Assembly: GCF_019008365.1 (NCBI RefSeq)
Contig: NZ_JAHHUL010000008.1
Location: 1-64,000, forward strand
Direction of reading: 5' to 3'
DNA length: 64,000 bases
Source of the DNA: Phosphitispora fastidiosa
Lineage (GTDB): Bacteria > Bacillota > Thermincolia > Thermincolales > UBA2595
The notes beneath the pieces were generated by a model, which had not been told where the DNA came from, searched no databases, and worked only from the letters and a program-made list of their open reading frames with translations. The translations under genes were made by a program, and so were the position numbers. Positions 1-64,000 of this stretch are shown piece by piece (position 1 is the first letter of the stretch; the number at the start of each line of letters is the position of its first letter).

Positions 1-85
1 TCAGGAGCCGTATACGAGGCCCGTACGTACGGTTCTGTGAGAGCGAAGAAGTCGGGAAATTATTCCCGACTTCTAGCTACTCGAT
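1..85 (+). mobile_element. 3' end of a group II intron (domains V and VI)
   Basis: The window opens inside the catalytic RNA of a group II intron; the rest, including any reverse transcriptase, lies upstream. Bases 5-35 have the domain V form: the GAGCCGTAT 5' strand carrying the AGC catalytic triad, and the GTACGGTTC 3' strand. Bases 48-56 (GAAGTCGGG) pair with 65-73 (CCCGACTTC) as domain VI, followed by a run ending CTACTCGAT, as in many bacterial introns. A75 is a plausible branch-point A. The exact 3' splice position (about 85) is inferred. Confidence 0.85.
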
Positions 86-110
86 TATCTTATGAAAAAT
101 TAAATGTTCC

Positions 111-776
111 TTATTTCTCGCATATTACATCGGCGAAATCAAAGAACAAATGGTTCAGTTCAATCTGTCCTATATCGGGAGCAACATACACGCAAGCATA
201 AACATAATATTGGGAGTTTTCGTTCTGCATCAGCGTAAATTGGGAAGCTGTTGCTCCTTTCAATAAGGAGCCTTGAAGTTTATCAATTTTATCTGCATTT
301 TCAGTAATATCAATGGCTCGTACAACATAGCCAAACATAATATTTTGTAGGTAGTAGGAGGAATATTTAGGATGTGGATTAGGACTGAAGAATCGCTCCA
401 CCCCCTTCGTTATATAATTTTGATTAAGTGTGATTGAGCCGTCAATACGTTTACATTCGATAATATAATAGGCTTTTTCATCTCGAAAGTAGTCCCCGGA
501 AATAACTTTGATATCCGTTCTTCCAATATAATGGTCGGTCTCTCTATCATAGTGTTCCGGCGATTGAGGCTCATATCGGAAAATACCCGGTTCTGTGTTT
601 AGGTACACAGCAATCAATCTGTTGGTGATAGCATCCTCATTGTTTTTCAACAGGTTGTCTGTAGCAATACAATCCACTTTCATTTGTTTACTGCATTTGG
701 TAAGATGGGCAATTATGACATTTATGATACCGATGTCAAACGCGCTGTTTATTGTCTCGTTTTTGAAACCTCCCAT
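111..776 (-). CDS. PD-(D/E)XK nuclease, probable restriction subunit
   Basis: A 221-aa protein. The start is the ATG at 776, which overlaps the upstream methylase stop in a TGATG junction, so the two genes are translationally coupled. Residues 88-109 hold a nuclease-like core: Asp88 in GRTDIKV, then Glu107 and Lys109 in IIECKR. This is the D-(x)n-ExK pattern of the PD-(D/E)XK superfamily, with a possible helical acidic residue near Asp48. With the large adenine methylase next door it is best read as the cleavage subunit of a restriction-modification system. It has no clear transmembrane segment. Recognition site and subtype cannot be told from the sequence; a nuclease role is inferred from motif and coupling. 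Confidence 0.65.
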   Translation of the reverse strand: MGGFKNETINSAFDIGIINVIIAHLTKCSKQMKVDCIATDNLLKNNEDAITNRLIAVYLNTEPGIFRYEPQSPEHYDRETDHYIGRTDIKVISGDYFRDEKAYYIIECKRIDGSITLNQNYITKGVERFFSPNPHPKYSSYYLQNIMFGYVVRAIDITENADKIDKLQGSLLKGATASQFTLMQNENSQYYVYACVYVAPDIGQIELNHLFFDFADVICEK

Positions 777-3706
777 CAGTTTTCCCCTCCATTTTTTCTG
801 GAAAGGATTTGATCTGTTAATTCCATTAAATCGAGTCTTGCTATTGCAGGATGCCAATTCTTATAATAATTTGGCTTGATGATATAGAAAGAATGTTCAT
901 CAAAGTACATGATATCCTTGAGCCAATAAAATAGTTCGTTCGTTTTATGTGCAGATAATTTTGCGAACATCTTTTTCTGATTGTCGGTATTGTCATCTAC
1001 GACCACCAACCACTCAGCAGGTTTTTCGTCGAGAACAATCACCTCAATAGCCCCATAATGTTTTGAGACAGTAGGGTAGACGTTTATTTGCATATATTTT
1101 TCCGCGCCTAAAAATATTTCTGACAAATAGTTATAGAAAGACTTCCCATATATTTCATAGTCCGGTATAGTCGCTTTACGTTTAGCATCGGTATCATTTT
1201 TTCCTGTTAGTTGCGGTGTTTGTATGCGAAGGGCATAATCAACAAACTCATTTTCAGACAATCCAAAGGCTTTAAGAATTGTCCGGTTGAGTATATCAAT
1301 TTCATCAGAAGCATCTGTACTGGTGATGAAGCCGTCATCTTGCCTTTTAATTGCTTGTATATGTTCAACTTGTCTCGCGATGTCTTCGCTAAAAACAAAG
1401 GGAAAAGACAACACCTCTCCTATTTGGCGTTTTTCTCTTTCAATTCCTATAAATGAACCAAGCATGAGATTAAAATAAGCATATAACTTTGAGTTTAATA
1501 ATCCAACGGCATTAAGCAAGAATGCTTTCTGGCTTAACGAACCCTTGATCGCATAGACAACCTCATGAAACACAAAATCAACTTCAGAGTATACCGCCTC
1601 CATTGTATAATCTGTCATATCAGGCCCCTGCATGACGAGACAATATGGCGCACGAAATAAAGCTTCATTACGCGGCCTGTGTATTTTTTGCTTTGCGAAA
1701 GGCGACGTATTGTTTTCAAATAGCACAAAGTGATTTATTGCGGTTCTTGAGTCAAGGAGCGGACGCCCCAAAAGATGGGATGCAGGATTTAAATCCCCAT
1801 CATTATATTGCACCCCTGTCCCTTTTATAATGGGAGGGTGCTGATTTTTAATACTTTCTTCTAATGTCTTAGTTGTTGTTTTCAGTTTGCGTATGGTATC
1901 GATATCACCCGTTAATCCGTAAACTAAAGTTTTCCATGCCCAGTCATTCTCTATCAGCAATTTCTGCTGTACACTTTTAACATCAGTCTTGTCTAAAACG
2001 ATAATATTGAACAATCGGAAGAACTCATTTCTTTTCATAGAAATATGCTCAAACCTGTTTTCTGTCTGATTCTCATCTGAAAAATTGTACGTCAAAACAA
2101 TAGCAGGAGCTTCTGCGTTTTTGAACACAAGCTTCCTAACCGACGATAGCTCAATTACACTCTTTATTTTTATGTTTGTTAGTAAATACTTGCGGAATTT
2201 CTTTGAAGGACCGCTTTGCATATAGAGCATTTTGGAGTGCAGAACAAAACAACACGTTGCGTTTTCTTTGTTGAAATCTTTTGAACGCAGAATAAATGCT
2301 CGGCAGGTATCATTATTTTGCATATACTGCATATGTCCATGCTCTCGGCAATAGTCCACATGCTTACCCGGTTTGCTCCCCCAAGGCGGATTGCCTATTA
2401 TAAAGTCAAAAGGAGTTTTTTGTAAGGTCTTCAATCCATCTTCATCGAAAAAATCGCATACCAACAAATTAGTCCCTCTCAAATTAGGCAAAGGGAACTG
2501 TTTTAGGGTTTTGGGGTTTTTATAATCCAACACAGCCAAGTAAAGCGAGAATATCGCTACATCAATGGCACTCGGATTAAGGTCAACACCAAAGATATTA
2601 TTTTTTAACGTATCACATAAAAGGTCATCGTTTTCGGTATACAACTCGCCGTTTAATTTACTTTCAATCATGCGACGATAACTATCTACTAAGAATACCC
2701 CCGAGCCACAGGACGGGTCGAGAATCTTACAAGACTCATTATTTTGAATATGTTTATCTATCGTCATATCAAGAATGTAGTCAACTAAATATTTGGGCGT
2801 ATAGAAAGCATTATCCTTGTCCCGTGCTTCTTCCCCAAGAAGAATTTCATAAATATTGCTAATCAATTCAACCGGGATTACATTAAAATCATATAAGGCG
2901 AAAAGGGATAGCTGTCCTGAACGTGTAGAACTATCAGCGGACAGAAAATCCTTTAGTTCCCTGAGTGCTGATTCTGTCAGGTTGTCTGGTGTCTCGCTGT
3001 CAAGTTCAAAAAGGTTTCCGTTAAATTTGCCCTTCAAATGAGCAAAAAGTTTGTACAAAGCAACCCTATCGCTTAGCAATGCCAGCAATGCTTCCCTCGA
3101 AACCGCAACATCGGAAGAAAAGCCTGGGCAGTCTAAGTCTACACCACGGTCAATTAAATATCGAATAAATATCAAGCGAAGCACAAGTTTAGTCGCAAAT
3201 GTTACTTTGTGGTCGTTCCTTAATTTGTCCGTAAGGTAAGTAAGGTTATCTAATAACGCATCATTCAGCTTTTTGCCGCTAAACTTTTGGGAATACTTCT
3301 CCCAAAAGCTATGGTCTGTAATTTCCCAAAATGAGAATGGAGAATTTTCATCAACTGCATGAAATGAAATTGTCTCCGCTTCCGTAAGGAGATGAGTTCT
3401 TTGTTCAAGCGTACATCCGTTGAATATTTTAATAGTCGATGTGCCGCAGAATATAGCTACCGGAATCTGTGCATTCCAGATTTTCCGGCTTATGATTTTT
3501 TGCTCATCTTGATTTAACGGTTCTTCAAAGAAAAGAACGAAAGGTTCATCATCCACCATATATGCTGCAAACGGAGACAACTCAGTTAATATCTTGCTTG
3601 TATGCGCAGTCAAAGTATTTGAATCATAGTGATTACTCTTGTATTTTAGGCAGGGAGAATCAGCGTACCCAAGCCGCTTTATAATCTCATTCAAATGTTT
3701 GCTCAT
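776..3706 (-). CDS. Eco57I/TaqI-like N6-adenine DNA methyltransferase (R-M methylase)
   Basis: A 976-aa class I SAM-dependent DNA methyltransferase that should methylate adenine. SAM-binding motif I is DPSCGSGVFL (from Asp330), preceded by FYTPKYLVDY (motif X). The catalytic NPPW motif starts at about Asn439. Residues about 600-830 resemble the TaqI-like target-recognition domain, and the N-terminal 250 residues are helical and less familiar. The ATG at 3706 is preferred because GGGGGAA lies 9 bases upstream; a GTG at 3715 directly abuts that site. The gene ends in TGATG with the nuclease gene. Type IIG/BREX PglX-like enzymes are relatives, but the separate PD-(D/E)XK gene suggests a two-subunit R-M system. 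Confidence 0.85.
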   Translation of the reverse strand: MSKHLNEIIKRLGYADSPCLKYKSNHYDSNTLTAHTSKILTELSPFAAYMVDDEPFVLFFEEPLNQDEQKIISRKIWNAQIPVAIFCGTSTIKIFNGCTLEQRTHLLTEAETISFHAVDENSPFSFWEITDHSFWEKYSQKFSGKKLNDALLDNLTYLTDKLRNDHKVTFATKLVLRLIFIRYLIDRGVDLDCPGFSSDVAVSREALLALLSDRVALYKLFAHLKGKFNGNLFELDSETPDNLTESALRELKDFLSADSSTRSGQLSLFALYDFNVIPVELISNIYEILLGEEARDKDNAFYTPKYLVDYILDMTIDKHIQNNESCKILDPSCGSGVFLVDSYRRMIESKLNGELYTENDDLLCDTLKNNIFGVDLNPSAIDVAIFSLYLAVLDYKNPKTLKQFPLPNLRGTNLLVCDFFDEDGLKTLQKTPFDFIIGNPPWGSKPGKHVDYCREHGHMQYMQNNDTCRAFILRSKDFNKENATCCFVLHSKMLYMQSGPSKKFRKYLLTNIKIKSVIELSSVRKLVFKNAEAPAIVLTYNFSDENQTENRFEHISMKRNEFFRLFNIIVLDKTDVKSVQQKLLIENDWAWKTLVYGLTGDIDTIRKLKTTTKTLEESIKNQHPPIIKGTGVQYNDGDLNPASHLLGRPLLDSRTAINHFVLFENNTSPFAKQKIHRPRNEALFRAPYCLVMQGPDMTDYTMEAVYSEVDFVFHEVVYAIKGSLSQKAFLLNAVGLLNSKLYAYFNLMLGSFIGIEREKRQIGEVLSFPFVFSEDIARQVEHIQAIKRQDDGFITSTDASDEIDILNRTILKAFGLSENEFVDYALRIQTPQLTGKNDTDAKRKATIPDYEIYGKSFYNYLSEIFLGAEKYMQINVYPTVSKHYGAIEVIVLDEKPAEWLVVVDDNTDNQKKMFAKLSAHKTNELFYWLKDIMYFDEHSFYIIKPNYYKNWHPAIARLDLMELTDQILSRKNGGEN

Positions 3707-3744
3707 GAATCTCACTTCCCCCTTTTATAAACTGCGCTTACCGA

Positions 3745-3834
3745 TCAGTTGTTAACAAAACTTGCACTTTCCGATTTTAGCCACTCCTTGACCTCAGCAT
3801 TGAACAGAGGATTGCCGTAGTGGTGTCTTTGCAA
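3745..3834 (-). pseudogene. possible gene remnant upstream of the methylase
   Basis: A 29-codon frame from a TTG (AAAGGA five bases upstream) encodes a peptide with HYGNPLFNAEVKEWL and ends in TGA. An ATG-led frame just upstream (MLLKDIFAK...) runs out of phase into it, as if a short gene had suffered a frameshift. Composition is protein-like but no family is recognised. It may be a decayed N-terminal fragment of a regulator of the R-M module, or a chance frame. Confidence 0.25.
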
Positions 3835-3868
3835 AAATGTCCTTTAGCAACATGACATTAACCTCCAA

Positions 3869-4066
3869 TTATTTCCTGATGGTAGTAATTCTGGCGGCTC
3901 TTGTCCTGCCGTCGATAGGTTTGGGTGTGTCTTTTGGGATAAGCCATGCTCTGCCTAACTTTCTCGCGCCCTTAACCCGCCCCTTTGTACAAAGAGATTG
4001 GATACGACGTGCTGATATGCCCCAAAGTTGTGCAGCTTGCTGCGGCGTTATCCAATCAAGCTCCAT
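3869..4066 (-). CDS. small helix-turn-helix (excisionase/MerR-like) DNA-binding protein
   Basis: A 65-aa protein starting at the ATG at 4066, seven bases after GGGGAGG; a TTG at 4072 is a weaker alternative. The N-terminus (ELDWITPQQAAQLWGISARR, then QSLC) is a typical winged-helix excisionase/MerR-type DNA-reading head: a helix-turn-helix followed by a GR-rich wing. It has its own sigma-A promoter and reads toward the methylase and nuclease, so it may regulate that R-M module. This is positional inference. Confidence 0.6.
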   Translation of the reverse strand: MELDWITPQQAAQLWGISARRIQSLCTKGRVKGARKLGRAWLIPKDTPKPIDGRTRAARITTIRK

Positions 4067-4091
4067 AGTCAAACCTCCCCATATTGTTTTT

Positions 4092-4121
4092 AGTATACTA
4101 CGGTCGGGCGTATCTTGTCAA
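4092..4121 (-). promoter_or_regulatory. sigma-A promoter of the small HTH gene
   Basis: On the minus strand, TTGACA (4121-4116) is followed after 18 bases by TATACT (4097-4092). The start codon lies about 26 bases past the -10. A near-consensus match with acceptable spacing. Confidence 0.75.
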
Positions 4122-4405
4122 TGACTTTTCCTTTCCCCTATGCTCACGGACCAGCGCATAACGTCACTTTTTACCCAAATAATTACCTGCACAATCCAAA
4201 TCCCTATCTATGGTTCAATAAAAAAACAAAAGAAAGCCACCTAAAGGGGAGCCATCCACATACAAAAAAAAGCTCCCAGTTTAGAATCTTAAATATAAGG
4301 GAAATCATATTTCCCAGAAATTATTTCCAGTAAATAATCCCAGCAGGGAATATAAAAATGCCGGAGAAGATGTAAGGGTGAAAAACGTCGCAAGGGGGGC
4401 GAGAG
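4122..4405. other. intergenic region, no gene seen
   Basis: AT-rich DNA between the divergent HTH and transglycosylase genes. Short frames here lack ribosome sites. No strong promoter for the rightward gene could be picked out. Confidence 0.5.
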
Positions 4406-5398
4406 ATGAGTAGTGTATTATCCAGGATTGTGCCAAAGCGAATACGCCGGAAACATGGAAAATATGTAAAGAAATACCTCTCCCCTGTCGTAGTGGCAGC
4501 CTGTTGGATTTTCAGGTGGCGGGTGTTCTGGCTGCTGGTGTTCTCTTTCATATGTGCTACCATTTGGTATCCCCCTGTGGGGGACCAGTTTGTTGACTTC
4601 ATGGCCCGGAGGGAACCGCCCCTGAGCGATCTGCCGGTCGATGCTAAACTGGACTTAGAGACCACAATTGCCTACAAAAAGGAAAAGATCGTTATTGTCA
4701 GGACAAATCTGAATAATGTGGCCCTTCTCGTAGGAAGTCATCTGGGGCTTGGGGATGCTGCCAATCGTAAACTAGCCAGTGCCAGCACAACAATGCCGGT
4801 TACGTCAAGCATAGAGAAAATATATGTGCCTCAAGATGAGAAGAAACCTGATTTAACCTCATTTGAGATTGTCAAGGACAACCTTTATGATGCCTTCAAG
4901 TCATATATGGATTTGATGGCAGTGCAGATTGTCACAATTGATAACAAACCTGTACTGGTTGATGATGAAGGCAGGATAGTTCCCTATGACAAAACTGATA
5001 AAATTCTGCGCTGGGCGCGTCTGATTGAGGAAGCGGCGAATAAGTATGATGTCGATCCGGCGATAATCGCGGCGATAATAGAACAGGAATCGGGCGGCAG
5101 TGCGGAGGCGGTCAGCCGTGCCGGAGCAATAGGCTTGATGCAGCTAATGCCGGGAACTGCCAGGGGGTTAGGGGTTGACCCTTATGACCCCGCGCAGAAT
5201 ATAGATGGGGGTACCAGGTATTTTCTTTACCAGTACAGGACCTTTGGCAGTATCGAACTGGCCTGTGCGGCCTATAATGCCGGTCCTAATAATGTGAAAA
5301 ACGGCCGATACCTGTATATTCCGGAAACACAGGGCTATATGTCAAATGTGCCGCGGCTGGTGGAAAAATACCGGAGGGCATTTGAGGCCAAACAATAA
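4406..5398 (+). CDS. membrane-anchored lytic transglycosylase (SLT domain)
   Basis: A 330-aa protein. A basic N-terminus is followed by one transmembrane helix (about residues 35-57), then an extracytoplasmic linker. A C-terminal SLT/goose-lysozyme-like domain occupies about 200-325. The catalytic glutamate is probably Glu228 in IIEQESGG; the downstream GLMQLMPGTA and AAYNAGP blocks are diagnostic of family 1 lytic transglycosylases, which cleave the MurNAc-GlcNAc bond of peptidoglycan. The ATG at 4406 follows AAGGGGGG by a normal distance. It converges on the DUF881-sbp-DUF881 operon with a shared terminator. A role in wall remodelling or sporulation fits, but the sequence does not choose. 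Confidence 0.9.
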   Translation: MSSVLSRIVPKRIRRKHGKYVKKYLSPVVVAACWIFRWRVFWLLVFSFICATIWYPPVGDQFVDFMARREPPLSDLPVDAKLDLETTIAYKKEKIVIVRTNLNNVALLVGSHLGLGDAANRKLASASTTMPVTSSIEKIYVPQDEKKPDLTSFEIVKDNLYDAFKSYMDLMAVQIVTIDNKPVLVDDEGRIVPYDKTDKILRWARLIEEAANKYDVDPAIIAAIIEQESGGSAEAVSRAGAIGLMQLMPGTARGLGVDPYDPAQNIDGGTRYFLYQYRTFGSIELACAAYNAGPNNVKNGRYLYIPETQGYMSNVPRLVEKYRRAFEAKQ

Positions 5399-5426
5399 AA
5401 GCAGTGGAATTATTCCACTGCTTTTT
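5397..5426. terminator. bidirectional terminator
   Basis: AAAAGCAGTGGAAT / ATTCCACTGCTTTT arms form a tight hairpin with A and T runs on either side. It serves the transglycosylase gene and the convergent DUF881 gene, whose last codons lie inside it. Confidence 0.85.
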
Positions 5427-6114
5427 CCACTGTTGTCTGAGTGTAATTAAAGTTTGGGGTTGAAGCTGAGGGAAGTTTCAGGTTTTCTTCCTGCTCAATC
5501 AATATGGGAATTTTGAAAAGGGTCTTCAGGTTGTCGACTATGCCAAAGGGGATTGAAATACCCTTATCAAGAGAGTTTGGCTCTCCAATGGCTTTTATAG
5601 TATAAGGATACGAAATGCGGACTCCGTTAATAAGTACTGCGATATATTCACTGTCAGGCATTATGGAGGTGCTGTTTGTAATCCGGAAGCCGTTAACACA
5701 AACTGCTTCAGCCCCGGAATTCCATAATTCGTTTATTATGTCAACTATATCCTGATATCCAAAGTAATTCTGGTCATTCTCCGGAATAGTTACAGTAATG
5801 CCCGGACCTTCCACGGGAACAGTGCCGAGGGCTGTATTAAGCTTCTGCTGTTCCCTTGACATAGCTTCAAGGGCTGTTTTATTTTGGTCGGCGCTCTGCT
5901 GCAGCAGTTTTAACTGTGTTCTCAGATCCCAGACCTCTTGAATAAGCTGGTAGTACTTGGTAGTGAGGTTCTTTGCGATTGCTGCCAGGGTTTCGTTACT
6001 CTGGTAGTTCAGGTCATCGGCCATTGCCTGGTGGGTTTTGAACTGCAGGGAAAGCAGCAGGCCAAGGCAGGCAAAGGCGACTATAAGGGTTAAAGGCCAT
6101 TTTTTTGCGAACAT
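5410..6114 (-). CDS. DUF881 family protein (YlxW/YlxX-like), distal copy
   Basis: A 234-aa protein with an N-terminal signal-anchor (residues about 8-25), a coiled-coil stretch (about 45-100, rich in Gln/Leu/Lys), and the DUF881 core with GPGITVTI and ISIPFGIVDNL. Family members sit beside the small basic protein sbp and cell-division genes in Firmicutes; the biochemical role is unknown. It overlaps the sbp gene by one base, and its 3' end lies in the bidirectional terminator. It is paralogous to the DUF881 gene at 6491-7213. Confidence 0.85.
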   Translation of the reverse strand: MFAKKWPLTLIVAFACLGLLLSLQFKTHQAMADDLNYQSNETLAAIAKNLTTKYYQLIQEVWDLRTQLKLLQQSADQNKTALEAMSREQQKLNTALGTVPVEGPGITVTIPENDQNYFGYQDIVDIINELWNSGAEAVCVNGFRITNSTSIMPDSEYIAVLINGVRISYPYTIKAIGEPNSLDKGISIPFGIVDNLKTLFKIPILIEQEENLKLPSASTPNFNYTQTTVEKAVE

Positions 6115-6491
6115 TAGGACACCTCGCGAACCGTGGATTTTCTTTTAGCGACCGGTGGCAGTAGTTTATCAATCAGTTCACGCCTGATAATTGCCAGGTT
6201 CTGAAATATTCTGATGCCAAAAACGAAAATAGCAACATAGTAAAGGTCGACACCAATCCAGTCTCCCATCAGGACCATGAAAGCTGAAATTGAGCCATTG
6301 ATGAAAAAACCTGACATCAGGATAGCGCCATCATATTTTTCCAGCATAACTCCTTTAATTCCGCCGAGGGTTGAGTCAAGGGTTGCTAAAATAGCTACTG
6401 AGAGATAAGTTGCGAAGCTGGCAGGCAATGCCAAGGTTAAAGCCTGACCTGCCAGAAACCCAAGGAGAAGGGCCAACACTGCCAATACCAT
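6114..6491 (-). CDS. sbp: small basic protein Sbp (DUF1290)
   Basis: A 125-aa integral membrane protein with about three to four hydrophobic segments and the family sequence GGIKGVMLEKYDGAILMSGF. In Bacillus subtilis sbp lies between ylxX and ftsA; here it sits between two DUF881 genes with one-base overlaps on both sides, so the three are made together. The function of the family is not established. Confidence 0.85.
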   Translation of the reverse strand: MVLAVLALLLGFLAGQALTLALPASFATYLSVAILATLDSTLGGIKGVMLEKYDGAILMSGFFINGSISAFMVLMGDWIGVDLYYVAIFVFGIRIFQNLAIIRRELIDKLLPPVAKRKSTVREVS

Positions 6492-7213
6492 TATTCCACA
6501 CCGTCCTTTGACTGGATTGGAGTTGCATAATTGAAGGTGTAACTTCCTTTATAAGCCGGAATAACAACATCATCCTTGACCTGCAGGGTCACTGGGAACT
6601 TGCTGAGTTCCAGGGTAGTGAATTCCCCGCTCCTGACCATTTCTTCCATCAGCTCCGGATTCCCAGTTGCGCGTATTTCATAGGGAGGCGCCAAACGATG
6701 AGTATTGACCAGGATGATATTTCCGGCACATCTGATATCACTGGTTGATACCACCCTGCTGTTATTTACGGAAATTGCTTCTGCTCCGGCAGCTCGCAGG
6801 TCATTTACAATATACAGGATACTGGTGTAATGGATGATGTAAAGATTGGCTTCTTCGGTTGTGGCCGTCCGTGCTCTATCCTGATCATTGAGAGTAATTA
6901 TTATTCCGGGGCCGCTCACCCTGGTGAGGCCTGACAAAAACCGGAGTCTTTCCAGTTCCTGCTGCAGAGGTTTTAGTTCTGTCTGAGTTGCCGTGGCCAG
7001 TTGATGTTCTTCGATGCTGTCTCTGATGCCGGTAATCTCTGTTTCCAGCTCATGATTCTTCTGTTCCTGTGTCTTAATTATGTTGACCAGGCCTTCATTC
7101 CTGGCGGCTAATGGGTTAAAATCCTGCAGCTGGGTTTTCAGGTTTGAAGTAAACAGGGTGCCAAACAAAAGACACACCAGAGTTATAGAAAGATGCCATT
7201 TTTCCAGTTTCAA
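6491..7213 (-). CDS. DUF881 family protein (YlxW/YlxX-like), proximal copy
   Basis: A 240-aa first gene of the three-gene leftward operon. It has one N-terminal transmembrane helix (about 9-25), a coiled coil (about 45-90), then the DUF881 domain with SGPGIIITL and the conserved GAEAISVN segment also seen in its paralogue. The predicted topology is a short cytoplasmic N-terminus and an extracytoplasmic domain. Having two DUF881 copies flank sbp matches the ylxW-ylxX-sbp arrangement. Confidence 0.85.
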   Translation of the reverse strand: MKLEKWHLSITLVCLLFGTLFTSNLKTQLQDFNPLAARNEGLVNIIKTQEQKNHELETEITGIRDSIEEHQLATATQTELKPLQQELERLRFLSGLTRVSGPGIIITLNDQDRARTATTEEANLYIIHYTSILYIVNDLRAAGAEAISVNNSRVVSTSDIRCAGNIILVNTHRLAPPYEIRATGNPELMEEMVRSGEFTTLELSKFPVTLQVKDDVVIPAYKGSYTFNYATPIQSKDGVE

Positions 7214-7533
7214 GGCCGGATTCTCCCTTCCTTCCCCTTCCCATACACCCGGCAGAGGAATATAGTAAATGGATTTGAGTAAATATGCTGCACCTGGTGT
7301 TCTGGGATAATACTATTTTCTATAATCGTGAATAAACTCCTGCTTTGGATATCCAAGAAAAAATTACGGGAAATAGGAGTTTTTAGGAAATTTAAACAAA
7401 AGAAAAAGGTGAGAATTTACTTAATGTCGAATTATTAGAATAGAGTGCGAAAATAGGCTAAGTGCAGGCCTGATTACACATAATATTAAGGTTAACGCGA
7501 GTTTAGAACGGTTGATAGAAATGAGGTGTCACA
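7214..7533. other. intergenic region with an imperfect terminator-like hairpin
   Basis: A 320-base gap between the divergent DUF881 operon and cdaA. AAACTCCT (7334-7341) pairs with AGGAGTTT (7375-7382), followed by a short T run. The 12-bp palindrome TTGGATATCCAA sits in its loop. This could be an attenuator or a relic terminator. No convincing promoter for cdaA was recognised. Confidence 0.4.
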
Positions 7534-8337
7534 ATGCTGTTCCAGCTGCCGGCAGTTAATTTAATCAATATCTTCGACATGTTGGTTGTGGCAGCTTTGA
7601 TCTATAAACTATTTCAATGGATTAAAGGTACCAGAGCCGTGCAGCTATTAAAGGGGATTGTCGTCCTGCTGATAGCGACTACTATCAGTGACTGGCTCGG
7701 GCTCTATACGATTAACTGGATTTTGAACAATATCAGGACAATGGTTGTTGTTGCCATTCCTGTTGTATTCCAGCCGGAACTGCGCCGGGCTCTGGAACGC
7801 ATTGGGAGGGGCAAGTTTTTTGCCAGGCCGTTTACTTTTCTGGAGGAAGAGGATACCGACCGGGTTATCAATGAGATTATCAGGGCTGTTGTGACCATGT
7901 CCAAAAACAAAACCGGGGCTTTAATCGTCTTAGAGAGGGAAACCGGTATCAATGATTATATAGAAACAGGAGTAAGCTTGGATTCGGTTATTTCAGGAGA
8001 ATTTATGATTAATATTTTTATCCCCAATTCGCCGCTTCATGATGGGGCAGTTATCATCCGGGGAGATCGGGTGGCTGCGGCCGGTTGTTTTCTTCCCCTC
8101 ACTGAAAACCCCAACCTGGGTAAGGAACTGGGAACACGCCACCGGGCGGCGATAGGTATTACCGAGATATCAGATGCTGTTGCCATAGTGGTTTCAGAAG
8201 AGACAGGCACCATTTCCCTGGCCCGTGAAGGGAGGATTACTCGTAATTATGACGAAAAAACTCTCCGGGAAGTTCTGGTGGGAATGCTTATTCAGAAGAC
8301 AAATAATTATACGCCATTCTGGTACAGGAGGTCATAA
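7534..8337 (+). CDS. cdaA: diadenylate cyclase CdaA
   Basis: A 267-aa membrane-bound DAC enzyme that joins two ATP into cyclic di-AMP, the second messenger controlling potassium and osmotic balance and wall homeostasis. There are three N-terminal hydrophobic segments (to about residue 90), then the DisA_N domain with the DGA motif (Asp170) and GTRHR (200-204), both needed for catalysis. GAGGTG lies upstream of the ATG. The order cdaA-cdaR-glmM-glmS is the classical Firmicute arrangement, and CdaR and GlmM are known partners that modulate CdaA. Length matches the family. Confidence 0.97.
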   Translation: MLFQLPAVNLINIFDMLVVAALIYKLFQWIKGTRAVQLLKGIVVLLIATTISDWLGLYTINWILNNIRTMVVVAIPVVFQPELRRALERIGRGKFFARPFTFLEEEDTDRVINEIIRAVVTMSKNKTGALIVLERETGINDYIETGVSLDSVISGEFMINIFIPNSPLHDGAVIIRGDRVAAAGCFLPLTENPNLGKELGTRHRAAIGITEISDAVAIVVSEETGTISLAREGRITRNYDEKTLREVLVGMLIQKTNNYTPFWYRRS

Positions 8338-8339
8338 GT

Positions 8340-9266
8340 GTGGGATGGTTCGGAAAGGGAGACTGGGGCCTGAAAATACTGTCAGTAATTCTGGCGGTTG
8401 TGCTGTGGGTATATGTCTCCAATGAGCTAAACCCAACTAAATATAAAGAGTTTAAAGCTGTACCGGTTGAAGTTAAGGGTGTCGGGCAGAATCTGGCAGT
8501 TTCGGAAATGCCGGGTACGGTAAATGTCCGGGTCCAGGCCAACCAAAACCTGATCGCTGACCTTGATGTGCGCTCAATCGAGGTTTATGTTGACCTGACC
8601 AGGGTTAAACCGGGAGAAACGGTGGTTCCGGTACGGGTTAAGGCTCCGACAGGAGTCAAGGTCGCTGACCTCAGGCCTCGGCAGATGCCGGTGAAAATTG
8701 AATCTATGGCCGAAAAGCAGGTCTTAGTACAGGCCAGTTACCTGAATTCGCCTAAGGAGGGGTACAAGCTCCTGGCTGTGAAGACAAAGCCTGATGAGGT
8801 TATCATCAGGGGACCCAAGAGCGTGATTGACCGGGTGACTGCGGTTTCTATTGACATTCAGCTGAAAGACAGGGAAAAGTCATTTGGAGAGACTCTGCCT
8901 ATAAAGGTTGTTGATGATACAGGCAACTTCAGGGAAGAACGGTTTGTTACCAGAACTCCGTCGGTAGTTGATGTATTTATCACGATTGTTCCTGATCTGC
9001 CTGTCAGGAAGGTAAAGGTTAACCCCCAGATTACCGGTACGCCTGCGGCCGGATATACTGTACTGACAACTGTAATTGAACCCGAGGAACTCAATATTAC
9101 AGGTGAACCGGAAGCTATTAACGGCATTGATCGTGTGTCTACCCAGCCGGTGAATATCAGCGGCGCTAAAGAGGATGTCTATACGGAGGTGGGCCCGGAT
9201 CTGCCCCAGGGGGTTTCGGCAGACAGGCAATCTCTGAGAGTACTGGTTAAAATAGGACCGGACTAA
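8340..9266 (+). CDS. cdaR: CdaA regulator CdaR (YbbR-domain protein)
   Basis: A 308-aa protein starting at GTG 8340, eight bases after AGGAGG and three bases after the cdaA stop. One N-terminal transmembrane helix (about 10-27) anchors repeated extracytoplasmic YbbR domains; signature segments include VPVEVKG, PDEVIIRGP and PEELNITGEPEAI. In relatives CdaR binds CdaA in the membrane and adjusts c-di-AMP synthesis. Coupled spacing indicates co-expression with cdaA. Confidence 0.93.
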   Translation: MGWFGKGDWGLKILSVILAVVLWVYVSNELNPTKYKEFKAVPVEVKGVGQNLAVSEMPGTVNVRVQANQNLIADLDVRSIEVYVDLTRVKPGETVVPVRVKAPTGVKVADLRPRQMPVKIESMAEKQVLVQASYLNSPKEGYKLLAVKTKPDEVIIRGPKSVIDRVTAVSIDIQLKDREKSFGETLPIKVVDDTGNFREERFVTRTPSVVDVFITIVPDLPVRKVKVNPQITGTPAAGYTVLTTVIEPEELNITGEPEAINGIDRVSTQPVNISGAKEDVYTEVGPDLPQGVSADRQSLRVLVKIGPD

Positions 9267-9386
9267 GCACGTAACAGACAACACGGTACAGAGCATATTA
9301 TACATTGACAGTGTATCGCTATAGGAATATAATTTTTTATGATTGCAGTGGATTATGGTTTGCCGCTGCCTCAGGCGGGGGTTGTA

Positions 9387-11000
9387 ATGTTATACAGGGT
9401 AACTGACATAAAAGTTGATATTGATGCTGATTCCGGAGATGTATCAGGGCATATTGCCAGGAGACTGTCTGTTTCTCCGGAAGAGGTCGGGGATTATACC
9501 ATAGTAAAAAAGGCTCTGGATGCCAGGAAAAAGAACCGCCTCTTTTTTGTTTATACAGTTGATGTTTCTCTTGGCAAGAAGGCTGCTGCGAGCATTGCGC
9601 GCCGGAAGGTGTCCGGGGTCGCTATAAGGGAACCTGAACCGGAACCTGCGGTGACACTGGGAATGGCTGCTATGACGCATCGTCCTGTGATTGTCGGGGC
9701 CGGACCTGCCGGAATTTTTGCTGCCCTGACCCTGGCCCGGAATGGCTTCCGTCCCCTGGTACTTGAGCGGGGCATGGATGTAGCCACTCGTGCCAGAGAT
9801 GTGGAACAGTTCTGGCTTACCAGGATTTTGGATACTGAGTCAAATGTCCAGTTTGGCGAGGGTGGGGCCGGTACTTTTTCCGATGGCAAGCTGACCACCA
9901 GAATCAACGACAGCCGTGTCCAGGGCGTCTTGAACGATTTTGTGGCTGCCGGCGCGACTGAAGAGATTCTGTATCTGAATAAGCCCCATATCGGTACCGA
10001 TAAGTTAAGAACTGTGGTCAAAAACCTGCGTCTTCTTCTGGAGGAAATGGGTGGGGAAATATATTTTGGGTCCAGGGTAACTGACTTGATTATCGAAAAT
10101 GCCGTGGTCAGAGGTGTCGTCATTAACGGGGAGCGGGAGATTCCTGCCGGTGTGGTGATTGCGGCACTGGGTCACAGCGCCCGGGATACTTATGAAATGC
10201 TGGAACAGGCCGGCTGTCCGATGGAACAAAAGGCTTTTTCCATCGGGGTGAGGGTGGAACACCCGCAGCGAATGATAGATGAGGCTCAGTATGGCAGTTT
10301 TGCCGGACATCCCCGGCTGGGAGCGGCTGATTACCAGCTAGTGCACAAGAGTAAGGATACGGGAAGGGCAGCTTATACCTTCTGTATGTGCCCCGGGGGC
10401 AGGGTGGTGGCTGCGGCATCTGAGGAAAATACGGTGGTAACTAATGGTATGAGTGATTATGCCAGGGACACAGGTGTGGCCAACAGCGCGGTGGTGGTGT
10501 CGGTGACCCCGGATGATTTTGGCAGCCTGCAGCCCCTTGCCGGGGTTGAGTTTCAGCGCAAATGGGAAAAAGCGGCGTACAAGGCAGGCGGCGGGGATTA
10601 TAATGCTCCGGCACAGCTGATGGAGGACTTCCTGACCGGCAGGGCTTCCAACAGTCTTGCTGAAGCCCCATGGGGCACATATCTTCCGGGTCTGCAGCCA
10701 GGGGATCTGCATGAGTGTCTGCCCGGTTATGTGACTAAAATGCTGGAAGAGGCCATGGAGTCATTTGACCGGAAAATAAAGGGTTTTGCCATGCCCCAGG
10801 CTCTATTGACGGGGGTGGAGACAAGGACATCGGCCCCAGTGAGACTGGTCAGGGACGCCAACCGGCAGTCTGTTGGCCTGGAAGGGCTGTATCCCGCAGG
10901 AGAAGGGGCCGGGTATGCAGGCGGTATCATTAGCGCTGCCGTTGATGGGATCAGGGTGGCGGAAGCTGTGATAGGGAAATTTCGCGGGGAGCTCAGATGA
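9387..11000 (+). CDS. COG2509-type FAD-dependent oxidoreductase
   Basis: A 537-aa flavoprotein. The start at ATG 9387 (GGGGG upstream) puts the family N-terminus (MLYRVTDIKVDID) first; an ATG at 9339 is less likely. A small N-terminal domain is followed by the FAD-binding GAGPAGIFAAL motif and the LERG acidic end of the Rossmann beta-2 strand. GEGGAGTFSDGKL and the C-terminal YPAGEGAGYAGGI segment are family hallmarks. Members of this family commonly lie between ybbR and glmM in Clostridia; the substrate is unknown, so no reaction is claimed. Confidence 0.85.
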   Translation: MLYRVTDIKVDIDADSGDVSGHIARRLSVSPEEVGDYTIVKKALDARKKNRLFFVYTVDVSLGKKAAASIARRKVSGVAIREPEPEPAVTLGMAAMTHRPVIVGAGPAGIFAALTLARNGFRPLVLERGMDVATRARDVEQFWLTRILDTESNVQFGEGGAGTFSDGKLTTRINDSRVQGVLNDFVAAGATEEILYLNKPHIGTDKLRTVVKNLRLLLEEMGGEIYFGSRVTDLIIENAVVRGVVINGEREIPAGVVIAALGHSARDTYEMLEQAGCPMEQKAFSIGVRVEHPQRMIDEAQYGSFAGHPRLGAADYQLVHKSKDTGRAAYTFCMCPGGRVVAAASEENTVVTNGMSDYARDTGVANSAVVVSVTPDDFGSLQPLAGVEFQRKWEKAAYKAGGGDYNAPAQLMEDFLTGRASNSLAEAPWGTYLPGLQPGDLHECLPGYVTKMLEEAMESFDRKIKGFAMPQALLTGVETRTSAPVRLVRDANRQSVGLEGLYPAGEGAGYAGGIISAAVDGIRVAEAVIGKFRGELR

Positions 11001-11050
11001 AAATTGGCGGAGCTATTTTGTAAATGAGCTATAGAAGGGGCGTTTATAAA

Positions 11051-12400
11051 ATGAGAGAATTATTTGGGACCGATGGGGTCCGGGGAGTTGCCAACAGAGA
11101 CCTGACCCCGGAATTGGCATATAAAATTGGCCGGGCGGGGGCCTATACCCTCACCAGAAATGCCAAAAGGCCGGTAAAACCGGCGGTAGTCATCGGGAAG
11201 GATACCAGGATTTCAGGTGATATGCTGGAAGCTGCCCTGATTGCCGGTATTTGCTCAGTGGGGGTGGACGTTCTTCGTGTCGGAGTGATGCCCACACCTG
11301 CCATTGCCTTTCTTACCAGAGAACTTAAAGCCGCTGCCGGAGTAGTCATCTCTGCTTCTCATAATCCTGTTGAAGATAATGGAATTAAGTTTTTTGCCGC
11401 TACCGGCTATAAGCTGCCGGATGAAGTTGAAATCGAAATTGAGCGGCTGATAAGGGAGGGGATCCCCGAAACCAACCGTCCTGTAGGGTCAGAGATAGGT
11501 TCAGTAAGGGAAATTGCCGATGCCGGTGACCGGTATGTACGGTTTGCTGCAAGTACTGTTGATTGTTCCCTGGAAGGCTTGAGGATAGTTATCGATTGTG
11601 CCAATGGCGCTGCTTCCGTCCTTTCTCCCCGGATTTTCCGGGAGTTGGGCGCTGAGGTAATCCCTGTTTACAGTGATCCTGATGGGATTAATATAAACAA
11701 GGACTGTGGTTCTACCCATCCTGCGGTGGTTGCCGGTAAGGTGGCCGAGTATGGAGCGGACCTTGGCCTAGCCCATGATGGGGATGCAGACAGGGTGATA
11801 GCTGTTGATGAAGAAGGTAGTATTGTTGACGGAGACCACATTATGGTCATTTGTGGGACCCATCTGAAAAGGAAGGGAAAGCTGTCCCAGGACACGGTTG
11901 TAGTTACCGTTATGAGCAACCTCGGCCTCAGGCTGGGGCTGAAGAATGAGAACATCAGGGTGCTGGAAACCCAGGTGGGAGACCGGTATGTGATGGAAGA
12001 ACTCCTGAAATGCGGAGCCACTTTCGGTGGGGAACAGTCAGGGCATATTATTTTCCTGGAACACAATACCACAGGTGACGGGATTGTGACAGGGCTGCAG
12101 CTTGCTGCTGTGGTTAGGGAAACCGGAAAAACACTGAGCGAACTGGCTGCCCAGATGGAGCGCCTGCCTCAGGTGCTGGTCAATGTCAGGGTCCGTGACA
12201 AGGCGGCAGCTATGGAAGCCCCGGAAGTAACTGCAGCCATCCGCAGGGGTGAGGAGGTCCTGGGTGACACCGGACGAATCCTGGTAAGGCCGTCCGGGAC
12301 TGAGCCCAAAGTGCGGGTGATGGCCGAGGGGCCGGATGAAAAGCAGCTGGAAGAGATTGTTGAAGGGATTGCTGTGATTATTTCCAGGGTGGCGGGATAA
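11051..12400 (+). CDS. glmM: phosphoglucosamine mutase GlmM
   Basis: A 449-aa enzyme that converts glucosamine-6-phosphate to glucosamine-1-phosphate for UDP-GlcNAc and peptidoglycan. The start at ATG 11051 gives the canonical [12 protein letters not shown]-terminus, with AGAAGGGG upstream; an ATG at 11024 adds an unlikely extension. The phosphoserine loop ISASHNP has its active serine at about Ser103. The metal-binding DGDADR loop and the C-terminal [11 protein letters not shown] phosphate-binding motif are intact. GlmM also binds and inhibits CdaA in relatives, which fits this location. Confidence 0.97.
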
Positions 12401-12433
12401 CGGCAGGCGTTACAATATAACAATTGTTGCCGG

Positions 12434-12462
12434 TTGGAGAGTGGGGATAATTATAATATAAT
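12434..12462 (+). promoter_or_regulatory. probable sigma-A promoter of glmS
   Basis: TTGGAG (12434-12439) and TATAAT (12457-12462) are separated by 17 bases. This would start transcription near 12469, about 50 bases before the ribozyme cleavage site. A second overlapping TATAAT at 12452 is a worse fit because of spacing. Confidence 0.55.
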
Positions 12463-12473
12463 GGAGGGAGGTG

Positions 12474-12554
12474 ATGAAAGCAGGTGTTTCAGTAAAAAGA
12501 CAAATTAATATTGAAAAAGCGCCTGAACTCAGAGACAGTGTGATTCTGAGTTGA
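12474..12554 (+). CDS. possible 26-aa leader ORF overlapping the glmS ribozyme
   Basis: An ATG directly behind a strong GGAGGGAGGTG opens a 26-codon frame (starts MKAGVSVKRQ) that runs through the ribozyme cleavage site and the 5' strand of its core to a TGA at 12552. If the predicted promoter is right, the transcript begins inside or after the ribosome site, which argues against translation. An upstream start would make it translatable and able to interfere with ribozyme folding. Confidence 0.25.
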   Translation: MKAGVSVKRQINIEKAPELRDSVILS

Positions 12555-12660
12555 CGAGGACGGGGGTTTATCGATGGTTCGGCGGGTACCCCCCGGTTTA
12601 CCACAACCGTAAAACGGCATACAAAACCGTCCGGTGACGGGCGGCACAAAGGTGCCGGGT
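12519..12660 (+). ncRNA. glmS ribozyme (glucosamine-6-phosphate-activated)
   Basis: A self-cleaving riboswitch in the glmS leader. Cleavage is expected between A12518 and G12519 (AAAA|GCGCC). Conserved core blocks are in order: GCGCC with the P1 strand, GTTGACGAGGACGGGGG, TTTATCGA, TTCGGCGG, CCCCCCGGT, ACAAAACCG, GGTGACGGGC and ACAAAGG ending GCCGGG. Glucosamine-6-phosphate acts as cofactor; cleavage exposes the downstream mRNA to decay and lowers GlmS. The 3' boundary near 12660 is approximate; the glmS ribosome site follows 10-20 bases later. Confidence 0.95.
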
Positions 12661-12689
12661 GGTTAAAATGAAGGAGAGGTTAGAACAAT

Positions 12690-14519
12690 ATGTGTGGAAT
12701 TGTTGGATATATCGGCCCCAGGTCAGTGGTGCCGGTTTTATTAGATGGTTTGAAAAAGCTGGAATACCGTGGTTATGATTCAGCAGGTGTGGCTGTAATA
12801 GAGAAAAATAAGATACTGATTGTGAAGAGTCTGGGGAAGATCGCCAAATTAGATGAAAAAATTGATGCCTATACACCTGAGGGAAATGTCGGTATTGGTC
12901 ATACCCGGTGGGCTACCCATGGGAGGCCTTCTGATGTGAATTCTCACCCGCATTCCGACTGTACAGGCAAGTTTGCGGTGGTACACAATGGTATCATCGA
13001 GAACTATCTTGAACTGAAGGAATGGCTGGAATCCGAGGGACATGAATTTGTTTCAGAGACAGATACAGAGGTAATCCCACACCTGGTGGAGCATTTTTAC
13101 CAGGGAGACCTGGAAGAAGCTGTCCGGGAAGTGGCCGGGAAACTGGAAGGGTCCTATGCCCTGGTGGTCCTGGCAAAAAAAGAACCCGGCAAGCTGGTGG
13201 CTGTGCGTAAGGACAGCCCGCTTGTGGTTGGACTGGGTGACGGGGAGTATTTCCTGGCATCAGACATTCCGGCTACTCTGGCATATACCAGGGACAATTA
13301 CATCCTCAATGACCGGGAAGTTGCCGTGCTTACAAAAGAGGGAGTCAGGGTAACGGATTTTGACGGTAATGAAATTGAGAAAGAGGTCTACCATGTTCAG
13401 TGGGATGCGGTTGCCGCCGAAAAAGGCGGTTACCCGCACTTCATGCTGAAAGAAATATATGAACAGCCCAGGGCAATCAGGGAAACAATGGGCAGCAGGC
13501 TGTCTGCCGACAACAAACAGGTAATTCTCAATGAACTCGATATGCTTAATGGACAGATCAGTGAAATAAAGAATATTTTCATTGTAGCCTGCGGCACTGC
13601 CTATCATGCCGGTATGGTCGGGAAATATGTCATTGAAGACCTGGCCAGGATACCTGTTACAGTGGATATTGCCTCTGAGTTCCGCTACCGTAACCCGTTA
13701 ATCAATAAAGGTGATTTGGTGATTGTAGTCAGCCAGTCAGGGGAAACTGCAGATACCCTTGCTGCCCTGAGAGAGTCCAAAAAACACGGGGCCAAAGTCC
13801 TGGCAGTTACCAATGTGGTGGGCAGCTCCGTTGCCAGGGAGGCTGATGCCGTTATTTACACCCTGGCAGGGCCGGAGATTGCGGTGGCCTCAACAAAGGC
13901 ATATTCCACCCAGCTTATTGCAATGTTCTTACTGGGGATCTACTTTGCCCAGGAGAGAGGGACTATAGATGCGGAATATGCGGAAAAGCTGATTACTGAG
14001 ATGCGGGAACTGCCTGCCAAGGCCCAGGAAATCCTGAATGACCTGGAAGACCTGGAGAGTTTCCTGAAGAAATACGCCGAAGCCCAGAACACCTTTTTTC
14101 TGGGGCGCGGCCTGGACTATGCGGTGGCTATGGAAGGCTGCCTGAAGCTGAAGGAAATCTCATATATGCATGCCGAGGCTTATGCTGCAGGGGAGCTGAA
14201 ACACGGGACCCTGGCGCTTATAGTTGACGGTGTGCCGGTAGTGGCCCTGGCAACCCAGATGGACCTGTATGACAAGATGGTGAGCAACATTAAGGAAGTC
14301 AAGGCCAGGGATGCCCAGGTTATCGGGGTGACCTTCCACGGGAATAAGGAGTTTAAGAAGGTCGTTGACCATGTGGTCTATATACCGGTGACAGAAAGGA
14401 TTCTGGCCCCGGTGCTGACGGTGATTCCGCTGCAGCTTTTGGCATATCATATAGCGGTGGCCAGGGGCTGTGATGTGGATAAGCCGCGGAACCTGGCCAA
14501 GAGTGTGACTGTGGAGTAG
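12690..14519 (+). CDS. glmS: glutamine-fructose-6-phosphate aminotransferase GlmS
   Basis: A 609-aa enzyme making glucosamine-6-phosphate from fructose-6-phosphate and glutamine. The N-terminal class II glutaminase uses Cys2 (MCGIVGYIG) with HTRWATHG and the NGIIEN block. Two SIS isomerase domains follow, with SQSGETADTL and the C-terminal KPRNLAKSVTVE. The last codons are the conserved TnsD target, and a Tn7-type element sits 26 bp past the stop without touching the coding sequence. Expression is controlled by the ribozyme upstream. Confidence 0.98.
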   Translation: MCGIVGYIGPRSVVPVLLDGLKKLEYRGYDSAGVAVIEKNKILIVKSLGKIAKLDEKIDAYTPEGNVGIGHTRWATHGRPSDVNSHPHSDCTGKFAVVHNGIIENYLELKEWLESEGHEFVSETDTEVIPHLVEHFYQGDLEEAVREVAGKLEGSYALVVLAKKEPGKLVAVRKDSPLVVGLGDGEYFLASDIPATLAYTRDNYILNDREVAVLTKEGVRVTDFDGNEIEKEVYHVQWDAVAAEKGGYPHFMLKEIYEQPRAIRETMGSRLSADNKQVILNELDMLNGQISEIKNIFIVACGTAYHAGMVGKYVIEDLARIPVTVDIASEFRYRNPLINKGDLVIVVSQSGETADTLAALRESKKHGAKVLAVTNVVGSSVAREADAVIYTLAGPEIAVASTKAYSTQLIAMFLLGIYFAQERGTIDAEYAEKLITEMRELPAKAQEILNDLEDLESFLKKYAEAQNTFFLGRGLDYAVAMEGCLKLKEISYMHAEAYAAGELKHGTLALIVDGVPVVALATQMDLYDKMVSNIKEVKARDAQVIGVTFHGNKEFKKVVDHVVYIPVTERILAPVLTVIPLQLLAYHIAVARGCDVDKPRNLAKSVTVE

Positions 14520-14545
14520 GCATGGGGGGTTGGTATTGCTTTTTC
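14480..14545 (+). other. attTn7 target site and left copy of the TTTTC target duplication
   Basis: The 3' end of glmS (from the KPRNLAKSVTVE codons) is the TnsD-binding part of attTn7. Insertion lies at +22 to +26 after the stop, the position used by Tn7 itself. Bases 14541-14545 read TTTTC and are repeated at 26405-26409, just outside the other transposon end, as expected for a 5-bp Tn7-type duplication. Confidence 0.9.
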
Positions 14546-14612
14546 TGATTCATAGAAAAAAAGTTCTTTACTTGGAAATAAAGTTATTTACTTTGTAAAA
14601 AAGTTGTTTACT
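14546..14612 (+). repeat. Tn7 right end: three TnsB-type boxes at 20-bp intervals
   Basis: AAAGTTCTTTACT (14560-14572), AAAGTTATTTACT (14580-14592) and AAAGTTGTTTACT (14600-14612) lie in the same orientation, exactly 20 bp apart. They resemble the AATAAAGTCTTAAACT TnsB boxes of Tn7 and are packed tightly, like the overlapping sites of Tn7R. The likely tnsA promoter region follows directly, so TnsB binding could autoregulate the operon. Confidence 0.85.
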
Positions 14613-14670
14613 GGCTATTATTATGAGATAATCATAATAGTAGCTTTTTCTTTTTTTGGAGGAATATACA

Positions 14671-15489
14671 ATGGCAAAACGTAGAAATGGGTGGAATGAA
14701 GATAAAATTGTCCGGTACTTTACCGAGGGACGGGGGAGCGGCGAACTATCGAATTATAAGCCTTGGCTAACTATTCAAGATGTTCCCTCGGCAGGTCGGG
14801 TTCACCGTTTAAAAGGATGGAAAACTAACCGTATTCATCACCTCCTTTCGGACCTGGAACGCGACTATTTTTACCTGCTAGATTGGGCGAGCGATGTAAT
14901 AGATATTCGGGAACAATACCCACTAAATCGCGAGAAAACGGTTCAGATAGCAGAAAAGAAGCGAATAAGTCATCCTGTAGATTCTGTAACTAGGATCCCT
15001 ATAGTATGTACTACAGATTTTTTAATTACCGTCCGGCAGGGTAATAAAATCTTACACTTAGCAAGAACTACGAAGCCCTATCAGGAGCTAAACGATAAAC
15101 GAGTAATTGAGAAATTTGAAATTGAACGGCAGTATTGGGGTGATGCAGGTGTTGACTGGGGGATAGTAACTGAATTGGAGTTACCAAAGGAAATTTGTAA
15201 GAACATCGGCTGGGTTCATAGTTCTTATAATATGGAGGAAGAGGATATAGACCTAGCAGTTACCCTGTATGATTATATTAAAGGTAAGGACGCATTGATT
15301 TTGGACATATTGAAATTGTTTGATGAATACTATGCCTTTGAAGCTGGAACAGCGCTTTCTTGTCTTAAATACCTTATTGCACACAAATATGTAGGCATAG
15401 ATATGGACAAGCCCCTAGACCTGCGAGCCTCGCTATCTAGTTTAGACTTTTCCTTATCAAATAAACCAAAGGGACGGTTGGCAACGTGA
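14671..15489 (+). CDS. tnsA: TnsA, Tn7 transposase endonuclease subunit
   Basis: A 272-aa restriction-enzyme-like nuclease that nicks the 5' transposon ends so that transposition is cut-and-paste. Glu63 (in LERDYF), Asp116 (TTDFL) and Lys135 (TTKPY) match the catalytic acidic residues and lysine of Tn7 TnsA; the usual Gln two before the Lys is Thr here. A C-terminal winged-helix/TnsC-binding region follows. The ATG at 14671 is chosen because GGAGG lies eight bases upstream; a TTG at 14656 overlaps that site. The stop overlaps the tnsB start in GTGA. Confidence 0.95.
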   Translation: MAKRRNGWNEDKIVRYFTEGRGSGELSNYKPWLTIQDVPSAGRVHRLKGWKTNRIHHLLSDLERDYFYLLDWASDVIDIREQYPLNREKTVQIAEKKRISHPVDSVTRIPIVCTTDFLITVRQGNKILHLARTTKPYQELNDKRVIEKFEIERQYWGDAGVDWGIVTELELPKEICKNIGWVHSSYNMEEEDIDLAVTLYDYIKGKDALILDILKLFDEYYAFEAGTALSCLKYLIAHKYVGIDMDKPLDLRASLSSLDFSLSNKPKGRLAT

Positions 15490-17636
15490 ATTTATTAGTC
15501 AATGAGTTATTAAAAAACTCACAAACAAATAGAATCTTCCGTGTCTTATGGGTGGACAATGGAAATGTCCTAGCTTACTTGATAGATGTTGAAGACAAAA
15601 AGGCTTTTCCGTTTGCAGTAGGGGTAAATGAAATAAAGGAAGAGCTTATTGAAGATGAATTAATGAAAATTAAGCAAGATGATTTTCTACCCGTTATTAG
15701 TGATAAAACTAATAAAAAAAATATTGCGATTAGGGATAAAGCTTGGGCTGTCATTAAAGATATTATTACCAACGTGCCGGATATTTTTGATAGAGATAAG
15801 CGAGGTCAAATGATTGCAGAAGTGATGGAAAAACATGTAATTACCAAGCCTACTGTATATAAATATCTGCGGCGGTATTGGCAAAGAGGACAGACACCTA
15901 ACGCCTTACTGCCGGATTACAGTAAGTCCGGTGGAAAAGGCAAGGATAAGGCTTCAGGCAGTAAAAAACGAGGACGCCCTCGTAAAAAGTTTACAGGCAT
16001 TAACGTAGATCAATCTATTAAAAAAGTATTTCGTGTTGCCTTGGAAAAATATTATTTGTCCACTAAGAAAAACAGCATACCGGCGGCCTATAATATGATG
16101 ATTAAAGAGTTTTATGCGGAAGATTATTATTATGAGGATGGTATCAAGAAAGTAATTATTGCAGATGAAGAAGAATTACCCTCTTTGGATCAATTCCGCT
16201 ACTGGTATAACAAAGAATATAATGTCGAAGAAGTGACGGTTGCCAGGCAGGGACGCAAGAAATATGAAAAAGATTTCCGGGCTGTATTAGGTTCTTCCAC
16301 TGCGGAAGTGATTGGTCCGGGTTCACGTTACCAGATTGATGCAACAGTTGCCGATGTATATTTGATATCGCGCTATAATCCTGACTGGATTATTGGGCGA
16401 CCGGTCATTTATCTGGTCGTAGACGTATTTAGTCGGCTGGTTACCGGCATCTACATAGGGCTTGAAGGCCCCTCATGGATAGGGGCTATGATGGCTCTAG
16501 CTAATGTTGCTGCTGACAAGCAGGAATTCTGTCGCGAATACGGGATAGAGATTCCCAGGGAAGCATGGCCTGTGCAGCATTTTCCTGAAATACTTCTAGC
16601 AGATAGGGGTGAGCTGGAAGGGTACAATGTGGAGAGGTTAATTTCCGCATTTAACATACATGTTGAAAATACAACACCGTACCGAGCTGATTGGAAAGCG
16701 ATAGTAGAAAAACAATTCGATACAATTCAGCGGAAAGTGAAACCCTTTTTACCCGGTTATGTAGATAAAGATTTTCAAGAACGGGGAGCACGCGATTACA
16801 GGCTGGATGGTAAGCTGACTATCGAACAATTTACCCAGTTAATCCTAAAACAAGTAATCTATTATAATACGAAGCATTATTTGAAGGATTATCTTCGTGA
16901 TGTAGATATGATTGAAGACGAAGTGGAGCCTACTCCTTTAAAATTATGGAACTGGGGGCTTCAAAATCGCTCCGGAAAGCTAAGGTATTTCCCGGAGGAA
17001 CTGGTTAAGCTACATTTACTGCCACAATCACAAGCAACTGTAACCTATAAAGGCATCAAAATAAAGGGTATGTGCTACAGCTGCGAACGGGCCTTAAAAG
17101 AATTCTGGTTCCCAACTGCACGGCAGAAAGGGAGCTGGAAAATAAAAGCTGCCTTTGATCCAAGAAATATGTCATCAATTTACTTAGTAAATGACGAAAA
17201 CTCATTTGACACTTGCCACTTACTTACGGGTCAAAGGCGTTACGAAAATAAAACATTGGATGAAATTAATTATCTCCTTGAATATGAAAAACAGATGCAA
17301 AAAGAAGCCGAACACGGACAATTGCAAAAAGAAGTTGATTTAATTTCTGACGCAGAAGCCATTGTGAAACCAGCAGTTAAGAAAGCCAACGAGCAGCAGT
17401 CCAAAGCTATCAGTAAAACACAAAAAACTAAAGATATCCAAGAAAATCGCAAGAATGAACGTGATGCCAGGAAAAAAGAAGAGGCATTCTCTTTGGACAA
17501 AAAGCAAAAAACAAACAAACCAGCTGATGTAGTACCGATAAATAAACAAACGGCGGATGATGAAAAAGGACGATATGCCCGTCCAACAATTAAAGAGTTC
17601 TTGAGAAAAAAGGGAAGGAAAAATGACCATGAATAA
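15486..17636 (+). CDS. tnsB: TnsB, Tn7 DDE transposase
   Basis: A 716-aa RNase H-fold transposase that binds the AAAGTTnTTTACT end boxes, cuts 3' ends and joins them to target DNA. The catalytic triad is Asp285 (YQIDAT), Asp373 (LADRGE) and Glu408 (AIVEKQF). The spacings of 88 and 35 residues equal those of E. coli Tn7 TnsB. N-terminal DNA-binding helices lie at about 90-170. The charged tail (about 600-716) would contact TnsC. Starts at GTG 15486 inside the tnsA stop. Confidence 0.96.
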   Translation: MNLLVNELLKNSQTNRIFRVLWVDNGNVLAYLIDVEDKKAFPFAVGVNEIKEELIEDELMKIKQDDFLPVISDKTNKKNIAIRDKAWAVIKDIITNVPDIFDRDKRGQMIAEVMEKHVITKPTVYKYLRRYWQRGQTPNALLPDYSKSGGKGKDKASGSKKRGRPRKKFTGINVDQSIKKVFRVALEKYYLSTKKNSIPAAYNMMIKEFYAEDYYYEDGIKKVIIADEEELPSLDQFRYWYNKEYNVEEVTVARQGRKKYEKDFRAVLGSSTAEVIGPGSRYQIDATVADVYLISRYNPDWIIGRPVIYLVVDVFSRLVTGIYIGLEGPSWIGAMMALANVAADKQEFCREYGIEIPREAWPVQHFPEILLADRGELEGYNVERLISAFNIHVENTTPYRADWKAIVEKQFDTIQRKVKPFLPGYVDKDFQERGARDYRLDGKLTIEQFTQLILKQVIYYNTKHYLKDYLRDVDMIEDEVEPTPLKLWNWGLQNRSGKLRYFPEELVKLHLLPQSQATVTYKGIKIKGMCYSCERALKEFWFPTARQKGSWKIKAAFDPRNMSSIYLVNDENSFDTCHLLTGQRRYENKTLDEINYLLEYEKQMQKEAEHGQLQKEVDLISDAEAIVKPAVKKANEQQSKAISKTQKTKDIQENRKNERDARKKEEAFSLDKKQKTNKPADVVPINKQTADDEKGRYARPTIKEFLRKKGRKNDHE

Positions 17637-19233
17637 TTATAATGGCTATACCCAGGCACAGGAGGCAACTTATCACGAACAGGAACTTGTTGATTTTCAG
17701 GGCAACCCCCTGATTGAGGCATTACCGCCGATTTTATCCCCGGATGATGCTTTTGATAAGCTAAGTTTCTATCCCGAATATGATGAAAAGGAACGTCAAC
17801 TGTCCCACCACCTGCGGTATCATGCGTTGATACGCTTAACGAGATTTTTCCAACCAGTTATGCAGCATCTTGACTTGGAACAGCGTTTTTCCAGGCTGCT
17901 GCGATATGGGTATGTAGGACGTAACCCTCTCACCCCAGAGTATACCAAACAATTAAATATTGCCCATCAAGTCTTAAATAGTAAGAGCGTACCGGCTGAC
18001 ATTCGTTCCACTGCTTCAAGCTTTACCTTGATGGGTTTTTCGGGTATCGGCAAGACAACTGCCATTGAAAGGATATTATCTCTCTACCCGCAGTTACTAA
18101 TCCATAAACATCCGTTGAATATAACGCAAATTGTCTGGCTGAAACTGAATTGCCCTCACGACGGTTCCTTAAAATCACTATGCATGGATTTTTTTATAAA
18201 AATTGATCGGCTGCTCGGCACTAATTATTACGACCGGTTTGGAGGTCGGCGGAATTCAATCAGCTCCATGGTGACACGTATGGGCCAGATTGCTCGTCTT
18301 CACTGTATCGGTGCCTTAATTATCGATGAAATTCAGCACTTGTTAACGGCTAAAAGCAGTGGTTCGGAAAAGATGATGAACTTCTTTGTAACACTGGTTA
18401 ACGAAATAGGTGTTCCTGTTATGATGATTGGTACCATGAGGGCCAGGAGTATTCTACAGCAGGATTTTCGGCAAGCCCGCCGCGGTAGCGGTCAGGGTGA
18501 CATGGTGTGGCAGCAGATGCAAAAAGGTGATGACTGGGACCTACTTATTGAGAACATGTGGCAATATCAGATGACGAGGCAGAAGATTGAGCTAACCGAG
18601 GAATTAAACAATACTCTATATGAACAAAGCCAGGGGATTGTGGATATTGCTGTCAAACTTTTTGTGCTCTCCCAAGGGCGTGCTATTGAAACAGGCGACG
18701 AGATTATTACTCCCGGTATGATACGAACAGTGGCTTTGGACGATCTAAAACTTGTCCAACCGATGCTAAAAGCTCTGAAATCAGGATTAGTTTCTGAAAT
18801 TGAGAAATATGAAGACATCATACCAATGAATATCGAGGACTATCTCCAATATCGTATTTCAAATATTGACCTCAAGGCAGCAATTCAAAAGAAGAAAGAA
18901 AAACAGGCTGAAGCCCGGCAAAAGCGAGAGACGTCAATGTTAGAAAAGGTGATTTTGGCGCTTATTGGTTTGGATATTGATGCCGGGTTAGCAGAGAAAG
19001 CAGCAACCACTGTCTTAAAGCAAAATCCAAACATATCGCAGGCAGAGTTAATGCAAAGTGCCCTTACCTTTATAGCAGAACGAGATGCACAAAAGAAGAA
19101 AAAGAAACCAAAAGTAGATGTGAATGAGCTGCAAAAGATTGTGAATCAGGGTAAGAAAAGGAAAGTATCCGCTTATAAGGCGTTGCAGGAGGCGGGTTAT
19201 ATTAAAAATCCTTTGGACGAATTTGCGGTATGA
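17623..19233 (+). CDS. tnsC: TnsC, AAA+ transposition regulator
   Basis: A 536-aa ATPase linking target selectors to TnsA/TnsB. Walker A is GFSGIGKTT (138-146); Walker B is LIIDEIQHL with Asp235-Glu236. A basic C-terminal region with KKKKKPK near 485 follows. Overlaps tnsB by 14 bases, so translation is coupled; a second ATG six bases later is an alternative start. Length fits Tn7 TnsC (about 555 aa). Confidence 0.95.
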   Translation: MTMNNYNGYTQAQEATYHEQELVDFQGNPLIEALPPILSPDDAFDKLSFYPEYDEKERQLSHHLRYHALIRLTRFFQPVMQHLDLEQRFSRLLRYGYVGRNPLTPEYTKQLNIAHQVLNSKSVPADIRSTASSFTLMGFSGIGKTTAIERILSLYPQLLIHKHPLNITQIVWLKLNCPHDGSLKSLCMDFFIKIDRLLGTNYYDRFGGRRNSISSMVTRMGQIARLHCIGALIIDEIQHLLTAKSSGSEKMMNFFVTLVNEIGVPVMMIGTMRARSILQQDFRQARRGSGQGDMVWQQMQKGDDWDLLIENMWQYQMTRQKIELTEELNNTLYEQSQGIVDIAVKLFVLSQGRAIETGDEIITPGMIRTVALDDLKLVQPMLKALKSGLVSEIEKYEDIIPMNIEDYLQYRISNIDLKAAIQKKKEKQAEARQKRETSMLEKVILALIGLDIDAGLAEKAATTVLKQNPNISQAELMQSALTFIAERDAQKKKKKPKVDVNELQKIVNQGKKRKVSAYKALQEAGYIKNPLDEFAV

Positions 19234-19245
19234 GAAGGTGAAAAA

Positions 19246-21102
19246 ATGCTGCCTTTTTTTCCAAGGCTTTATGAAGATGAAATATTATACAGTTGGTTGG
19301 CCCGTTATCACCTGCGTTCCTGCAATGTCAGCCCTAAAGCAACTATGAACGATTTATTCGGTTCTTCGAATGTTCTGGCCGTACCTGATTTGCCAACACA
19401 TTTGGATGGGCTATATCAGCGGATTAAGCATTTCGATATACCTGAAGTAAAGCATTGGATTGAAAAACATACATTCTTTAATTACTACACTCTATTTGGC
19501 AAAGAAGGCGTAAGTCAGCAGGTTTTTGATGCTATGACTACCGGGAGTAGGCTGGGAGCAATTCATATGATGACAGGTATGATGGCGAGTAGCATTTCCG
19601 AGCCTACCTATTTTCGCTTTTGTCCATACTGTGTTGAGGAAGACTTTGAAAAGTTCGGTGAAACCTACTGGCATTTATCACACCAGTTGCCAGGTGTTTT
19701 GGTATGTCTGAAGCATGACGGATTGCTTCAGAATTCTTTGGAACGCTTTCGTGGCAAAAATAAGCATACTTATGAGGCTGCAACAAAGGAAAACTGTAAT
19801 TTCAGTGTCAAACCGCCCAAATATAACGACAAAACGATTAGCCATTTGAAGGAGATTGCTGCTGATATCTTAAAACTTTCCGTTGGTTACTATAGTTTTT
19901 CCTGGTCCGGCATTCAAAGTTCCTATAAATATTTACTGCAAAAGCACGACTTTGCAACGGTAAATGGAACGGTAAATCAGAGAACGCTTGCCGAAGAGTT
20001 TTGCTGGTTCTATGGTGATGAATTACTGGTAGCCCTACAATCACAGGTTGATACTGACAATCCTGCTTGTTGGCTTAAAGCAATAACTCGCAAACATCGG
20101 AAAGCCTTTCATCCTATACGTCACCTATTGTTCATCCAATTTTTTAAAGAGGGCATCGATACTTTTTATCAGTATGCTGATAAAACCTACCAACCTTTCG
20201 GCAGAGGGCCGTATCCTTGTTTGAATGCAGCTGCAGATCATTATAAGCAGCTTGTTATTTCAAATGTCAACGTGACTATTTGCACAGATACTCGGAATCC
20301 TGTGGGTACCTTCTCTTGTTCGTGTGGTTTTATCTACTCTAGAAGAGGGCCGGATAGAACCCTGGAGGATTGTTATAGGATCGGTACTATTAAGCAGTTT
20401 GGCCCTGTTTGGGAAGATAAGCTGCAGCAGCTCATCTATGCCGAGAAGTTGAGTTGTTATGCTGCTGCCAAGAAAGTAAATGTTGATATCGCAACTGTAA
20501 AAAAGTATGCAAATACAAAAATGAAGGCGGTATCTCCTAAAGCAATTGATTGGTCGGATCTATTATCTGAAAAACAGGCTCAATGGTTACAGCTTCAAGA
20601 TAAAAACCCGAATTCATCCAAGACGCAACTGAGGAATGTTGATCCTGCTTTATACACTTGGTTATATCGACATGCACGTAAGTGGCTAGAAAATAATTCT
20701 CCGAAAAAGCAGGCTTCTCCTACTGTAAACAAGCGTGTGGACTGGAAACAAAGAGATAGCGAGTTGGTAAAAGAAATCTTTGTAGCTGTTACAGGATTAT
20801 TATCTGCTAAAAAGCCTGTGCACATAAATATTAGTAGAATTGGTAAAGAAATCGGCAAATTAGCCCTACTTGAGAAACATTTGGAAAAATTACCATTAAC
20901 AGCAGCTTATCTAAGTCAGGTGGTTGAAACGAGAGAGCAGTTTCAAATCCGTCGGGTTCAATGGGCAGCAAAGCGTTTATTTGAACATCAAGAAGAAATT
21001 TCTGAATGGAAAATGAAACGTATAGCTGGACTAAAATCTACCGTTTCAGATAAAGTGCAGCAAGAAATTATGACTCAAGCCAGACAGTATCAACTGCATT
21101 GA
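19246..21102 (+). CDS. tnsD: TnsD/TniQ target selector for attTn7
   Basis: A 618-aa TniQ-family protein. The N-terminal TniQ domain has LPFFPRLYEDEILYSWLARY and a zinc-binding set Cys126-x2-Cys129 and Cys154-x2-His157, flanking WHLSHQLPGVLVCLKH. The C-terminal half holds helix-turn-helix repeats that in TnsD read the glmS 3' end. It is about 110 residues longer than E. coli TnsD (508 aa). That the element lies exactly in attTn7 supports function. GAAGGTG precedes the ATG. Confidence 0.93.
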   Translation: MLPFFPRLYEDEILYSWLARYHLRSCNVSPKATMNDLFGSSNVLAVPDLPTHLDGLYQRIKHFDIPEVKHWIEKHTFFNYYTLFGKEGVSQQVFDAMTTGSRLGAIHMMTGMMASSISEPTYFRFCPYCVEEDFEKFGETYWHLSHQLPGVLVCLKHDGLLQNSLERFRGKNKHTYEAATKENCNFSVKPPKYNDKTISHLKEIAADILKLSVGYYSFSWSGIQSSYKYLLQKHDFATVNGTVNQRTLAEEFCWFYGDELLVALQSQVDTDNPACWLKAITRKHRKAFHPIRHLLFIQFFKEGIDTFYQYADKTYQPFGRGPYPCLNAAADHYKQLVISNVNVTICTDTRNPVGTFSCSCGFIYSRRGPDRTLEDCYRIGTIKQFGPVWEDKLQQLIYAEKLSCYAAAKKVNVDIATVKKYANTKMKAVSPKAIDWSDLLSEKQAQWLQLQDKNPNSSKTQLRNVDPALYTWLYRHARKWLENNSPKKQASPTVNKRVDWKQRDSELVKEIFVAVTGLLSAKKPVHINISRIGKEIGKLALLEKHLEKLPLTAAYLSQVVETREQFQIRRVQWAAKRLFEHQEEISEWKMKRIAGLKSTVSDKVQQEIMTQARQYQLH

Positions 21103-21118
21103 GAATTGAGGTGTAACT

Positions 21119-22711
21119 GTGGCTTCAATAAAACTAAGACCATGGCCATTCAAAGGCCGGATTGTTAAATTACATTGGTTTGGCCATGTGAGGTTAGCCG
21201 AAGGAAATAAATGGCGTATTACGGCAGCTTTTGAAGACCGACGAAAAATAGAATTAATTCAATTCCCAATTGGACTGCTACCGGTTCTAAAGATCGGTCA
21301 ATATTATCAAAATGGGCAAGCCTTAATATCTCAAGCAGCGGGAAATATTTATAAGGCATACATAAAGGACTTAAGTGACGGGCTTACGGAAAACTCACTA
21401 GATGTTTGCCGTATTTTTAATTATTTCCTCTACGGAAACGCTGAATTGATCCAACAAAATGTATGGTGTTTTCAATCCCATGGGACCTATTACTATATCC
21501 CGCATGTTGAATTGGTCAGGGCCTTTTTTGCTAAGAATAAGGTACTGGCAAATGCCTTACTTCGTCCAAATGGATTAGTTTATTTATTGTATCACCATCA
21601 TTTTAATAACCGGCAAGCGATATTAGATTTTTCACGGGAAATTCCAGCTTCAGTAGTTAATGACGATTTTGTGCAGCATTTTTCCTGGGTCTATCTAATA
21701 CCGGAAGTACGTAATTCCTTTGAGTCGGTCCAAACAAATGTTTACGCCCAGGCAGCAGCGTCCAACTATGGTTTAGCATATGGTCAAGCCGTAGAACTAG
21801 CTGTACCTAAACTGGTAAATTCTAATTTTACTTTCCGGGGGAAATGCATTGACCGCCGTGTTCTGATATATGAGCTGCTTAGCTTTTCAGCAGTAGAGTT
21901 GCTAGTTGACCGGATAGATTATAGCCACCAATCAATTAAAAGACGTGTCTTTTCCAATAGCCCAAAGAAGAAACGTATTTCTTTGCAGGGAAAGGAACAA
22001 AATTTTGAAATTAATAATGAGGACTTGGCTAGAGAAGATACCCACCAGCCTGTTGTGGAGAGTGAAGCTACCCAAATGATTTTTGTAAATAATCCTGAAA
22101 TCAATCGTGTAGCCAAGTATGAGCAGCAAATCAATCAAGGGGATAGCTATGTCTCTAAACAAGGGAAAGGTGGTGCTGCATTTATTGCTGCCAGTGTTGA
22201 TGAATCCATTGCTGGCGGCAGTATTCAACCTATAGAGTTTAAGACCCTTGAAATTGTATACGAAACAGACAGTTTTGAGTTAGAAGATTTTTATGAAATG
22301 ATTAAGCGCCTAGAAGAAATATATCCCAAGTTGAGGATTTCAATGAATCTTGTCAATTTACCTCCTGGCCGGAAATTCTCCTGGCTACCTGATGGGCGAA
22401 GGAGAGTCTGTGCCATTGTTAATGTTTGCGGCGCCGGAGGAAGAACCGCTTATATCTTGGAAGTTGCTCGCCCAGATCAACGTTCCCTATCAACATTAAT
22501 CGTACAATTTCCCCAGGAAGAAAATCGGGAACAAGAAGAAAAAGCCATTAAAGAATTACTTATTAATTTAGTCCTAAATAGTGGTAATTGGCCTACTAAA
22601 TTACTTAAAAATCTAAACCATACAAAGTTAAGGCATACCAGCACAGACCCCCATCATTGGGCGGAGAGGGTTTATGAGAAGATAATTTATTTCCTTTTAA
22701 AATTCATTTGA
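21119..22711 (+). CDS. tnsE: TnsE target selector (plasmid/replication-fork pathway)
   Basis: A 530-aa protein starting at GTG 21119 behind GAGGTG, 16 bases after tnsD. N-terminal blocks RIVKLHWFGHVRLAEGNKWR and FPIGLLPVLKIGQYY, its position as fifth tns gene and its size (Tn7 TnsE 538 aa) identify it. TnsE directs insertion into lagging-strand DNA through the beta clamp, favouring conjugating plasmids. The more conserved C-terminal domain (about 370-530) is complete. Its stop overlaps the -35 of the cargo promoter. Confidence 0.9.
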   Translation: MASIKLRPWPFKGRIVKLHWFGHVRLAEGNKWRITAAFEDRRKIELIQFPIGLLPVLKIGQYYQNGQALISQAAGNIYKAYIKDLSDGLTENSLDVCRIFNYFLYGNAELIQQNVWCFQSHGTYYYIPHVELVRAFFAKNKVLANALLRPNGLVYLLYHHHFNNRQAILDFSREIPASVVNDDFVQHFSWVYLIPEVRNSFESVQTNVYAQAAASNYGLAYGQAVELAVPKLVNSNFTFRGKCIDRRVLIYELLSFSAVELLVDRIDYSHQSIKRRVFSNSPKKKRISLQGKEQNFEINNEDLAREDTHQPVVESEATQMIFVNNPEINRVAKYEQQINQGDSYVSKQGKGGAAFIAASVDESIAGGSIQPIEFKTLEIVYETDSFELEDFYEMIKRLEEIYPKLRISMNLVNLPPGRKFSWLPDGRRRVCAIVNVCGAGGRTAYILEVARPDQRSLSTLIVQFPQEENREQEEKAIKELLINLVLNSGNWPTKLLKNLNHTKLRHTSTDPHHWAERVYEKIIYFLLKFI

Positions 22712-22736
22712 TCATTTAAAATTTTAATAGTATACT
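22708..22736 (+). promoter_or_regulatory. promoter of the cargo methyltransferase/DGQHR pair
   Basis: TTGATC (22708-22713), 17-base spacer, TATACT (22731-22736). It begins over the tnsE stop, giving the cargo its own transcription. The leader to the methyltransferase start is about 130 bases. Confidence 0.65.
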
Positions 22737-22873
22737 CTAAAAGGATAATTGGGGTATTCTGTTGAATTTTACCATTACCCTTCTTTTATTTACTTTTTAT
22801 GTCGATTTTAACCGCAGGAGGAAGATAAAAGTCTGATATTTGATGTTATTCAGTACACTTTGGGAGCATCTTT

Positions 22874-23818
22874 ATGAAAATATATAAAAGATTTAGAATG
22901 GATAATCAAATAACACTTTATAATGGAGACTGTACTAAGCTCCTAAAACAAATCCCTGAAGAAACTGTAGATATTATAATTACCTCTCCTCCATATTGTA
23001 TCGGAAAAGCATACGAAAATGCACATGATGATATTGAAACCTTCAAGAATCAACATGAGCAAATTTTCCCTGACTTATATAGAATCCTGAAGCCCGGAGG
23101 AAGTATCTGCTGGCAGGTAGGTTATCACGTTAATAATTCATCTGTTTATCCACTCGATTACATCGTGTATTCTATTTTTACAGAAGAAAGCAAAAAATTA
23201 GAACATCCTTTATTATTGCGTAATCGCATAATATGGACTTTTGGACATGGGTTAAACAGCACACAACGGTTTAGTGGTAGACACGAAATGTTACTCTGGT
23301 TTACGAAAGGTAATGGATATAAATTTGATCTTGATAGTATACGAATACCACAAAAATATCCTGGGAAAAAATCATATAAGGGTCCAAACAAGGGGCAGTT
23401 AAGTGGGAATATTCTAGGAAAAAACCCATCAGATGTTTGGGACATTCCTAATGTGAAAGCTCAACATGTGGAAAAGACCGAGCATCCTTGTCAGTTTCCC
23501 GTTGCAATTCCACGTAGGCTGATAAAAGCATTGACTCCTATAGATGGGCTTGTTTTAGATCCATTTGCAGGATCCGGCACTAGCGGCGTAGCCGCTATTT
23601 TAGAGAATCGCAGATTTGTTGGCGCAGAGATATTTCCCGAATATTATAATATCTCAGTTAAACGAATTACAGCTACTATTAACGGAGAGGTCCGAATTCG
23701 AGAGGATATACCTGTTGCAGAACCTGATTTAAACTCTTCGGTTGCGAAACTACCGACTGAATTTGCAAGGGCTAGGGGGAAGTTGTGTGATGAGAAAGAA
23801 AAAGAAGAAACTAACTGA
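22874..23818 (+). CDS. beta-class DNA methyltransferase (N4-cytosine or N6-adenine), Tn7 cargo
   Basis: A 314-aa SAM-dependent enzyme. Catalytic motif TSPPY (residues 37-41) precedes SAM-binding motif DPFAGSGTSG (from Asp229), the order of beta-class DNA methylases; RFSGRHEMLLWFTKG and a WDIPN block lie between. TSPPY is common among N4-cytosine enzymes but adenine cannot be excluded. GGGAG sits seven bases before the ATG at 22874. The 3' end overlaps the DGQHR gene by 29 bases, so the two are coupled. No classical restriction enzyme is next to it; the DGQHR protein is its likely partner in a defence cassette. Confidence 0.9.
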   Translation: MKIYKRFRMDNQITLYNGDCTKLLKQIPEETVDIIITSPPYCIGKAYENAHDDIETFKNQHEQIFPDLYRILKPGGSICWQVGYHVNNSSVYPLDYIVYSIFTEESKKLEHPLLLRNRIIWTFGHGLNSTQRFSGRHEMLLWFTKGNGYKFDLDSIRIPQKYPGKKSYKGPNKGQLSGNILGKNPSDVWDIPNVKAQHVEKTEHPCQFPVAIPRRLIKALTPIDGLVLDPFAGSGTSGVAAILENRRFVGAEIFPEYYNISVKRITATINGEVRIREDIPVAEPDLNSSVAKLPTEFARARGKLCDEKEKEETN

Positions 23819-25505
23819 TCGGCAACTAGCTCAGCGTAGAGATGCAGCTTTCCGCAGAAAGATTCGTACTATATTTACTAGTGCAGGCTTTGACCACTTA
23901 AACACCTTGAACAAGCATAAAAAAATTGGCAATCGTGTCATTGAAATTGACTCCATCTTTATATATGAAAATATTATACTCATATGTGAAGATACTGGAG
24001 CATCTTCTAAGGACAAAGATCATATTCGTACAAAAAAGGAGGCGTTTAACGAAATAAAAGAAAATCTCTCAACTTTTTTTGAATGGTTGTGTGAGTTGTT
24101 TCCTGATAGTGAAGAATGTCTTCGCCGATATGGAGAAGAACGCTACATGGTGTTTAATCTTTATTTTTCGCAAAATGAGTTAAATTTGTCTAAAGATGAT
24201 CTTGCATTGTATGACAACATTATATTTATTGATCCTCAGACTTTGAATTATTTTCATAGAATATCTCAAAGCATAAAGCTTTCTTCCCGTTACGAAATAT
24301 TCCGTTTCTTAGATTTAAAGAAAGATCAGGTTGGAATATCAACAAGTGAAGCCGGGAAAAAGACAATTAAGGCACCGATTATTTACCCCAAAGATTCAAC
24401 CGGCCTCTACAATGGTGTTCGTGTTGTATCATTTATGATGTCAGCAGAACTATTGCTCAACACATGCTATGTACTAAGAAAAGATAATTGGGAAGATTCG
24501 GTTTGGTTATATCAACGCTTAATTGATACGGAAAAAATCAAAAAGATTCGACGATTTTTAGCCGAAAAAGGAGAAGCATTTTATAATAACATCATAGTCG
24601 CTTTACCGAATACCGTTCGATTTGTGGGATCTTCAGGGGACGCTATCTCAATTGAAAGAATTGGTGACTACGAGGAATGTAAATTAGAGATTTGTGATGA
24701 ATGGAATAGCATCTGCGTTATTGATGGACAACACAGGATTTTTGCACATTTTGAAGGTCCTGAGAATGATGCTCTGGAAAAGAAAATTTCGAAATTGCGA
24801 AAAAGGCTGCACCTTTTAGTAACTGGACTTATTTTTCCTTCAGATATGCCCAAAATTGAAAGGGCTCAGATTCAAAGCCAAATTTTTTCTGATATTAACT
24901 CAAACGCAAAATCTGTTCCATCAGATGTGTTGCTACATATCCAAATGATTGGCAACCCTTTCTCTGATATAGGTATAGCACGTCGTATTATTGGAAAGTT
25001 AAATAAAGAGAGCGTATTCCTTAATATGTTTAGGTTATCTTTAGTGGATGAGTCAAAGATTAAAGTTGCTTCCATTATCAAATTTGCTCTGCGTTATCTA
25101 GTTGCAATAAGCCCAGCCGACGGAAAGGTAAGCTTATTTACGTATTGGGATGGAGATAAAAAAGCTGTACTTGCTAAAGAGGACGATGCTTTAGAGTCTT
25201 ATATTGATTTTTGCGCAAATCAACTGAAGCTGTATTTTTCCGCGGTAAAAAAGAATTTTCGCAGTGCTTGGGAGGCTAACGATTCGAAGATTTTATCTGT
25301 AACGTCAATAAACGGTTTTATTATTGCGTTTACGCGCCAGCTAGAAAGTAACGGAATACAAGATTTTAATTTTTACGATGAAAAATTAAAGAGCTTAAAC
25401 GTCGATTTTTCAAAAGATGTCTTTACTTATACATCTAGTCAATACAGAAAGTTCTCTAACCAGATTCTTCAAGAAGCATTTAAGCTAGAACCAGATAAAG
25501 TATAG
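23790..25505 (+). CDS. DGQHR-domain (DndB-like) protein with nuclease-like N-terminus
   Basis: A 571-aa protein starting at ATG 23790 behind AGGGGGAAG. Near residue 312 is CVIDGQHRIFAHFEG, the signature of the DGQHR family, which includes DndB of DNA phosphorothioation and related proteins of deazaguanine-DNA systems. The first 80 residues are very basic and include VIEIDSIFIYENIILICEDTG (Glu52, Asp54, Glu67), arranged like a PD-(D/E)XK core but with Thr69 where the catalytic Lys belongs. QSQIFSDINSNAKSV (after the DGQHR motif) is also typical of the family. Overlap with the methyltransferase argues for joint action; whether it cuts, binds or regulates is unknown. Confidence 0.8.
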   Translation: MRKKKKKLTDRQLAQRRDAAFRRKIRTIFTSAGFDHLNTLNKHKKIGNRVIEIDSIFIYENIILICEDTGASSKDKDHIRTKKEAFNEIKENLSTFFEWLCELFPDSEECLRRYGEERYMVFNLYFSQNELNLSKDDLALYDNIIFIDPQTLNYFHRISQSIKLSSRYEIFRFLDLKKDQVGISTSEAGKKTIKAPIIYPKDSTGLYNGVRVVSFMMSAELLLNTCYVLRKDNWEDSVWLYQRLIDTEKIKKIRRFLAEKGEAFYNNIIVALPNTVRFVGSSGDAISIERIGDYEECKLEICDEWNSICVIDGQHRIFAHFEGPENDALEKKISKLRKRLHLLVTGLIFPSDMPKIERAQIQSQIFSDINSNAKSVPSDVLLHIQMIGNPFSDIGIARRIIGKLNKESVFLNMFRLSLVDESKIKVASIIKFALRYLVAISPADGKVSLFTYWDGDKKAVLAKEDDALESYIDFCANQLKLYFSAVKKNFRSAWEANDSKILSVTSINGFIIAFTRQLESNGIQDFNFYDEKLKSLNVDFSKDVFTYTSSQYRKFSNQILQEAFKLEPDKV

Positions 25506-25534
25506 TTAAAATATTAATCCCCTTAAATAATTAG

Positions 25535-25591
25535 AGTGACACAAAGGTAGCTTTGGCTTTGTTAAGCAGGATACGCCATCTTTGTGTCACT
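25535..25591. terminator. terminator of the cargo operon
   Basis: AGTGACACAAAG and CTTTGTGTCACT form a 12-bp perfect stem with a 33-base loop, followed on the plus strand by TTAATTATTTTTTCT. It also lies just past the end of the convergent small gene. Confidence 0.75.
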
Positions 25592-25614
25592 TTAATTATT
25601 TTTTCTGTTTGGGA

Positions 25615-25857
25615 TTAGTAATTGATCCTCACCACGAATGAGACTTCAACTTGCTCTAAGCCGATTCCTAAATTAGCTTTTACTTCATTTATGAACCATA
25701 AACAAAGTTCTATTTCATTTGAGATTTTTTGCTGTAGTCTTTTTTGAGATACAATGTCGGCCACATTTTGCAGATTTTTTTTCTGCTCTAGAGTGAATCC
25801 GTTATCTTCGAAAAAAAACACATCACCACTTATTGTCAACTTAATTATCGACCGCAA
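25615..25857 (-). CDS. hypothetical 80-aa protein, Tn7 cargo
   Basis: Starts at TTG 25857 behind AAAGGAGGAG. An alpha/beta-like small acidic protein: hydrophobic N-terminal strands, a Gln/Lys-rich helix (about 24-45), and a C-terminal strand VEVSFVVRINY. No family recognised. It converges on the DGQHR gene and reads away from the transposon's distal end, so it is cargo; it could be an accessory or regulator of the cassette, but there is no direct evidence. Confidence 0.55.
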   Translation of the reverse strand: MRSIIKLTISGDVFFFEDNGFTLEQKKNLQNVADIVSQKRLQQKISNEIELCLWFINEVKANLGIGLEQVEVSFVVRINY

Positions 25858-26254
25858 TGAAACTCCTCCTTTACATACAGCAACACAAGATTCCTGACTC
25901 TAGTATTTGAAGTAGTTACAGCTGAGCTAATCTTTTTAAACGAACCTTCATTTGAAACTGTATTGGGGCAGTATGCTATATTCTCTGATTATTTGTTTTT
26001 CGAAAATATTTATGCAGATTGTCTTAAGAATATAATATAATAGGGTTAGAAATATGTTTTTATCTCCAATTTGATGATTTCATTTATTTAATTATAATGA
26101 CTGTAGCTTTTTGGGAGAAGGCCAAATCCTTTTGGTAAATAAAAAATGGAATTTTGTAGCATTATTTAAAGTAAAGTTCTTTGTGCTGTTTTTGGTGTTA
26201 TTAATACAAGAGTGATAAACTCAAAGGAGTATTGATAAGTAAATCAGATGCTAT
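25858..26254. other. AT-rich non-coding DNA inside the Tn7 left end region
   Basis: About 400 bases with no frame having a ribosome site. It may contain the promoter of the small reverse gene and spacer DNA before the end boxes. Confidence 0.4.
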
Positions 26255-26404
26255 AGTAAACGACTTTATTTTCTATATTTTTAAGAGTTTCGTTTGTTGA
26301 TCAGCTGCAGTAAACAACTTATTTTGAAAATCCGTTGTAATAGAAGAATGTAAAACCTTTGAGAAATAAGGAAAGCCAGTAAACAACTTTATTTTACACA
26401 AACA
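26255..26404 (-). repeat. Tn7 left end: three spaced TnsB-type boxes
   Basis: In inverted orientation to the other end: AGTAAACGACTTT (26255-26267), AGTAAACAACTTA (26309-26321) and AGTAAACAACTTT (26378-26390), spaced 54 and 69 bp. Three dispersed sites in 150 bp against three packed sites at the opposite end reproduces the Tn7L/Tn7R asymmetry. The element ends at ACA 26404 and the second TTTTC duplication follows at 26405-26409. Confidence 0.85.
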
Positions 26405-26456
26405 TTTTCCCCTTTTTCTGTGTATAATCAGTGTTAGAAAGTGATTATAATAAAAT

Positions 26457-26560
26457 AACCGGGTGCGCTAACACCCGGTTATGGTACAACGTTCCGCACA
26501 AGATGAGCGGTCATGGGTTTAGTAGAAAACAGTAGCTACTTACAGGGGGGCTACTGTTTT
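26457..26560 (-). terminator. hairpins at the 3' end of the toxin transcript
   Basis: Two perfect stems lie downstream of the minus-strand toxin frame: AAAACAGTAGC/GCTACTGTTTT (26526-26560), and AACCGGGTG/CACCCGGTT (26457-26480). The latter is followed on the minus strand by TTATTTTATTATA, a plausible intrinsic terminator. Confidence 0.55.
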
Positions 26561-26573
26561 CCTTTTGCTGTGA

Positions 26574-26636
26574 CTATTTTGAAACAATTAACGATGCAAA
26601 AGCAATCATTAATGCCAGGCTCTCAAAAACAGTCAT
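26574..26636 (-). CDS. putative holin-like type I toxin peptide (20 aa)
   Basis: A 20-residue hydrophobic peptide beginning MTVFESLALMIAF and ending VSK. The MTVFxSLxLMIxFxxLIV pattern is that of the holin-like/TxpA-BsrG type I toxins of Firmicutes, usually about 30 residues, so this copy is short. The ribosome site AGAGGGGGTGG lies just before the ATG. It is expressed from a near-consensus promoter (26731-26703). Transcript halves can pair at long range, as in BsrG-type mRNAs. The antitoxin RNA was not located with confidence. Confidence 0.6.
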   Translation of the reverse strand: MTVFESLALMIAFASLIVSK

Positions 26637-26702
26637 AGTCACCACCCCCTCTTATGGGGATAATGACCGCCCACCCTGCACCTATGCAGTTGTACCGGTA
26701 TT

Positions 26703-26731
26703 ATTATATCATAAAGGGCCATTGCTGCCAA
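26703..26731 (-). promoter_or_regulatory. sigma-A promoter of the toxin transcript
   Basis: Minus strand TTGGCA (26731-26726), 17 bases, TATAAT (26708-26703). Start expected near 26696, exactly where the 5' pairing arm GGTACAAC begins. Confidence 0.75.
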
Positions 26732-26790
26732 ACGTTTGTTCTGCCGGATTGTTTTTCCATAGAGTAAAATTGTTGTAGGACAAATAAAAA

Positions 26791-26861
26791 CAAGAGACAT
26801 CCTTCTTTTGGTAAAATGGAAGTAACCACACGACCATTGGCCAGGAAGGAGATGTCTCTTG
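26791..26861 (+). promoter_or_regulatory. hairpin that hides the transposase ribosome site and start codon
   Basis: CAAGAGACATC (26791-26801) is a perfect complement of GATGTCTCTTG (26851-26861), which contains the transposase ATG (26852); the GAAGGA ribosome site adjoins and pairs with CTTC. Transcripts entering from outside would fold this stem and keep the gene silent. Confidence 0.6.
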
Positions 26862-28240
26862 TGAGTAATATTGTACTACAGATTTGTGAAAAATTCATTG
26901 GTGAAGTTTTAGGTGTTTTCGGACAGGACCAGGTCAAAAAAATCGAAGACATGGAAACAGGCTTAAAAGAGAAAACAGATAGTTTTGTTTTGGATGTGAT
27001 GAAGGTATATTTGGAGGCCCTGGATCAGGCGATAGTCGATGATAAGGCAGGTCGCAGAAGAAAAGGAATAGTCATTGAACGCAGGTCTGACAAAAGGGAG
27101 CTATATACGCTGTTTGGCCCGTTAAAGTTTGAGAGGACCTACTTTTATGATAAGCGGAACCGGGAATACGGGTATTTGCTTGATAAGGCGGCAGGTCTTG
27201 ACGGGTATGAACGCATATCAGGGAATGTGGCCAGGGTTTTGGTGGAACATGCGAGTGAATCTTCATATGGAGAGAGCAGCAGGCATGTAAGTGGTGGGGA
27301 AATCAGCAGGCAGACAGTGATGAAAAAGGTCAGGCTGCTGAATGGACTGGAGATAAGCCGACCGGAGAAAAAGAGAAGTGTGCGGGTTTTACATGTCGAA
27401 GCAGATGAGGACCACGTAGCGATGCAGGATGGGACTAATGCAATAGTGCCATTGATCAGCATACATGAGGGCATAGAAAAACGAGGCCGGCGTGGCAACT
27501 GCGTAAATATACATCACATATGCAGCTATGGGAAGAATACTGAGGATTTATGGGTCGAAGCGGCAACGTGGATAGATGATAATTATGAAGCAGAAGCAAT
27601 AAAGCGAATATACCTGCATGGAGACGGAGCAACCTGGATAAAGCGGGGGCGAAACTGGCTGCCCAAAGTGAAAATGGTGTTGGACAAATATCATCTTAAC
27701 CGGTCAATTATTGAAGCAACCGGAAGACAGAAGGAGCGCCGGGGAGAGATATATTATGCACTCAGGGAAGGCGATAAGAAAAGGTTCAGGGAAATAGTCC
27801 ACCAGATGTATGAAACCGCTGTGAGCAAAAATGAGCAGGAGAAAATCCATAATTTCCAGAAGTACATAAAAAACAACTGGGAAGGAATTGAGATATACAG
27901 TAAAGAAGTGTGTGGAGGCAGTTGTACCGAAGGTCACGTAAGCCACGTTTTATCAAGCCGTTTAAGCAGCCGGCCGATGGGCTGGAGCAAGACCGGATTA
28001 AAGGCCATGTCTGAATTACGGGCTTTTTGCAGTAACGGTGGCCGGGTAGAAGTCAAACACCTGAAGGCTGAAAAGCCTTTGCCCTATAAAGTGAGAAAAA
28101 AACAACTGACAAAGGTAGCGAAAGTACTTCAAAAATATGAACTGGACAAACTCGACAATATGCCAGTGATAAGCATCGGGAAGGTGCTCTATATCCGTAG
28201 ACTTCTAAATACCATAAAGAATGGTGGACTTGGTTTTTAA
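26852..28240 (+). CDS. ISLre2 family transposase (UPF0236)
   Basis: A 462-aa transposase. Family features are the N-terminal CEKFIGEVLGVFGQDQ helix, the TLFGPLKFERTYFYDK block, HVEADEDHVAMQDG, and YLHGDGATWIKRG followed by LDKYHLNRSI. Start at ATG 26852 is preferred because GAAGGAG is directly upstream and the family begins there; a frame extension to 26816 lacks a site. Full length, so probably active, though translation is guarded by the 5' hairpin. Confidence 0.9.
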   Translation: MSLVSNIVLQICEKFIGEVLGVFGQDQVKKIEDMETGLKEKTDSFVLDVMKVYLEALDQAIVDDKAGRRRKGIVIERRSDKRELYTLFGPLKFERTYFYDKRNREYGYLLDKAAGLDGYERISGNVARVLVEHASESSYGESSRHVSGGEISRQTVMKKVRLLNGLEISRPEKKRSVRVLHVEADEDHVAMQDGTNAIVPLISIHEGIEKRGRRGNCVNIHHICSYGKNTEDLWVEAATWIDDNYEAEAIKRIYLHGDGATWIKRGRNWLPKVKMVLDKYHLNRSIIEATGRQKERRGEIYYALREGDKKRFREIVHQMYETAVSKNEQEKIHNFQKYIKNNWEGIEIYSKEVCGGSCTEGHVSHVLSSRLSSRPMGWSKTGLKAMSELRAFCSNGGRVEVKHLKAEKPLPYKVRKKQLTKVAKVLQKYELDKLDNMPVISIGKVLYIRRLLNTIKNGGLGF

Positions 28241-28383
28241 TCATTCCAAAGAAGGCTGTTTTGAAGAATATCCTACAACAAGTTGACACTGTCCAGAGTG
28301 CCGGAACAAAAATCATGCCGGACAGCAGGCGGGAAAGTTTCGTTTTGGGTAGATACGTTAACGAAATCGCCTGTGCTAAGTCT

Positions 28384-28422
28384 ATGGAGGTTACTTATGG
28401 AGGTTACTTATGGAGTTTACTT
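28384..28422 (+). repeat. 13-bp tandem repeat carrying start codons and ribosome sites
   Basis: ATGGAGGTTACTT occurs at 28384 and 28397, and as ATGGAGTTTACTT at 28410. Each unit supplies an ATG and a GGAGG; because 13 is not a multiple of three, successive ATGs lie in different frames. Gain or loss of a unit would shift the leader frames ahead of the gene at 28410. Confidence 0.75.
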
Positions 28423-28874
28423 ATAAGAAAAGAGCCCTAATCATCTTTGCGGTTATGTTCTTGTTTGGAGTTTCTGCCACGGTGTATGAACTTGTCTTTG
28501 GTACTCATTTATTTGAACCCGAGATTTTATTTGCATTAATTCTTGTTTTAACGGGTTCAACCGGTGTAGCGTGCTACTACAATAAATTAAAAGCTGTCAT
28601 TTTCGTTACTGATGAAGGCATTGGTTATAAAAATAAAATAGAAAGATTCATTAGATGGGATGAAGTAACAAATGTAGAAGTTGGTTACTTTTCGTATTTG
28701 TATTTTAGTTGGAAAGAGAGTTTTATCGTAAAAATCCAGAGTATAAATAACGAAATAAGCGTTGGATCTGAAATAAAGAATGTCGCAGAATTGATTTTTT
28801 TCATGAAAGGTAAGTTAGGGGGGGAATTTGATACCAAGGAAATTCCTGCTTGGTTTAAATACAAACAGCGTTAA
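28410..28874 (+). CDS. small membrane protein with two TM helices and a PH-like domain
   Basis: A 154-aa protein. Helices at about 9-27 and 38-56 are followed by a soluble beta-rich domain (VIFVTDEGIGYKNKIERFIRWDEVTNVEV...) resembling the bacterial PH/DUF domains that follow twin helices. It ends in a basic KYKQR. The ribosome site comes from the preceding tandem repeat. No neighbour suggests a function. Confidence 0.6.
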   Translation: MEFTYKKRALIIFAVMFLFGVSATVYELVFGTHLFEPEILFALILVLTGSTGVACYYNKLKAVIFVTDEGIGYKNKIERFIRWDEVTNVEVGYFSYLYFSWKESFIVKIQSINNEISVGSEIKNVAELIFFMKGKLGGEFDTKEIPAWFKYKQR

Positions 28875-28970
28875 GTGCTTCTGATGATTGGGTTATAGGC
28901 CAGTTATTGTCTTTAATTAATAGAGTTGCTAAACAGTAATAGGTTAACCGCCGTAAGGAAAAAAGAGTTA

Positions 28971-29000
28971 GCCACGAATTACACTGATTTACACGGATTT
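28971..29000 (+). repeat. short intergenic repeat-like sequence
   Basis: GCCACGAATTACACTGATTT continuing ACACGGATTT looks like a dispersed intergenic repeat (CACGAATT...CACGGATT) found in many Firmicute and environmental genomes. Only one copy is in this window. Confidence 0.3.
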
Positions 29001-29138
29001 TCAGATTAGATAATGAGTGAAAGAGAAAGAGGGAAGAAATTCCCTTGGCTTACCAACTGCGGGGGGCGTCGGGCAACCGGCATTCCTACCGTGGCGGCGA
29101 AATTCGAAAGCAGATTTCGCAATAAGGGAGAAGGAAAA

Positions 29139-29261
29139 ATGATATTTGTAAGAAATGGTGAAGGCGTTACAACGGCACTAATTAAAAAGCATAATATAGC
29201 TGTTTATTCGGAGAAACAAATTTCAGAAGAACTATTAAAAAAATTATTAGTTGACAGTTAA
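29139..29261 (+). CDS. hypothetical 40-aa protein
   Basis: ATG 29139 follows GGGAGAAGG. The peptide (MIFVRNGEGVTTAL...) has a beta-hairpin-like start and a Lys/Leu helix at the end (EELLKKLL). A longer in-frame version from 29013 contains low-quality sequence and no ribosome site. No family recognised. Confidence 0.4.
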   Translation: MIFVRNGEGVTTALIKKHNIAVYSEKQISEELLKKLLVDS

Positions 29262-29494
29262 ATTCTACCGGCGTTAAGTCATTACTTAATATGCAACTTT
29301 GCACTGGGGAAAACGAGCAAATTATTGGAAAAATAGGCAAATAATGACGAAATGACGTATAATATTATATGGCTGGGGAAATTCATAATATTTTTAAAGA
29401 ATATGGGAACAGCCATATAGGGGGGCTTCGAGGAAGAAGAATGTCAAGATTAAAGGCGATTGGGGTTGTTAAGGGTTAACTCCCAGTTAAACTA
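29262..29494. other. intergenic region with a 52-base imperfect inverted repeat
   Basis: ATATGGCTG (29367-29375) pairs perfectly with CAGCCATAT (29410-29418), and the interior also pairs partly (TCATAATATT with AATATGGGA). It could be a small structured RNA or a miniature-element relic. A 12-codon frame at 29442 is not credible as a gene. Confidence 0.35.
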
Positions 29495-29557
29495 TTGACA
29501 TCAAATCCCATCCATGGTATATTGTATACATTGTACAAATAATAACATTTGTACCAA
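29495..29557 (+). promoter_or_regulatory. strong promoter with an overlapping operator-like inverted repeat
   Basis: Consensus TTGACA (29495-29500), exactly 17 bases, TATATT (29518-29523). Just downstream TTGTACAAAT (29531-29540) faces ATTTGTACCAA (29547-29557), an inverted repeat covering the expected start point, typical of a repressor operator. Confidence 0.8.
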
Positions 29558-29580
29558 TACGGAAGAAGGAGGAACCGACC

Positions 29581-29745
29581 GTGACCTCAATGATGCATAG
29601 ATTACAAAAACATAACAATATTGATAACGCTGTTGCCATAGATTGTGGTAATGAACATGGTTTGGTTCTTCATGGCCTTTTCCTGAAGCAGAATAAATCA
29701 GTGAAGGAACCGGTTGGTGCAAGTCTCAATGGGTCGTTTAGCTAG
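29581..29745 (+). CDS. hypothetical 54-aa protein in its own transcription unit
   Basis: GTG start behind GAAGGAGG. It encodes a Met/His/Asn-rich N-terminus (MTSMMHRLQKHNNID) and a C-terminus with EPVGASLNGSFS. It is bracketed by the strong promoter above and the terminator at 29766, making a tidy single-gene unit of about 280 bases. No family recognised; the transcript might itself be a regulatory RNA. Confidence 0.45.
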   Translation: MTSMMHRLQKHNNIDNAVAIDCGNEHGLVLHGLFLKQNKSVKEPVGASLNGSFS

Positions 29746-29765
29746 GTCATCACTTAGTATTAATG

Positions 29766-29806
29766 CCCTATCTGGAGGCTTGTGAGCTTCCAAGGTAGGG
29801 TTTTTT
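29766..29806 (+). terminator. intrinsic terminator of the 54-aa unit
   Basis: CCCTATCTGGAGGCTT pairs with AGCTTCCAAGGTAGGG with small mismatches, followed by six T. Confidence 0.8.
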
Positions 29807-29970
29807 GTTTTCCTACATAACCTTTTTAGGATACCTATAAGGTTAATCGGGAATACGAGGACTGTCTTGGAGTGTTTAATTCCGGGAGAGTCCTTTTGTG
29901 ATTGTGGGGGTGCAGCTCAGTTCAACTCTTTCCACCCTCACAAAAAAAACATTCCTGGGAGGGATTTTAG

Positions 29971-30105
29971 ATGTTGACAACAACAGTCAAAAATCGTCTC
30001 GGGAATACTGAAAAAATCATCACTACTCTTGGATTTTTATTAAAGGAAACCAAAACAGAGGTGTTTATAGTATTCCCGGACGGAGTAATCAAAATGAAAA
30101 AATAA
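29971..30105 (+). CDS. hypothetical 44-aa protein
   Basis: ATG behind TGGGAGGG. The sequence has an amphipathic N-terminal helix (KNRLGNTEKIITTLGFLLKE) and a short beta hairpin (TEVFIVFPDGVIKMKK). No family recognised. 19 bases before the 38-aa gene, so probably co-transcribed with it. Confidence 0.45.
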   Translation: MLTTTVKNRLGNTEKIITTLGFLLKETKTEVFIVFPDGVIKMKK

Positions 30106-30124
30106 GAAATGGAGGTGCATGCAG

Positions 30125-30241
30125 ATGATTTTAAGTTTCTTAAAGTTTATTGCAGAATGGTATGTTGGCCTTTGCACGCCCTCATGGAAGTACGAAAAAA
30201 ATCCTACGTATCCGTGGCTTGCAAAGACTGACATGAATTAG
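30125..30241 (+). CDS. hypothetical 38-aa peptide
   Basis: ATG behind GGAGG (10 bases). Tryptophan-rich: an N-terminal hydrophobic stretch MILSFLKFIAEWYVGL then CTPSWKYEKNPTYPWLAK. Could be a membrane-associated peptide. No family recognised. Confidence 0.4.
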   Translation: MILSFLKFIAEWYVGLCTPSWKYEKNPTYPWLAKTDMN

Positions 30242-30564
30242 AATAAGTTAATTAAATCCGGAGGTACATAGTGGTTCCCGTACTTACACAACAGTATTTC
30301 CATAAGAAGGATTGAAGCAAAAGATTCACCACAAAGGGGCAGCCCCATCAGATCAGGGTTGTCTGGTAGTTGCCGGCATCAGGGGCAGTAACTCATACCT
30401 TGTACAACCGGTTCGGGATCTCAATGAGTGCATTTATTCTATATCTTAACAACCACTTCTGCAGCAAAAAACATAATATGAGAAAATTAAGTGTAATGCT
30501 CCTTTTTTCTAGGTAATGTACCGGAAGGTGTTATGTTAGCATATTATGCAGCACCATTTTCAGA
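30242..30564. other. intergenic region, only a 14-codon frame seen
   Basis: GGAGG at 30262 precedes a GTG frame of 14 codons (starts MVPVLTQQYF) that stops early; it may be the head of a decayed gene. The rest carries no recognisable gene. Confidence 0.3.
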
Positions 30565-30901
30565 GGAACTTTTGTAGTTGTAGGGAATCAGGGAACTATA
30601 CTAACAAGTCCTGACGGTGTTACATGGACCCTAAGGAAATCAACTGCTGATAATCTTTTGGCTGTTACAGCAGGCCGCATAGGGTCATTTGCTTATTTTG
30701 TGGCCGTAGGTGCCAAGGGGACTATTCTAGTTTCTACAATAGCGGCAGGACTTGGGTTAGGCGTGATTCCGGAACAACCTTTGACTTAACAGGTGTAGCT
30801 TTTGGAAGGGTCAAAAACGGGATATTATTGTGGTGGTAGGGATGCTCTCGTTATCAGGAGGCATTATATTGACATCCGAAAATACCATTACAACTGTATA
30901 A
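30565..30901 (+). pseudogene. relic of a BNR/WD-like (photosystem II assembly factor-type) repeat protein
   Basis: Frame 1 reads GTFVVVGNQGTILTSPDGVTWTL then YFVAVGAKGTILVS, the sequence of beta-propeller blades seen in BNR/YCF48-type proteins. A stop and at least two frame shifts follow, with a third fragment (VVVGM...GGIILTSENTITTV) ending at 30901. There is no start codon. It is a decayed 3' part of a larger surface or secreted protein. Confidence 0.7.
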
Positions 30902-30919
30902 CCAAAACATTTATCTCCC

Positions 30920-30950
30920 AAATCACCCTTTCGAGTGATTTTCAATTTTT
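30920..30950. terminator. probable bidirectional terminator
   Basis: AAATCAC and GTGATTT arms around CCTTTCGA, with T-rich DNA to the right. Placed between the relic and the leftward TetR gene. Confidence 0.55.
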
Positions 30951-30951
30951 A

Positions 30952-31572
30952 TTATTTTTTAATACCTGTTAGCAGTATTTCAAAGTGTTCCAGAGATTGA
31001 TTTCTTAAGTCAAAATCGGGGTATCGTATACACCATTCATATGTAAGTCCTCTCATGGCCAAAACATAGTGTCTTGTAATTGTTTCAACATCTATCTCTT
31101 TTTTGAATTCCCCTTGCCGTATTCCATGGTTAATTATATTACCAAATATTTTATAAAGGTATCTACTGGGGTTTAACAAAGAATCAGTATTTATAGTTCT
31201 TGTTAAATGGGCTTCATATAAGATTCTCATTATATCATAACCCATAGTACAGGTGATAACGTCGACTATTTTATTTATCAGAGACATTATCAAATCCGAA
31301 GCCATTGAGTCAGCGGAAAATGATTCGAAATAGCTTTTGTACCCTAAGTCTACTTCGTTTACATAATCAGCAATCAGGGCAGCAACCAGTGAATATTTCG
31401 AATCAAAATGCACGTAGAAAGACCCTTTAGATACCCCTGCCATTTCAACTATAGAGTCCACACTTACATTATCAAAACCATACTCACTGAATAACCGGTG
31501 AGCAGTATCATAGATTTTCTTTTTCGTTACCGCGGCTTGTATTTTTTTGTTATTTGATTTCTTTTTACCCAT
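30952..31572 (-). CDS. TetR/AcrR family transcriptional regulator
   Basis: A 206-aa protein. A Lys-rich N-terminus precedes the helix-turn-helix (AHRLFSEYGFDNVSVDSIVEMAGVSKGSFYVHFDSK); the all-helical ligand domain makes up the rest. TTGGAGAAG lies before the ATG. No operon partner on its strand; the upstream SLH gene has its own terminator. It may control itself through the palindrome at 31613. Confidence 0.9.
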   Translation of the reverse strand: MGKKKSNNKKIQAAVTKKKIYDTAHRLFSEYGFDNVSVDSIVEMAGVSKGSFYVHFDSKYSLVAALIADYVNEVDLGYKSYFESFSADSMASDLIMSLINKIVDVITCTMGYDIMRILYEAHLTRTINTDSLLNPSRYLYKIFGNIINHGIRQGEFKKEIDVETITRHYVLAMRGLTYEWCIRYPDFDLRNQSLEHFEILLTGIKK

Positions 31573-31612
31573 GCGTTCTTCTCCAAATTTTTTAGTAATT
31601 AGCAGTAACTAT

Positions 31613-31630
31613 ATAATTATAGGTAATTAT
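31613..31630. promoter_or_regulatory. palindromic operator upstream of tetR-type gene
   Basis: ATAATTA and TAATTAT arms with a TAGG centre, 40-58 bases before the start codon and next to a minus-strand TATAAT (31627-31632 region). A plausible autoregulatory site. Confidence 0.45.
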
Positions 31631-31667
31631 ACCATATAAATACATTTGCTGCTAACGGAAAAATTGT

Positions 31668-31708
31668 AAAGATGCCCTGTGGCGCAAGATTTACCACGGG
31701 GCATCTTT
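31668..31708. terminator. terminator downstream of the SLH gene
   Basis: AAAGATGCCC and GGGGCATCTTT arms with additional GTGG/CCAC pairing. A-run and T-run on the two sides permit use on the minus strand. Confidence 0.75.
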
Positions 31709-31779
31709 GTTAAGAACCTAAACCGTAATTAGGAATTAGATTATCTGCGCTGGCTAAGCTTTGCTGGGACAGGGTATTT

Positions 31780-34700
31780 TTACGGGTTTGCCACTAAAAA
31801 AGATACGTTAAAAGATACGTTTACCCCGTTGTCAGCAGTCAGTGTAACAGTTCCGGTATGCGTTCCGGGTGATAAGCCTTCAATAGCATAAACATAGAAT
31901 AACTCAGTTGGTGTGTTCTCATCTAACGTATCTGTCCATCCACCCGGTATCTGCCATGGGTGATCCAGCCATACCCCAAATTCCGCTGTGGTTGTCACTG
32001 TCAGATTGGTTATAGCTCCGGTTCCTGTCCTTTTTACATATACAGGTCCACCCAAGACATCATCCCAACTATACCATGTTGCCAAACCGTAAGGACCGCA
32101 GTTGAAAACGAGAGTATCGCCAATTAGGCTTGTGGATTGGAAGTCAACCAGATCTATAGCATAAGTTGCCATCGTAATCGTGTATTCCGCTTTATCGCCG
32201 TTTTCTGCCGTTACTTCAATTATCATATCTGCTGTTACATCTGTGGTTTCCTGATCCGGTACTGCGTTTCCTCCGGATCCCGTCAATATTTCAACCGTTG
32301 CTCCCACGGCTGCTGTTAATCCTGCCTTTAAGGCGCTGACCTTGGTTCCGGCGGGTACTGCGTCGATGTTTCCGGCGGACAATACTCCTACCGATGTACC
32401 GGTAATGTTATTTTCTCTCCTGGCTTCAATTGTCAGGTTAATAGTCTTCTCCAGTTTCACGGTATTGTCCGTTGTTGAGGTTGCTACTAACACGATGCTT
32501 TCAAAATACTCAGTGGTATAGTATGGCAATGTTACAATTCCTGTGTTTGCTCCCACGCTCATATACCATGCGGGATTTTTTATAGACCAGGTAACCGCTT
32601 CATCCGCTATGGGATCGCTGTTTTGATCCTTCACCACTGCCGTGTACGTTGTAGACGTTGAGTTTTCGTACCGTTTTATTTCTATTGTATCAGGTCCGGC
32701 AATTTCTATCGCTGTAATTAATGCCGTAACTTCTTCCGCTTGCCAGAAACCATCATAAAATACTTTGTATCGCTTGCCGTCATTTGTTCCGCCGGAAACG
32801 TTGAAGTAGAATTTACGGTTTCTTACATCCTGGGTTTCATCTATGGTAACATTTTTGGCTTCGCTGTTCAGGGTGAAACCGGAAACTCCCTGCAGTTGTG
32901 CTGCCGCACCGGTATCAATTTGATTTGACAGCTCCAGTACTGTAGTCTGAACTGCAGCGGTCCAGCTATAATCCTCACAGTATATTGCAACGGTTTGCAC
33001 TGTACCCTGGGCGGAATTCGTAATTGTGAGGCTATACTCTGCATATTGAGAAGTTCCTGCAGCGATATGTACTCTTTCTGCTCCCGGTGTAGTATCAAGG
33101 GAAAATCCTTCTGATCCGGCCCCCTCTATTAAACCGCCATTAACATGCTCTGAAATGTCAATGGTTTGGGCTTTGGAAATTTCCAGTCCTTGTTCGAGCC
33201 AATCTTCCTGCTCTGTTACAATCCACCAAACAGTAGAGCTATTTTCAAGGTACAGGAAATTTGAGTTTTCCGGAATTGCTGCTGCCACATGATATATGGC
33301 GTCATTTTCTCCCTGCGTCACTGAGATTATTGAGATGTCGTTCCAGGAATTATAATCATAGAGCCATAAATCCTCCGGGTTTATACCTTCGACACCTTTA
33401 TAGAGATTCAGGGTAAAGCCGTCTTGAGTTAAATTGGTCATAAATGCTTTATTCGGAATTATGGTGAAGGAATACCAATCATCACTATAAAGGGATTGTG
33501 CGAACACCCCGTCGTTGTCACCAGCCAGGGAGCCACGCACCAGGAGCAGATACCCGGTATCTGCTTCGGTCCGAACGTAAAGCGTGTCTGTTGCACCTTC
33601 AATGGGATTCATTTCAAATGTAATGGGATTAACCCTGTACCACTGATAGCTTAAGCCCTCTAAAAGGCTGTTCCATGACGGATCAAATACTCCTGTATCA
33701 GCCTGCAAACCACTGCCCGCATATGGAGGCTCAATGTAAAAGCCATCCGCATCAGTCACTGTCGAATTTATCCCCAACCGATCAAAATATGCGTTTGCAT
33801 TGATATGAGGCATAGGGATTTCAACTGTGTTGGAGGTGGATACCTCTTCTCCGGTACTGGCCAGACGGTATTGATAAGGCGCATCCGGGTAAAGGATAAA
33901 CATATCGCCCCAGTTATCATAGCTCGTAACCTCTGCCCATGTGTCACCATTATCACCGGAACACTGCAGAACAAGGCCGCCATCGGGATAATCTCCATAG
34001 GGCAGGAAAGAGAGAACCAGTTCCCAGACGCCTTCAATAATATGGCTTGTCACTATATACAAACCACCAAATCGTCCCGGTTCACTTACAAAAGATGGTG
34101 CCGAAATACTGCCGCCTGCACCAGGGACAAAAGGTTCAGGTAATAATGGTGCAGCAATAGTGTAATCAAAGGCTGCCAAATTGCTGTTTGTCATCCCCGC
34201 TTTTACTGCAATGGCCTTGATGGTTTTAGCAGTGTTTATAACGGGCTTATTCTCCGGATCGTACTGAAGGCTTGATGTTGATGGTGTGCTTCCATCTGTC
34301 GTGTAGTAAATGGCAGCACCTGCTGTGGTTGATGCCAGTGTTATTTCTGTTCCTGAGAGCACAGCCCCTGCTGCCGGGTTTGCTGTGGGTGTCGCTGCCT
34401 TTTGCGTAGAAGTGCCTCCGCTGCCTCCGGTTGAGGTATTATTGCTGCTGTCAAAAGACTCTGTAACTGTAGTACCGGCTATATTTGCAGAGATTCCGGG
34501 AGCGATGGTCATACTTATCGGGTTAGATTGAAGGACAACATCAGATGTGTTGACTGCTGCTTTTTGGATGACTCCTGTTCCTGTAATAGAAGCACTGGCA
34601 TCAATAGTAAGGGACTGAACAACAGCACCTGCTGCAATGTTAAGAGTAGCTCCTGTCGCCCTGTCATTCACGTCTAATTGCTCTATTTTTCCCTCAACCA

Positions 34701-35772
34701 GGCTTACTTTGGCATTTGGGTTTTGTACCTGAACATTACTGAATTCTCCCATTAATTCTACATAGGCGCCTGCAGGCACCTGAACCACTACCTCATTAAA
34801 TCCCAGTCCGGTAAGTTCGCCTTCCTCTAATTTGGCATTTGACCTGGTTTCTACAGAAGAGATATCGGTCGAACCTGATGCCACAAGTCTTACTTTTGTT
34901 CCATCCGGCACATCAATCACCACAGAACCAAGGGAGGAATTAATAACGATGATACTGTTTATACCACCCCCGCTCACAATTGTGAGACCTTTTACAGTCA
35001 CATTATCCAGGGTTGCCTCGCCTGCACCTATTCCTTCTGTGAGGTAGAGGTTTCCTTCAATTATGGTATTCCTCAGAGTAACTCCCGGTTTGCTTATTGT
35101 TGCATTACCGTTTATAGTCTGAGTACCTGTTTCCGGACCAAAGGTTTCCGCAGTATTATATAGTGTACCGACAACTTTATCAAGAACCGCTACTACTTCA
35201 GCCCTGATAATCGGTTTTTCCTGAGCGAAGGTTTTATCGGGATAGCCTGCCATGAAGCCTAAACTGATAGCGGCATTAATTTTGTCTTTGCTCCAGCTGG
35301 GGATATTTCCCGAGTCGCTAAAACCTGCTAAAACATTTTGATATTTTGTGGTATCCAATTTCAGGATATTACAAATAATTACTGCTGCTTCCTGTCTGCT
35401 AATATTATTATTAGGCTTAAAAGAACCATCGGAATAACCTGCAACATAGCCGATTTCCTTTGCCTTGGCAATGTCCCCTGCGAACCAGTCAGTTTCTTCT
35501 ACGTCATTGAATTTATGTGAGACTCCGGGATTATAGCCAAAAGCCTTGTTGGCCAGGGCAACAAACTCTGCCCTGGTGATATTTCTGTCAGGCTTAAAGG
35601 TATCATCACTATATCCTTTTATTAAGCCTTTGTGCAACCAGTTTTCAACCTGGTTTTCAGCCCAGTGCCCTTTAATGTCCTGGACTTCACCGGCATATAC
35701 CGGTAAGTTGAGAGCAAAAACCAGCACTAAGACTAAAGAAACTACAATCAAATATTTACTTTTTGTTAACAC
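31780..35772 (-). CDS. S-layer-homology domain surface protein (1330 aa)
   Basis: GTG 35772 is chosen because GGAGG lies eight bases upstream. A signal peptide (to about residue 27, ending PVYA) precedes three SLH domains (about 30-210: GHWAENQVENWL, WFAGDIAKAKEIGYVAGY, SKDKINAAISLGFMAGYPD). These bind pyruvylated wall polymer. Next comes a stretch of short beta-strand repeats (about 220-440), a Ser/Thr/Gly linker, and a chitobiase-type C-terminal domain (AIYYTTDGSTPSTS). Several Ig-like and cadherin-like modules follow, including TAVVKDQNSDPIADEAVTW. It is exported and wall-anchored. The ligand of the repeats is unknown. Confidence 0.9.
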   Translation of the reverse strand: MLTKSKYLIVVSLVLVLVFALNLPVYAGEVQDIKGHWAENQVENWLHKGLIKGYSDDTFKPDRNITRAEFVALANKAFGYNPGVSHKFNDVEETDWFAGDIAKAKEIGYVAGYSDGSFKPNNNISRQEAAVIICNILKLDTTKYQNVLAGFSDSGNIPSWSKDKINAAISLGFMAGYPDKTFAQEKPIIRAEVVAVLDKVVGTLYNTAETFGPETGTQTINGNATISKPGVTLRNTIIEGNLYLTEGIGAGEATLDNVTVKGLTIVSGGGINSIIVINSSLGSVVIDVPDGTKVRLVASGSTDISSVETRSNAKLEEGELTGLGFNEVVVQVPAGAYVELMGEFSNVQVQNPNAKVSLVEGKIEQLDVNDRATGATLNIAAGAVVQSLTIDASASITGTGVIQKAAVNTSDVVLQSNPISMTIAPGISANIAGTTVTESFDSSNNTSTGGSGGTSTQKAATPTANPAAGAVLSGTEITLASTTAGAAIYYTTDGSTPSTSSLQYDPENKPVINTAKTIKAIAVKAGMTNSNLAAFDYTIAAPLLPEPFVPGAGGSISAPSFVSEPGRFGGLYIVTSHIIEGVWELVLSFLPYGDYPDGGLVLQCSGDNGDTWAEVTSYDNWGDMFILYPDAPYQYRLASTGEEVSTSNTVEIPMPHINANAYFDRLGINSTVTDADGFYIEPPYAGSGLQADTGVFDPSWNSLLEGLSYQWYRVNPITFEMNPIEGATDTLYVRTEADTGYLLLVRGSLAGDNDGVFAQSLYSDDWYSFTIIPNKAFMTNLTQDGFTLNLYKGVEGINPEDLWLYDYNSWNDISIISVTQGENDAIYHVAAAIPENSNFLYLENSSTVWWIVTEQEDWLEQGLEISKAQTIDISEHVNGGLIEGAGSEGFSLDTTPGAERVHIAAGTSQYAEYSLTITNSAQGTVQTVAIYCEDYSWTAAVQTTVLELSNQIDTGAAAQLQGVSGFTLNSEAKNVTIDETQDVRNRKFYFNVSGGTNDGKRYKVFYDGFWQAEEVTALITAIEIAGPDTIEIKRYENSTSTTYTAVVKDQNSDPIADEAVTWSIKNPAWYMSVGANTGIVTLPYYTTEYFESIVLVATSTTDNTVKLEKTINLTIEARRENNITGTSVGVLSAGNIDAVPAGTKVSALKAGLTAAVGATVEILTGSGGNAVPDQETTDVTADMIIEVTAENGDKAEYTITMATYAIDLVDFQSTSLIGDTLVFNCGPYGLATWYSWDDVLGGPVYVKRTGTGAITNLTVTTTAEFGVWLDHPWQIPGGWTDTLDENTPTELFYVYAIEGLSPGTHTGTVTLTADNGVNVSFNVSFLVANP

Positions 35773-36094
35773 CCACAACACCTCCGCTAAAAAATTTTAA
35801 TTCAAAAAAAAATACTAATCGAAGCATTTACATGAAAAGCAATACTTGCAGCTAGTATCGTTACTATAATTAAACATCGAATTAAATATCGCAAAATATT
35901 AAGAAGAATTCTAGATGGAATATAAAGAGTTTTAAAAGAACGGTCGTAAGGGAGGACAAATATAAAAAATTTATATAATGACTATAGTCACTGACTATAG
36001 TCATTATATAAATTTTGGCTATACTTGTCAATATAGGGAGTAAAATAGCGAAAAACGTCGATAAAAATTGTTTGGCGGTCAAATACATAATACT
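35773..36094. other. intergenic DNA upstream of the SLH gene
   Basis: AT-rich, containing the SLH gene ribosome site and a 51-bp palindrome. Frames crossing the palindrome on the minus strand are low-complexity and not believable as protein. Confidence 0.4.
35966..36016. repeat. 51-bp perfect palindrome
   Basis: Two 25-base arms (each beginning AAAATTTATATAATGAC) are exact inverted complements around a single C at 35991. It contains nested TGACTATAGTCA palindromes on both sides. As RNA it is a 25-bp hairpin with almost no loop; as DNA it can form a cruciform or bind a dimeric protein. Confidence 0.95.
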
Positions 36095-36216
36095 CATTTG
36101 TGTCCGGCAAACCGGGTATAGCTCTGCCGAAGGTGTTACGCCAAACTCTTTCAACAGGTAAGCTGCCAGCTCCTTGTAGAGGGACATTGCCTGCTGCCTT
36201 CGCCCGCTCTTCCAGG
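36095..36216 (-). pseudogene. relic of a bacterial transcriptional activator domain (BTAD)
   Basis: The minus strand reads GRRQQAMSLYKELAAYLLKE then FGVTPSAELYPV, matching the C-terminal helices of BTAD modules in AfsR/LuxR-type regulators. It has no start and no upstream or downstream domain, so it is a truncated fragment. Confidence 0.55.
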
Positions 36217-36287
36217 GTAAGATGGATGAACTCAGAATATACAATTATGCCTTGAGCAATGATGAAATAAAGGCCATCTATTTATGA
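36216..36287 (+). pseudogene. relic of a LamG/concanavalin-like domain 3' end
   Basis: The plus strand reads GKMDELRIYNYALSNDEIKA and ends IYL-stop, the typical last strand and helix of LamG-type domains. It abuts the oppositely oriented BTAD fragment, marking a junction between two gene remnants. Confidence 0.6.
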
Positions 36288-36296
36288 TACTGCTGC

Positions 36297-36328
36297 AAAA
36301 AGGCACCCAACCATTTGGGCGCCTTTTT
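36297..36328. terminator. bidirectional terminator
   Basis: AAAAAGGC.CCCA and TGGG.GCCTTTTT arms around ACCATT. It follows the LamG relic directly and was probably that gene's terminator. Confidence 0.75.
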
Positions 36329-36387
36329 GTGTTTAACAGGTGAAACAGGCGCAAAAAGCAAAGAATCTTCAAGTTTTCTTATCTATA

Positions 36388-36418
36388 AGTATATCTTCAT
36401 AATTTGGTGCAAATACTA
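36388..36418 (+). promoter_or_regulatory. sigma-G-like promoter of sspH
   Basis: AGTATA (36388-36393) and AATACTA (36412-36418) at 18 bases resemble the forespore sigma-G pattern (TGAATA and CATACTA). This suits a small acid-soluble spore protein gene starting 26 bases later. Confidence 0.4.
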
Positions 36419-36443
36419 AAACAGCTATCAAAGGAGGTGCAAT

Positions 36444-36623
36444 ATGGATTCACAGAGAGCGCAGGAAATTTCCGCTTCACCGGTTATGGCTAATGTAACT
36501 TATAACGGAAACCGTGTTTATATTGAACATGTGGATCAGGAAAATCAAATAGCTACAATTCACCCGTTAGAGAACCCAAATCATAAACAGAGCGTTCCGG
36601 TAACTAATTTAGAAGAATACTAA
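36444..36623 (+). CDS. sspH: H-type small acid-soluble spore protein
   Basis: A 59-aa protein starting at ATG 36444 behind AAAGGAGG. It matches the SspH family throughout: RAQEI..SP.MANVTYNG..VYIEHVD at the start and the VPVTNLEEY end. It is packed into the spore core during sporulation. Monocistronic, with a sigma-G-like promoter and a terminator at 36659. Shows that the organism forms endospores. Confidence 0.92.
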   Translation: MDSQRAQEISASPVMANVTYNGNRVYIEHVDQENQIATIHPLENPNHKQSVPVTNLEEY

Positions 36624-36658
36624 TTATAACAGGTAAAAGTGTAATATGAAAGCTAATT

Positions 36659-36696
36659 AAGAATGGCTACTGTTAATCAGCAGCCATTCTTTTTGT
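36659..36696. terminator. terminator after sspH
   Basis: AAGAATGGCT and AGCCATTCTT arms followed by TTTTTG. It also sits at the end of the convergent DUF3298 gene. Confidence 0.85.
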
Positions 36697-37335
36697 TTAA
36701 GGCGCTAACATTTTATCTAGAGGAGCGCCCGGTTTTATCAGGTTCTCAATCTCATATACGGATATTGGGAATACAGGGAACCCGTTTGCATAAGCTGTGA
36801 ACTCTACCAGCTGGTAATAAATCACCAGAGCTTTATCTGCAATATAGTAATCCTGGCTGCAGGGTTTTATTCCTTTATACGGACTGATTAGAGAAATGTT
36901 TCTGGCTTTAATCTGTGCCGATATGAGGTCTGAAAGAACTTGCATATAGTTGCTGTCTGGCTTAAACAGATCATACAATTGATAAAGTTTTCCTGTCTGA
37001 ATATCAAAGGTTAATGATTTTATCGTGGTCCAGCCATGAGCAGCTGGGTATGTCATTGTGTAGTTGCCTAATGATAAACTCAGGATACCCCGTTCATTAG
37101 TCTTGATTTCATACCATCCCATAATATCCATGGGCAGGATATGAGGGTATCCCTGGTTCAGCAGTTGTCTGACTTGGGCGTTGTAGAGTTTATTTACCAT
37201 GGACAGAATAGTATAGTTGATTTTGTCCTGTATGGCTGTGTTTACCATACCCACCAATACAGGGTAATCTATATAGCTGTTTCCCTGCAATGTTATCCTT
37301 TGTGTAATAATCTGCAGAGCTGGGATGTAACTCAT
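36697..37335 (-). CDS. DUF3298/DUF4163-type (RsiV-like) protein
   Basis: A 212-aa protein with features of the DUF3298 fold: GNYTMTYPAAHGWTTIKSLTFDIQTGKLYQLYDLF followed by YYIADKALVIYYQ...EFTAYANG.P.F. The family is found in anti-sigma factor RsiV, a lysozyme sensor, and in stand-alone proteins. Here there is no transmembrane or anti-sigma segment and no sigma gene nearby, so it is a soluble stand-alone member. GGCAGGTGGG precedes the ATG. Confidence 0.75.
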   Translation of the reverse strand: MSYIPALQIITQRITLQGNSYIDYPVLVGMVNTAIQDKINYTILSMVNKLYNAQVRQLLNQGYPHILPMDIMGWYEIKTNERGILSLSLGNYTMTYPAAHGWTTIKSLTFDIQTGKLYQLYDLFKPDSNYMQVLSDLISAQIKARNISLISPYKGIKPCSQDYYIADKALVIYYQLVEFTAYANGFPVFPISVYEIENLIKPGAPLDKMLAP

Positions 37336-37440
37336 CTAACCCACCTGCCTTTTATACGATACTGATACTACACAATACCCAGATTTACCTACTTATGTGA
37401 ATTGCGCTCTGATTTTTGTGAACCTCCAATTCGGGTATGA

Positions 37441-37551
37441 TGTGATGCCATTAATCTGTCCCAGGGGTTTCCTGACTTTGACCCTCGTAGAATCAATATT
37501 ATCAAATTGGCAGAAGAGACCGGAAGATTACGGAATAGAATACTGTTATGA
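37441..37551 (+). pseudogene. relic of a PLP-dependent class I aminotransferase
   Basis: The frame reads AINLSQGFPDFDPRR, the hallmark N-terminal segment of class I/II aminotransferases, preceded by an in-frame stop and followed by a stop at 37549 after unrelated sequence. No other part of the enzyme is present nearby. Confidence 0.6.
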
Positions 37552-37858
37552 TATCTAACAGAATATGTGTAAGTGATGCAGATGAATGGTTCCACTTGCG
37601 GAGGAGCTGTCAGTTATCCCCTGTCTACAGGTCGTGTCAACGTAACATTTTTAGACCCGTCAAGCCGCCACCTGGTTAAAGGATACAACGATTCTGACCT
37701 AATCTTCAGCGCCCCGTTTTTCTAAGTGCGCAGCATTGTGGAAAGTATACCCTTGTGCACTGCAGGTACAGCCGAGCCGGGAATGGGCTACAATGAGGTC
37801 ATGAACAAATAGTGAAACTGGACAGGCAAGCTAAAAAGACCAAAGGAGGCAAAATAAT
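37552..37858. other. intergenic region with one doubtful 47-codon frame
   Basis: A frame from ATG 37582 to 37725 (contains GRVNVTFLDPSSRHLVKGY) has plausible composition but no clear ribosome site; it could be another relic. No strong promoter for the next gene was recognised. Confidence 0.3.
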
Positions 37859-38317
37859 ATGGATTACAAAATTGAGGTAACTGAACAACCGGCTCAACCG
37901 GTACTTTCGATGCGGAAGAAGACGTCTGTGGCCAATCTGCCCCAGGAGTTGGGACAGGCTTATGGCGCTATTATCCAGTATCTTGGTGAAAGTGGTGAAA
38001 AACCGTCGGGAATTGCCTTTGCGGCATATTACAACATGGATATGGAAAACCTTGATGTGGAGATGGGCTTTACTGTCCCGCGGCCTCTTGAAGGGAAAGA
38101 TGACATCAAAGCCGGTGAAATCCCGGCCGGGAAACAGGTCTCCAGTATGCACAAGGGACCGTATCAGGGGATGGAGCCTGTTTATGAAGCTGTAACCAAG
38201 TGGATTCAGGAGAAAGGATATGTACCAACCGGAGTGGCCTATGAATTTTACTATAATTCCCCGATGGAAGTGCCGGAAAGCGAGCTTTTGACCAAGATTG
38301 TTTTTCCTCTAAAATAA
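37859..38317 (+). CDS. GyrI-like small-molecule-binding domain protein
   Basis: A 152-aa protein behind AAAGGAGG. A single GyrI-like/AraC effector-binding fold: two repeated halves with [13 protein letters not shown] and [13 protein letters not shown], and the signature [19 protein letters not shown]. Stand-alone members bind hydrophobic or toxic small molecules. No DNA-binding head is attached. The msrA relic follows directly. Confidence 0.85.
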
Positions 38318-38337
38318 GGGAAGAAATACCTGGCCAT

Positions 38338-38660
38338 ATGCTAACCTATGAAGAAGTATGCGCCGGGGGAACCGGCCACTACGAAGCTGTGCAGATAACC
38401 TATAACCCGGCTGTGATATCCTATGACAAGCTTTTGGAAATCTTCTGGCGTCAGGTTAACCCCACAGATCCTGGCGGCAGTTATATGATCGGGGTAAATC
38501 ATACCGAACGGCAATCTTCTACCACAATGAAGAGCAGAAGCTGAGTGCAGAAAAATCAAAGAACGCCCTTACCGAAAGTGGGCGATTTACCCGGCCCATA
38601 GTGACTCAAATATTACCGGTGACAGCTTTTTTCCCGGCAGAAGAGTATCACCAGAACTAG
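38338..38660 (+). pseudogene. msrA: truncated, frameshifted peptide methionine sulfoxide reductase A
   Basis: The first frame reads [20 protein letters not shown] and [14 protein letters not shown], mid-MsrA sequence. After about codon 56 it leaves frame; the right frame resumes as [20 protein letters not shown] and ends with FFPAEEYHQN at 38660. The N-terminal GCFW active-site cysteine region is absent, so even the corrected protein would be inactive. Confidence 0.85.
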
Positions 38661-38749
38661 AGTAAATTATTATTGGTTGTCTCAGGCTGGAAAATGATTT
38701 AGAATATAATTATAATAACTCGTACTACCAATGATAAAAGGAAGAGGCT

Positions 38750-39391
38750 ATGCTTAATAAATTTAAGCTTTTTACGGGGTTAACCGAAGCGGAAACAGAG
38801 CATATTTTGAGCTGCTTTTCGTATGCCGGTTTTGCCAAGAAAGAGCAAATAAGATTTGATGATTCCTCTAAGGACTATATTTACCTCGTTAAGTCGGGAC
38901 GGGTCAAAATATCCTATTTATCGCCTGAAGGCAAAGAAATAATTGTAACCATTCTACACTCCGGAGATATTTACAGTCTGCATTCAGAGGCCAATGCCAC
39001 AGTCCTGGAGCCTGCGGAAATTCTCTATATCGGTACTGAAGGCTTTAAGAAGGTTTTGATGCAGAACCCGGAATTGGCTGCCGGGCTGGTGAAAATTTTG
39101 GGTGTCATCCTGAAAAACACCAATGATGCCCTGCTGAACCTGGCCTTTAAAGAGGTCAACTCAAGGGTTGCTTCCCTGCTCCTGAAAACTGCCCGGGAAA
39201 GAGGTATATCTACCGGGGAAGGACTTAAATTTGAACTTGGCCTGACCCATGAAGAGATTGCCGGTCTTATCAGCAGCTCACGGCAGACAGTAACTACTAT
39301 TCTCAACCGGTTTGAATCTGCCGGGATTATTACTGTAAACCGCAAAAATTATATTGTCAGGGACATGGAGATGCTGATTGCCCTGAGCTAA
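38750..39391 (+). CDS. cooA: CooA-like CO-sensing CRP/FNR family activator
   Basis: A 213-aa protein. An N-terminal cyclic-nucleotide-type domain contains YLVKSGRV and GDIYSLHSEA; His78 aligns with the heme-ligand His77 of Rhodospirillum CooA, with Ser76 where that protein has Cys75. The long dimer helix and the C-terminal helix-turn-helix (LTHEEIAGLISSSRQTVTTI) resemble Carboxydothermus CooA. Ferrous heme binding of CO would switch on DNA binding. It directly precedes cooF-cooS, with a CooA-type box between. CO sensing is inferred; other heme or redox ligands are possible. Confidence 0.75.
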   Translation: MLNKFKLFTGLTEAETEHILSCFSYAGFAKKEQIRFDDSSKDYIYLVKSGRVKISYLSPEGKEIIVTILHSGDIYSLHSEANATVLEPAEILYIGTEGFKKVLMQNPELAAGLVKILGVILKNTNDALLNLAFKEVNSRVASLLLKTARERGISTGEGLKFELGLTHEEIAGLISSSRQTVTTILNRFESAGIITVNRKNYIVRDMEMLIALS

Positions 39392-39413
39392 AATCTAAAT
39401 AAGATTCTAAAAA

Positions 39414-39462
39414 TGTCGGCGGGATGACAGAATATCCCGCCTTTTTTGTTTACAATTATAAT
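39414..39462 (+). promoter_or_regulatory. CooA-type box and cooF promoter
   Basis: TGTCGGCGGGATGACA (39414-39429) fits the TGTC(A/G)-N6-(C/T)GACA CooA pattern. TACAAT at 39451-39456 gives a start near 39463, which puts the box centre at -41.5, the class II activator position. An overlapping TATAAT (39457-39462) is an alternative. There is no good -35, as expected for an activator-dependent promoter. Confidence 0.6.
39418..39447 (+). terminator. cooA terminator, overlapping the CooA box
   Basis: GGCGGGAT (39418-39425) pairs with ATCCCGCC (39434-39441), followed by six T. The CooA-box half site TGACA lies in its loop and stem edge. Confidence 0.8.
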
Positions 39463-39503
39463 CAGATAGGTGACGTCACAAGAAAAAAGAGAGGGGGAAT
39501 CAA

Positions 39504-40010
39504 ATGAAACAGATACTGGTTAAAACAGAACGCTGTGTTGGCTGCAAATCATGTGAACTAGCCTGTAGTGCAGTTCATTCCGGAAGCAAGGATTTTTTGG
39601 CCGCTGTTCTGAATGGGGAGCGGCCGGTCAGAAGAGTTGCTGTGGAGACAAACCGGGAGAACACAGTTAATATCCCGGTCCAATGCCGGCATTGCCGCGA
39701 GCCCAAGTGTGTCACTGCCTGCATGACCGGCGCCATGCATTTGGACGAAGCGACAGGTTTGGTGTTAAACCGCGAGGAGAAGTGTGTCGGCTGCTGGATG
39801 TGTGTTATGGTCTGTCCGTACGGGGTTATTGTCCCCAATGAAGAGGAGAAAAAGGCTGTCAAGTGTGACCAGTGTCTCTCCGGAGGGCATGACCCGGCAT
39901 GTGTTAAAGCCTGCCCTACCGGAGCCATAGAATTTATTGAAATCAGTGGGTTTGATAAAACCAGAAGAAAAGAATTCCTGACAAAATTTGTTGCGGGAGG
40001 GGAGGCTTGA
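39504..40010 (+). CDS. cooF: CooF-type 4Fe-4S electron-transfer protein
   Basis: A 168-aa polyferredoxin that takes electrons from CO dehydrogenase. Four cysteine clusters: CVGCKSCELAC (about 12-22), CRHCREPKC...C (about 61-73), CVGCWMCVMVCP (about 97-108) and CDQC..GGHDPACVKACP (about 122-143), enough for four 4Fe-4S centres. GAGGGGG precedes the ATG. It ends three bases before the cooS start. Confidence 0.92.
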   Translation: MKQILVKTERCVGCKSCELACSAVHSGSKDFLAAVLNGERPVRRVAVETNRENTVNIPVQCRHCREPKCVTACMTGAMHLDEATGLVLNREEKCVGCWMCVMVCPYGVIVPNEEEKKAVKCDQCLSGGHDPACVKACPTGAIEFIEISGFDKTRRKEFLTKFVAGGEA

Positions 40011-40012
40011 GT

Positions 40013-41920
40013 ATGGATTATTTGAAGAAAACCATTGACAGCGCTGCGGGGAAAATGATTCAAAAAGCTGCCAAAGAAGGGATCGAGACAGTTTGGGACC
40101 GTTTTGAGGCCCAACAGCCCCAGTGTGGTTTTGGGCTGACCGGACTTTGCTGCAGGCACTGCAACCAGGGGCCGTGTCGTATCGACCCATTTGGCGATGG
40201 CCCGCAATATGGGGTTTGCGGCGCAGATGCCGACCTCATTGTGGCCCGCAATTTACTGAGGCAGGTGGCAGCCGGAGCAGCGGCCCATGTTGACCACGCT
40301 TATGAGGCAGTGGAGACTTTGGCTGCTGTTGCCGGGGGAAGTGCCGCATATTCTATCAAAGACCGGAACAAGCTTTTGGCAGTTGCCGGGAAGTTAGGGA
40401 TCGAGACAGAAAACAAATCTGATAATGATATTGCCAAAGAAATCGTCGGTATTGCCTGGTCTGATTTCGGTAACCATTCTGATTCCGCTCTGAAATGGCT
40501 TGTGGCTACAGCGCCGCAAGAAAGGGTAGAAACATGGAGCAAGTTAGGGGTATTGCCCCGAAATCCTGACCGGGAAATCAGGGAAGCCCTGCACCAGACT
40601 ACCATGGGTATGGATGCCGACCCGGTAAACCTGATCCTGGCAACTGTAAAGCAGGGGCTTGTTGACGGTTATGCCGGCTTACATCTGGGCACCGACATCC
40701 AGGATATTTTATTTGGCACACCATCTCCGGTGGTCGCTGAGGCCAACCTGGGAGTACTCCGGGAAGACCATGTCAACATTGTGGTCCATGGTCACGAACC
40801 CATGTTATCGGAAAAAATCGTCGAGTGGGCCCGGAAACTCTCCGGTGAGGCTCTGGCTGTGGGGGCCAAGGGAATTCAACTGGCAGGTGTCTGCTGTACC
40901 GGCAACGAAATCCTGATGCGTCAGGGTGTGGCTATGGCCTCCAACTTTTTGGCCCAGGAACTGGCTATTATAACCGGGGCTGTTGATGCCATGGTTGTAG
41001 ATGTTCAGTGTATCATGCCTTCTCTGGCCAGAGTGGCTGCCTGTTACCATACCAAGATATTTACCACATCACCAATAGTGAAAATACCGGGCGCCGAACA
41101 TGTTGACTTCAATCTTGGTGAAGCCGACCAAAAGGCTGAAGAAATTGTGCGCAAAGCTATTGAGAATTACAAAAGGCGTGATCAGAGCCGGGTTGATATC
41201 CCCAATGTAAAAACTAAAATGATGGCAGGCTTCAGTGTGGAGGCAATAGTTGCCGCATTGGCAAAATTGGATGCCGATAATCCGTTGAAACCCCTGGTAG
41301 ATAACATTGCCAATGGAAATATTCTTGGCGCAGTAGGCACTGTCGGCTGCAATAACGTCAAAGTGGCCCAGGATTCCTTCCATGTTAATATGGTGAAAGA
41401 ATTGATAAAAAATAATGTTCTGGTGGTAACTACCGGGTGTTCTGCTCAGGCTCTGGCTAAAGCCGGTCTGATGACTCCCGAAGCAACTGAGAAATATGCC
41501 GGGGATACCCTTAAGGCTGTGCTCACCGCTGTTGGAAATGCCGCCGGAATCGGCGCCCCGCTGCCTCCGGTACTTCATATGGGGAGTTGTGTGGATAATT
41601 CCCGGATTGGGGATTTGTTAAATGCACTGGCCGGTTATCTCAAAGTACCCATCAAAGATTTACCGGTAGCCGCTTCCGCGCCTGAGCACCAGCATGAAAA
41701 AGCCCTCAGCATCGGAACCTGGGCTGTTTCTCTCGGGCTGCTGACTCACCTTGGCATTGTCCCACAGGTTATTGGAGGCAAAATGGTTACTGAGATTCTT
41801 ACCGGGGATACTGCCGAGAGCCTCCTTGGCGGCAGGTTCTATGTGGAAACAGACCCCATTAAAGCAGCCCATGGGCTGATAGACCATATCAAATCCAAAC
41901 GCAAAGCCCTTGGCATATAA
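40013..41920 (+). CDS. cooS: anaerobic Ni-Fe carbon monoxide dehydrogenase CooS
   Basis: A 635-aa catalytic subunit oxidising CO to CO2 at a Ni-4Fe-4S C-cluster. N-terminal CGFGLTGLCCRHCNQGPC provides D- and B-cluster cysteines. AAHVDHA, GVCCTGNE, VDVQCIMP, TGCSAQ and MGSCVDNSR carry C-cluster and proton-path residues. ATG 40013 behind GGGAGGGGAGG is preferred to TTG 40007. Size and partners indicate the monofunctional respiratory/NADH-producing type rather than the ACS-bound form. Confidence 0.96.
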   Translation: MDYLKKTIDSAAGKMIQKAAKEGIETVWDRFEAQQPQCGFGLTGLCCRHCNQGPCRIDPFGDGPQYGVCGADADLIVARNLLRQVAAGAAAHVDHAYEAVETLAAVAGGSAAYSIKDRNKLLAVAGKLGIETENKSDNDIAKEIVGIAWSDFGNHSDSALKWLVATAPQERVETWSKLGVLPRNPDREIREALHQTTMGMDADPVNLILATVKQGLVDGYAGLHLGTDIQDILFGTPSPVVAEANLGVLREDHVNIVVHGHEPMLSEKIVEWARKLSGEALAVGAKGIQLAGVCCTGNEILMRQGVAMASNFLAQELAIITGAVDAMVVDVQCIMPSLARVAACYHTKIFTTSPIVKIPGAEHVDFNLGEADQKAEEIVRKAIENYKRRDQSRVDIPNVKTKMMAGFSVEAIVAALAKLDADNPLKPLVDNIANGNILGAVGTVGCNNVKVAQDSFHVNMVKELIKNNVLVVTTGCSAQALAKAGLMTPEATEKYAGDTLKAVLTAVGNAAGIGAPLPPVLHMGSCVDNSRIGDLLNALAGYLKVPIKDLPVAASAPEHQHEKALSIGTWAVSLGLLTHLGIVPQVIGGKMVTEILTGDTAESLLGGRFYVETDPIKAAHGLIDHIKSKRKALGI

Positions 41921-41939
41921 TGGGACGGGGGTGGCATAA

Positions 41940-43175
41940 GTGCGCTATCTGATTATAGGGAACAGCGCTGCCGGTGTCTCTGCCGCTGAAACCATCCGCG
42001 GACTTGATAAGTCAGGGCAGATAGATATTATCAGTGACGAAAGGTATCCTGCATATGCAAGATGCCTGACCTCATATTACCTGGCGGGGCAGATGTCTGA
42101 TGAACAGATGATGATAAGGAATGCAGATTTTTATGCCCGGAACAAAATCATCCTAAACACCGGGCAAAAGGCAACTGGGATCGATGCTGCAGCACGCGTG
42201 GTGCGCACAGATAACGGACACGTCTATAGTTATGACAAACTCCTGATTGCCACAGGGGCTTCCCCTGTGATCCCTGACATACCTGGTGCAGAAATGAAAG
42301 GTGTCTTTGGTCTGCGCACACTGGATGATGCCAAGGGGATAGCGGCCTGTGCCGGTCAGGGTGGACATGCTGTGGTCATGGGCGGGGGTTTTGTATCCCT
42401 GAAAGCGGCCTATGCATTATTGAAGGCCGGGCTGAGGGTAACCTGCATAGTGTCTTCAGGGCAAATCCTGTCGCAAATGCTGGATCGCGAGGCTGCCCGG
42501 ATTTTGGGTGACCTGCTCATCAGTCATGGGCTGGACATTAAGTTTTATGCTGATGCCGCTGAAATAGCTGGGGAATCAATCGACGGGGTAATGACTGCCC
42601 ACAGTGTTAAGCTGACAACAGGTGAAACCATTCCGGCAGATGTTGTCATCATCGGCAAGGGGGTTACCCCTAACACCGGCTTTTTGTCGGGAAGCGGCAT
42701 TGACACAGACCGGGGCATTTTGGTAAATGAGCATCTGGAAACAACTGTCCCTGATATTTATGCTGCCGGGGATGTAGCCCAGGCTCTTGATATTCTGACC
42801 GGACAAAGGAGCATTAATGCAATTTGGCCCAATGCCGCCGAACAGGGAACAGCGGCAGGTCGGAACATGGCCGGAAGCCCTGTTGTTTATGAAGGGTCGC
42901 TGGGCATGAATTCAGCAGATTTCTTCGGCCTGTCAACAATCGCCGCCGGTAACCCCAAGGCGGAAGGGGACGAGTATGAAGTCGTCAAGCTGTTTCCCGG
43001 ATGCAATATTTACCGCAGGCTGGTGTTTAAAGGAGATAACCTGATAGGTTATATTATGGTGGGTAAGACCGCCCGGGCCGGAATCCTGACTTCTCTCATC
43101 AGGGAAAAAGTCCCCCTTGGCAGCGCCAAGAATGAGCTGAAACAGGGCCACATCAGACAGAGGCTTGTATGGTAG
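41940..43175 (+). CDS. CODH-associated FAD-NAD(P) oxidoreductase (FNOR)
   Basis: A 411-aa pyridine-nucleotide-disulfide-type flavoprotein starting at GTG 41940 behind GGGGGTGG. FAD-binding IGNSAAGVSAAETI at the N-terminus, NAD-binding VVMGGGFVSLKAAYAL near residue 145, and the FAD-contact motif YAAGDVAQA near residue 275. CooS-CooF-FNOR clusters are known in several anaerobes and are thought to reduce NAD(P)+ with electrons from CO. It follows cooS by 19 bases, so it is in the same operon. Confidence 0.88.
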   Translation: MRYLIIGNSAAGVSAAETIRGLDKSGQIDIISDERYPAYARCLTSYYLAGQMSDEQMMIRNADFYARNKIILNTGQKATGIDAAARVVRTDNGHVYSYDKLLIATGASPVIPDIPGAEMKGVFGLRTLDDAKGIAACAGQGGHAVVMGGGFVSLKAAYALLKAGLRVTCIVSSGQILSQMLDREAARILGDLLISHGLDIKFYADAAEIAGESIDGVMTAHSVKLTTGETIPADVVIIGKGVTPNTGFLSGSGIDTDRGILVNEHLETTVPDIYAAGDVAQALDILTGQRSINAIWPNAAEQGTAAGRNMAGSPVVYEGSLGMNSADFFGLSTIAAGNPKAEGDEYEVVKLFPGCNIYRRLVFKGDNLIGYIMVGKTARAGILTSLIREKVPLGSAKNELKQGHIRQRLVW

Positions 43176-43243
43176 AACGCGAAAACGTTTAATAGACAAC
43201 CCTTAAGTTCGTCCAGATCAAAGGGTTACTAACTCAAAACTTG

Positions 43244-43273
43244 TTGACCTTTCGATAAAAGCGGTTATATAAT
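43244..43273 (+). promoter_or_regulatory. sigma-A promoter of ynfA-type gene
   Basis: TTGACC (43244-43249), 18 bases, TATAAT (43268-43273). Confidence 0.7.
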
Positions 43274-43328
43274 GCAAATACTACTAAGTGTAAAAAGGAA
43301 AAGCTGCTTTTGGGAAGGGAGTTTTGGT

Positions 43329-43655
43329 ATGGTACACGCTGTGGCTCTGTTTATACTTGCCGGTTTGGCGGAAATAGGCGGAGGGTATCTTGTCTGGTTA
43401 TGGCTTCGTGAAGCAAGGCCGGCATGGTATGGACTCATAGGAGGAATCATCCTGGTTTTTTATGGGATTATTCCTACCTTGCAGAAATTCCCCAGTTTCG
43501 GCAGGGTTTATGCGGCTTATGGCGGAGTATTTATAATTCTGTCTTTATTATGGGGTTGGGGAATTGACAAAAAGCCTCCCGACCTTTATGACTGGATTGG
43601 AGCTTTAATTTGTCTGGTGGGTGTGACTGTCATTCTGTGGGCTCCCAGGCATTAA
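43329..43655 (+). CDS. YnfA family (UPF0060) membrane protein
   Basis: A 108-aa protein with four transmembrane helices; start at ATG 43329 behind [39 protein letters not shown] and [19 protein letters not shown] are the family blocks. Related to small multidrug resistance transporters; proposed to export cationic compounds, though substrates are poorly established. Own promoter, and a terminator shared with the convergent flavodoxin gene. Confidence 0.93.
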
Positions 43656-44200
43656 TAAAACAAGCCGCCTACGAAGCGGCTTATTTTTTTGCAATCTTCT
43701 ATTTGAAAATCAGACCTTGTGCAGTAATATTCCATTACCTTCGCGAAACTCGTGATTTTCTCCTCTGACAAAGCAGAAGCAGATTCGGTTACACCTGCTA
43801 CCTTGCGCAGTATCATCTTATGAATAAAGCTGACCTTTTCCAGGCGGTATTCATGGCCGAATACTTCTTTGACCACTGCATGTTTGAATAATTCTTCCGG
43901 AAAGCTGTCTTCCAGCTCTTTGGAGCAAACCGGTTCCGGCTGGCCGGCACATATGAAGAGCCCCACTCTCTTACCCAGTAAAACCGGCAGGTTGTTATCA
44001 ATGTATTTGGTAAGAGCCTTCTGAATTTTGCCTACATATATTGATCCGCCGAGGATTACGTTGTCGAAAGGCTCCAGGCTGGGAGCCTTTTCTCGTGCAA
44101 TATTCGCAACCGAAACCTCACCGGTCATTTTTGATTTCAATATACTAGCAGCCTTTTCAGTACAGCCATATTTCGTTGTGTAAATAATTAATGTTTTCAT
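43652..44200 (-). CDS. flavodoxin-domain protein (HemG-like)
   Basis: A 182-aa protein. The N-terminal FMN phosphate loop [12 protein letters not shown] and the middle GGSIYVGKI block place it with flavodoxin-domain proteins of the menaquinone-dependent protoporphyrinogen oxidase (HemG) type; the distal [12 protein letters not shown] segment fits too. AGGAGGTC precedes the ATG. Last gene of a TetR-DUF6544-flavodoxin operon. The redox partner is unknown. Confidence 0.82.
43662..43690. terminator. bidirectional terminator
   Basis: AAGCCGC and GCGGCTT arms around CTACGAA, followed by ATTTTTTT. It lies between the ynfA-type gene and the end of the flavodoxin gene. Confidence 0.85.
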
Positions 44201-44272
44201 GGGCTTGACCTCCTGTATCTGTTTTGGGGCTATATTTTTCGGGTGTCAGTGCGGTAAAACAGCAACAGCTCA

Positions 44273-45118
44273 CTATGTCCCGTTATATTCAATTTCGGTA
44301 ACTTCTAACTTATACCAGGTAAAATCACCTGTTTCCGGCTTCCAGACGACATCGGTTTTATTGGGAATCCTAATACCGTTGAATTCCCGGTATTCCCTGG
44401 TCAGACCTCCCCAATCCTGAAGCACAAAGCTGCCGTTTACTTCCCGGTATCTGTTGGCTGTAAAGCTGACAACCTCCCCTTTTTCGTTAAACTCATACAC
44501 CCCTGAAGCGGTTACGCCTCCATAGCTCATGATCGCTCTGGCTCTGTTGAAGTCAACTTCCTCCCATTTGATGTAGTTACTTAAGGCTGCCGTTGGAAAC
44601 CAAGGCATTTCGGCCATGTATCGCAAGAGCGTACCCTGGTCTATTTCTTCACCCTTGGAATCTGCGATAGGTATCAATGAAAGAAGCTTAATCAGCATGT
44701 GGCCTTTTCCTTCATAATACTTATCCCTTCCTGCAAGGTAGACGGCGGGTGCTATCCTGATTTTAGCTGTCCATATAAAGCCGGGTTCGTCTACTCTAAA
44801 GTACTGTTTTGCTTCGGCAGGCATCCATTTTCCGTCTTCAGTGGTTCGCATCAGGCCCTTCTGTTTCAGGTAAACTGTTTTGATTCTCTCTTTTCCGATA
44901 ACCTGAGAGCGTTCCAGCCAATTTTGGACACTGTGCGGCAGCCCTTCCAGGTCCGTTTCACGGACAATTTCCTTTTTATCGCCGATGTTATTAAACAGCG
45001 CTTTGACCTCTTTTCCCGCATTATAGGTGAACAGGTAATTAGCAATAAATGACGTTATCAGAAGCAGAACCGGTAAAGCTGCAGCAAATGCAAGGACGAT
45101 CTTGATTACTTTTGGCAT
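44273..45118 (-). CDS. DUF6544 family membrane-anchored protein
   Basis: A 281-aa protein with one N-terminal transmembrane helix (about 8-30), then an extracytoplasmic domain with LPHSVQNWLERSQVIG, KQGLMR-like (KGLMRTTEDGKW) and MPWFPTA segments that mark the family. Function unknown. GGAAAGGAG precedes the ATG, and four bases separate it from the tetR stop, so it is translated with that regulator. Confidence 0.75.
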   Translation of the reverse strand: MPKVIKIVLAFAAALPVLLLITSFIANYLFTYNAGKEVKALFNNIGDKKEIVRETDLEGLPHSVQNWLERSQVIGKERIKTVYLKQKGLMRTTEDGKWMPAEAKQYFRVDEPGFIWTAKIRIAPAVYLAGRDKYYEGKGHMLIKLLSLIPIADSKGEEIDQGTLLRYMAEMPWFPTAALSNYIKWEEVDFNRARAIMSYGGVTASGVYEFNEKGEVVSFTANRYREVNGSFVLQDWGGLTREYREFNGIRIPNKTDVVWKPETGDFTWYKLEVTEIEYNGT

Positions 45119-45122
45119 TTCA

Positions 45123-45776
45123 TCAACTCCTTTCCGGGATGTTCCCCAGTACTATTCCGTCAACAGTGACTTTTATGAAATGCTCAATAAGGTTAATTCT
45201 GTGTTCTTCAGTAACCAAGTCCTGTTCCATGATCAGGCGTATAATCAGGCCAAAGGTACTTGCGGCGATGATCTGAGCTGTCAGTTCAATATCATTGTCA
45301 TCTATGTCTCTGTCTTTGTAAATTTCTTTGAGGCCCTGGAAAAGAATTTTCAGGGCCGGTTTTTTTGCGGCGGCATCTTTGAATAGAGAGGCAGTTTGCG
45401 CTACAACCCCGGGCGTGCTGTTAAGCTGTACAGCCTTGTATTCGTCAGACATTTGCAGAGATACCTCAATGTAATTTCGCGTCATTTGCCTGAGTTTTTC
45501 TCTTGGGTCATCTGTGGTATCCAGCGCTGCAGCCAACCCATCCAGTATTTTCCGGTAACCTCTTTGCATCAGATGGTTTAATATTTCATCTTTATCCTTA
45601 AAATAATGGTAGATAATTGCCGGTGAGTATTCTATTCTGGATGCAATTTTCCTAATGGAGATATTATCAATACCATCCTCTTTCATAATCTTAGCTGCTG
45701 TTTTTAAGATGAGTTCCTGTTTTTCCCTGCGCTCCCGTTCTTTGCGTTCTTTAGATCCCAAAACAACACCTTCCAT
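45123..45776 (-). CDS. TetR/AcrR family regulator of the DUF6544-flavodoxin operon
   Basis: About 212-217 aa. The helix-turn-helix is DNISIRKIASRIEYSPAIIYHYFKDK; the C-terminal domain is of the WHG type. The start is uncertain: ATG 45776 has no ribosome site, whereas TTG 45761 lies five bases after GGAAGGTG. A consensus promoter and a 15-bp palindrome just downstream of its -10 suggest that it represses its own operon. Confidence 0.88.
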   Translation of the reverse strand: MEGVVLGSKERKERERREKQELILKTAAKIMKEDGIDNISIRKIASRIEYSPAIIYHYFKDKDEILNHLMQRGYRKILDGLAAALDTTDDPREKLRQMTRNYIEVSLQMSDEYKAVQLNSTPGVVAQTASLFKDAAAKKPALKILFQGLKEIYKDRDIDDNDIELTAQIIAASTFGLIIRLIMEQDLVTEEHRINLIEHFIKVTVDGIVLGNIPERS

Positions 45777-45794
45777 TCTAACGGTGTTAAATAA

Positions 45795-45842
45795 TTAAAC
45801 ACTGTTTAACAATATAATAGTGTTTATTTTTCTAAATGTCAA
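45795..45842 (-). promoter_or_regulatory. promoter and operator of the TetR operon
   Basis: Minus strand TTGACA (45842-45837), 17 bases, TATTAT (45819-45814). The palindrome TTAAACACTGTTTAA (45795-45809) covers the expected start point, a classic TetR repression site. Confidence 0.8.
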
Positions 45843-45861
45843 TAATTATTATGCAAAAATA

Positions 45862-45912
45862 TTGACTTAAAAACAGCGAGCAGTTATAGTTATATTATAA
45901 AATTATAATATA
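45862..45912 (+). promoter_or_regulatory. promoter and ArsR operator of the first metalloid operon
   Basis: TTGACT (45862-45867), 17 bases, TATAGT (45885-45890). Immediately downstream, arms TATATTATAA and TTATAATATA around AA (45891-45912) form a perfect palindrome, suited to an ArsR dimer. Confidence 0.75.
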
Positions 45913-45968
45913 GTGTAAGATTAATTTCTTTTGATTAGCCTCAAAAATTGTTATGACTAAGGGGTGAT

Positions 45969-46307
45969 ATGATGAATGAAAGGCTGTTTGGAATGGAAGC
46001 CGATTTCTTTAAGGCCCTTGCCCATCCGACCAGGGTACGGATATTAAAGCACCTGATTGATGGAGAGAAATGTGTTTGTGAGTTTACCGAGGACTTGGAT
46101 GTGGAGCAGTCAAACATGTCCCAGCACCTGGCAATTCTGCGTAAACAGAATATCGTAGCCAGCCGGAAAGAGGGTCTAAAGGTCATATATTCGGTAATCT
46201 ATCCCCAGATCTTTGAAATACTGGACTTAGTGGAAGATATCCTGGTTACCCAGGTTAATGAAACTTTAGAGCTATTAAGTAAGAAAGCAAAAAGCAAAAG
46301 GAGGTGA
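45969..46307 (+). CDS. arsR: ArsR/SmtB family metalloregulator (first locus)
   Basis: A 112-aa winged-helix repressor: ALAHPTRVRILKHLIDGEKCVCEF with a CVCE metal-site motif in the alpha-3 helix, then the recognition helix QSNMSQHLAILRKQNI. Two consecutive ATGs; the first (45969) is annotated. Overlaps the thioredoxin gene region by the AGGAGG inside its last codons. It should release the palindromic operator on binding As(III)/Sb(III) or a related ion. Confidence 0.9.
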   Translation: MMNERLFGMEADFFKALAHPTRVRILKHLIDGEKCVCEFTEDLDVEQSNMSQHLAILRKQNIVASRKEGLKVIYSVIYPQIFEILDLVEDILVTQVNETLELLSKKAKSKRR

Positions 46308-46312
46308 TTAGC

Positions 46313-46558
46313 TTGGATATTAAAGTATTGGGTGCGGGGTGTGCTAATTGCATCAAACTTGAACAGATGGTTTTTGATGTACTGGCAGAACAGAACCTGG
46401 ATGCCAGTGTCACTCATGTAACAGATTTTAAAGAAATAATGTCTTTTGGTGTTATGTCAACTCCTGCTCTGGTAATCGACGGCCAGGTAAAATTGTCGGG
46501 CGGTGTGCCTTCTAAAGCAAAGCTGACAGAAGTTATTACAGAAGCTGCCAAAGGCTAA
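46313..46558 (+). CDS. small redox-active thioredoxin-fold protein
   Basis: An 81-aa protein from TTG 46313, seven bases after AAAAGGAGG (GTG 46304 is the alternative). The N-terminal strand carries GAGCANCIKLE, a CxxC redox pair, and a conserved cis-Pro segment GVMSTPALVIDG follows. The family of small disulfide-redox proteins is often encoded beside ArsR and COG0701 permeases, presumably to handle or reduce the metalloid or keep the permease cysteines reduced. Confidence 0.85.
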   Translation: MDIKVLGAGCANCIKLEQMVFDVLAEQNLDASVTHVTDFKEIMSFGVMSTPALVIDGQVKLSGGVPSKAKLTEVITEAAKG

Positions 46559-46575
46559 CTGAGAGGTGAAGTTTT

Positions 46576-47592
46576 ATGCAGATTTTAACCCTGATATTTA
46601 GTTGGCTTAATGACCAGCTTTTGAGAATGACATGGCTTTCAGAATCGGTAAGTCTGTTGGTGGAAAAGGTATTTGGTTTGTCTGTCCAGGAGAGACTTGG
46701 GGGGAGCATCCAATTTTTCATCTATGATACGATTAAGATTTTCATCTTATTGTCAGTGCTTATTTTTGGCATATCGTACATTCAAAGTTACTTTCCGCCG
46801 GAAAGAACCAAAAAGATTTTGGGCAGGGTGGGAGGTATCAAAGGTAATATTCTCGGCGCATTATTGGGAACAATTACCCCATTCTGAAGCTGTTCCAGTA
46901 TACCGATATTTATCGGTTTTACTTCGGCAGGTCTGCCGTTGGGAATTACCTTTTCATTCCTGATATCCTCGCCACTTGTAGATTTGGCATCAATATTGAT
47001 ATTAATGTCATTTTTCGGAGCTAAAATTGCTATAGCTTATGTCATTGTCGGTTTGGTTTTGGCAGTTGCCGGCGGCACAATTATTGACAAGTTAGGTCTG
47101 GAAAAGCATGTAGAGGGTTATGTCAGGGAAATTGAAAATGTCGACTCGGTAGTTGTTGAGAAGACACGTGAAGAAAGAATAGCCTTTGCCGCGGATCAAG
47201 TCAGAGACATTGTCAAAAGAGTATGGCTGTATGTGCTGGTTGGTGTCGGGATAGGGGCGGGAATCCACAACTGGATTCCCCAGTCAATTATAGAAAATGT
47301 GGTTGGGGCCAATAACCCGTTTGCGGTGATACTTGCAACAGTAGTAGGCATTCCCATGTATGCCGATATCTTTGGCACTTTGCCGATAGCTGAAGCGTTA
47401 TTAGCTAAAGGGGTTGGCGTCGGCACCGTAATGTCCTTCATGATGGCGGTTACAGCTTTATCGCTGCCTTCCATGATTATGCTGAAAAAGGTGGTCAAAC
47501 CCAAACTCCTGGCAGTCTTCTTCACGATAGTAGCGGTTGGAATTGTTGTTATGGGTTACTTTTTTAATGCAACATCATATCTTTTCGGATAG
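46576..47592 (+). CDS. COG0701/ArsP-like permease with in-frame TGA (candidate selenoprotein)
   Basis: A 338-codon frame broken only by TGA at 46885-46887, between GALLGTITPF and SCSSIPIFIGFTSAG. The family normally reads PFCSCSSIP here, so TGA takes the place of the first conserved Cys, which in ArsP-type permeases takes part in metalloid handling. Both flanking parts align to the family without shift. About eight to nine transmembrane helices. If TGA is read as selenocysteine the protein is full length; otherwise a 103-residue stub is made. It follows arsR and the CxxC protein closely. Function: probable efflux of organo-arsenic or a related metalloid. Confidence 0.8.
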
Positions 47593-47603
47593 TTGGGCAG
47601 CAA

Positions 47604-47635
47604 GAAAAGGCTCCAGGCGTGGAGCCTTTTCTCAA
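47604..47635. terminator. terminator of the arsR-permease operon
   Basis: GAAAAGGCTCCA and TGGAGCCTTTTC arms with a four-base loop. It can also serve the convergent flagellin gene. Confidence 0.85.
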
Positions 47636-47667
47636 TATCTCTCGCTAATTGATAAGAAATTTCAGGG

Positions 47668-48534
47668 CTAATCACCCAGCAGCTGCAGCACTCCCTGTGG
47701 GGCACGGTTTGCCTGAGCCAGCATAGCCAGTGAGGCCTGTTCAATAATCTGACTCTTTGTATACTGTACCATGGATGAAGCAATGTCAGTATCTCTGATC
47801 CTGGACTCGGCAGCAGTCAGATTTTCTTCTGCAACCCTAAGATTGGAAATGACAGATTCCAGCCTGTTTTGAGTGGACCCTAAATTAGACCGTTCATTGG
47901 ATACATCTGCAATGGCTTTGTCGGTAACCCTCAGGAACTGTTCTGCTTTGGCGCTGTCCGACAAATCAATAATCCGGTCACTCCCCGGTCCGCCTGCAAT
48001 TAACCCGGAGGCCTCCCAGACAAAGTAGCCGAAAGAAGGTATCAAAGACCTTTTAATATTCAACTCCAGGGTATGGCCCTCATTTGCCCCGACTTGAAAT
48101 ACATATGGGTCCGCGTCAGCTCCCAGAAATATTTTTTTGGTATTAAATTCTGTTTGAATGGTAATCCTCTCGAGTTCATCAATCATTTTGGCTACTTCAA
48201 GCTCAATTTTTCCACGGTCTTCTCTTGTATTAATATCACTGGCTGCCTGTACTGTCAGCTCACGCATTCTCTGCAGGATAGAATGCTGTTCATTCAAAGC
48301 CCCTTCTGCTGTCTGAATCAATGAAACAGCGTCCTGGGCGTTTCTGGCAGCCATTCTCATGCCTCTTATCTGAGAGCGCATTTTTTCCGAAATACCCAAG
48401 CCGGCGGCATCATCCCCAGCCTTATTTATCCTCTTCCCTGAAGACAGTTTTCCCATGAACTTATTCTTCTTTGAAGTAACCGTTTTCAGCCTGTTATAAG
48501 AAAATAATGCCGCCGTGTTATGGTTAATTCTCAT
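47668..48534 (-). CDS. flagellin
   Basis: A 288-aa filament protein with conserved D0/D1 ends: MRINHNTAALFSYNRL, KLSSGKRINKAGDDAAGLGISEKMR, and the C-terminal TAAESRIRDTDIASSMVQYT with ANRAPQGVLQLL. The central variable part is short (about 140-205). AAGGAGG lies 11 bases before the ATG; an out-of-frame ATG intervenes. It stands alone among metalloid genes, away from any flagellar cluster in the window. A sigma-D promoter was not recognised. Confidence 0.95.
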   Translation of the reverse strand: MRINHNTAALFSYNRLKTVTSKKNKFMGKLSSGKRINKAGDDAAGLGISEKMRSQIRGMRMAARNAQDAVSLIQTAEGALNEQHSILQRMRELTVQAASDINTREDRGKIELEVAKMIDELERITIQTEFNTKKIFLGADADPYVFQVGANEGHTLELNIKRSLIPSFGYFVWEASGLIAGGPGSDRIIDLSDSAKAEQFLRVTDKAIADVSNERSNLGSTQNRLESVISNLRVAEENLTAAESRIRDTDIASSMVQYTKSQIIEQASLAMLAQANRAPQGVLQLLGD

Positions 48535-48793
48535 GAGCCATGAAACCTCCTTGTTAATAGGCCTGTTATCTTACATTATTAAACTGAATCACCTAACGGA
48601 GACTGTGAACTGAATTGTAAAGCCGTTATAGGATGCCGTAATCAGGGATCTACCGGAAGCATGAGATGAAGTCGAAATCAAATAACAATAATCATTGTTA
48701 TTTTAAATAATAATTCTTCCTGAAATTTCTTAAATCCTTTTAAGTTTTGAAATTTTACCATTAGTGATGAATCATATTTAGGCAAGCGAAACA
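48535..48793. other. intergenic region with a 24-bp inverted repeat
   Basis: AAATAACAAT (48680-48689) and ATTGTTATTT (48694-48703) flank AATC in a perfect palindrome. It may be an operator or terminator between the divergent flagellin and arsR genes. No gene seen. Confidence 0.45.
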
Positions 48794-48822
48794 TTGCTTT
48801 TTTGCATAAGTGTGTATATTAT
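48794..48822 (+). promoter_or_regulatory. promoter of arsR-acr3
   Basis: TTGCTT (48794-48799), 17 bases, TATTAT (48817-48822). An AT-rich tract with AAATATATTT palindromes follows before the ribosome site and may hold the ArsR operator. Confidence 0.6.
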
Positions 48823-48876
48823 AAACATATAAATAATATTAAATATATTTAAACGTTACACGGAAGGGAGTAATAA

Positions 48877-49242
48877 ATGAAAAAAATTGCAGAATTCTAT
48901 AAGGCTTTAGGAGATGAAATCAGATTAACAATATTAAATATGCTGTCAGAACAGGAGATGTGTGTTTGTGAAATCTTTGATAAACTTGATATATCTCAGC
49001 CGGCAGTCTCCCATCACCTCAAAATCCTCAGGCAGGCTGGGCTGGTAAAAGACAGCAAAGAGGGGAAATGGATATACTATTCTTTGAATGGCAGTGTTTT
49101 TCAGGAGATCTTTCAGGATGAGAAGGTGGAAACAATCCGGTGTTATGCGGAACCTATCCGAAAGAAACTGGAAAATCTGCCTCGTTCCCAGGTAAGAACT
49201 GACCCGGCTGTTTGTGAAAAATTAACTGCGAAAAACCGATAG
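48877..49242 (+). CDS. arsR: ArsR family arsenic-responsive repressor (second locus)
   Basis: A 121-aa protein. LGDEIRLTILNMLSEQEMCVCEIFDKL contains the Cys-Val-Cys metal site in the DNA-binding region; the recognition helix is SQPAVSHHLKILRQAGL. The C-terminal extension has two more cysteines (Cys88 and Cys114 region) that might add thiol ligands. GGAAGGGAG precedes the ATG. First gene of an arsR-acr3 operon. Confidence 0.92.
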   Translation: MKKIAEFYKALGDEIRLTILNMLSEQEMCVCEIFDKLDISQPAVSHHLKILRQAGLVKDSKEGKWIYYSLNGSVFQEIFQDEKVETIRCYAEPIRKKLENLPRSQVRTDPAVCEKLTAKNR

Positions 49243-49281
49243 TTAGACTAACAGAAAATAATATTAAGGAGGTAAACTGGT

Positions 49282-50352
49282 ATGGCGCAAAAAGAGGCAA
49301 GATTGTCTGTGCTGGACAGACTGCTGACTCTCTGGATCTTCCTGGCAATGGCTGTTGGGGTGGGTATTGGGTACATTTTCCCCGGGGTAGCTGATCTTTT
49401 AGACAGGTTATCTGTGGGGACCACTTCCATACCCATTGCTGTAGGTCTGATTATCATGATGTACCCGCCCCTGGCTAAAGTGAATTACCGGGAACTGGGC
49501 AAGGTTTTCCGAAATACCAGGGTGCTGGGATTATCACTGGTACAAAACTGGATTATCGGGCCTATCCTGATGTTTGTGTTAGCCGTAGTGTTTTTACAGG
49601 ATTACCCTGAATATATGGTTGGTCTCATTTTAATCGGACTGGCCAGGTGTATCGCTATGGTTATTGTGTGGAACTCCCTGGCGAAAGGTGATACTGAATA
49701 TGCCGCTGCTCTAGTGGCGTTTAACTCAATATTCCAGGTAATTTTCTACTCGGTGTATGCCTATATTTTTATTACGGTGCTGCCGGAATGGCTGGGGCTT
49801 AAGGGAATGGAAGTAGATATAACCATGGGTGAGGTAGCTAAGAGTGTTGTCATTTACCTGGGGATTCCCTTTGCTGCCGGCATGCTGACCAGGCTGTTTC
49901 TGGAACCGGCCAAGGGGAAGGAATGGTATGAAAAAACCTTTGTGCCCAAGATCAGTCCCCTGGCCCTGATTGCACTGCTCTTTACTATTGTGGTAATGTT
50001 TTCCTATAAAGGGCAGTTAATCGTACAGCTGCCGTTGGATGTGGTGCGTATTGCCATCCCGCTGCTGATTTATTTCGTGCTCATGTTTACTGTCTCTTTT
50101 TTCCTTAGCAATAGGATGGGGGTCAACTATGGCCAAACAACCAGCCTGTCCTTCACTGCGGCCAGCAACAACTTCGAGCTGGCAATAGCCGTTGCCGTAG
50201 CGGTATTTGGTATTGAATCAGGGCAAGCCTTTGCCGCGGTAATCGGCCCCCTGATTGAAGTGCCGGTGATGATAGCCCTGGTTAATGTGGCCCTTGCCTG
50301 GGGAAGAAAATACTTCACCAGAGAGGGTGAAGTTATCCGAACCCGGGGGTAA
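49282..50352 (+). CDS. acr3: Acr3-type arsenite efflux permease
   Basis: A 356-aa protein with ten predicted transmembrane helices that exports As(OH)3. The family cysteine lies in [19 protein letters not shown] (helix 4), and [20 protein letters not shown] (helix 9) is the other signature block. AAGGAGG precedes the ATG, 39 bases after arsR. Together they give arsenite resistance; no arsC reductase is in the window. Confidence 0.95.
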
Positions 50353-50628
50353 CCCCTCAAACCATACAGGTTCCATATATAACCTCCTTATTATTATATG
50401 ACTGTAAACAGTATATTCGGGAGAGAAAAGGATGGTTACTTTAAACCGGTTTATGTTAAGAATGGAACTGTTTTGCGATGTAAGCTTAAAAGGCTTAGCT
50501 GTACCTGCTTTTACGCCGGTGCCAGCTAAGCCTTTAACATAATTATGCGTGATAATTATGCGTGAGACTGAGTTATTTTAATATTGATATATCTGCTAAT
50601 TATTTTCTCATAAAATGGTTATGGGCAT
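50353..50628. other. intergenic region with a strong hairpin (50489-50535)
   Basis: AAAGGCTTAGCTG and CAGCTAAGCCTTT are perfect 13-bp arms around a 21-base loop; probably the acr3 terminator, although a T run is short. A tandem AATTATGCGTG repeat follows (about 50542-50567). No gene seen. Confidence 0.5.
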
Positions 50629-50657
50629 TTGACTAAAACCTAAATTTGGGTTATTAT
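50629..50657 (+). promoter_or_regulatory. promoter of acsA-acsB
   Basis: TTGACT (50629-50634), 17 bases, TATTAT (50652-50657). Start near 50664 leaves a leader of about 258 bases. The start region reads GGGCTTATGCCC, a small hairpin. Confidence 0.6.
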
Positions 50658-50834
50658 AGTAAGTGGGCTTATGCCCGAAACAAATCCTTTCTATGCTTTC
50701 TTGCTTTATTTCTAACCATTTACCCGAAAAACCGATAGCCCAAAACCAGGTATTCAAATATATAAACGTTCACCAAAATTACTGCAGGAGGTGGTGAAAT
50801 TGAGGACATTTGAATAAATGTCCGGGGGAGAGAA

Positions 50835-50891
50835 GTGATATTGCTTTTAGAAAATGGAGACCTGGTTGTGAATTCCAAGAGAACTAATTAG
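50835..50891 (+). CDS. possible 18-aa leader peptide before acsA
   Basis: GTG behind GGGGGAGAG starts an 18-codon frame (starts MILLLENGDL) that ends 30 bases before acsA. It is within the predicted acs transcript. Too short to judge by composition; translation could affect acsA expression. Confidence 0.25.
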   Translation: MILLLENGDLVVNSKRTN

Positions 50892-50921
50892 AAATACACT
50901 ATTTTAAGGAGGGTTAAGTTA

Positions 50922-52934
50922 ATGCCAAGATTTAAAGACCCAAACCACACCTGCAAACCGTCAGATTTCCCGAGAGTTGTTGACCCCAAAAATGTTAAAC
51001 GTTCTATCGACCCAGCTGCTTTGGAGATGATTGACAAGGCTCAGGAAGAGGGCATCCAGACTACTTTTGACCGGTTTTTAGCGCAGCAGCCCCAATGCCA
51101 GTTTGGTTACAAAGGGATTTGCTGCAGATTTTGCATGATGGGTCCCTGCCGGCTTACTGCCGATACCGGACCTAAGAGCAAAGGTATTTGCGGTGCCGAT
51201 GCCTGGACTATTGCCGCCAGAAGCACAGGTACAATGCTGTTAACAGGATGTGCTGCCCACTGTGAACATGGCCGGCATATTGCCCATTCCCTGTTAGAAC
51301 TCTCAGAAGGGAAAGCTCCTGATTATAAAATTACCAGCCCTGAAAAACTGAAAAGTGTTGCTGCCAATGTAGGTATTGAAGCTGAAGGCAAGTCCGATCT
51401 TGAGCTTGCTAAAGAAGTGGCAGAACTAGCCTTAAAAGACTTTGAACTTCTGCCTGGTATGGGCGAATGTACCTGGACAACTTCGATGGTCACTGAAGGC
51501 CGCAGGGAAAAGTACCGGGCTTGCAACATTATGCCAAATGGAATCCAGTCAGCTATGGCAGACCTTCTTGCACAAGCACATGTTGGACAGGATAATGACC
51601 CTGTCAACATTACCTTCAGCGCTCTCCGGGCCGCATTGGCGGATGTTACCGGCATGAAGATTGCGACCGACCTGTCGGATGTTATCTTCGGAGTTCCGGA
51701 GCCTGTTGTTTCAGAAGCTAACATGGGTGTAATGAAGGCAGACCATGTAAATATAATTCTTCACGGACATAACCCCATTTTAAGTGAAATGATTGTTGCC
51801 GCTGCCAGAGAATTAGACGGAGAAGCAAAAGAAGCGGGCGCTGCCGGAATCCAGTTATCCGGTATCTGCTGTACAGGAAACGAAGTACTTATGAGACAGG
51901 GTGTGCCAATTTGTACATCTTTCTCATCCCAGGAACTCGCTATTACAACCGGCGCTGTTGATGCTATGGTTGTTGACGTGCAGTGCATTATGCCCGGAAT
52001 TGTACAGGTAGCCAAGTGCTTCCATACTAAGATTATATCTACTCAGGATATTGTTAAGCTTCCCGGCTCCATGCATGTTCCCTTTAATGTAGAAACAGCC
52101 ATGAATGATGCTCAGGATATAGTAAGGATTGCAATTGATTCATATAAAGAGCGTAAAGACAAGGCTGTTAAAATTCCGCAGTATAAAGAGAAAGTTGTAG
52201 CCGGCTTTAGTCTGGAAGCTATGTATGATATCTTGGGCAAAGTAAATGCAGACAAACCTGTCGGCGTTCTTGTTGATGCTATCGAAGCAGGACAAATTAA
52301 AGGTGTCGCCTTGTTATGCGGCTGTGAAAACCTGAAGACAATACAAAATGAGGCCCACATTACCATTACCAAAGAACTCCTGAAAAATGACGTCTTTATT
52401 ATAGCTACCGGATGCTCCGCTCAGGATATGGCCAAGTTTGGCATTATGAATCCTGCCAACAGGAAAGGACTCTGCGGAGACGGCCTAAATGCCTTCCTGG
52501 ATACACTGGAAGAGAAGTCCGGTATTGAATTGCCTGCAACATTCCACATGGGTTCCTGTGTAGATAATACACGTTGCTCTGACCTCTTTATGGATATGGC
52601 TAACTATATGGGTGTAGATACTCCTAAAGTACCGTTTGTAGCATCGGCTCCTGAAGCCATGAGTGGTAAAGCTGTTTCTATCGGGACCCATTATGTGACT
52701 TTAGGAGCGCCCGTTCATGTCGGCACAATGCCTCCTGTTGAAGGTAGTGATCTGTTCTACAGCATTACTACCCAGATTGCCAGTGATGTCTATGGCGGAT
52801 ACTTCATTTTTGAAATGGACCCCAAGCTTGCAGCACAAAAGATATTGAATGCTCTTGAATACAGAACCTGGAAATTAGGGGTTCATAAGAAGACTGCTGA
52901 AAAATTCGAAACTAAACTGTGCCAGAATTATTAA
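50922..52934 (+). CDS. acsA: CO dehydrogenase subunit of the CODH/ACS complex, AcsA
   Basis: A 670-aa Ni-CODH. The N-terminus CQFGYKGICCRFCMMGPC gives D- and B-clusters; AAHCEHGRH, GICCTGNE, VDVQCIMP, LLCGCENL, TGCSAQ and MGSCVDNTRC hold C-cluster ligands. Length equals the ACS-linked beta subunit (about 674 aa in Moorella) and it is followed directly by acsB. It reduces CO2 to CO, channelled to AcsB, or runs the reverse. AAGGAGG precedes the ATG. Confidence 0.96.
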   Translation: MPRFKDPNHTCKPSDFPRVVDPKNVKRSIDPAALEMIDKAQEEGIQTTFDRFLAQQPQCQFGYKGICCRFCMMGPCRLTADTGPKSKGICGADAWTIAARSTGTMLLTGCAAHCEHGRHIAHSLLELSEGKAPDYKITSPEKLKSVAANVGIEAEGKSDLELAKEVAELALKDFELLPGMGECTWTTSMVTEGRREKYRACNIMPNGIQSAMADLLAQAHVGQDNDPVNITFSALRAALADVTGMKIATDLSDVIFGVPEPVVSEANMGVMKADHVNIILHGHNPILSEMIVAAARELDGEAKEAGAAGIQLSGICCTGNEVLMRQGVPICTSFSSQELAITTGAVDAMVVDVQCIMPGIVQVAKCFHTKIISTQDIVKLPGSMHVPFNVETAMNDAQDIVRIAIDSYKERKDKAVKIPQYKEKVVAGFSLEAMYDILGKVNADKPVGVLVDAIEAGQIKGVALLCGCENLKTIQNEAHITITKELLKNDVFIIATGCSAQDMAKFGIMNPANRKGLCGDGLNAFLDTLEEKSGIELPATFHMGSCVDNTRCSDLFMDMANYMGVDTPKVPFVASAPEAMSGKAVSIGTHYVTLGAPVHVGTMPPVEGSDLFYSITTQIASDVYGGYFIFEMDPKLAAQKILNALEYRTWKLGVHKKTAEKFETKLCQNY

Positions 52935-52967
52935 TTCTGATTTCCCAATTCGAAAGGAGGAAAAAGA

Positions 52968-55172
52968 ATGTCAGAGGAACTCAACTTTGATCAGATATAT
53001 GCAGATGCTGAAAAAGCTATGGAAGGCAAAGAACCCGTTAAAATGTTCAGAAGGGCATATAAAGGCGCCATTACTGCGGTTAGCTATGCAGAAATTCTTT
53101 TAACCAGGGCGATTCGTACTCAGGGAAGGGATAAAAAAATAGGTTATCCCAATACTGCTTATTTCCTTCCGGTAATCCGCTGCTGGAGCGGTGAAAAGGT
53201 TACCACTCTGGGTGAATTGATACCTATCCTAAATAGGATGCGTAATCAGATTTCAGAGGCCTTGACCTTTGAACAATACCGTTTAAACGGTATGTCAACA
53301 TGGTATGCAGCCGAAATCATTGAGGCAATTCAATACATCGGGTATGATGAAACTAATTTGAGATTTCCTGAACCGTGGACCGGATTTATCGGTGACCCGG
53401 TTGTCCGTTCCTTTGGTATTAAGATGGTTGACTGGACTATCCCCGGAGAAGCTGTTATCGTTGGCCGGGCGAAAGACAGCAAACTGGCAGCCAAAATTGT
53501 TGCTGACCTGATGAGTAAAGGTATGATGATTTTCCTCAGTGACGAAATTATCGAACAATTACTTGAAGAGAATGTTAAGCTGGGTCTGGATTATATTGCT
53601 TACCCGCTGGGCAACTTTACCCAGGTTGTCCATGCTGCCAACTATGCTCTTCGGGCCGGGATGATGTTCGGCGGCATCAAGCCTGGTATGCTCGAAGCCC
53701 AGAGAGATTATCAGCGGCGTCGTGTTCTCGCCTTCATTCTCTATCTGGGTGAGCAGGACTTTGTTAAGGATGCTGCCTGTGCCGGCGCAATTTATACCGG
53801 CTTCCCGGTTATCACAGATCAGGTGTTAGCCGAAGATGAGGAGATTCCCGATTGGTTCATATCAGAACCTGATTATGATAAGATTATCCAGGTTGCTCTT
53901 GAAGTCAGAGGTGTAAAACTCACCAACATTGATATCGACATTCCCATCAACCATGGTCCTGCCTTTGAGGGTGAGACTGTCCGTAAGGGAGACATGTACT
54001 GCGAGTTTGGCGGCGGTCGTACTCCAGGTTTCGAATTGGTTGAAATGGTTGGAGATGATATCGAAGACGGCAAGATTACGCTGATTGGTCCTGATATTGA
54101 CACACTGGGTGAAGATGGCGGCATGCTGCCCCTCGGAATCCATGTCAGGGTTTACGGACGCAAGATGCAGGCTGACTTTGAGCCTGTTCTCGAGCGCCGG
54201 GTGCATTATTTCACCAACTATGGTGAAGGTATCTGGCACGTTGCCCAGCGGGATTTGAACTGGCTGCGGTTCACCAAGGACGCAGTGGGCAAGGGTTTCC
54301 GAATGGAACACCTGGGAAGACTGCTTTATGCCAAGTTTAAGGCTGAATTCCCGGCAATTGTTGACCGGGTTCAAATAGACCTGATCACAGATGAAGAAGA
54401 AGTAATCAAGCGTCGTGAGTTCGCCCGTGAGAAGTACAATGCACGTGATGCCCGTCTCCGCGAGTTGACTGATGAGGGTGTTGAAGAATTCTATTCCTGT
54501 ACTCTGTGCCAGTCATTTGCTCCGACTCACGTATGTGTGGTTGCTCCTGAGCGGGTAGGTCTGTGTGGCGCCGTATCCTGGCTTGATGCCAAGGCCGCAT
54601 ATGAGATTAACCCCCACGGCGCTAACGTACCCATACTTAAGGGTGAATGCCTTGATGAGGTTAATGGTCAGTGGAAGGCCTTTAATGAGTTTATTTATCA
54701 GAACTCCCAGAGAACCGTTGAGGCGGTTAACTTCTACACCATTATGGATAACCCGATGACTTCCTGCGGATGTTTTGAGGTTATCATGACAATGGTTCCG
54801 GAAGCTAATGGTTTCATGGTGGTTAACCGGGAACACTCAGGGATGACCCCTTGTGGGATGAACTTCTCCACCTTGGCCGGTACCTGCGGCGGTGGCGCTC
54901 AGATGCCAGGATTCATGGGAATTGGTAAAGCATACTTTGGTTCCCGGAAATTCATCAAGGCAGACGGTGGTTTAGGCCGTCTTGTATGGATGCCGAAAGC
55001 CCTTAAGGAATCTCTCCGTGAAATTCTCACAGAGAGAGCAGAAGAGGACGGACTCGGCAGTGATTTCGTAGATAAGATTGCCGATGAGAGTGTTGGTGTA
55101 TCCGGTGAAGAGATTCTTCCATTCCTGGAAGAAAAGGGACACCCTGCGCTGGCAATGGATCCATTGATGTAA
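52968..55172 (+). CDS. acsB: acetyl-CoA synthase subunit AcsB
   Basis: A 734-aa enzyme that joins CO, a methyl group from the corrinoid protein and CoA at the Ni-Ni-4Fe-4S A-cluster. Ligand cysteines are Cys511, Cys514, Cys523, Cys533, Cys600 and Cys602 (in CTLCQSF, HVCVV, GLCG and SCGCFE), with the same spacing as Moorella 506/509/518/528/595/597. The N-terminal domain that docks AcsA is present. AAAGGAGG precedes the ATG, 33 bases after acsA. A terminator follows, so acsC/D/E must lie elsewhere. Confidence 0.97.
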   Translation: MSEELNFDQIYADAEKAMEGKEPVKMFRRAYKGAITAVSYAEILLTRAIRTQGRDKKIGYPNTAYFLPVIRCWSGEKVTTLGELIPILNRMRNQISEALTFEQYRLNGMSTWYAAEIIEAIQYIGYDETNLRFPEPWTGFIGDPVVRSFGIKMVDWTIPGEAVIVGRAKDSKLAAKIVADLMSKGMMIFLSDEIIEQLLEENVKLGLDYIAYPLGNFTQVVHAANYALRAGMMFGGIKPGMLEAQRDYQRRRVLAFILYLGEQDFVKDAACAGAIYTGFPVITDQVLAEDEEIPDWFISEPDYDKIIQVALEVRGVKLTNIDIDIPINHGPAFEGETVRKGDMYCEFGGGRTPGFELVEMVGDDIEDGKITLIGPDIDTLGEDGGMLPLGIHVRVYGRKMQADFEPVLERRVHYFTNYGEGIWHVAQRDLNWLRFTKDAVGKGFRMEHLGRLLYAKFKAEFPAIVDRVQIDLITDEEEVIKRREFAREKYNARDARLRELTDEGVEEFYSCTLCQSFAPTHVCVVAPERVGLCGAVSWLDAKAAYEINPHGANVPILKGECLDEVNGQWKAFNEFIYQNSQRTVEAVNFYTIMDNPMTSCGCFEVIMTMVPEANGFMVVNREHSGMTPCGMNFSTLAGTCGGGAQMPGFMGIGKAYFGSRKFIKADGGLGRLVWMPKALKESLREILTERAEEDGLGSDFVDKIADESVGVSGEEILPFLEEKGHPALAMDPLM

Positions 55173-55260
55173 GTTAGTGTTCATGATGATTAAAATAATG
55201 ATTTAAATCATCATTTAAGTAATGATTAAATGTGATTTAAATTGTTTTTAACCTCCTTAA

Positions 55261-55292
55261 GCTACCGGTTGGCATCCGGTAGCCTTTTTTTT
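55261..55292 (+). terminator. terminator of acsAB
   Basis: GCTACCGG and CCGGTAGC arms, loop TTGGCAT, then eight T. Upstream bases 55185-55250 are an AT-rich stretch of repeated TGATTTAAAT-like units. Confidence 0.9.
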
Positions 55293-55406
55293 ATGCAGTC
55301 ATGCCGTTGATTACATACTCTGAAAAATTGGGGGTATTCTAAAAGCAGACTTTAGATGTGATAAGCTTTTCTGCTGCACTAAAAGTTTAATCAATGGGGG
55401 ATAAAC

Positions 55407-55613
55407 ATGACTGTTGCTGCAAAGGTAAAACAGACTATAGCGACTCTGGACGGGATAAAAAGCACCCTGGAAATTTATGCTGCTCAATGCCAGAATGAAG
55501 AGGCAGCATTTATTTATAAGGAAGGGTCTTTGGTTGTCAGTGAAGCTGCCAATGACCTGGGGAAAAGATTAAAGACCCTGGAATTTGAAGAGCCGGAATA
55601 CGGAGGATTGTGA
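55407..55613 (+). CDS. DUF1657 protein of the spoVA cluster
   Basis: A 68-aa helical protein (VKQTIATLDGIKSTLEIYAAQ...ANDLGKRLKTLEFEEPEY) of the DUF1657 family, usually encoded with SpoVAC/D/E and DUF421 proteins in spore formers. Thought to be part of spore germination apparatus; exact role unknown. GGGGGAT region precedes the ATG. First gene of a five-gene operon. Confidence 0.85.
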   Translation: MTVAAKVKQTIATLDGIKSTLEIYAAQCQNEEAAFIYKEGSLVVSEAANDLGKRLKTLEFEEPEYGGL

Positions 55614-55626
55614 GAGGGCGGTGCCG

Positions 55627-56487
55627 ATGATTGAATGGATAGAGATATTACTGAGGTCAGGAGGTTTATTTTTTTTAGCCCTTTTTCTGTTAAGGGTAAT
55701 GGGGAAAAGACAGCCGTCACGAATGAACCCCTTTAATTTTGTTAATTACATGGTTATTGCCATAATCTCAGCCCTGATTTCCCTTAATGTTATCAGAGAT
55801 ATAGCATTAGGGTTAACCGCCTTGGGCGTTTGGGTCATTCTATCCATAGCCATGGATTACCTGGCTCTGAAGAGCAAATGGGTCCAGGACTTGGTTAACG
55901 GCAAGGCTACAATACTGATGAAAGACGGTAAGGTTATGGAAGAAAATCTGCTCCAGGTGAGATATACAGGTGAAGAGCTCTTAAGGGACCTGCGCTCCAA
56001 AAACGTATTTAACCTGGCAGATGTAGAATTTGCTGTAATGGAAACAACAGGGGATATCAATGTGCTCCTGAAATCAGAAAAAAAGCCGGTAACCCCACAT
56101 GATTTAGGTAAACAGGTATCTCCACAGCCAGAGCCCCAGACAGTCATCCTTGACGGCAACATCCTCAATGAGCCGCTTTCTAATCTGGGTTTGAACCGGG
56201 ATTGGCTCAAGGTTCAGCTAAACAGTCTGGGGGTATCCCAGGACAATGTTTTTATTGGTCAGGTGGATGGCTCAGGAGAGCTTTATGTGGATCTTTTTGA
56301 TGATGCTATACAGATCCCGCAGCCAAAAGTGAAGGAACTGCTTTTTGCCAACCTTGACAAAACTCACGCTGATCTCTTAAGCTTTGCTCTGGATACAAAA
56401 GATGATCGGGCAAAGGAAATGTACCTGAAAAACGCTAAAAAGTTAAAGCATTTAATGGAGAAATTGGAACCATTCCTTTTAAGATGA
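55627..56487 (+). CDS. DUF421 (YetF-like) membrane protein
   Basis: A 286-aa protein; the ATG at 55627 behind GAGGGCGGTG is preferred to 55585. Three N-terminal transmembrane helices (to about residue 75) precede the soluble YetF domain (GKATILMKDGKV, LLRDLRSKNVFNLADVEFAVMET). An extra C-terminal helical part lies at about 200-286. Regularly linked to spoVA genes; probably inner spore membrane. Substrate unknown. Confidence 0.87.
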   Translation: MIEWIEILLRSGGLFFLALFLLRVMGKRQPSRMNPFNFVNYMVIAIISALISLNVIRDIALGLTALGVWVILSIAMDYLALKSKWVQDLVNGKATILMKDGKVMEENLLQVRYTGEELLRDLRSKNVFNLADVEFAVMETTGDINVLLKSEKKPVTPHDLGKQVSPQPEPQTVILDGNILNEPLSNLGLNRDWLKVQLNSLGVSQDNVFIGQVDGSGELYVDLFDDAIQIPQPKVKELLFANLDKTHADLLSFALDTKDDRAKEMYLKNAKKLKHLMEKLEPFLLR

Positions 56488-56500
56488 GGTGGTTTGGAAA

Positions 56501-56980
56501 ATGTCTAATATAAAAACAAAAAAACTTAGTCTTACACAGCAGGAATATAAGGAGTTTGCCAAGGTCAGGGTACCCAACCGCCCGGTGCTTTTAAACTGTG
56601 TCAGGGCATTCATCGCGGGGGGAATTATTTGCACTATCGGCCAGGGGCTGCAATGGCTGTTTATGACGTATTTCGGATTTACAGAGGTTACTGCAGGTAA
56701 TCCCACAGTGTCAGTATTGATAATGCTCTCGGTTTTATTAACCGGTCTGGGAGTATATGACCATATTGCCCAGTGGGCTGGAGCCGGAACTGCTGTTCCG
56801 GTAACCGGGTTTGCCAACACTGTAGCCTCTGCAGCGATTGAACACCGTACTGAGGGATATGTCCTGGGTGTTGGCGGAAATATGTTCAAGCTGGCCGGTT
56901 CTGTTATCGCTTATGGAGTATTCTCAGCTTTTCTCGTTGCTCTCATCAAAATAACCATCCAGGCGCTGGGGGGGATATAA
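56501..56980 (+). CDS. spoVAC: stage V sporulation protein AC
   Basis: A 159-aa multi-helix membrane protein; ATG 56501 follows GAGGTGG. RPVLLNCVRAFIAGGIICTIGQ, the GAGTAVPVTGFANTVASAAIEH motif and GGNMFKLAGSVI identify it. SpoVAC forms the channel that moves Ca-dipicolinate across the inner spore membrane. One-base overlap with spoVAD. Confidence 0.95.
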   Translation: MSNIKTKKLSLTQQEYKEFAKVRVPNRPVLLNCVRAFIAGGIICTIGQGLQWLFMTYFGFTEVTAGNPTVSVLIMLSVLLTGLGVYDHIAQWAGAGTAVPVTGFANTVASAAIEHRTEGYVLGVGGNMFKLAGSVIAYGVFSAFLVALIKITIQALGGI

Positions 56981-57984
56981 TGCTCACAGGCCATCAAACC
57001 TGGGTATTTGACTCTAAGCCGGTAATCCGTTCCTCGGCAGCTGTTGGCGGCCCGTTTGAGGCAAAAGGGGCTTTAGCTGCTGATTTTGATATTCTCCATG
57101 AAGATGTATGGCTGGGACAGGACAGTTTTGAAAAAGCTGAGAAAAAACTGCTGGAACAGGCCTGTGAAAAAGCCATTGATAAGGCAGGAATGAAGAAAGA
57201 AGATATTCAGTTTCTCCTTAGCGGGGATTTAATGGACCAGATTATTTCCAGCAGCTTCGCAGCACGCACGCTGGGGATGCCGTATGTGGGAATATTCGGC
57301 GCCTGTTCCACTGCCATGCTGGGACTCGCTCTGGCCTCCTTGCTGGTCCATACCGGGGCGGCAGATAATGCTTTGGCAGCGGCATCAAGCCATAACGTAG
57401 CAGCGGAAAAACAGTTCCGGTATCCTACTGAATACGGCGGACAGAAGCCTCCCACAGCACAATGGACAGTAACCGGAGCAGGAGCGGCTGTGGTTTCCAG
57501 GGAGGGAGAGGGACCCCGGGTAACTTCGGCCACTATTGGCAGAGTAATAGATATGGGAATCTCAGACCCTTTTAACATGGGTACTGCCATGGCCCCGGCG
57601 GCAGTTGATACCCTTCAGGCCCATCTCAGGGATTTGAAAAGGGAACCGGAGTATTATGACTTGATTGCAACGGGAGATTTAGGCCGTGTAGGACATAAAA
57701 TAGCGGGCGACCTTTTAAACAAGCATGAAATCAATATCCCGCCGGAAATTTTTACCGACTGCGGTATCCTGATATATAAAGAAGGCCAGCCTGTACTGGC
57801 AGGGGGGAGCGGTTGTGCCTGTTCGGCAACAGTTACCTACGGGCATTTACTGAAGCGGATGCGGAAAGGTGAATTAGGAAGAATTCTGGTTGTTGCTACA
57901 GGCGCCTTATTATCACCGCTGTCCTATCAGCAAAAAGAGACTATACCCGGTATTGCCCATGCTGTCTCTATTGAAATACAGTGA
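56980..57984 (+). CDS. spoVAD: stage V sporulation protein AD
   Basis: A 334-aa thiolase-fold protein that binds dipicolinic acid. FGACSTAMLGLALAS keeps the thiolase-like Cys, with SSHNVAAEKQFRYPTEYG and TDCGILIYK family blocks. A soluble protein on the outer face of the inner spore membrane with SpoVAC and SpoVAE. Starts within the spoVAC stop (TAATG). Confidence 0.95.
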   Translation: MLTGHQTWVFDSKPVIRSSAAVGGPFEAKGALAADFDILHEDVWLGQDSFEKAEKKLLEQACEKAIDKAGMKKEDIQFLLSGDLMDQIISSSFAARTLGMPYVGIFGACSTAMLGLALASLLVHTGAADNALAAASSHNVAAEKQFRYPTEYGGQKPPTAQWTVTGAGAAVVSREGEGPRVTSATIGRVIDMGISDPFNMGTAMAPAAVDTLQAHLRDLKREPEYYDLIATGDLGRVGHKIAGDLLNKHEINIPPEIFTDCGILIYKEGQPVLAGGSGCACSATVTYGHLLKRMRKGELGRILVVATGALLSPLSYQQKETIPGIAHAVSIEIQ

Positions 57985-58014
57985 GGGGATTACACGCAGA
58001 AGGAGTGACCAAGT

Positions 58015-58368
58015 GTGGAAAAGTTTATTTGGGCTTTTATCATCGGTGGCGGTATATGTGTCATCGGTCAATTGATGTTTGATGTTCTCAAGCTGACGCC
58101 GGCACATACCATGAGCACTCTGGTAGTAGCCGGTGCGGTATTGGGCGGGCTGGGACTATATGAGCCGCTGATAAAATTTGCCGGTGCAGGGGCAACTGTT
58201 CCTATCAGTAGTTTTGGTAATTCACTGGTCAAGGGAGCTTTAATGGAAGCTGAAAGCACCGGTGTCATTGGAGTACTTACCGGAATATTTGAGGTGACCA
58301 GTGCGGGTGTTTCGGCAGCCATTATTTTTGGGTTCATGGGTTCATTATTATTTAAACCTAAAGGGTGA
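58015..58368 (+). CDS. spoVAE: stage V sporulation protein AE (SpoVAEb)
   Basis: A 117-aa membrane protein starting at GTG 58015 behind AGAAGGAG. It has the same motif order as SpoVAC (GGGICVIGQ, GAGATVPISSFGNSLVKGALMEA), which indicates common origin. Completes the dipicolinate transport set. Last gene of the operon. Confidence 0.93.
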   Translation: MEKFIWAFIIGGGICVIGQLMFDVLKLTPAHTMSTLVVAGAVLGGLGLYEPLIKFAGAGATVPISSFGNSLVKGALMEAESTGVIGVLTGIFEVTSAGVSAAIIFGFMGSLLFKPKG

Positions 58369-58441
58369 ATCCCCTGCAAGTTGGCACAGATATTGCATAT
58401 ATAATTAATATAATGCCAACACAGTTCTTGGGGGGAGCAGT

Positions 58442-58993
58442 ATGTTAAAGATTCACGAAATTCACAACAGGGATTCGCTGATGGCACTGGCGGAGTACTG
58501 CAGGGATGTTTTTCATTACTCCGGCAAGGATATGGAATCTCTGGTAGGCAGGCTGCTGGCTGGTGAGGAACAAAAGCTGGAGTCACATGTCATTTATGCC
58601 GAATGCCTTGGAGAGATGGCCGGGTTTATCATTTTTTGCTACTACCCTCAAAACAAGGTAGGATTCCTGGAAGCCTTGGTGGTTATGGACGAGTTCCGTA
58701 ATCAGGGCATTGGAGCGGAACTTTATTGGAATATGATTGAAATGTTAAGAGAAAAACACCCCGAGTGTATTGGCCATGTCCTGGAAATGTGCCAGGATGA
58801 AGCCAATTTCCTGGAGAGGAAGAGGTTCTTTCTGAGACAGGGAAGTATTCCTCTGGACCTCGGTTTTTTTATGAAAGATCCCGAGGTTAACCAAATTAGA
58901 ATGCTCTATCATCCTTACAGGATAGACCAGCGATATTCTTTGGGCCTGATGAAAAATATCTTAAAAGAAATTAATTCAGATATTATTCATTAG
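58442..58993 (+). CDS. GNAT family N-acetyltransferase
   Basis: A 183-aa protein. Acetyl-CoA binding motif A is VMDEFRNQGIGAELYWNMIEML; motif B follows with an ERKRFFLRQGSI segment. GGGGGGAG precedes the ATG. The substrate cannot be read from sequence. Separate from the spoVA operon by a 73-base gap. Confidence 0.85.
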   Translation: MLKIHEIHNRDSLMALAEYCRDVFHYSGKDMESLVGRLLAGEEQKLESHVIYAECLGEMAGFIIFCYYPQNKVGFLEALVVMDEFRNQGIGAELYWNMIEMLREKHPECIGHVLEMCQDEANFLERKRFFLRQGSIPLDLGFFMKDPEVNQIRMLYHPYRIDQRYSLGLMKNILKEINSDIIH

Positions 58994-59193
58994 CGACATA
59001 AATGTGAAAATAGTTACATGCAAAAAATTGCTGAGTATGTGAAAAATTGCACACTATTAGGCTAATATTTGCCAAAACAAAATAATGGAGTGCCTTACGA
59101 ATTAATTTGGGGCATTGCATTTTAAGCCCATGAATTAGGAAGGGGCAGATATTTTCCGGCCCTCCCCCTACTTTCATAGGTTAAAACAAAAAA

Positions 59194-59225
59194 GAGTACC
59201 CCACAATAATGGGGTACTCCATTGT
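59194..59225. terminator. bidirectional terminator
   Basis: GAGTACCCCA and TGGGGTACTC arms with a six-base loop, A and T runs on each side. Between the GNAT gene region and the leftward zinc-ribbon gene. Confidence 0.85.
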
Positions 59226-59235
59226 TTTTTGTAAA

Positions 59236-59538
59236 TTAGTATCCTCTGTTTTTGCTGAAACAGTCGCTGCAATAAACCGGGCGGTCACCGCTTGGGCGAA
59301 ACGGTACCTGAGTAGTCACGCCACAGGCGGAACATGTGGTTTCATGCATTTCCCTTTGGGGGCGGGAGCCACGACCGAAGCCGCCGCCACGGTTTTGCTG
59401 CTTACGTGCTGCTCTGCATGTTGGGCAGCGTCCTGGTTCATTGGCAAATCCTTTTTCAGCATAAAATTCTTGCTCTGAGGCTGAAAAAACGAATTCAGCT
59501 CCGCAGTCCTTACAGGTTAGGTTCTTGTCTTCAAACAT
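59236..59538 (-). CDS. double zinc-ribbon protein (CxxC-x17-CxxC type)
   Basis: A 100-aa protein with four CxxC pairs: CKDCGAEF and CPTC near residues 9-41, and CSACGV and CSDC near 70-93, joined by an Arg/Gly-rich linker (NRGGGFGRGSRPQ). The N-terminal CxxC-x17-CxxC family and a C-terminal ribbon suggest nucleic-acid or protein binding. GAGGAGG precedes the ATG. Confidence 0.85.
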   Translation of the reverse strand: MFEDKNLTCKDCGAEFVFSASEQEFYAEKGFANEPGRCPTCRAARKQQNRGGGFGRGSRPQREMHETTCSACGVTTQVPFRPSGDRPVYCSDCFSKNRGY

Positions 59539-59812
59539 ATTGAATCCTCCTCATAATTTTGGCCCAGAATGGAATAGGGATACACTCTCTTTCTCCTTCA
59601 CCCATTCAAGGCAGCTGAGAAGGGAAAAATGAATCTCACTAAACCTGTTAACTTGAGCTTTAAATTAATTTTAGCACCTGTCAAACCAAAAGTAAAGTAT
59701 TATTGTCGACCACCATCAGCCTGTTCGCTGAAGGAAAATCAGTTCCAATGCAGAATACCCAATCTTTGCGCAATTTATTCATTATCGTAACAGGAAAAAA
59801 ATTACAGCCAGC
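59539..59812. other. intergenic region, no gene seen
   Basis: The gap between two leftward genes. A minus-strand TTGACA at about 59683-59678 has no good -10 at standard spacing. Nothing else recognised. Confidence 0.35.
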
Positions 59813-60520
59813 TCACCCTGCTGCAAAATGGTCTGGCTCCTGCTCCAGTTTGCGGGCATTATAAAGCAGGTCTGCCTGCTGCCCGTGGTAATTAACCCAT
59901 TCACAGAAGGTGAGCTCTGAATCCCTGGCAAATTTTCGGGCATATTCTTTGGCCAGGGTCCGGTCTTCTTCAAATCCGATAAGCTTCATACCTTCGGGAA
60001 TATTTCCAGTTATCACAGGAATGGTAAAGCCGCGTCTCTCAAAGTCAAAAAGCTCTCCCTGCTGCCAGATGGTGACATCCATAACCGCATCATTATAGCT
60101 CAGCCAGGCATGGAGGCCCACCCGGTATCTGGGTTCAGGAACCTTGTCTGCGCGCGTTTTGTAGCGAAAATAACCCTGGCATAACTGCAGCTTCTTTTCA
60201 CTGAGGACGCCAAAATAAACAAGAAGCCAATAGAGGACCACCGAAAAATAAATACTTGTCCCATGATTTTCACTGTACCTGGCGGCCTCGTCTTTTTCGG
60301 TAAAGTTTTTGGAAAGCAGATAACAGTAATCAACATATTTTATAAAGCCGGAAACGCTTCCTTTGGGAATTTCCAATGTTTTGGCCATGAATTGTGTGGG
60401 GGCTCGCCTGGAATAATTAAATGTAGACTTCCAGCCGCATTCCTTTAAGTAGTTGTACACAAAATTGATCAGTTCATAGCTGGTCGCACTCACGAGTTTT
60501 TTTACTTCCGGGTCCTTCAC
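59813..60520 (-). CDS. hypothetical 235-aa protein
   Basis: GTG 60520 behind GGAGGGAAG. The N-terminal half is helical (LVSATSYELINFVYNYLKECGW); the middle has RVGLHAWLSYNDAVMDVTIWQQG. The His followed 8-12 residues later by Asp recalls transglutaminase-like or papain-like folds, but a paired Cys is not obvious (a Cys at LQLCQGYF precedes). No family is assigned. Monocistronic. Confidence 0.6.
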   Translation of the reverse strand: MKDPEVKKLVSATSYELINFVYNYLKECGWKSTFNYSRRAPTQFMAKTLEIPKGSVSGFIKYVDYCYLLSKNFTEKDEAARYSENHGTSIYFSVVLYWLLVYFGVLSEKKLQLCQGYFRYKTRADKVPEPRYRVGLHAWLSYNDAVMDVTIWQQGELFDFERRGFTIPVITGNIPEGMKLIGFEEDRTLAKEYARKFARDSELTFCEWVNYHGQQADLLYNARKLEQEPDHFAAG

Positions 60521-60673
60521 GGTTCTTCCCTCCGAATATTTGTCTTTTGCTTTAATTTTACACTACATGTGCTTTCAAGCTGCAGTGAAAATTGACAGTA
60601 AAAAGATACAAATATTATGGAAAGGAATCGAACCTGGAATCACAGGAGACAATCATGCCGAAGTGTGCAAAAT

Positions 60674-62023
60674 CTATATGTAATCAAAAGGATTTTTCAG
60701 AGACCCGTTTTTCAGAACCTCAAAATGTAGGTGAGCGCCCGTACTGTATCCAGTGGAGCCTACAGCTCCTATCTTTTCTCCTGCAGAAACTCGTTCACCA
60801 ACTCTTACGGAAATGGCCGACATGTGAGCATAGCGGGTCTGTAATCCGTTTCCATGGTCAATATAGACTACCTTGCCATAGCCTCCGTTCCATCCGGCGA
60901 AAGATACTGTTCCTGCCGAATAGGCATAGATACCGGTTCCATGACTTGCGGCAATATCAACACCGTCATGAAAGGTTTTTTTGCCTGATATAGGGTGGGT
61001 TCGCCAGCCAAAATTGCTGGATACTCTTTTGCCTGATACAACACCGAAATTACGGGAACCACCGCGGGATACTGTTGTTTTGATGCCTATCCTGACCACA
61101 CGGTCGACCGGTTCTTTGATTATTTCGGTCTTTGCTGGGTTCATGGACACCTGTAGGCCGTTCTCCAGGACAATATTGTAAGTTACTTTCTTTTCTCCCA
61201 GGACTCCGGGTGCAACTAGTTTTTTCTGGTTGCTGTACATCTGATTATCCTTCACAGTTTCGGTCTTAAAAGGCATTGATTCCAGAACGGAATTTTCCAG
61301 GTTAATGATAACATCAAGCCGGGACTTAAACGGGCTGACAACTATCCTGTCTCCGGGAAATATTTTTTCCATATCCATCTGGGGATTCATTTTTTCCAGA
61401 TCTGCAACTGCGATATCGTGATTACGTGCTATAGTCCAGGGATTTTCACCATCTTTTACCTCAATTACAGCTGCTTCCTGCTCTTTTTCGTTTAGCAGTT
61501 CCCCGGCTCTCTTACCGTCAACAAGATCTGTCAGCTCAATCAGGTCTTTTTTTATTTCTATTTTTTGTTTAAATTCAATACTTTTGATAGTGGCATTTTT
61601 ATCAACACCCTTGATAAATTCATTTTTATATTCTTCCAGGAGTTTTTCCAAAACTGATTTATCATAGACGGCAAATAACTGTTTACCGTCAATCAAAAAC
61701 CTGTAACCATCAATGGCCAGATTTACATCCTGGGCTAATATTTTGACATCTGTTTCCAGGAGTTCTGGGTTAAGGCGGGCTTTCTGAAGTTCAATATCAC
61801 TCAGGTTTTTTACTGAATGGCCCAGTTCTTTTCCGGCATTTTCCTGAAATGCCGCCACGGCGTTCAGGAAATCCTCTTTATCCTTCACCTGTGCCACAAT
61901 TTTACCGTCAATGACCACATTATAGGCTTCAACTGCTTTTTGGTACCATGAAAATGAAATTAACAAGGCTAAAACTATGCCTATAAAAACAGCCCTCTTG
62001 CTGTGAATTAATTTATTAACCAC
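60674..62023 (-). CDS. LysM-G5-M23 peptidoglycan endopeptidase
   Basis: A 449-aa protein; GTG 62023 is favoured because it directly precedes the signal-anchor (about 10-28) and follows AAGGGGG. The frame extends further without a site. Order: an extracytoplasmic region with VIDGKIVAQVKDKEDFL, LysM (DGENPWTIARNHDIAVADL), G5 (YNIVLENGLQVSMNPAKTEI region), and an M23 domain at the C-terminus. Its zinc motif is HDGVDIAA...YAHMS and HLHFEV. Cuts peptide cross-links in the wall. No operon partner. Confidence 0.9.
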   Translation of the reverse strand: MVNKLIHSKRAVFIGIVLALLISFSWYQKAVEAYNVVIDGKIVAQVKDKEDFLNAVAAFQENAGKELGHSVKNLSDIELQKARLNPELLETDVKILAQDVNLAIDGYRFLIDGKQLFAVYDKSVLEKLLEEYKNEFIKGVDKNATIKSIEFKQKIEIKKDLIELTDLVDGKRAGELLNEKEQEAAVIEVKDGENPWTIARNHDIAVADLEKMNPQMDMEKIFPGDRIVVSPFKSRLDVIINLENSVLESMPFKTETVKDNQMYSNQKKLVAPGVLGEKKVTYNIVLENGLQVSMNPAKTEIIKEPVDRVVRIGIKTTVSRGGSRNFGVVSGKRVSSNFGWRTHPISGKKTFHDGVDIAASHGTGIYAYSAGTVSFAGWNGGYGKVVYIDHGNGLQTRYAHMSAISVRVGERVSAGEKIGAVGSTGYSTGAHLHFEVLKNGSLKNPFDYI

Positions 62024-62118
62024 TTGAGTTCCATCCCCCTTTGACAATTTTCGACAAACTATTACTTCAACGGTAAATATCTCTAATCCTGCCAATTTTA
62101 TATGGTTATTTGTACCAA

Positions 62119-63522
62119 TTAATCTGCCAGCTGCATTTCCCTCTGCGCGGTACGGGCAGCTTCAGCTGCGAAGGCCATATAGTGGGCTTCCAGAGCATTA
62201 TCGATATCGGTTCCCGCTTCATGAGGGTTTATTTCGCCTCTCATTACCTTCACAAATGAATCCATCAGGCCAAAGTCGCCGCCGCCGTGGCCTCCCATAG
62301 ACAGTCCAGCCCTGTGGACTATATTTGTCTTAGAATAACGAAAGTCTGTTACTGTTATCTGTTCACCGTTGTAGCGGAAATAACCACGGATAGTACCTTT
62401 AGTGCCAAAGATACGGATTTCTCTTCCCTCCAATTCCGAAACCCCATGCAGGGTAAGGGTTCCTGTTACGCCCCCGGGAAACCTGTAAGTGGTTATCTGG
62501 TGGTCCAGAACATCATTGACGGCTTTAAAGATACACTTCCCATAGGGTCCTTCTTTGAGGGCCTTCATTTTTCCGGCGGGGGAGAGATCTGTGGTAATAA
62601 CGGTAGCCGGAAACCTGTTCCAGTTTAAAATGCTCCGGAGGCCTTTATTAAAATGGCTGAGCAGGCTGAGAGCCCTTCTGTGGTTAAGGGCGAAATGCGC
62701 TAAAAAGCGTGTCGTCCTTGATGGGGCGTGCAGCCCTATGCGCAGCAGAGGTTCTCCCGTCAGGTAGGTGCGGGGTGCATACCAGGGGCAGGTTTCAGCT
62801 TCGGGACACCCGTCGGTACATCTTTCCGGAGCCCCTGCAGGGGCATTTTCGGGACGGTAATGGGTCAGGTCTCCCATTGACTGGACGGAAAGGGGTTTAG
62901 CGCCAATAACCCAGTACATCAGGTCCAGGTCATGACAGGATTTGGCCAGTATAACCGGGGAAGAGGAGGCCTCATTTCTGTAATTGCCCCGTACGTAGGA
63001 ATGACCGAAATGCCAGTAAGAAACGTTCTCTGAGTGGTCATAATGAATTACCCGGCCAATCCGGCCTGAGTCTACCAGTTCCTTGATTTTACGCCAGAAG
63101 GCCGTAAAGCGCAGTACATGGCAGACTTGGATTTTGCGGTGTTCTTTTTCTGCCAACGCTGCTATGGCGCGGCATTCTTCCAGGTTGGGTGAAACCGGCT
63201 TCTCGAGTACCAGGTGATAGCCGCTGTTTAATGCAGCCAGAGCAGGGTGGTAATGCAAGTTATCCTGGGTACAGATAAAGGCAGCATCAGCAAGCCTGCC
63301 ATTTCCAGGAGAAAACAGGGTCTCCCAGGATTCAAAGGCCAGGTTGTCCGCGATATTGTGGTCTAGCTGAAATGCCCGGCGTCTTTCGAAATCAGGGTCA
63401 GCAACTGCCAGAAACTTCAATTTTCCAGGGTTTTTCAGGGCGTATTCGCCATATGCTTCACGACCGCGCAGCCCGGCGCCTGTTAATACAGCTGTTACAG
63501 GGGGTTCTCTATGTATGCTCAT
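62119..63522 (-). CDS. Gfo/Idh/MocA family oxidoreductase
   Basis: A 467-aa protein; ATG 63522 follows GGGAGGTC. An N-terminal NAD-binding fold (TAVLTGAGLRGREAYG, then AVADPD) precedes the EKPVSPNLEECRAI motif with the conserved Lys. A C-terminal substrate domain contains KSCHDLDLMYW, and an unusual cysteine-rich insert (ERCTDGCPEAETCPWY) lies about residues 235-255. Such enzymes act on sugars or inositols; the insert could bind a metal. The window gives no pathway context. Confidence 0.88.
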   Translation of the reverse strand: MSIHREPPVTAVLTGAGLRGREAYGEYALKNPGKLKFLAVADPDFERRRAFQLDHNIADNLAFESWETLFSPGNGRLADAAFICTQDNLHYHPALAALNSGYHLVLEKPVSPNLEECRAIAALAEKEHRKIQVCHVLRFTAFWRKIKELVDSGRIGRVIHYDHSENVSYWHFGHSYVRGNYRNEASSSPVILAKSCHDLDLMYWVIGAKPLSVQSMGDLTHYRPENAPAGAPERCTDGCPEAETCPWYAPRTYLTGEPLLRIGLHAPSRTTRFLAHFALNHRRALSLLSHFNKGLRSILNWNRFPATVITTDLSPAGKMKALKEGPYGKCIFKAVNDVLDHQITTYRFPGGVTGTLTLHGVSELEGREIRIFGTKGTIRGYFRYNGEQITVTDFRYSKTNIVHRAGLSMGGHGGGDFGLMDSFVKVMRGEINPHEAGTDIDNALEAHYMAFAAEAARTAQREMQLAD

Positions 63523-63618
63523 TTTGAACAGACCTCCCAAAATATTTGTTCTTATTTTTTACTGCTTCACCTTAAGATAACCGCCATAAGCAGTTGTCTG
63601 CTTCCCACCAAAATGTTG

Positions 63619-63680
63619 TTGACAAAAATACCCCACCGGGGTATAATACAATTTATCATACTAATACCTGTAAGGGGTAT
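63619..63680 (+). promoter_or_regulatory. promoter with tandem CsoR/CstR-like operators
   Basis: TTGACA (63619-63624), 17 bases, TATAAT (63642-63647). ATACCCCACCGGGGTAT (63628-63644) is a perfect inverted repeat filling the spacer and part of the -10. A second copy, ATACCTGTAAGGGGTAT (63664-63680), lies after the start. The C-run/G-run form matches operators of CsoR-family persulfide or copper sensors. Confidence 0.75.
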
Positions 63681-63698
63681 GGAAAGGGGTAAATCAGC

Positions 63699-64000
63699 AT
63701 GAATGGAAAAAACGCAAAAAGTGACCGGGATTGGTACATTGGAGGGGCGCTGCTGGGATTAGTGGTGGTTTTCTCCTTTTTCACCGGCCATCCTGTGGGG
63801 ACAGCTACTACTTATGAACGTATAACGGGGCATATTCTCCGGTTCTTTTCCCCGGAATATGTTACCAGCACTGTTCATTACTTCAAGGAAGCCGCACCTG
63901 TTGCCGAATGGCAGACCCTATTTGTTATCGGGATGTTGCTTTCCGGGGTCATCGGACGATTCTTGTTTGTGAAGCGTAAGGGTGAGGATGTGCCGGAAAT
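63699..64000 (+). CDS. YeeE/YedE-type (DUF395) sulfur transporter, N-terminal part
   Basis: Open to the window edge (100 codons seen). ATG behind GGAAAGGGG. A first transmembrane helix WYIGGALLGLVVVFSFFTG, then GTATTYERITGHILRFFSPEYVTS and a second helix LFVIGMLLSGVIGRFLF, as in YeeE/YedE thiosulfate/sulfur transporters. The CstR-like operators upstream fit sulfur control. Identification rests on the N-terminus only. Confidence 0.65.
   Translation, partial: MNGKNAKSDRDWYIGGALLGLVVVFSFFTGHPVGTATTYERITGHILRFFSPEYVTSTVHYFKEAAPVAEWQTLFVIGMLLSGVIGRFLFVKRKGEDVPE

Follow-up and report, generated by a model that had tools for sequence, protein, structure and literature searches.

One gene in the genome of Phosphitispora fastidiosa, an ArsP-like permease gene close to genes for arsenic resistance, is interrupted by a TGA codon. 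This raises the question of whether the codon ends the protein or is read as selenocysteine (Sec) and, if it is read as Sec, which signal in the RNA directs this and what the protein transports. The gene lies in a window of 64,000 nucleotides, which is the whole stretch of DNA analysed and to which the positions below refer unless a contig is named, and the source genome is a 4.09-Mb draft. The closest named record carrying the permease gene is that of Thermincola ferriacetica.

The permease gene and its in-frame TGA

The permease gene (46576–47592, forward strand) starts with an ATG at 46576 and runs for 103 codons to the TGA at 46885–46887, then for 234 codons to a TAG stop at 47590–47592, without a frame shift. 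The initial annotation had described an otherwise intact frame of 338 codons with one TGA, as found here, with a count of 235 codons after the TGA that should be 234. The product, 338 residues with predicted Sec at residue 104 (U104), matches PF03773 at residues 44–331 (E = 1.4e-66) with a score of 225.1 bits, above the curated cut-off of 32.3.

The TGA has the position of the first Cys in the PFCSCSSIP motif of relatives, and the predicted motif is PF-U-S-C-SSIP. The annotation had made the same assignment, and the aligned Cys is indeed invariant in an alignment of 29 sequences, with TGA read as Cys. Sec104 and Cys106 are the sole selenol or thiol residues in the translated protein. As had been suggested, Sec at this position may raise reactivity toward arsenic or selenium compounds.

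Downstream of the TGA, dN/dS is 0.078, 0.067, and 0.069 in comparisons with three Sec-bearing relatives (G002, G001, and G005, respectively), and the changes are mostly at third codon positions. Purifying selection acts on the permease codons 3’ of the TGA.

The same genome encodes two more PF03773 permeases that lack the TGA, at G000:C18:20084-21004 (53% identical) and 27109-27990 (32% identical), so Cys-type paralogs are present alongside the Sec form.

Recurrence of the TGA and exchange with cysteine

Across 22 genomes of the phylum, 25 homologous genes were found to have TGA at exactly the aligned codon, and among them they have 23 distinct downstream sequences. These came from several searches. 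In the first comparison, of 118 permeases, 107 had Cys at the site (TGT or TGC) and 11 had TGA; this alignment of homologs, proposed as a check when the gene was annotated, yielded nothing else. Among 100 relatives, TGA was present in three family members with 82–96% identity (G001, G002, and G005), and G009 and G036 (ca. 48–50% identity) carried a TGA at this codon too. When 398 genomes of the phylum were scanned for the pattern, 15 matches turned up, of which 11 proved to be homologous permeases whose aligned codon is TGA. The remaining matches (L136, L137, L143, and L149) were dropped as not homologous permeases, and a TGA in another genome (L041/G091) was dropped because it sits 5’ of the gene start. 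A scan of 113 genomes in one class added 14 loci, each confirmed to have one internal stop. Each of the Sec genes contains just one internal TGA; the scattered nonsense changes that had been named as evidence against Sec were not seen in these homologs. Three genomes have two Sec-permease genes each – G152 (L138/L150), G458 (L174/L181), and G474 (L177/L182).

On a quick tree of the permeases, the distribution of Cys and Sec takes five changes, of which well-supported branches force at least three. By this tree, Cys and Sec have been exchanged at the permease site at least three times. One Cys form, in genome G004, is nested within the Thermincolaceae Sec group, yet this genome has selA and selB. 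The G004 gene (L020/L133) has TGC at the site and imperfect remnants of both of the hairpins described below, which are expected after reversion from Sec to Cys. In addition, a distant permease subfamily (L153 of G382 and L170-L172; 32% identical) uses Sec in place of the same Cys and has a canonical hairpin with a GGU loop. The Sec permeases of the L153 type probably had an independent origin.

Selenocysteine machinery

The genome encodes the machinery for Sec: selA, selB, a tRNA-Sec with anticodon UCA (selC), and two selD genes were found, all of the sel genes that the initial annotation had proposed looking for. The selA gene is present in 22 of the 22 Sec-permease genomes. SelB is above cut-off in this genome and in nine other of the first-found Sec-permease genomes (10 in total). 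In two genomes with the Cys form (G092 and G015), neither selA nor selB is above cut-off.

Other genes in this genome also have an in-frame TGA. The fdhA genes, with a TGA and a canonical SECIS with a GGUCU loop, served as positive controls. Both selD genes contain one (G000:C26:20485-21408 and G000:C20:1291-2208; L166 and L167), and the first of these adjoins selA and a TGA-containing fdhA. A third, more distant formate-dehydrogenase-like gene (G000:C18:38255-41107; L162) has an in-frame TGA and a loop of the GGUCU type.

RNA structure downstream of the TGA

Two hairpins follow the TGA on the forward strand, both in the places where they had first been noticed. The near hairpin (46902–46917) has the stem ACCGAT/ATCGGT and the loop ATTT, which begins 20 nt after the UGA. 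The far hairpin (46925–46938) has the stem CGGCA/TGCCG and the loop GGTC, which begins 42 nt after the UGA. A lower stem (46890–46930), in which CTGTT (46890–46894) pairs with GGCAG (46926–46930), closes the near hairpin and excludes the far hairpin.

Each homolog was compared to recodings that keep the protein, with codons drawn from that gene’s own pool. Over the 45 nt that follow the codon, folding was more stable than in the recodings, with a mean z of −2.1 in TGA genes and −0.55 in Cys genes. The near hairpin (6 bp, loop 20 nt out) was complete in 18 of the 23 Sec sequences (3.5 expected) versus 11 of 103 Cys sequences (8.7 expected). A far hairpin – at least 5 bp, GG in the loop, and a loop start 38–46 nt after the UGA – was present in 15 of the 23 Sec sequences (1.0 expected) versus 2 of the 103 Cys sequences (2.8 expected). 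Both together were found in 14 Sec sequences (0.16 expected) and one Cys sequence, in counts where the synonymous expectations depend on the codon pool of each gene and where related genes are not independent, which makes the associated p-values too small.

In two pairs of the near stem, both partners are third codon positions, so these pairs are not dictated by the protein. They are paired in 18 and 19 of the 19 main-type Sec genes, versus 48 and 55 of the 107 Cys genes, and the pair types in the Sec stem vary – AU, GC, GU, and CG at one pair, GC and UA at the other. The near hairpin has wobble-wobble covariation in the Sec sequences, and the covariation counts and slid controls agree. The protein constrains this region to the quasi-palindromic CCN-ATH-TTY-ATH-GGN, which counts against the hairpin reading. 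The lower stem is within the 45-nt minimum-energy fold, and 97.8% of its cells are paired in 18 distinct Sec sequences; this helix is also common among Cys forms. Judged from these comparisons of sequences, a SECIS-like structure after the TGA is under selection, and is specific to Sec forms.

The loops fall into several types. Eleven genes, including this permease, have the near loop AUUU, and all 11 have a far GG hairpin, at 40–44 nt. Four genes (G036, G248, and G152 twice) have the near loop GUUC and no far GG hairpin, and four genes with the near loop GUUY have both hairpins. The four L153-type genes of the distant subfamily instead have G-loop hairpins within the canonical range.

The published model of the bacterial SECIS (bSECIS) places the loop 16–37 nt out and requires a G within the first two positions of that loop, and a subset of elements fails it (PMC13188914). 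Each hairpin of this gene agrees with the model in part. The near loop, at 20 nt, is inside the range and, like the hairpin of a canonical fdhA/fdhF-type SECIS, at the right distance, but AUUU has no G. The far loop has GG, and its GGUC resembles the GGUCU of the genome’s own fdhA, but at 42 nt it is beyond the range. A further difference from the fdhA/fdhF type is that the hairpins are in tandem and that the second cannot form together with the lower stem. The initial annotation had doubted both hairpins: its doubt about the distance of the far loop stands, while its discounting of the near hairpin for lack of a G-loop does not, since the near hairpin is under selection and, among the RNA features, the most conserved; selection acts on the far hairpin, too. 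The far hairpin as the sole SECIS was also rejected, because it is less conserved than the near hairpin and is absent from four genes.

It is possible, but on the whole unlikely, that the SECIS consists of the near hairpin and lower stem only, with the far hairpin arising only from GC content and the choice of codons. The near hairpin, complete in 18 of the 19 main-type Sec genes, is at the textbook distance; the lower stem makes one long hairpin directly after the UGA; and the near loop of the four genes without a far GG hairpin, GUUC, starts with G. However, the far GG hairpin occurs at ca. 15 times the synonymous expectation in Sec genes with no enrichment in Cys genes, it is found in every gene with an AUUU loop, and the SECIS loops of the genome’s own fdhA and selD genes all begin with GG. 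The simplest account would be a composite SECIS, in which the near and far hairpins probably act together. A switch between the lower stem and the far hairpin is a more speculative addition. This two-hairpin signal is undescribed in the literature searched.

Operon neighborhood

The permease gene is the third gene of what is predicted to be an operon on the forward strand. The first gene (45969–46307) encodes an ArsR/SmtB-type metalloregulator. It is overlapped by the second (46304–46558), just 5’ of the permease gene, which encodes a thioredoxin-like protein of the TIGR00412 MTH895/ArsE family with a CANC motif. Further downstream, also on the forward strand, are genes for a second ArsR-type regulator (48877–49242) and an ACR3 arsenite efflux transporter (49282–50352; TIGR00832, 468.9 bits with a cut-off of 282.8). 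An ArsE-like gene adjoins most Sec permeases, usually directly upstream, and acr3 is near several of them. At Cys-form loci, the ArsE gene is downstream in 66 of 79.

Three other genes of the region were assigned from their sequence only. A flagellin-like gene on the reverse strand (47668–48534) lies between the Sec-permease operon and arsR-acr3, and looks to have been inserted between two arsenic units. Two genes for carbon-monoxide-dehydrogenase-like catalytic subunits (40007–41920 and 50922–52934) flank the region.

Fold, substrate and known relatives

An AlphaFold2 model of the permease (pLDDT 80.8) is a helical membrane protein in which residue 104 lies between helices 87–99 and 105–117. 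VIA-align matched the model to NaS1, INDY, and ArsB-like folds at Z 13–15 (15.4 to NaS1 and 13.3 to ArsB, 10tp), over ca. 280 residues with an rmsd of 4.8–5.4. Foldseek with the same model gave no significant fold match (best E 0.18), and a sequence search of the PDB found no relative of the permease. The model is suggestive of an ion-transporter-like fold (NaS1/INDY/ArsB), and it is plausible that the U-x-C pair at the helix break forms a site for soft metalloids. The likely role, with the substrate predicted from the operon context, is efflux of a metalloid via the U-x-C pair with help from the thioredoxin-like partner.

Several known systems are similar in part. In Campylobacter jejuni, ArsP was shown experimentally to export trivalent organoarsenicals, and arsP and acr3 are together in the ars operon (PMC6205960). 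The P. fastidiosa protein shares the name of ArsP-type permease and the proximity of acr3, while the description of the C. jejuni protein, which was used here in place of its sequence, presents an ordinary permease and does not mention Sec. The best-scoring NCBIfam model is that of SaoE (NF040736), part of the Sec-assisted organometallic (SAO) system, which is also tied to selenoproteins and metalloids. The score of 113 bits is below the cut-off of 325, and here the permease itself is the predicted selenoprotein, whereas SaoE is absent from the list of selenoproteins (PMC13188914). The PF13192 thioredoxin-like selenoproteins Sec.1 and Sec.2 (PMC13188914) share a domain with ArsE; in this operon, however, ArsE keeps its Cys residues (CANC), and the Sec is in the permease.

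Another parallel is the SO_0444 Cu/Zn efflux transporter (NF033936), of which a Sec form (WP_014809615.1) is known from GenBank annotation only and is listed with a UxC motif in Table 1 of a 2026 review (PMC13188914). This form belongs to the same superfamily and has Sec first in the U-x-C motif. The present permease differs in scoring 106.7 bits against NF033936, below the cut-off of 300, in its arsR-arsE-acr3 surroundings, and in its two-hairpin signal. A full-text literature search returned no paper joining a selenoprotein with COG0701, PF03773, or SaoE. Given the listed SO_0444 form, Sec at the U-x-C of this superfamily is on record; in the arsenic-operon subfamily it is not, in the literature searched.

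A superfamily that includes a Cu/Zn exporter with a listed Sec form might suggest that this permease is a selenoprotein for a substrate other than arsenic – Cu/Zn, Hg, or a selenium species. This is rather improbable, as arsR and an ArsE-type gene adjoin the permease gene and acr3 is nearby, both here and in several relatives, and the score against the Cu/Zn model is far short of its cut-off.

Decoding of the UGA

That UGA can be misread by another tRNA, or decoded by a tRNA-Sec charged with Cys, is known in principle. It is very unlikely that the codon is read in one of these ways here (as Trp, for example) to give a selenium-free protein, because the TGA is confined to a position where Cys is otherwise invariant, and selection for SECIS-like hairpins at this site is limited to the TGA genes. 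A true stop, leaving a truncated protein, a decaying gene, or two polypeptides by re-initiation, has next to no probability: the standard code does end the ORF at 46887 and there is an internal TTG start at 46939, but TGA is at the same codon in 25 genes with no other internal stops, dN/dS is 0.067–0.078 beyond it, selA accompanies it in all 22 genomes, the RNA structure is selected, and the recurrence and purifying selection also rule out a pseudogene, a sequencing error, or a split gene.

The permease had been put forward as a candidate selenoprotein. With TGA recurring at the same codon, the sel genes in the genome, a site that holds only Cys or TGA, and a single TGA in each gene, it is almost certainly a real one.

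Proposed mechanism

The explanation as a whole – a Sec permease of an arsenic-resistance operon, decoded by a composite SECIS and exporting a metalloid – is likely. The genes are arranged as arsR, the thioredoxin-like arsE, and the permease gene, and then arsR and acr3. SelB and tRNA-Sec(UCA) would decode the UGA at 46885–46887 as Sec. The near hairpin, always present, would be placed where the ribosome enters, and SelB would find its usual contact in the far GG-loop hairpin; with the 16 nt of the near hairpin folded out, the far loop would be ca. 26 nt from the UGA. Because some bases of the lower stem also belong to the far hairpin, an arriving ribosome that melts the lower stem may free the far hairpin.

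In the protein, whose fold would resemble that of an ion transporter, Sec104 and Cys106 would lie where a discontinuous transmembrane helix is broken. There they would bind a soft metalloid in trivalent form for export, with methylated or inorganic As(III) as the most likely species. The thioredoxin-like partner may reduce the U-x-C pair or hand over the substrate.

A tentative proposal, which could well be wrong, is that the two-hairpin signal represents a distinct class of bSECIS. In this class, a near hairpin without a G would shorten the path to a GG-loop hairpin 40–44 nt out, the arrival of the ribosome would switch the lower stem into a SelB-binding hairpin, and the signal would serve a Sec permease of arsenic operons that has evolved recurrently.

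Significance

Under the standard code, gene prediction truncates these permeases at codon 103, and the Sec forms are therefore easily missed. With them, the predicted selenoproteome gains a membrane transporter of arsenic operons. The pattern of SECIS elements suggests why some of the predicted bacterial elements break the published rules, which a subset fails (PMC13188914). The Cys and Sec forms are also a natural set of pairs – for example, the Cys form of G004 and the Sec forms of G005 and G000 are 82–87% identical – that bears on the role of selenium in metalloid transport. An anaerobic, Thermincola-type bacterium and many of its relatives appear to place selenium in the predicted substrate site of an arsenic-cluster pump.
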